Shown piece by piece: positions 1-17,356 of a stretch of 17,356 nucleotides of DNA. The position numbers and the translations under genes were made by a program. Position 1 is the stretch's first letter. Every line of letters starts with the position of its first letter. The notes beneath the pieces were generated by a model. The model was not told the origin of the DNA. It searched no databases and saw nothing but the letters and a program-made list of their open reading frames with translations. Where the stretch lies: the NCBI GenBank assembly GCA_001871015.1, contig MNUO01000091.1, forward strand, positions 1-17,356, in the 5' to 3' direction. The DNA is from Candidatus Desantisbacteria bacterium CG1_02_38_46. GTDB taxonomy: Bacteria > Desantisbacteria > UBA1551 > UBA1559.

Positions 1-2
1 AA

Positions 3-1280
3 GAAGCTACAATAGGAACACAATTGACCAAGGATGACAAGGTAAGGACAGGTGAAGAATCCCTTGCTGAAATAAAACTTGATGATGGTAGCATTGTAAA
101 ATTGGGAGAAGAAACCACGATTAACATTCTTTCTCTTGAGGAAGTTGGTCCCACAAAAGAAAAAGTTTCACTCTTCAATCTTATAATTGGTGAGATAAAG
201 GCAAAGGTGCTAAAAATTTTCGGTAAACAGGCAAAGTTTGAAGTGCAGACCTCTGCCTGTATTGCCGGAGTACGCGGAACTGACTTTGGGATTTCTGCAG
301 AAGCCGATGAGGCAGCAGATGTAGAAACCTATGAAGGAATCGTCGTCGTAGAAGGGATAAATGAAAAAGGTGAAAGAGGAGCACCCTTAGAAATAAAACC
401 TAATTTTTCTACTCGCATAGAAAAAGGCAAAGCGCCTCTCCCGGCTCAAAAAATAGAAGCTTACCGCAAGGCTCGATGGCAACTCTGGGAGGAAAAGAGA
501 GAGTTGTTTAAGATGGCAGAGGGTCTGGAAAAAATTAAAATTGCGGCTGGGGAACTCAGGGATAAATATAGCCTTGCTAAAACTGACGAAGAAAAGAAGG
601 AAATTGAAAAGGAAGCGCAGAAACTTAAGGCGGTGACAATTAAAATTATACATGATATGGATAAGACGAAAAAAGAGTCCATGAAAAACAAAGAGAAATT
701 TGATAAGGAAGTCGCCAAGGCATCCGAAAAATGGAAAACTTTAAGTCCTGAACAGCGAGCGAAAACAAGAATGAATTATGAAATCTGGAAAAAAACCGCG
801 CCACGCTTAGCATCAATACGCAAAGAGCAATTACGAGCAGCTGCAATCAGATGGAAGAATATGCCTCCTGAAGCTAAAGCGAGAATGATTCGTGCCTTCA
901 GGTTGTGGAAAAATCTGCCGCCTGGACAGAGGAAAGTGATTATTGTGAAAGTGAGAAATTTCAGGAAACTCCCACCCTGGGTTCAAAAGAAAACTATTGT
1001 AAACTATCGCAAGTGGAAGTCACTGCCACCGGGACAGCGCAAGAAGATTGTTGATGGGTATAAGAGGTGGCGCAATCTTCCGCCCGAAACCAGGGAAAAT
1101 GTTAAGGACAGGCTGGAAAAGTTCAAAAAATTGCCTCCGGACAAAAAACAACAAATGCTTAAATCTCACAAAGAATGGCAAAAGATTCCGCCGCAACAGC
1201 GTCGTGAGTGGATGAAAAGATACAGAGAGAAACATCCTGGTACCCCAAGAACCCAAAGGCCTTCGGGACCAAAAAAATAG
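3..1280 (+). CDS. FecR-domain protein with C-terminal Pro-rich helical repeats, 5' truncated
   Basis: The frame is open from base 3, and the first window codons (EATIGTQ) already lie inside the FecR fold, so the true start and any signal peptide lie upstream; the TTG at 24 is not a credible start. Numbering from that TTG, residues 1-130 match a FecR domain: RTGEESLAEIKL, DDGSIVKLGEETT and the hallmark VRGTDF (83-88). FecR domains are periplasmic sensor or scaffold modules in envelope proteins. Residues 145-235 are a highly charged Lys/Glu-rich stretch, probably a helical coiled coil. Residues 238-403 are nine tandem units of the form K-x-LPP-x-QR-(x)9-W, resembling DUF3106-type sequence. The C-terminus is basic. 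Without FecI, FecA or a sigma factor in view, a role in TonB signalling is not supported; a structural or RNA/polyanion-binding envelope role is possible but unproven. Confidence 0.8.
   Translation, partial: EATIGTQLTKDDKVRTGEESLAEIKLDDGSIVKLGEETTINILSLEEVGPTKEKVSLFNLIIGEIKAKVLKIFGKQAKFEVQTSACIAGVRGTDFGISAEADEAADVETYEGIVVVEGINEKGERGAPLEIKPNFSTRIEKGKAPLPAQKIEAYRKARWQLWEEKRELFKMAEGLEKIKIAAGELRDKYSLAKTDEEKKEIEKEAQKLKAVTIKIIHDMDKTKKESMKNKEKFDKEVAKASEKWKTLSPEQRAKTRMNYEIWKKTAPRLASIRKEQLRAAAIRWKNMPPEAKARMIRAFRLWKNLPPGQRKVIIVKVRNFRKLPPWVQKKTIVNYRKWKSLPPGQRKKIVDGYKRWRNLPPETRENVKDRLEKFKKLPPDKKQQMLKSHKEWQKIPPQQRREWMKRYREKHPGTPRTQRPSGPKK
735..1232 (+). repeat. Nine tandem 54-bp (18-residue) coding repeats
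   Basis: Within the FecR protein, the protein sequence repeats with a period of exactly 18 residues: units begin at residues 238, 256, 278, 296, 314, 332, 350, 368 and 386 (numbered from the codon at base 24). The second unit is longer (22 residues). The consensus is (K/R)-(N/K)-L-P-P-x-x-(R/K)-(x)9-(W/F). The Pro-Pro at positions 4-5 and the closing aromatic are the most constant. DNA copies are diverged, so this is an old repeat held by protein selection rather than a recent DNA duplication. Confidence 0.85.
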
Positions 1281-1295
1281 ATGAATTTGGGAAAT

Positions 1296-1324
1296 GGGGA
1301 CGCTTCTACTTTTGGAGCGTCTCC
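1296..1324 (+). terminator. Hairpin after the FecR gene, possible weak terminator
   Basis: Bases 1296-1304 (GGGGACGCT) pair with 1316-1324 (AGCGTCTCC) in a 9-bp stem with one G-T wobble and an 11-nt loop, 15 bases past the FecR stop. No T-run follows, only an AT-rich ATTATAATTA, so intrinsic termination is uncertain. The rest of 1281-1394 shows no gene. Confidence 0.35.
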
Positions 1325-1394
1325 ATTATAATTAGGCAGACCAAGGTCTACCACTACATATTTTGGCCATTTGGGGAATTTCAGGAACTTGCAT

Positions 1395-2231
1395 ATGAAA
1401 AAAATTACAGTTATTTTTATAGTGGTTATATTATTTTTACCTGTGACCTCAAGTGCATTTATGCAGATTTCAGATAATTTCACCATGGGCGCAGGTGGAT
1501 ACTGGGGAAATTCCACTGATGTGGTTCTTGAATTACCCGCAGATTTCAATCTTCAGGGTGGATTCTCAATTTCTTCTGGTGGGAATAAGTTCTTTTCGTT
1601 GGGCGGGGGCAAGGATTTATTTTTTCAAATGATGTCCCTGAATGCAATTTATAACGCCAATCGGTCAAGTGGATATGTCTCTGATGGAACTGAGCTTTCA
1701 TTCTCTATACGTCCATTTGTGGGGCTTTCAACATTTCTTGACTTTCAACTGGAAGCAGGTTATTCATTTACAGGGCACATGAATACAAACCGCTCTAAAA
1801 TACTGCCCTGCCACTCCTGGAGAGTCGGCACAGGATTAGGAATATTACAGGCTACCAATTTCGCTGTTGCTTATACTTCTTATATTTATCTGCCCTCAAT
1901 TCCTGACGGCTATGACTTACAACAAATCCAGAATTATGTCCATGCCACCCAGAATATAAAATTGGCAGGAGTACTTGGTATTATCTCTGGATTCCCTGGT
2001 TCAACCATTGATGCGTCTGTATCACATATATTATTTGATTGCCTCAATCTATATGGGTCTTATTCTTGGATTCAATGCTCGCTGGACAAAAGTGTCAGTA
2101 ATTCAATTCTTATTGGTGCAGATTACTATCTTCTTGAAAATTTCAGCCTCGGTTTTGCCTATAACCTCTTTCAAGACCCCACCCCCACCTTTTCCCATTA
2201 TTATTCCCTCAATGCAAGTATTGGTTTTTAA
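1395..2231 (+). CDS. Outer-membrane beta-barrel protein, unrecognised family
   Basis: The ATG at 1395 is chosen over an upstream in-frame start at 1371 because it is preceded by AGGA at suitable distance (1383-1386) and begins directly with a signal peptide: MKK, a hydrophobic core (ITVIFIVVILFLPV), then TSSAF. The 278-residue product has alternating polar/hydrophobic, Gly- and aromatic-rich segments typical of transmembrane beta strands. It ends in a strand closing with Phe (LNASIGF), the usual BAM recognition signature. No specific family (porin, OmpA, TonB receptor) is recognised. It follows the FecR protein by 114 bases in the same direction, so the two may act together in the envelope. 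Function unknown; outer-membrane location is inferred from sequence style. Confidence 0.7.
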   Translation: MKKITVIFIVVILFLPVTSSAFMQISDNFTMGAGGYWGNSTDVVLELPADFNLQGGFSISSGGNKFFSLGGGKDLFFQMMSLNAIYNANRSSGYVSDGTELSFSIRPFVGLSTFLDFQLEAGYSFTGHMNTNRSKILPCHSWRVGTGLGILQATNFAVAYTSYIYLPSIPDGYDLQQIQNYVHATQNIKLAGVLGIISGFPGSTIDASVSHILFDCLNLYGSYSWIQCSLDKSVSNSILIGADYYLLENFSLGFAYNLFQDPTPTFSHYYSLNASIGF

Positions 2232-2253
2232 CCACGGGTTTTTCATCAATTTC

Positions 2254-2281
2254 TTGACAAAATTGGAAATTTTAGTATAAT
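2254..2281 (+). promoter_or_regulatory. Consensus sigma70-type promoter for the htrA gene
   Basis: TTGACA (2254-2259) and TATAAT (2276-2281) are both exact consensus hexamers separated by 16 bp. Transcription would start near 2288, leaving a leader of about 60 nt before the ATG at 2351. This is the clearest promoter in the window and may drive the following same-strand genes too. Confidence 0.8.
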
Positions 2282-2350
2282 AGTGTTGGTTCAAATGAGT
2301 TTATATATCTTGTAATATTTAAGTTGTCAGATTTATTCAGGAGGGCCAGG

Positions 2351-3748
2351 ATGAAAAAGTTAATTTTTGTACTATTTATTTGTGGGGGTTTGATTCTCCA
2401 GCCAATCCCAGGGATATCCAGAACCGAAACTCCGGTACAATTAACAGATTTACAGGAAGCATTTGCCAGAATTGCCGAGACTGTCAAACCCGCTGTTGTT
2501 AATATTGCATCTACGCGGATTGAAAAAACCCAATCATATTCCTTCAGGTTCAGAAGCCCATTCGGAGGGGAAGATCCTTTTGAAGAATTCTTCAAGCATT
2601 TCTTTCCACCAGAATATAGCACAAGAAAAACTCAGAGTCTGGGTTCAGGCATAATAATAGACAAGCGCGGATATGTATTAACAAATTATCATGTAATTGA
2701 AAGAGGAACTGATATCCAGGTTGCCATAGGAGATGGAGGGGATAAAAAAACCTATTCAGGTAAAGTGATGGGAAGTGATGCTCGCACTGATTTAGCTGTA
2801 ATTAAAATTGAAAGTAAAAAAGATGAGGAATTTCCAACTGTTCCACTCGGGGATTCTGACAAGATAAGAGTTGGGGAATGGGCAATAGCAATTGGAAGCC
2901 CATTTGGGCTTGAACATACTTTAACCGTAGGCGTAATCAGCGCCAAACGCCAGAATGTCTCCATCAAGAACAACAACTATGAAGATTTAATCCAGACAGA
3001 TGCTTCTATTAATCCAGGAAATAGCGGTGGACCTCTGGTAAATATTCAGGGCGAGGTCATAGGAATCAATACAGCGATTTTTACTCCGAGCGGAGGTTTT
3101 GTAGGAGTCGGTTTTGCCATCCCCATAAATAAAGCAAAGGAAATCCTGACTGCTTTAATTGAATATGGCAAAGTGGTCCGTGGATGGCTGGGCGTGCGCA
3201 TTCAGGATATCACTGATGAGCTTGCAAAATCATTCAACCTTACAAGCAAAGAAGGAGCATTGGTAAGCGAAGTTGTTGCCGGAGGTCCGGCGGAAAAAAC
3301 AGGTATTAAACGAGGGGATATAATTGTGCAGATTGACGGCAAGTCAGTCAAGAATACTTCTGAGTTGCGTTCAATTGTCAGCAGAACCTCTCCGGATAAA
3401 AAAGTTCCGGTCAAAGTAATTCGTAGTGGAAAAGAAATTACAATTGATGTTGTCCTTGGAAAATCGCCAGAAGGAGAAGAAACAATTTCAAAAGATGAAG
3501 CAAAAAATGATAGCCTTGGGCTGACTGTTCAAAATACTAAGGACGGTGTGGCTGTCGGCAAGGTTGAACCAGGAAGTCTTGCCCAGAATGCCGGAATTCA
3601 GGAAGGTGACTTAATTAAAGAAATGAACAATAAGGAAATAAAGGACGTTTCAGATTTTGAAAAAGCAATAAAGGACTCAAAAGAAACAGTTCTCTTCTTG
3701 ATTAAGAGAGGAGAAGCAACTATATACATTGCGCTTGAACTAAAATGA
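2351..3748 (+). CDS. htrA: Do/HtrA-family periplasmic serine protease with two PDZ domains
   Basis: This is a trypsin-like protease and chaperone that degrades or refolds damaged envelope proteins. The start at ATG 2351 has AGGAGGG at 2339-2345 and gives an N-terminal signal peptide (MKKLIFVLFICGG); an in-frame TTG at 2324 would add nine residues before it and is rejected. The 465-residue protein shows the catalytic triad: His114 in TNYHV, Asp147 in ARTDLAV and Ser225 in GNSGGPL. PDZ1 spans about 277-370 (begins RGWLGV) and PDZ2 about 387-465 (begins SLGLTV). Length and two PDZ domains match DegP/DegQ/MucD. It has its own consensus promoter, and only 19 bp separate it from the downstream aminotransferase. 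A housekeeping-type promoter rather than a visible sigmaE or CpxR site suggests constitutive expression. Confidence 0.95.
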   Translation: MKKLIFVLFICGGLILQPIPGISRTETPVQLTDLQEAFARIAETVKPAVVNIASTRIEKTQSYSFRFRSPFGGEDPFEEFFKHFFPPEYSTRKTQSLGSGIIIDKRGYVLTNYHVIERGTDIQVAIGDGGDKKTYSGKVMGSDARTDLAVIKIESKKDEEFPTVPLGDSDKIRVGEWAIAIGSPFGLEHTLTVGVISAKRQNVSIKNNNYEDLIQTDASINPGNSGGPLVNIQGEVIGINTAIFTPSGGFVGVGFAIPINKAKEILTALIEYGKVVRGWLGVRIQDITDELAKSFNLTSKEGALVSEVVAGGPAEKTGIKRGDIIVQIDGKSVKNTSELRSIVSRTSPDKKVPVKVIRSGKEITIDVVLGKSPEGEETISKDEAKNDSLGLTVQNTKDGVAVGKVEPGSLAQNAGIQEGDLIKEMNNKEIKDVSDFEKAIKDSKETVLFLIKRGEATIYIALELK

Positions 3749-3767
3749 TGTAGTGGATGGAGGAAAG

Positions 3768-4907
3768 ATGAAAAAATATTTACTGACACCGGGACCGACA
3801 CCGGTTCCAGCTGAAGCAGCGTTAAAAGAATCTCTGCCAATCATTCACCACCGCACTGCTGCCTTTGGGAAAATTTTTGAAGAGGTAAACGAAGGATTAA
3901 AATATGTATTTCAGACTAAAAATGATGTTTTAATCTTTGCCTCATCAGGTACAGGTGTAATGGAAGGAAGTATTGTCAACCTGCTTTCACCAGGCGATAA
4001 ATTAATTGTCAGCGATACAGGAAAATTCGGAGAACGCTGGTGGAAAATTGCAAAGGCATACGGGATAGAGTATGTTTTGCTAAAAGAGGAAGATGGCTAT
4101 CCAACTGATATTGAAAAAATTAAAAAAGCACTAAAAGATAACCCTCAGGCAAAAGCAGTATATACCACCCTCACAGAAACTTCAACCTGTGTTGTGAATG
4201 ATATTAAAACAATCGGCGAAGTCGTGGCAAACACAGAAGCAGTGCTTGTTGTAGATGCTATAAGCGGTCTTGGTGCACAGGAAATGCATTCTGACAAGTG
4301 GAAAGTGGATGTTGTGGTCACCGGCTCCCAGAAAGGATTGATGATTCCGCCAGGGCTCGCGTTTGCGAGTGTGAGCGAGAAAGCATGGAAACTTGTAGAA
4401 AATGCGAAACTCCCAAAATTCTATTTTGACTGGAAACAAGCCCGGAAATCAATTGCCACCAAAGAAACTCCTTATACACCGGCAATCAGTTTGATTGTTG
4501 CGTTGAGCGAAAGCCTTAAAATAATTAAAGATGAAGGAATGGAAAACATCTGGAAAAGACACCAACTTCTTGCAGATGCAACCCGTGCTGGAGTCAAGGC
4601 AATGGGTTTACAGTTGTTCAGCAAGGCACCCTGCAATGCAGTCACTGCAGTGTCAGTGCCTCAGGGATTGACCGGTAGCGCAATTTATAAGAAAATGCGC
4701 GATGATTTCGGAGTGAACATAGCCGCCGGACAGGGTGGCTTGAAAGATAAAATATTCCGCATTGCCCACCTTGGCTATATGGAGAAATTCGACATTATAA
4801 TCGCTCTGTCAGCGCTTGAAATGACACTTGAACAATCAGGATATAAATTGGAACTGGGCAGGGCAATTGCTGAGGCAGAAAAAATATTTCTCAGTGGTTG
4901 CGTTTGA
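3768..4907 (+). CDS. Class V PLP aminotransferase (alanine/serine-glyoxylate aminotransferase type)
   Basis: The start at ATG 3768 has GGAGG at 3759-3763; an in-frame GTG at 3753 sits before that site and is rejected. The 379-residue length is standard. The N-terminal LLTPGPTPVP is the signature of the alanine-glyoxylate / serine-pyruvate aminotransferase branch. The PLP-binding lysine is Lys189 in TGSQKGL, the cofactor Asp is in VVDAISG (around 163), and the C-terminal FRIAHLGY carries the Arg expected to hold the substrate carboxylate. These enzymes move amino groups between alanine, serine or aspartate and glyoxylate, pyruvate or hydroxypyruvate; exact substrates cannot be read from sequence. 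A glyoxylate role would fit the GlcD-type oxidase at 11123-12553, which could make glyoxylate; that link is inference. Confidence 0.88.
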   Translation: MKKYLLTPGPTPVPAEAALKESLPIIHHRTAAFGKIFEEVNEGLKYVFQTKNDVLIFASSGTGVMEGSIVNLLSPGDKLIVSDTGKFGERWWKIAKAYGIEYVLLKEEDGYPTDIEKIKKALKDNPQAKAVYTTLTETSTCVVNDIKTIGEVVANTEAVLVVDAISGLGAQEMHSDKWKVDVVVTGSQKGLMIPPGLAFASVSEKAWKLVENAKLPKFYFDWKQARKSIATKETPYTPAISLIVALSESLKIIKDEGMENIWKRHQLLADATRAGVKAMGLQLFSKAPCNAVTAVSVPQGLTGSAIYKKMRDDFGVNIAAGQGGLKDKIFRIAHLGYMEKFDIIIALSALEMTLEQSGYKLELGRAIAEAEKIFLSGCV

Positions 4908-4936
4908 CAAAATTTGAGGGGAAATGAGGAGTTGCC

Positions 4937-5236
4937 ATGAAAACAACCAGAAAAATTGAAAAAATATTAAAAGAGCACAAAAAAGATATCAAAAAAAAAT
5001 ACGAAGTGAAAAAAATTGGGATATTCGGGTCTTATATTAGGGGAGAAGAAAAGAGGAGAAGCGACCTGGATATTTTGGTTGAGTTCGAAAAAAATGCGAA
5101 AATTGACCTTTTAGGATTCATAAATCTGGGAAATTACTTAAGTAATTTACTGGGGAGAAGGGTAGATTTAGTAGAAAAAAAGTGTCTCAAGCCATACATA
5201 GGTAGAAGAATTCTACAAGAGGTTGTCTATGTCTAA
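4937..5236 (+). CDS. MNT-domain nucleotidyltransferase (MntA-type antitoxin)
   Basis: A small 99-residue minimal nucleotidyltransferase. The defining GSx10DxD motif is complete: Gly31-Ser32, then Asp43 and Asp45, in a context of IGIFGSYIRGE and SDLDILVEF. The later RRVDLVEKK is also typical. The start ATG 4937 has AGGAG at 4927-4931. In MNT/HEPN toxin-antitoxin modules, the MNT protein AMPylates and silences the HEPN RNase toxin encoded next to it. Here the following frame overlaps by 8 bp (ATGTCTAA), as in intact modules, but the toxin is cut to 32 codons. It therefore looks like an orphan antitoxin left after toxin loss, stranded between two aminotransferase genes. Confidence 0.87.
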   Translation: MKTTRKIEKILKEHKKDIKKKYEVKKIGIFGSYIRGEEKRRSDLDILVEFEKNAKIDLLGFINLGNYLSNLLGRRVDLVEKKCLKPYIGRRILQEVVYV

Positions 5237-5327
5237 AAGAGATATTCGTGATTACTTAGAAAACATTTTAGACGCAATCAAAGATATTAAGGAAATTTTA
5301 CAAGATGTAAAAAATTTCAGGGAGTAA
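5229..5327 (+). pseudogene. HEPN toxin remnant (32 codons), partner of the MNT gene
   Basis: The frame starts ATG TCT AAA AGA GAT inside the end of the MNT gene and reads MSKRDIRDYLENILDAIKDI..., which resembles the first helix of HEPN (DUF86/HepT-like) proteins. It stops at TAA 5325-5327. Intact HEPN toxins are roughly 110-140 residues and carry a catalytic Rx4-6H motif near the C-terminus, which is absent. Only four bases separate the stop from the next ATG, so the rest has been deleted, not frameshifted. The last codons (around 5318-5324) supply the GGGAG ribosome site for the next gene, which may explain why the stub persists. Confidence 0.6.
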
Positions 5328-5331
5328 GACC

Positions 5332-6576
5332 ATGAAATTAGCCAGGAGAACCACGCTTATTAATCCTTCCCCTACACTTGCCGTCACCGCAAAAGAAAAG
5401 CAGATGAAGGCGCAGGGGATTGATGTGATTGGATTTGGAGCAGGAGAGCCGGATTTTGACACGCCGATTTATATTAAAGATGCAGCGAAGAAATCAATTG
5501 ACGAAGGATTTACAAAATATACAGCCACATCAGGAATTGAGGAACTGAAAAAAGCAATCTGTCAGAAATTCAAACAAGATAATGCGCTTGATTACGAACC
5601 CTCTCAAATAATTGTCTCCTGCGGCGCAAAACATTCCCTTTTCAACGCAATAATGTGCCTGTGTGAAAAAGGTGACGAAGTCATTCTTCCCTCTCCGTAC
5701 TGGGTCTCCTATCTTGAACAGATTAAACTCTCCCAGGCAAAACCCGTAATCATTGAAACCAGTGAAAAGTATAATTTTAAACTCCCGTATAGAACCTTCA
5801 AACATGCAATCACGCCAAAGACAAAATGTCTCATCTTAAATTCTCCGTCAAATCCAACCGGGATGGTCTATACCAGGGATGAATTGAAAGCAATCGCTGA
5901 CCTTGCAGTAAAGCATGGATTCTATATTATTTCTGATGAAGTTTATGAAAAACTGATTTATGAAGGTGAGCACATAAGTATTGCCTCGTTTGGACCAGAA
6001 ATTAAGAACCTGGCCATTGTGATTAATGGTGTTTCAAAGGCATACTCAATGACAGGATGGCGTATTGGATATGCTGCTGGCCCTAAAGAGCTAATTGCTG
6101 CAATGGGAAACTTGCAGGACCATTCCACTTCAAATCCTACTTCCATTGCACAGAAAGCTGCCCTGGCCGCCATTTCGGAATTGGGACTGTCCCGACCCGC
6201 CTTTGCAGCGGGTACCCCGCCGACCGAAGGTGGTAGAATGGGACTGTCCCCGATGTCGCTGATGGTTAATGAATTTCGCAATCGCCGCGACTACATAGTT
6301 GAAAAATTAAACTCCATCCCTGGAATTTCCTGTCTGAAACCACAGGGTGCATTCTATGCATTTCCTAATATTTCAAAACTGATTGGTAAAACAATTAAAG
6401 GACAGAAAATAACAGGTTCATTATCTCTATCAGAGGTTTTGCTCAATGAAGCAAAGGTAACAGTTATTCCTGGTATTGCTTTCGGCGCTGACAAATACAT
6501 CCGCCTTTCTTATGCAACCTCAATGGAAAATATCAAGGAAGGATTGAGAAGAATAGAAGAGGTGCTGAAGCAGTGA
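5332..6576 (+). CDS. aspC: Class I/II aspartate aminotransferase with an in-frame insertion
   Basis: Fold-type I PLP aminotransferase, subgroup I-gamma, most likely aspartate/2-oxoglutarate. Visible signatures are GAGEPDFDTP (36-45), SPSNPTG with Asn174, SDEVY with Asp202, and the Schiff-base Lys236 in NGVSKAYSMTGWR. Arg391 in the IRLSYA block near the C-terminus would bind the alpha-carboxylate. GGGAG at about 5320-5324 serves the ATG at 5332. The 414-residue length exceeds the usual 385-400 because of roughly 19 extra residues at 285-303 (GLSRPAFAAG...GGRM). This segment is Gly/Pro/Ala-rich, unlike its surroundings, and falls between the AQKAALAA helix and the EFRNRRDYIVEKL helix, where family members have a short loop. 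The catalytic residues are intact, so the enzyme may still work. Substrate could also be another amino acid of this broad subgroup. Confidence 0.9.
   Translation: MKLARRTTLINPSPTLAVTAKEKQMKAQGIDVIGFGAGEPDFDTPIYIKDAAKKSIDEGFTKYTATSGIEELKKAICQKFKQDNALDYEPSQIIVSCGAKHSLFNAIMCLCEKGDEVILPSPYWVSYLEQIKLSQAKPVIIETSEKYNFKLPYRTFKHAITPKTKCLILNSPSNPTGMVYTRDELKAIADLAVKHGFYIISDEVYEKLIYEGEHISIASFGPEIKNLAIVINGVSKAYSMTGWRIGYAAGPKELIAAMGNLQDHSTSNPTSIAQKAALAAISELGLSRPAFAAGTPPTEGGRMGLSPMSLMVNEFRNRRDYIVEKLNSIPGISCLKPQGAFYAFPNISKLIGKTIKGQKITGSLSLSEVLLNEAKVTVIPGIAFGADKYIRLSYATSMENIKEGLRRIEEVLKQ
6182..6250 (+). repeat. 57-bp in-frame palindromic insertion bounded by 12-bp direct repeats, inside aspC
   Basis: TGGGACTGTCCC occurs at 6182-6193 and again at 6239-6250, exactly 57 bp apart and in the same reading frame (Gly-Leu-Ser both times). 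Each copy is itself an interrupted palindrome (GGGAC-T-GTCCC). Between them lies a hairpin ACCCGC (6195-6200) / GCGGGT (6208-6213) with a 7-nt loop, and the insert is visibly richer in G+C than the gene. Removing one copy plus the interior restores the family's normal loop length. This resembles small palindromic elements that insert in frame in genes, such as the Rickettsia palindromic elements; no sequence identity to those is claimed. Confidence 0.65.
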
Positions 6577-6684
6577 AGCACTAAGGAACACGATATTACT
6601 GACCTCTGGAAATGGGAATTGTAAAGGAGAAAAAATAAATAAAAAATTCAAATAAGAAAAATTGAGATAAAATTGGAGGTCTGG

Positions 6685-7923
6685 ATGGCTAAAAATAAAA
6701 TTTACATTATTGATGTAACAAATCGCGACGGTGTGCAGACAGCGCGTCTGGGTTTGGCGAAACTTGAGAAAACAATGATTAATATCTTTCTCAACGAGAT
6801 GGGTGTTTTCCAGAGCGAGTTTGGATTTCCTGTTACAAGCCACGAAACAAACTATTTAAATGCAAATTTAGAACTTGCAAAAATAGGTGTTCTATCCCCT
6901 ATCCATCTGAGTGGATGGATTCGTGCAACTGTAAAGGATGTGAAGATAGCATTTTCAAAAGTTCCAAAACTGAAACATCTCAATCTTTCCATTTCCACTT
7001 CTGACCAGATGATTGTACATAAATTCAATGGCAAGATGGACCATGAAGGAGTTATCAAAGAAATGGTGGAGGCAGTTAAAAAGGCGCGGAGTTACGGAAT
7101 AGAAACTATTGGAGTAAATGCTGAAGATGCCTCAAGGACAAAAATGGATTTTCTTCTGCGTTTTGCAAAAGCAGCGAAACAGGCCGGGGCAGATAGAATT
7201 CGCTACTGTGACACTCTTGGTTACGATAACCCATTCACAATCTATGAACGTGTGAAAAAACTTGCAAAGGAGGTTCGTCTACCAATAGAACTTCACTGCC
7301 ACAATGATTTAGGAATGGTTATCGCCACTTCTATTTCCGGAGCAAAGGGAGCTCTCGATGCAGGAGTGGATGCTTATATCAATACTACAGTGAATGGAAT
7401 GGGAGAAAGAGCAGGAAACGCTGATTTGGCCTCGGTTATTCTTGCCGTTAAATATTCCAGTGGATTTCATAACAAATATCATTTAGATGAACGGATAAAT
7501 TTATCAAAAGCCTGGAAAATTGCAAAATATGCCTCATATGCTTTTGACGTTCCAATTCCAATAAACCAACCTGGTGTAGGTGCAAATGCATTTGCCCATT
7601 CCTCAGGAATTCATGCAGATGGCGCGCTTAAGGACCGGCGCAATTATGAACTGTATGATTTTGAAGAATTGGGGAGAGGGGAACCAGAAGTTATTGAAAC
7701 AGGAAGGCAGATTGTTGCTGGAGAATACAGCGGCGTCAGGGGATTCCGTAATGTCTATGAAAAAATGGAAATAAAGTTCAAGAATGACCAGGATGCACGC
7801 AAAATCTTGGAATTGGTTAGATATGCAAATGTCGCAAAACAGAAACCCTTGGTTGAAGATGAATTGAAATTCATTGCCTGTCATCCCAAAATCGCCAGCA
7901 AGATTTTAACAATGAATCCATGA
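6685..7923 (+). CDS. Homocitrate-synthase-like DRE-TIM acyltransferase, candidate Re-citrate synthase
   Basis: A 412-residue enzyme of the isopropylmalate/homocitrate synthase superfamily, which condenses acetyl-CoA with a 2-oxoacid at a divalent metal. The start ATG 6685 follows GGAGGT at 6675-6680. The metal and substrate motif DxTxRDGxQ reads DVTNRDGVQ (10-18): Asp10, Arg14 and Asp15 are kept, but the usual Glu is Val17. The HxH metal ligands are His204 and His206 in LHCHNDLG, followed by NTTVNGMGERAGN and an NAFAHSSGIHADG block. No LeuA-type regulatory dimer domain is present. Re-citrate synthases (oxaloacetate plus acetyl-CoA) of anaerobes belong to this branch and are commonly annotated as homocitrate synthase, so citrate formation is a good alternative to homocitrate formation. 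The stop overlaps the next ATG (ATGA), implying translational coupling to DUF1284 and the RLP. Confidence 0.82.
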   Translation: MAKNKIYIIDVTNRDGVQTARLGLAKLEKTMINIFLNEMGVFQSEFGFPVTSHETNYLNANLELAKIGVLSPIHLSGWIRATVKDVKIAFSKVPKLKHLNLSISTSDQMIVHKFNGKMDHEGVIKEMVEAVKKARSYGIETIGVNAEDASRTKMDFLLRFAKAAKQAGADRIRYCDTLGYDNPFTIYERVKKLAKEVRLPIELHCHNDLGMVIATSISGAKGALDAGVDAYINTTVNGMGERAGNADLASVILAVKYSSGFHNKYHLDERINLSKAWKIAKYASYAFDVPIPINQPGVGANAFAHSSGIHADGALKDRRNYELYDFEELGRGEPEVIETGRQIVAGEYSGVRGFRNVYEKMEIKFKNDQDARKILELVRYANVAKQKPLVEDELKFIACHPKIASKILTMNP

Positions 7924-8351
7924 AGATTCGTGCACATCATCTCCTGTGTGTTCTGGGCTTTCAGGGACTTGGATACAGCCCTGAATTTATAAAGAAAATG
8001 ACACAGGTGAAACGCATCATAGAAACAAGCTCCAGGCTGCCAGTCAAGATATTGAATTCCTGCGATGAAATCTGCTCTGCTTGCCCCAATCAACAAAATG
8101 GCCGCTGCCAGAAAGGAGAGTATTCGCACAAAAGAGTAAAAGAAACAGATGAAAAGGTTCTTTCTGTGCTCGGGCTGAAAAGCCTGGATATTCTTTCTGC
8201 TGGTAAACTCCTGAAACTTATCAAGAAAAAAATAGATTCTTTTCAAAAACTTGTAAAAATCTGCGGCATATGCGGCTGGCGCGAAACCTGCACATATTAC
8301 ACAGGCCTGCGAAAAAAATGGCAAAAAAAGGAAGGAAGATATGAGACTTGA
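7920..8351 (+). CDS. DUF1284 family Cys-rich protein, probable metal or Fe-S binding
   Basis: A 143-residue protein starting in an ATGA overlap with the upstream synthase. It begins IRAHHLLCVLGFQGLGYSPEF, the recognisable opening of DUF1284. Eight cysteines are present: Cys10, 48, 52, 55, 63, 115, 118 and 124, arranged as CDEICSACPN...C and CGICGWRETC, plus His6-His7. The spacing suggests iron-sulfur or zinc coordination, but cofactor and reaction are unknown for the family. Its stop lies 11 bp inside the RLP gene, so it is wedged by overlaps between the citrate/homocitrate-type synthase and the RLP. This tight linkage is the best clue that it serves the same process, perhaps as an electron-transfer or maturation partner (inference). 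Confidence 0.78.
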   Translation: MKIRAHHLLCVLGFQGLGYSPEFIKKMTQVKRIIETSSRLPVKILNSCDEICSACPNQQNGRCQKGEYSHKRVKETDEKVLSVLGLKSLDILSAGKLLKLIKKKIDSFQKLVKICGICGWRETCTYYTGLRKKWQKKEGRYET

Positions 8352-9648
8352 CCCTAAAGTATTCAGTGTTTTTGAAGGTATAAATTCAGAAGATTATATT
8401 CTCGGATTGTATTATATGGAAGCAGAATCTACAGATATATTGAAAAAGGTGGAGGCAATAGCACTGGAACAATCCACAGGCACATGGGTACCTGTAAGTG
8501 AGGAAACTCCTGAAATTAGAGAAAAATATTCTGCCAGGGTTCTGGCTATTCATGAAATTCCCAGTTATGAAGATGCTCTTCCAGAAGAAAAAGTCAGGAA
8601 ATTTATATTCCTGATAGGGTTCCCCGTAGCAAATATAAACGGACAGATTCCTCAACTTCTGACTGCTCTTTATGGAAATATTTCAATGGCAGGAAAGATA
8701 AAACTGCTTGACATCTTTTTACCTGAATCATTTGTCAAGAATTTTAATGGTCCTAAATTTGGCATTGAGGGTTTGAGAGAATTACTCGGAGTGCAGCATA
8801 GACCTGTTATTGTGGCGATGTTTAAACCCTGCGTTGGAATGGAGCCCAAAACTCTGGGTAAATTACTATATGAAATGGGAGTTGGAGGAGTTGATATAAT
8901 CAAGGACGATGAATTGTTAGCTGACCCGCAATTCTGTCCGGTTGAACAAAGATTGGATATTTGCCTTAAGGCATGCGATAAAGTTCATTCTGAGACAGGC
9001 AGGAAAGTACTTTACGCAATCAATATAACTGATAACTTAGATGTTATGTTCAAGAAGGCAAAATCTGCTATAAAACAGGGAGCTAATTGTCTGATGGTAA
9101 ATGTCTATACTGTGAGTTTTTCTGCAATGAGTGCATTGGCTGAAGATTCTCAAATCAATGTTCCTATACTTGCCCATCCTGATTTTGCCGGCGCACTCTT
9201 CGGCTCACCAAACTATGGATTAACTTCAAGTCTTGTCCTGGGAAAATTAGCCCGACTCTCTGGTGCTGATATGGTGATATATCCAAGTTATTTTGGTAAA
9301 GTTCCGATGGTCAAAGAAAGGGTAATTAGAATTGGCCAGGAATTGACCTCTCCATTCTATCATTTAAAAAGAGTTTTTCCCGGACCTTCAGCAGGACTTC
9401 ATCCAGGAGTAATTGATAAATTAATGGATGACTTTGGAATCGATGTCCTTGTTGGTGCAGGAGGAGGAGTTCATGGCCATCCGATGGGAATATCTGGTGG
9501 AGTAAAAGCATTTCATCAAGCAATCGAAGCAGTTAAAAGCGGAGTCCCCCTGAAAGAAGCCGCCAAAAATAACAAAGAACTTAAACTTGCAATAGAGAAA
9601 TGGGGCACCTTCGAAGATACAAGTCATATTTTTGACCTAACAAAGTAG
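8341..9648 (+). CDS. RuBisCO-like protein (form IV RLP), function unassigned
   Basis: 435 residues with N-terminal and TIM-barrel RuBisCO domains. Aligned by eye to RuBisCO (spinach numbering in brackets), it keeps Glu43 [E60] and Trp49 [W66] in LEQSTGTW, Asn113 [N123], Lys162 [K175], the carbamylated-lysine and metal site Lys188-Asp190-Glu191 [K201, D203, E204] in IIKDDE, His279 [H294], Lys320 of loop 6 [K334], Ser350 [S379] and the phosphate loop GGG at 374-376. It changes three catalytic positions: Cys164 [K177], Pro280 [R295] and Ile313 [H327]. Metal-dependent enolisation of a phosphorylated or carboxylated sugar-like substrate is therefore plausible, while CO2 fixation on RuBP is not. 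The ATG at 8341 follows AGGAAGGAAG. Neighbours do not match methionine salvage or apionate pathways, so the substrate is open. Confidence 0.85.
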   Translation: MRLDPKVFSVFEGINSEDYILGLYYMEAESTDILKKVEAIALEQSTGTWVPVSEETPEIREKYSARVLAIHEIPSYEDALPEEKVRKFIFLIGFPVANINGQIPQLLTALYGNISMAGKIKLLDIFLPESFVKNFNGPKFGIEGLRELLGVQHRPVIVAMFKPCVGMEPKTLGKLLYEMGVGGVDIIKDDELLADPQFCPVEQRLDICLKACDKVHSETGRKVLYAINITDNLDVMFKKAKSAIKQGANCLMVNVYTVSFSAMSALAEDSQINVPILAHPDFAGALFGSPNYGLTSSLVLGKLARLSGADMVIYPSYFGKVPMVKERVIRIGQELTSPFYHLKRVFPGPSAGLHPGVIDKLMDDFGIDVLVGAGGGVHGHPMGISGGVKAFHQAIEAVKSGVPLKEAAKNNKELKLAIEKWGTFEDTSHIFDLTK

Positions 9649-9649
9649 T

Positions 9650-9722
9650 GGCAGAGTTCACTCTGCCTGTCATTGCGACTTTATAGCGAAGCAATGACAC
9701 GTCCCGATGTTACATCGGGACG
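9650..9722. repeat. Three abutting perfect palindromes filling the RLP-downstream gap
   Basis: Inverted repeat 1: GGCAGAGT (9650-9657) with ACTCTGCC (9660-9667), 8 bp, 2-nt centre. Inverted repeat 2: TGTCATTGC (9668-9676) with GCAATGACA (9691-9699), 9 bp, 14-nt loop. Inverted repeat 3: CGTCCCGATGT (9700-9710) with ACATCGGGACG (9712-9722), 11 bp, 1-nt centre. All arms are perfect, and each element begins at the base after the previous one ends. Repeat 2 resembles the widespread TCATTGCGA...GAAGCAATG intergenic palindromes. The block starts one base after the RLP stop and may also act as a transcript end or mRNA stabiliser; no T-run follows. Confidence 0.8.
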
Positions 9723-9743
9723 GCTACAGATGAGGGAAAGACG

Positions 9744-11126
9744 ATGATTGAATTTCATGAACCGTTGGAAACACTTATAAGGCATCCAAAAGCTTTCACA
9801 GGTAAATTGCGTTTTCCAGACCCTTCAAAAATCAAAATTTATGACGATACCTTGCGGGATGGTGAACAGATGCCCGGTGTAGCTTTCAGTCCGGAACAGA
9901 AACTGGAACTGGCAAAATTTCTAAGTGATATGGGCGTGCATGTAATGGATGTTGCATTTCCAATGAATGGAGAATCTGACTGCAAGGCATTACAACTAAT
10001 AGTCCAGGCTCAAAAAAGAGGGGAAATTAGAAAGAATCTTGAGATTCTGGCAATGTGCAGAAGTAATCCTGTGGACATTGATATGGTAATTAAGACTGTG
10101 CAGGAAATAGGAGCATCACCTGATGATGTCAGCGTACTCATACTTTCAACTTTCTCTGACCTGCATGTGAAATATAAACTCGGAAAGGCACTGTTGAAAA
10201 GAGAAGGAAAACCTGTAGACAAATGGCTTGAGACACCTCTTGAATTCTACAGGAAAGCAAATATAAATATGGTATGTGATGCAATAAAATATGCCAGAAG
10301 CAAAGGAATCTCGAGAATTGAATTTGCCTCCGAGGATTCTTCGCGAGGAAATATTGAATACGGAATAAGATGGGCAAAAGCGTGCATTAAAGCAGGTGGC
10401 ACCAGAATGTGTTTTTCTGACACCTGCGGAGTTTTCACTCCAGAAGCTGTTGATTATTACATTCCAAAAATGGTCAAGGCGCTGGACGGTATTCCGATGA
10501 CTGCCCATTTTCATAACGACTTCGGACTCGGAACATTGAATACTGTGCGTGCATTAAGTCATGGTGCAACTTACCTCGGTGTCACTGCAAATGGAATCGG
10601 TGAGCGGGCTGGAAACACTTCAATCCATCTGACAGTAATGGTTTTGAAAGAATTATACGGCGTAGAAATCCCGGGGTTCAAGTACGAAAAGCTCGTGGAA
10701 TTGAGAAAAATGATTGAAAAATACTCTGGAGTTCCGATTCAGCCTCATGAACCCATTATTGGTGAAGGAGTATTTGCACACGAATCCGGGATTCACACCG
10801 CTGCCATAGTGATTAATCCTGCTATATATCAGTTCATCAGAGAAGAAGAAGTAGGAGGAACCAGGAAATTCATATTCGGTAAACACAGTGGCACAGCAGC
10901 TGTGGAAGCAGTCTTGCGAAAAAACGAAGAAAAATTGAAAGAAAATAGAATTGAAATTACTCCTGAACTTGTGCAGAAGGTGCTGGAAAAAGTAAAAATT
11001 ATACGGGAGAAAAAAATCAACTCAGGCCTTTATGAGAAATTTATTGAAGAATATTACAGGAACTACGGAAATCTCGGCATTTCAGAGGATGAACTGATAA
11101 AAATAGTAAGAGAAATAGGAAAATGA
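9744..11126 (+). CDS. Isopropylmalate/homocitrate-synthase-like DRE-TIM acyltransferase
   Basis: A 460-residue enzyme with the full canonical motif DDTLRDGEQ (34-42; Arg38, Asp39, Glu41), HxH metal ligands His255 and His257 in AHFHNDFGLG, ANGIGERAGNT (282-291), HESGIH (346-351) and GKHSGTAAVEA. It should condense an acyl-CoA with a 2-oxoacid to a tertiary alcohol product, as 2-isopropylmalate, citramalate or homocitrate synthases do. Unlike LeuA it lacks the long C-terminal leucine-binding domain; after about 390 there is only a charged helical tail of some 70 residues, as in NifV/homocitrate-type enzymes. The ATG 9744 has GAGGG at 9732-9736. The next gene starts inside its stop (ATGA), coupling it to the FAD oxidase. 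It differs strongly from the other synthase at 6685-7923, so the two probably use different 2-oxoacids. Confidence 0.83.
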   Translation: MIEFHEPLETLIRHPKAFTGKLRFPDPSKIKIYDDTLRDGEQMPGVAFSPEQKLELAKFLSDMGVHVMDVAFPMNGESDCKALQLIVQAQKRGEIRKNLEILAMCRSNPVDIDMVIKTVQEIGASPDDVSVLILSTFSDLHVKYKLGKALLKREGKPVDKWLETPLEFYRKANINMVCDAIKYARSKGISRIEFASEDSSRGNIEYGIRWAKACIKAGGTRMCFSDTCGVFTPEAVDYYIPKMVKALDGIPMTAHFHNDFGLGTLNTVRALSHGATYLGVTANGIGERAGNTSIHLTVMVLKELYGVEIPGFKYEKLVELRKMIEKYSGVPIQPHEPIIGEGVFAHESGIHTAAIVINPAIYQFIREEEVGGTRKFIFGKHSGTAAVEAVLRKNEEKLKENRIEITPELVQKVLEKVKIIREKKINSGLYEKFIEEYYRNYGNLGISEDELIKIVREIGK

Positions 11127-12553
11127 GACAGTACAAAAAAATAGACGAACAGGATATAAATAAAATAAGAGAAATTGTAGGTGAAAATAACATTATCACC
11201 GAACAGGAAAAAATGTTAGATTATTCACATGATGAGTTTTCTTTAGCCAAGATAACTAAAATTCCTGATGCAGTAGCAAAACCCAGAAGTGCCGCAGAAG
11301 TCTCTGAAATTTTGAAACTTGCTAACAAAGAGAGTGTTCCTGTTACACCGCGTGGAGGTGGAACCGGCCTGTGCGGTGGTTGTGTTCCAGTATTTGGAGG
11401 GGTGGTTCTTTCATTTGAAAATATGAACAAACTTCTGGAGATAGACTGTGAAAACCTCATGGCTGTAGCTGAACCCGGCCTGACACTGAAAGAATTCTAT
11501 GAAAATATAGAAAAAGCAGGTTTTTTCTTTCCGCCTCATCCCGGAGAAGAAAGTGCTACTATCGGCGGTGTCGTTGCTACAAATGCCGGAGGAGCCAGAG
11601 CTGTTAAATATGGAGTTATAAGAAATTTCATAAGGGGTTTAGAGGTATCTTTGCCTACAGGAGAAATAATAAATCTCGGTGGTAAGATTATAAAGAATAG
11701 CACAGGATATAATCTTCTAAATCTGTTAATCGGTTCTGAGGGAACGCTGGGTATTGTAACAAAAGCAGTAATAAGCCTTATGCCTCCGCCTGCAGCAACG
11801 ATTATGCTGGTAGTTCCTTATGATAATTTAAGTGACGCCATAAAAACAGTCCCGGAGATAATTCGCAACAAAATAATGCCAATGGCTGTTGAATTTATTG
11901 AACGAGAACTCATAACAGTTACAGAAGAATTCTTAAGAAAAGAATGGCCCTGCAAGGGCGGCGAGGCACACTTAATGATTATACTTGATGGTTCAAGTGA
12001 AGAAGAAATGGAAAAACTTTCGCAGTCCATTGCTCAAACCTGCCTGGACTACAATGCCACTGATGTATTTGTTGCAAATACAATGCAAAAACAGCAGGAT
12101 GTAATGGATATCCGCAGTCAGATTTATGAAGCTTTGAAACCACAAACAATCGAAGCTCTGGATATTACCGTCCCAAGAGCAGAAATAGCCAATCATGTTG
12201 AAAAAGTCCATGAAATCTCAAAAAAGTATGGAATGTGGTTACCAACGTGCGGCCATGCTGCAGATGGAAATCTTCACACTTTTCTCATGAAGACCTGTAT
12301 GAAAGACAGAAAGCTGGACGATGCGGAAATAGAAGGTTGGAAAGAAAAATATCCTCTCGTGCGAAAAGAACTCCATGAAGACTGCAAAATGCGTGGAGGA
12401 ATTATCTCAGGTGAGCATGGGATAGGATTAGTAAAAAAAGAATATTTGCCGCTAAGTGTTGATAGAAAACAAATTGAATTGATGAAAATGATTAAAAAAA
12501 TATTTGACCCAAACAAGATCCTCAATCCCGGCAAAATATTTGACATAGATTAA
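11123..12553 (+). CDS. GlcD-type FAD-linked 2-hydroxyacid dehydrogenase
   Basis: A 476-residue flavoprotein of the vanillyl-alcohol-oxidase/PCMH superfamily, D-lactate/glycolate/D-2-hydroxyglutarate branch. The FAD pyrophosphate loop is PRGGGTGLCGG (76-86), followed by HPGEESATIGGVVATNAGG (139-157) and IGSEGTLGI. The C-terminal FAD-oxidase domain has GHAADGNLH (377-385), ISGEHGIG (428-435) and DPNKILNPGKI (462-472). It oxidises a D-2-hydroxyacid to a 2-oxoacid. It starts in an ATGA overlap with the upstream acyltransferase, so a shared route is likely: 2-oxoacid supply for condensation is one reading. No GlcE or GlcF (iron-sulfur subunit) is adjacent, so the electron acceptor is not evident. 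The true substrate (glycolate, lactate or other) is undetermined. Confidence 0.87.
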   Translation: MRQYKKIDEQDINKIREIVGENNIITEQEKMLDYSHDEFSLAKITKIPDAVAKPRSAAEVSEILKLANKESVPVTPRGGGTGLCGGCVPVFGGVVLSFENMNKLLEIDCENLMAVAEPGLTLKEFYENIEKAGFFFPPHPGEESATIGGVVATNAGGARAVKYGVIRNFIRGLEVSLPTGEIINLGGKIIKNSTGYNLLNLLIGSEGTLGIVTKAVISLMPPPAATIMLVVPYDNLSDAIKTVPEIIRNKIMPMAVEFIERELITVTEEFLRKEWPCKGGEAHLMIILDGSSEEEMEKLSQSIAQTCLDYNATDVFVANTMQKQQDVMDIRSQIYEALKPQTIEALDITVPRAEIANHVEKVHEISKKYGMWLPTCGHAADGNLHTFLMKTCMKDRKLDDAEIEGWKEKYPLVRKELHEDCKMRGGIISGEHGIGLVKKEYLPLSVDRKQIELMKMIKKIFDPNKILNPGKIFDID

Positions 12554-12574
12554 AAATAGGAAAGGAGGTCTAAA

Positions 12575-12934
12575 TTGCAAATTCTTAGTTATATTATTCT
12601 TGGTTTGACAGCTGGAGTTTTGAGTGGTTTTATGGGCATTGGAGGAGGAGTAATAATTATTCCAATACTCGTATATGTTTTTGGCTTGACACAGATTCAG
12701 GCACAGGGCACTTCACTCGCTGCTCTTTTGCCACCAATCGGACTACTTGCTTTTTTAAGATATTACTACAGCGGAAATGCCGATTTAAAAGTGGGCTTGC
12801 TCATTGCTGCAGGATTCTTTTTCGGTGGACTTCTTGGAGCGATTTTTGCCCAGCCTGTTCCCGATGTCTTGCTCAAGAGAATCTTCGGCATTTTTCTCCT
12901 CATCATAGCTGTCAGGATGTGCATTGGCAAATAG
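12575..12934 (+). CDS. Half-size TauE/SafE-family membrane protein
   Basis: A 119-residue, very hydrophobic protein with about four transmembrane segments. The opening LGLTAGVLSGFMGIGGGVIIIPIL is the conserved N-repeat motif of the TauE/SafE (DUF81) exporters, with the GxGGG and following Pro; QAQGTSLAALLPP is also typical. Full-length members are about 250 residues made of two such halves, so this is a single-repeat version that would have to pair with itself. The start is TTG at 12575: the strong site AAAGGAGGT (12561-12569) lies 5 bases upstream and no ATG is suitably placed. The frame ends cleanly, with no sign of a lost second half in the next 30 bases. Export of a sulfonate, sulfite or small organic acid is the family role; substrate unknown. 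Confidence 0.8.
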   Translation: MQILSYIILGLTAGVLSGFMGIGGGVIIIPILVYVFGLTQIQAQGTSLAALLPPIGLLAFLRYYYSGNADLKVGLLIAAGFFFGGLLGAIFAQPVPDVLLKRIFGIFLLIIAVRMCIGK

Positions 12935-12965
12935 AATTGGGGAATTGCAGAAAGGGGTAAACTTT

Positions 12966-13172
12966 ATGATAGAGGGATATGCAGAATATAAACGAAGAGA
13001 ATACTGCAAGGATGTGAAATGTCCGATTCAGTTAAAACTTGAATCCCGGAAAGAAGGTTCTGAAGAGTATGAAAAAACAAGAAAAAGATGCAAGCACGCC
13101 TGCATTCACACTACCTATGAGTTCCATCACTGGCTAATTGAAAAAGGATATTTAATTGTCAAAGGAGGTTAA
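12966..13172 (+). CDS. Small Cys4 protein of unknown function
   Basis: A 68-residue protein, taken from ATG 12966 ([14 protein letters not shown]); a longer in-frame start at 12924 overlaps the upstream gene and is less likely. A moderate GGGG site lies at about 12954-12957. It has four cysteines in two pairs, Cys14-x4-Cys19 and Cys42-x3-Cys46, followed by a His-rich aromatic stretch [18 protein letters not shown] (48-65). The pattern suggests a zinc or iron-sulfur site. I do not recognise a named family. Its stop lies one base before the next gene's ATG (13174), and that gene's ribosome site (13161-13170) is inside this frame, so it is tightly linked to the LsrF-type thiolase. Confidence 0.7.
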
Positions 13173-13173
13173 T

Positions 13174-14049
13174 ATGCCGGATGTAGATACAAGTAAAGAG
13201 GAGAAAAAGTTTTACGAAGATGTCCCAATGAAGACTCCTGGTTTTTTTCTCAAAGGCTCAGGTTCACTTGATTGGGGGATGAAGAATCGTCTGGCGCGGA
13301 TATTCAATCCCCGGAGCGGTCGAACAGTCATGCTGGCAATAGACCATGGGTACTTCCAGGGACCGACAACAGGACTGGAGCGCATTGATTTGAATATTGT
13401 ACCACTCGTTCCTTACGCGGATGCACTTATGTTAACCCGTGGAATCCTGAGGACAACGATTCCACCTGCTTCAACAAAACCAATTGTTGTGCGTGCAAGC
13501 GGTGGTCCAAGTATCCTCAAAGAACTTTCAAATGAAGAAATAGCCCTTGATATTGAAGATGCTATTCGTATGAATGCCTCAGCGATGGCAATTCAGGTAT
13601 TTATTGGAGGAGAATTTGAAACACGGTCAGTGCATAATATGACCAGATTAGTAGATATGGGACTGCGTTATGGTATTCCTGTTATGGCTGTGACTGCTGT
13701 GGGCAAGGAAATGGTTAGAGATGCAAAATATTTCCGCCTTGCGTGTAGAATCTGTGCGGAATTAGGAGCGCACTTTGTCAAGACCTACTATGTCCCTGAA
13801 GGTTTCGAAACAGTGACAGCGTCCTGTCCTGTACCGATTGTGATGGCAGGTGGCAAGAAAATTGAGGTTCTGGATGCTTTAAAAATGGCGTCCAATGCTA
13901 TTCAAAGAGGAGCCAGTGGGGTAGATATGGGGAGAAATATCTTCCAGAGCGAAAATCCTGTTGCAATGATTAAAGCAATCGGTGCTGTTGTGCATAAAAA
14001 CCTTTCTCCAGATAAGGCGTATGAAATGTTTAACGACTTAAAGAAATAA
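13174..14049 (+). CDS. LsrF-type class I aldolase-fold thiolase
   Basis: A 291-residue protein closely resembling E. coli LsrF (3-hydroxy-5-phosphonooxypentane-2,4-dione thiolase) over its length: [45 protein letters not shown] and [14 protein letters not shown]. The Schiff-base lysine is Lys203 in VKTYYV, the same position as recalled for E. coli LsrF, and GGKK (226-229) is kept. The start ATG 13174 has a full anti-Shine-Dalgarno match AAAGGAGGT; an in-frame TTG at 13156 lies before that site and is rejected. In E. coli the enzyme ends autoinducer-2 degradation by moving an acetyl group to CoA. No other lsr gene is here, so a related phosphorylated diketone or sugar-phosphate substrate is more likely than AI-2 (inference). 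The next gene is an alcohol dehydrogenase 52 bp downstream. Confidence 0.88.
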
Positions 14050-14096
14050 GGGGTCAGACCTACACATTTCACAATTCAATAATTGGGTAGTTAGGA
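14050..14096 (+). repeat. Possible REP-type half-element (GGGGTCAGACC)
   Basis: Directly after the thiolase stop the gap opens with GGGGTCAGACCTACACATTT (14050-14069), which resembles, from memory, the end of GGGGTCAG-type REP palindromes linked to Y1 (RAYT) transposases. The matching opposite arm is absent; only a short CAATT/AATTG hairpin (14072-14076 / 14081-14085) is present. The end position is approximate, and the element may be a decayed fragment or chance. Confidence 0.35.
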
Positions 14097-14101
14097 AAAA
14101 T

Positions 14102-15145
14102 ATGAAAGTAGCAATGTATTATAACAACAAGGATATTCGGTTAGAAGAAATGCCAACACCAAAAATCGGTCCTGAGGAATTCCTTGTCAAGGTGATGGCA
14201 TCAGGAATTTGTGGCACAGATGTGTTAGAATGGTACCGTATCAAAACTGCTCCCCGCGTCCTGGGACATGAAATGGCAGGGGAAATTGTTGAGGTTGGAG
14301 AAAATGTTAAAAAATATAAAAAGGGAGACAGTGTGTTTGCTACCCATCATGTCCCCTGCAATACCTGCCACTACTGCCTGAATGGCCATCACACTGCCTG
14401 CGACACTCTTCATCATACAAATTATGACCCTGGTGGATTTGCAGAATATATTCGAATTCCTGCAATAAATGTTGACAGGGGCACATTCATTTTACCTGGG
14501 GCCATGTCTTACGAAGTTGCAACTTTTATAGAACCACTTGGCTGTGTGGCGCGCGGACAGAGATTAATGCAGATGACGCCTGGCTCAACAGTGCTTATAA
14601 TCGGCAGCGGCATTTCAGGACTCCTTCACCTTAAACTTGCAAAAGTTATGAAAGCAGAAAAAATAATTACAGCAGACATCAATGAATATCGCCTTAAAAA
14701 ATCTCTTGAGTTTGGCGCAGATGCAGTAATAAATGCAAATAAAAGCATTCCTGAACGGCTTCGTGAAATTAATAAAGGTAAACTTTCAGATATTGTGATA
14801 GTTTGCACAGGTGCACAACAAGCTTGTACACAGGCATTGCAATGCGTAGAGCCAGGTGGAACAATTTTATTTTTTGCGGTTCCAAAACCAGGCATTGATA
14901 TCCCTGTTCCTATCAGCGACTTATGGCGAAACGAAGTAAGGATGATAACATCATACGGTGCTGCTCCAAATGACCTTGCTGAAGCACTTGAACTCCTTGC
15001 TACACACAGGGTAGAAGTGGAAGACATGGTAACACACCGCCTTCCACTTGAGGAAACCGGTAAGGGTTTCCAACTTGTCGCCAGTGCCGGCGAATCCATA
15101 AAGATAATTATAGAGCCACACGGTTATGGAGGTAAACTATGTTAG
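14102..15145 (+). CDS. Zinc-dependent medium-chain alcohol/polyol dehydrogenase
   Basis: A 347-residue MDR-superfamily NAD(P)-dependent dehydrogenase of the sorbitol/threonine dehydrogenase type. Catalytic zinc ligands are Cys37 in GICGTD, His56-Glu57 in GHEMAGE and Glu144 in IEPLG. The structural zinc lobe has the four cysteines Cys86, Cys89, Cys92 and Cys100 (CNTCHYC...C). The Rossmann nucleotide loop is GSGISG (168-173), and Asp192 at the end of strand 2 suggests NAD preference. AGGA (14093-14096) precedes the ATG. It would oxidise or reduce a secondary alcohol of a polyol or hydroxy-amino acid; neighbours (LsrF-type thiolase, RLP) hint at a sugar-derived substrate, but this is inference. 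The hisF start overlaps its last codons by 7 bp. Confidence 0.88.
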
Positions 15146-15894
15146 CAAAAAGAATAATTCCATGTCTGGATGTTAAGGATGGCAGGGTAGTCAAGGGTGT
15201 ACATTTCAAAAATTTAAAAGATGCCGGAGACCCGGTAAAAAATGCTGCCTTTTACAGTAAGGAAGGAGCTGACGAACTTGTTTTTCTTGATATTACTGCT
15301 ACAATAGAAAACCGCAAGACCATGGTAGAAATGGTTAAAGCCACTGCGCGCAAAGTCTTCATTCCATTTACAGTTGGAGGTGGAATTGGAGGAATTAAGG
15401 ATATTGAAATACTTCTAAAATCCGGTGCAGATAAGATTTCGATAAATACTGCTGCAGTGAAAAACCCAGAATTAATCAAGAAGGCCTCTGATAAATTTGG
15501 CAGCCAGTGTATTGTAGTTGCAATAGACTCCAAAAGAACAGGCAAAAGAAAATGGGAAGTTTACATCAATGCAGGAAACACACCAACAGGTATTGATGCA
15601 GTAAAATGGGCAAAAAAAGTAGAATTACTTGGAGCAGGAGAAATTCTTCTTACAAGTATGGACGCAGACGGAACAAAAAAAGGCTATGATATTGAATTAA
15701 CCCGAGCTGTCAGCAAAGCAGTGAAAATTCCAGTAATTGCATCCGGCGGAGCAGGAAATTTAAAACATCTCTATGAAGCTCTGGTCAAAGGTAAAGCAGA
15801 CGCGGTTCTTGCTGCGTCAATTTTTCATTACAGGACTTACACAATCCGCCAGGTAAAAAAATATTTGAAAAAATATGGAATACCGGTCAGGTAG
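15139..15894 (+). CDS. hisF: Imidazole glycerol phosphate synthase cyclase subunit HisF
   Basis: A 251-residue (beta/alpha)8 barrel of standard length. With HisH it converts PRFAR and glutamine-derived ammonia to imidazole glycerol phosphate and AICAR in histidine biosynthesis. It opens with the diagnostic [19 protein letters not shown], and the two catalytic acids are Asp11 and Asp130 (VVAIDSKR). Phosphate-binding loops are visible at VGGGIGG (79-85), [10 protein letters not shown] and IASGGAGN (200-207). GGAGGT (15128-15133) precedes the ATG, which lies 7 bp inside the dehydrogenase gene. No hisH, hisA or hisI is adjacent, so the gene is detached from a classic his operon. It ends 37 bp from the convergent cysS; that gap holds the palindrome AACAATTGTT (15912-15921) but no clear terminator. 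Confidence 0.95.
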
Positions 15895-15931
15895 AACCGT
15901 TCCTTTTTTCGAACAATTGTTAGATTTAAAG

Positions 15932-17356
15932 TCAAATAATCTTATTTTTTATAATCAATCTCGGGCCAAAAGGTGTGTCTTCAATTGTAATTCCTTTATC
16001 CTGCAATTCCTTGCGAATTTTATCTGCTGCCGCCCAATCTTTGTTTTTTCGGGCTTTCTCTCTCAATTCTATAAGTCCCCCCATATCTGCAGCAGATAGG
16101 CCTGGCTTTATATTCAAACCAAGAATTTCTTTGCTTAATCTATTAAAAATCTTTTGGGTTGAAACTAAAACTTCGCTGACTTTATCAATATTCAAAGCTC
16201 CCACAGGGATTTTATTCATAAAGATATTTGTGACTCCCACAATTTCATGGAGATACCCCAATGCCTTAGGAGTATTAAAATCATCATCCATTGTTTCTAA
16301 AAATTTATTTTTAAAATTATCTATATCATTACTAAATTTATTCATAATATTTTTATCCATTTCTTGTCTTTTCTTTCCCTCTGATTCTTCACAAAAAAAA
16401 TCCCTTTTATCAACATTGAAAGATTGAAGGAGAAATAAAATATTATTCTGAAATCTGTTCAACCGCTCCAACTCCTCCTTTGCTGCATCCAGTTCCTTAT
16501 CGCTGAAATCCATCGGCTGGCGGTAGTGGGCTGAAAGAAGAAAAAGACGAACCACCATCGGGTCATATTTCTCAAGGACTTCGCGAATTGTAAAAAAGTT
16601 GCCCAGGGATTTTGACATCTTTTCTTTGTTTACAGTTACAAAAGCATTGTGGAGCCAGTATTTTGCAAATGGTTTTCCGGTGCAGGATTCTGATTGTGCA
16701 ATTTCGTTCTCGTGGTGAGGGAAAATTAAATCCTGCCCTCCTCCGTGAATATCAAGTGTGGGTGAACCCAGGTGGTCCATAGACATAACAGAACATTCAA
16801 TATGCCAACCAGGTCTTCCTTTTCCCCATGGGCTATCCCAGGATGGCTCGTCTTCCTTTGCACTCTTCCACAGAGCAAAATCAAGCGGTGATTTCTTTCG
16901 CTGGTCCACTTCAACTCTTGCGCCTGGCATCATTTCTTCACAATTGCGGTGGGATAATTTCCCGTATTCTTTGAATTTTTCCACTTCAAAGTATACATCA
17001 CCATCGAGTAAATAAGCGTATTCTCTATCCACCAATTCTTTAACCACTTTTATTATTTCATCAATGTGTTCTGTCGCCCGCGGATATTCATCTGTTTTCT
17101 TCACATTGAGCGCATCCATTTGCGCAAAGTAGTCCACAATATATTTCTTTGCAATCTCTTTCGTTTTCTCTTTAACATCACGCAGGCTGGGGGCATCCGC
17201 TTGTGTACTTTCTTTTGCTCTGTTTATTATCTTATCGTCTATATCTGTGAAATTCTGCACATAGTGAACTTTATATTTCTTGTATTCCAGGTAGCGATGT
17301 ATCACATCAAATACAACATAGCACCTTGCATGCCCAATATGGCATTCATCATAAGG
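15932..17356 (-). CDS. cysS: Cysteinyl-tRNA synthetase, 5' end outside window
   Basis: The minus-strand frame is open to the last base, so the start (roughly 30 codons) lies beyond 17356. The first visible residues are PYDECHIGHARCYVVFD, containing the class I HIGH motif. NFTDIDDKI follows, then WHIECSVMSM with the zinc-ligand Cys, the HGGGQDLIFPHHENE block with the remaining zinc ligands, and KMSKSLGN, the KMSKS loop. A C-terminal DALR-type helical domain and anticodon-binding tail complete it, ending GPRLIIKNKII. It charges tRNA-Cys with cysteine in the cytoplasm. It is the only minus-strand gene, convergent with hisF. About 474 residues are visible, consistent with a full-size enzyme of about 500. 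Confidence 0.96.
   Translation of the reverse strand, partial: PYDECHIGHARCYVVFDVIHRYLEYKKYKVHYVQNFTDIDDKIINRAKESTQADAPSLRDVKEKTKEIAKKYIVDYFAQMDALNVKKTDEYPRATEHIDEIIKVVKELVDREYAYLLDGDVYFEVEKFKEYGKLSHRNCEEMMPGARVEVDQRKKSPLDFALWKSAKEDEPSWDSPWGKGRPGWHIECSVMSMDHLGSPTLDIHGGGQDLIFPHHENEIAQSESCTGKPFAKYWLHNAFVTVNKEKMSKSLGNFFTIREVLEKYDPMVVRLFLLSAHYRQPMDFSDKELDAAKEELERLNRFQNNILFLLQSFNVDKRDFFCEESEGKKRQEMDKNIMNKFSNDIDNFKNKFLETMDDDFNTPKALGYLHEIVGVTNIFMNKIPVGALNIDKVSEVLVSTQKIFNRLSKEILGLNIKPGLSAADMGGLIELREKARKNKDWAAADKIRKELQDKGITIEDTPFGPRLIIKNKII

Follow-up and report, generated by a model that had tools for sequence, protein, structure and literature searches.

The RLP gene and its surroundings

The window, by which we mean the whole stretch of 17,356 nucleotides analyzed here, comes from Candidatus Desantisbacteria bacterium CG1_02_38_46 (contig MNUO01000091.1). 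It contains a full-length gene for a form IV RuBisCO-like protein, hereafter the RLP (Table 1; open reading frames in the window were called with a simple script). The start of this gene is overlapped by a gene for a DUF1284 protein, and a gene for a condensing enzyme of the HMGL family follows it. The gap between the RLP and HMGL genes measures 95 bp, mostly inverted repeats; it is 12 bp in the closest related genome, G001. Elsewhere, the window encodes one protein that combines a FecR domain with three DUF3106 stretches behind it, and a TauE/SafE permease that matches about half of its Pfam profile (positions 130-237 of 237) and is conserved across 119 aa in G001.

Table 1. Features of the window (RuBisCO residue numbers in parentheses)
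Feature	Position	Strand	Source
Protein with FecR domain and three DUF3106 stretches	24-1280		
Class I aminotransferase, then NifV-like HMGL	5332-7923		
Second HMGL (HMGL2), NifV-like	6673-7923		
DUF1284 protein, 11 bp overlap with RLP start; probably outside the module	7920..8351	+	
RuBisCO-like protein (form IV RLP), full-length, 435 aa	8341..9648	+	
E43 codon (E60), kept; Gly in MtnW	8467..8469	+	residue table
N113 codon (N123), kept; Lys in MtnW	8677..8679	+	residue table
K162-P163-C164 codons (K175 kept, K177 to Cys)	8824..8832	+	residue table
KDDE metal site K188-E191 (K201, D203, E204), clade-invariant	8902..8913	+	
H279-P280 (H294 kept; R295 to Pro, as in MtnW)	9175..9180	+	residue table
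I313 (H327 lost)	9277..9279	+	residue table
K320 (loop-6 K334), kept; Ser/Gly/Asn in MtnW	9298..9300	+	residue table
Three perfect inverted repeats, back to back, in RLP-HMGL gap	9650..9722	.	
HMGL-family (LeuA/CimA/homocitrate-synthase-like) condensing enzyme, 460 aa; conserved RLP partner	9744..11126	+	
GlcD-like FAD-linked 2-hydroxyacid dehydrogenase, 4 bp overlap with HMGL	11123..12553	+	
TauE/SafE permease	12575-12934		
LsrF-like thiolase	13156-14049		

Fold and active-site residues

Both RuBisCO large-chain domains are recognizable in the RLP (Pfam RuBisCO_large, E 3e-51; RuBisCO_large_N, E 2e-10), and its gene is under strong purifying selection (pN 0.11, pS 0.89 between the window and G001). 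The large-chain fold with N- and C-terminal domains, seen both by Pfam and in the predicted structure, and the loss of residues essential for RuBP carboxylation (K177C, R295P and H327I) mark the protein as form IV. The AlphaFold2 model has a pLDDT of 92.8 and a pTM of 0.91. Among solved structures, MtnW enolases match this model best (Z 50-51, ~40% identity), including 2oem, a complex with the monophosphate 2,3-diketohexane-1-phosphate. Photo RLPs and form III RuBisCOs are the next-nearest.

We aligned about 95 RLPs and RuBisCOs into a residue table, in which the RLP follows P0001 numbering. Its residues, with RuBisCO equivalents in parentheses, are E43 (E60), T48 (T65), W49 (W66), N113 (N123), K162 (K175), C164 (K177), K188-D190-E191 (K201-D203-E204), H279 (H294), P280 (R295), I313 (H327), K320 (K334), S350 (S379) and G374/G375 (G403/G404).

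A first-pass annotation of this DNA had reported the KDDE motif and equivalents of K175, H294, K334 and the phosphate loop, as well as Cys, Pro and Ile at positions 177, 295 and 327. The residue table confirms all of these. The structure prediction and active-site comparison that it had called for gave a confident RuBisCO-like fold nearest to MtnW, with the residues as it had listed them. However, the weight that it gave to the three substitutions was misplaced, as MtnW itself has P295, V/M/C/A at 177 and L/I at 327. Judging from the alignment, what truly distinguishes the RLP from MtnW is the retention of E60, N123 and K334, which the annotation had overlooked. The MtnW-type combination of a catalytic lysine at position 123 (K98 of the G. 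kaustophilus enzyme, the MtnW base) and a glycine at position 60 is absent from the RLP, which has N113 and E43 there.

Phylogenetic placement

A scan of named genomes yielded 406 relatives of the RLP; we kept and read the 80 best. In the tree, the RLP belongs to a clade of eight loci (support 99/98) that unites Firestonebacteria and a single Elusimicrobiota with the two-genome phylum of the window itself; the hosts are little-known, probably anaerobic bacteria. The MtnW clade (100/100) excludes the RLP, and the branch joining both clades has support of 97/98. The AU test rejects a tree in which the query joins MtnW and leaves its own clade (p-AU 3e-8), while a topology with MtnW lying outside stays compatible (p-AU 0.28). 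The RLP clade is probably the sister of MtnW.

Every clade row in the residue table has E60, N123, K175, C177, KDDE, H294, P295, I/V327 and K334, and no characterized RLP among the about 95 sequences has the set E60-N123-K175-C177-H294-P295-I/V327-K334. Nearly every member of a large set of related RLPs likewise has Cys at 177. In addition, a large group of RLPs from anaerobes, which surrounds the RLP clade and MtnW in the tree, has nearly the same active-site set.

The tree that the first-pass annotation had proposed, together with the AU test, thus places the RLP outside every characterized RLP clade included. The clade may already have been seen under another name, for instance as IV-GOS, IV-AMC or IV-NonPhoto. 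The DeepYkr group consisted of two divergent sequences. Our literature search on this clade found no paper naming it; PMC7325909 describes an actinobacterial form IV RLP of unknown function.

Automatic annotation may label the RLP as MtnW, given that it passes one curated cut-off (PRK09549, an NCBIfam model of MtnW; 427 bits, cut-off 409). This score and the nearest solved structures would fit a divergent MtnW acting as the 2,3-diketo-5-methylthiopentyl-1-phosphate enolase of methionine salvage. However, another MtnW model, TIGR03332, gives 375 bits with a cut-off of 513.6, asparagine replaces the MtnW lysine, and E60 and K334 also differ. Since the RLP groups with its own clade outside MtnW, the label is doubtful and probably wrong. 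The neighborhood also differs from that of MtnW, as neither MtnX nor MtnB, both present at 4/4 MtnW-type loci compared, lies beside the RLP gene. No MtnA homolog was found in the window's genome (G000, 87.8% complete) or in G001 (93% complete), an absence weakened by this incompleteness. Lacking MtnA in the genome and MtnX and MtnB alongside, the RLP is unlikely to act in methionine salvage, and we regard a divergent MtnW as highly improbable. The first-pass annotation had named placement inside a characterized RLP clade, or homologs in methionine-salvage operons, as evidence against its own reading; the window holds no salvage partners, and the RLP falls outside the MtnW clade.

A conserved HMGL partner

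The survey of homologous neighborhoods suggested by the first-pass annotation revealed one constant partner. The HMGL gene lies directly 3′ of the RLP gene in all nine clade loci with room for it. These are eight counted loci plus L048, whose HMGL copy runs off the contig (the copies at L034 and L048 are both truncated); at two further clade loci, outside this count, the contig stops within the RLP gene or shortly behind it. Across 21 pairs, RLP identity tracks HMGL identity (r 0.96), and in a Firestonebacteria-type genome, G086, the pair stands alone, with ribosomal protein genes after it. In a narrow set of lineages, such linkage could also be a conserved neighborhood without a shared pathway.

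Other neighbors are less constant. The GlcD-like gene follows the pair only in the window and G001. An overlap of the RLP gene with both the DUF1284 and HMGL genes had been claimed. The former does overlap, but is a local neighbor only: it occurs at none of the other RLP loci compared, and we rejected it as a partner because it was found neither in G001 nor near the RLP in Firestonebacteria. The latter is the right partner gene, but is separated from the RLP gene by the gap described above. The aspartate aminotransferase, HMGL2, TauE and LsrF genes were also rejected as partners; in G001 they sit on another contig than the RLP gene, and none is near the Firestonebacteria RLP. The window therefore joins two units of G001. 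Across the clade, the RLP gene has no kinase or phosphatase gene as a conserved neighbor. The earlier statement that partners from known RLP pathways are missing holds, as the window has neither methionine-salvage nor four-carbon-acid-sugar kinase partners.

The HMGL partner has an additional stretch near residues 135-165 that splits its Pfam match, and it is an enzyme of the LeuA/CimA/homocitrate-synthase type that scores below every curated cut-off. It had been called a Re-citrate-type synthase, in which case the RLP-HMGL pair would serve central metabolism at the entry to the TCA cycle. Ordinary citrate synthase is indeed missing from G000, G001, G086 and G226, and in G226 and G086 an aconitase-type hydratase, isocitrate dehydrogenase and malate dehydrogenase occur in one gene run, so some enzyme presumably makes citrate there. 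However, most RLP-free genomes with relatives of the HMGL partner have ordinary citrate synthase (PF00285), and the strong PF00285 matches in four of them, whose HMGL relatives are 43-52% identical, count against the label. On this indirect evidence, the second, NifV-like HMGL appears to be the likelier Re-citrate synthase: it is close to an aminotransferase gene in 4/4 of the above genomes, and its nearest relatives are in G078 and G220, both without PF00285. A Re-citrate synthase as the RLP partner is accordingly very unlikely. Named Re-citrate synthases were sought in plasmids, where we found only homocitrate/isopropylmalate synthases and unannotated matches (30-35%). The pairing of a class I aminotransferase with the NifV-like HMGL recurs in G001 (with one gene between), G086 and G226.

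The LsrF-like thiolase of the window is far above its curated cut-off (500 bits, cut-off 297), in a genome without LuxS. The RLP could be imagined as an LsrG-like isomerase of a phosphorylated pentanedione that works with this thiolase; the chemistry would be a RuBisCO-type enolization, and related RLPs of anaerobes repeatedly have FGGY kinases and SorC/DeoR regulators as neighbors. Nonetheless, the LsrF gene of G001 is on the other contig with TauE and HMGL2, no LsrF relative was found in G226, and G086 has only a 49% relative with an in-frame stop. LuxS is absent from 4/4 genomes. We consider this isomerase extremely improbable, and an autoinducer-2-like role was rejected because LuxS is missing and LsrF is not conserved.

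Proposed function

The first-pass annotation had proposed an RLP with an unassigned substrate. This stands, because the protein lies outside the characterized clades and has neither salvage or kinase partners nor MtnA in its genome. That it enolizes the monophosphate of a keto compound is fairly well supported.

In RuBisCO, R295 and H327 are ligands of the second RuBP phosphate, and E60, N123 and K334 lie around the carboxylate formed from CO2. In the RLP, carbamylated K188, D190 and E191 would hold Mg, and the substrate phosphate would sit in the retained P1 site (T48, W49, G352, G374, G375). The second phosphate site appears to be lost (R295P, H327I), as in MtnW, which suggests a single-phosphate substrate with a non-phosphorylated far end. 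K162 and/or H279 would serve as acid/base in its enolization. Because E60, N123 and K334 are kept in the RLP and lost in MtnW, we infer a probable carboxylate at this position, on either the substrate or the product. The simplest carboxylate chemistry would be decarboxylation of a 3-keto-acid phosphate, as in OiaX; by analogy with the few characterized RLPs, the RLP perhaps acts in this way. The HMGL enzyme would then combine the RLP product, or a 2-oxoacid made from it, with acetyl-CoA.

Alternatively, K334, E60 and N123 may merely be ancestral residues that are still retained, and the RLP may act on a keto-pentose or keto-hexose monophosphate purely as an enolase or carbonyl-shift isomerase, without any carboxylate. 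MtnW and DeepYkr, the characterized relatives on its side of the tree, act so, P295 and A380 are common to the RLP and MtnW, and in G001 genes for ribulose-phosphate 3-epimerase and a sugar isomerase are just upstream of the RLP gene. However, K334, which RuBisCOs and OiaX keep, is lost in the relatives without carboxylate chemistry (Ser/Gly/Asn in MtnW, Arg in the DeepYkr isomerase group), whereas all RLP-clade rows keep K334, E60 and N123. A pure enolase or isomerase is possible but rather doubtful.

We favor, with a confidence that is about evenly balanced, a catalytically competent RLP that is distinct from MtnW, forms a two-gene module with the HMGL enzyme, and enolizes a keto-monophosphate, probably handling a carboxylate. 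More specifically, the pair might form an undescribed two-enzyme route, in which decarboxylation of, or carboxylate transfer on, a monophosphorylated keto-acid would yield a 2-oxoacid for condensation with acetyl-CoA, the clade preserving the active site ancestral to MtnW. This detailed version is a tentative proposal and on balance unlikely.

Assigned RLP reactions are few. The RLP is intact, a close cousin of MtnW yet not MtnW itself, and with its constant HMGL partner it points to a reaction of RuBisCO type without an assignment so far. Since its clade probably adjoins MtnW yet keeps E60, N123 and K334, it could illustrate the change from a carboxylate-handling active site to a plain enolase. 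The HMGL enzyme, as the sole conserved partner, is a concrete handle on the substrate. Nearly the same active-site set is found in the related loci read, out of some 400 RLPs without assigned function in anaerobic bacteria and archaea.

Comparison with known RLPs

MtnW (IV-YkrW; PDB 2oek/2oem, 2zvi, 4nas), a 2,3-diketo-5-methylthiopentyl-1-phosphate enolase, is the closest characterized relative. It shares with the RLP the fold (Z about 50), about 40% identity, KDDE, K175, H294, P295 and A380, and both have lost K177 and H327. The RLP differs in having E60, N123 and K334 (Gly, Lys and Ser/Gly/Asn in MtnW), in forming a separate clade, in its HMGL partner instead of MtnX/MtnB, and in a genome without MtnA.

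RLPs also decarboxylate 3-oxo-isoapionate-4-phosphate (PMC6302742). This decarboxylase, OiaX, has KDDE, K175, H294 and K334 in common with the RLP. Unlike the RLP, OiaX keeps R295, has D60, G123 and Q327, and is partnered by a four-carbon-acid-sugar kinase. The RLP scores 215 bits with the OiaX NCBIfam model (cut-off 700); by this score, residue 295 and the kinase partner, it is not one of the OiaX/four-carbon-acid-sugar RLPs.

The DeepYkr RLP, a 5-methylthioribulose-1-phosphate isomerase, shares the side of the tree, P295 and I327 with the RLP. However, it has R334 and a cupin partner, and a long branch sets it apart; by clade placement and cupin partner, the RLP is not a DeepYkr protein.

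A different RLP, at L040:14505-18631, keeps R295, H327 and K334 and has C177. Its gene is followed by a GlcD-like gene, whose product is 37% identical to the GlcD of the window, and by a gene for an iron-sulfur CCG protein.

The uncharacterized RLPs of anaerobes (L055-L126), from Syntrophomonas, Chloroflexota, Archaeoglobus, Asgard and Ca. Formimonas, are 43-51% identical to the RLP. Three of their genes (L101, L104, L105) occur in one Eubacteriaceae MAG (JAAXUP01). Among 70 loci of this group, the recurring neighbors are FGGY kinase (27), PEP_hydrolase-like PF09370 (14), saccharopine-dehydrogenase-like (13), UPF0261 (11), class III aminotransferase (11) and SorC/DeoR regulator (9). These proteins resemble the RLP in E60, N123, K175, mostly C177, H294, V/I327 and K334. 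By contrast, their residue 295 is mostly Met/Ser/Leu, and their partners are FGGY kinase, aminotransferase, saccharopine-dehydrogenase-like, PEP_hydrolase-like and UPF0261 proteins, unlike those of the RLP.
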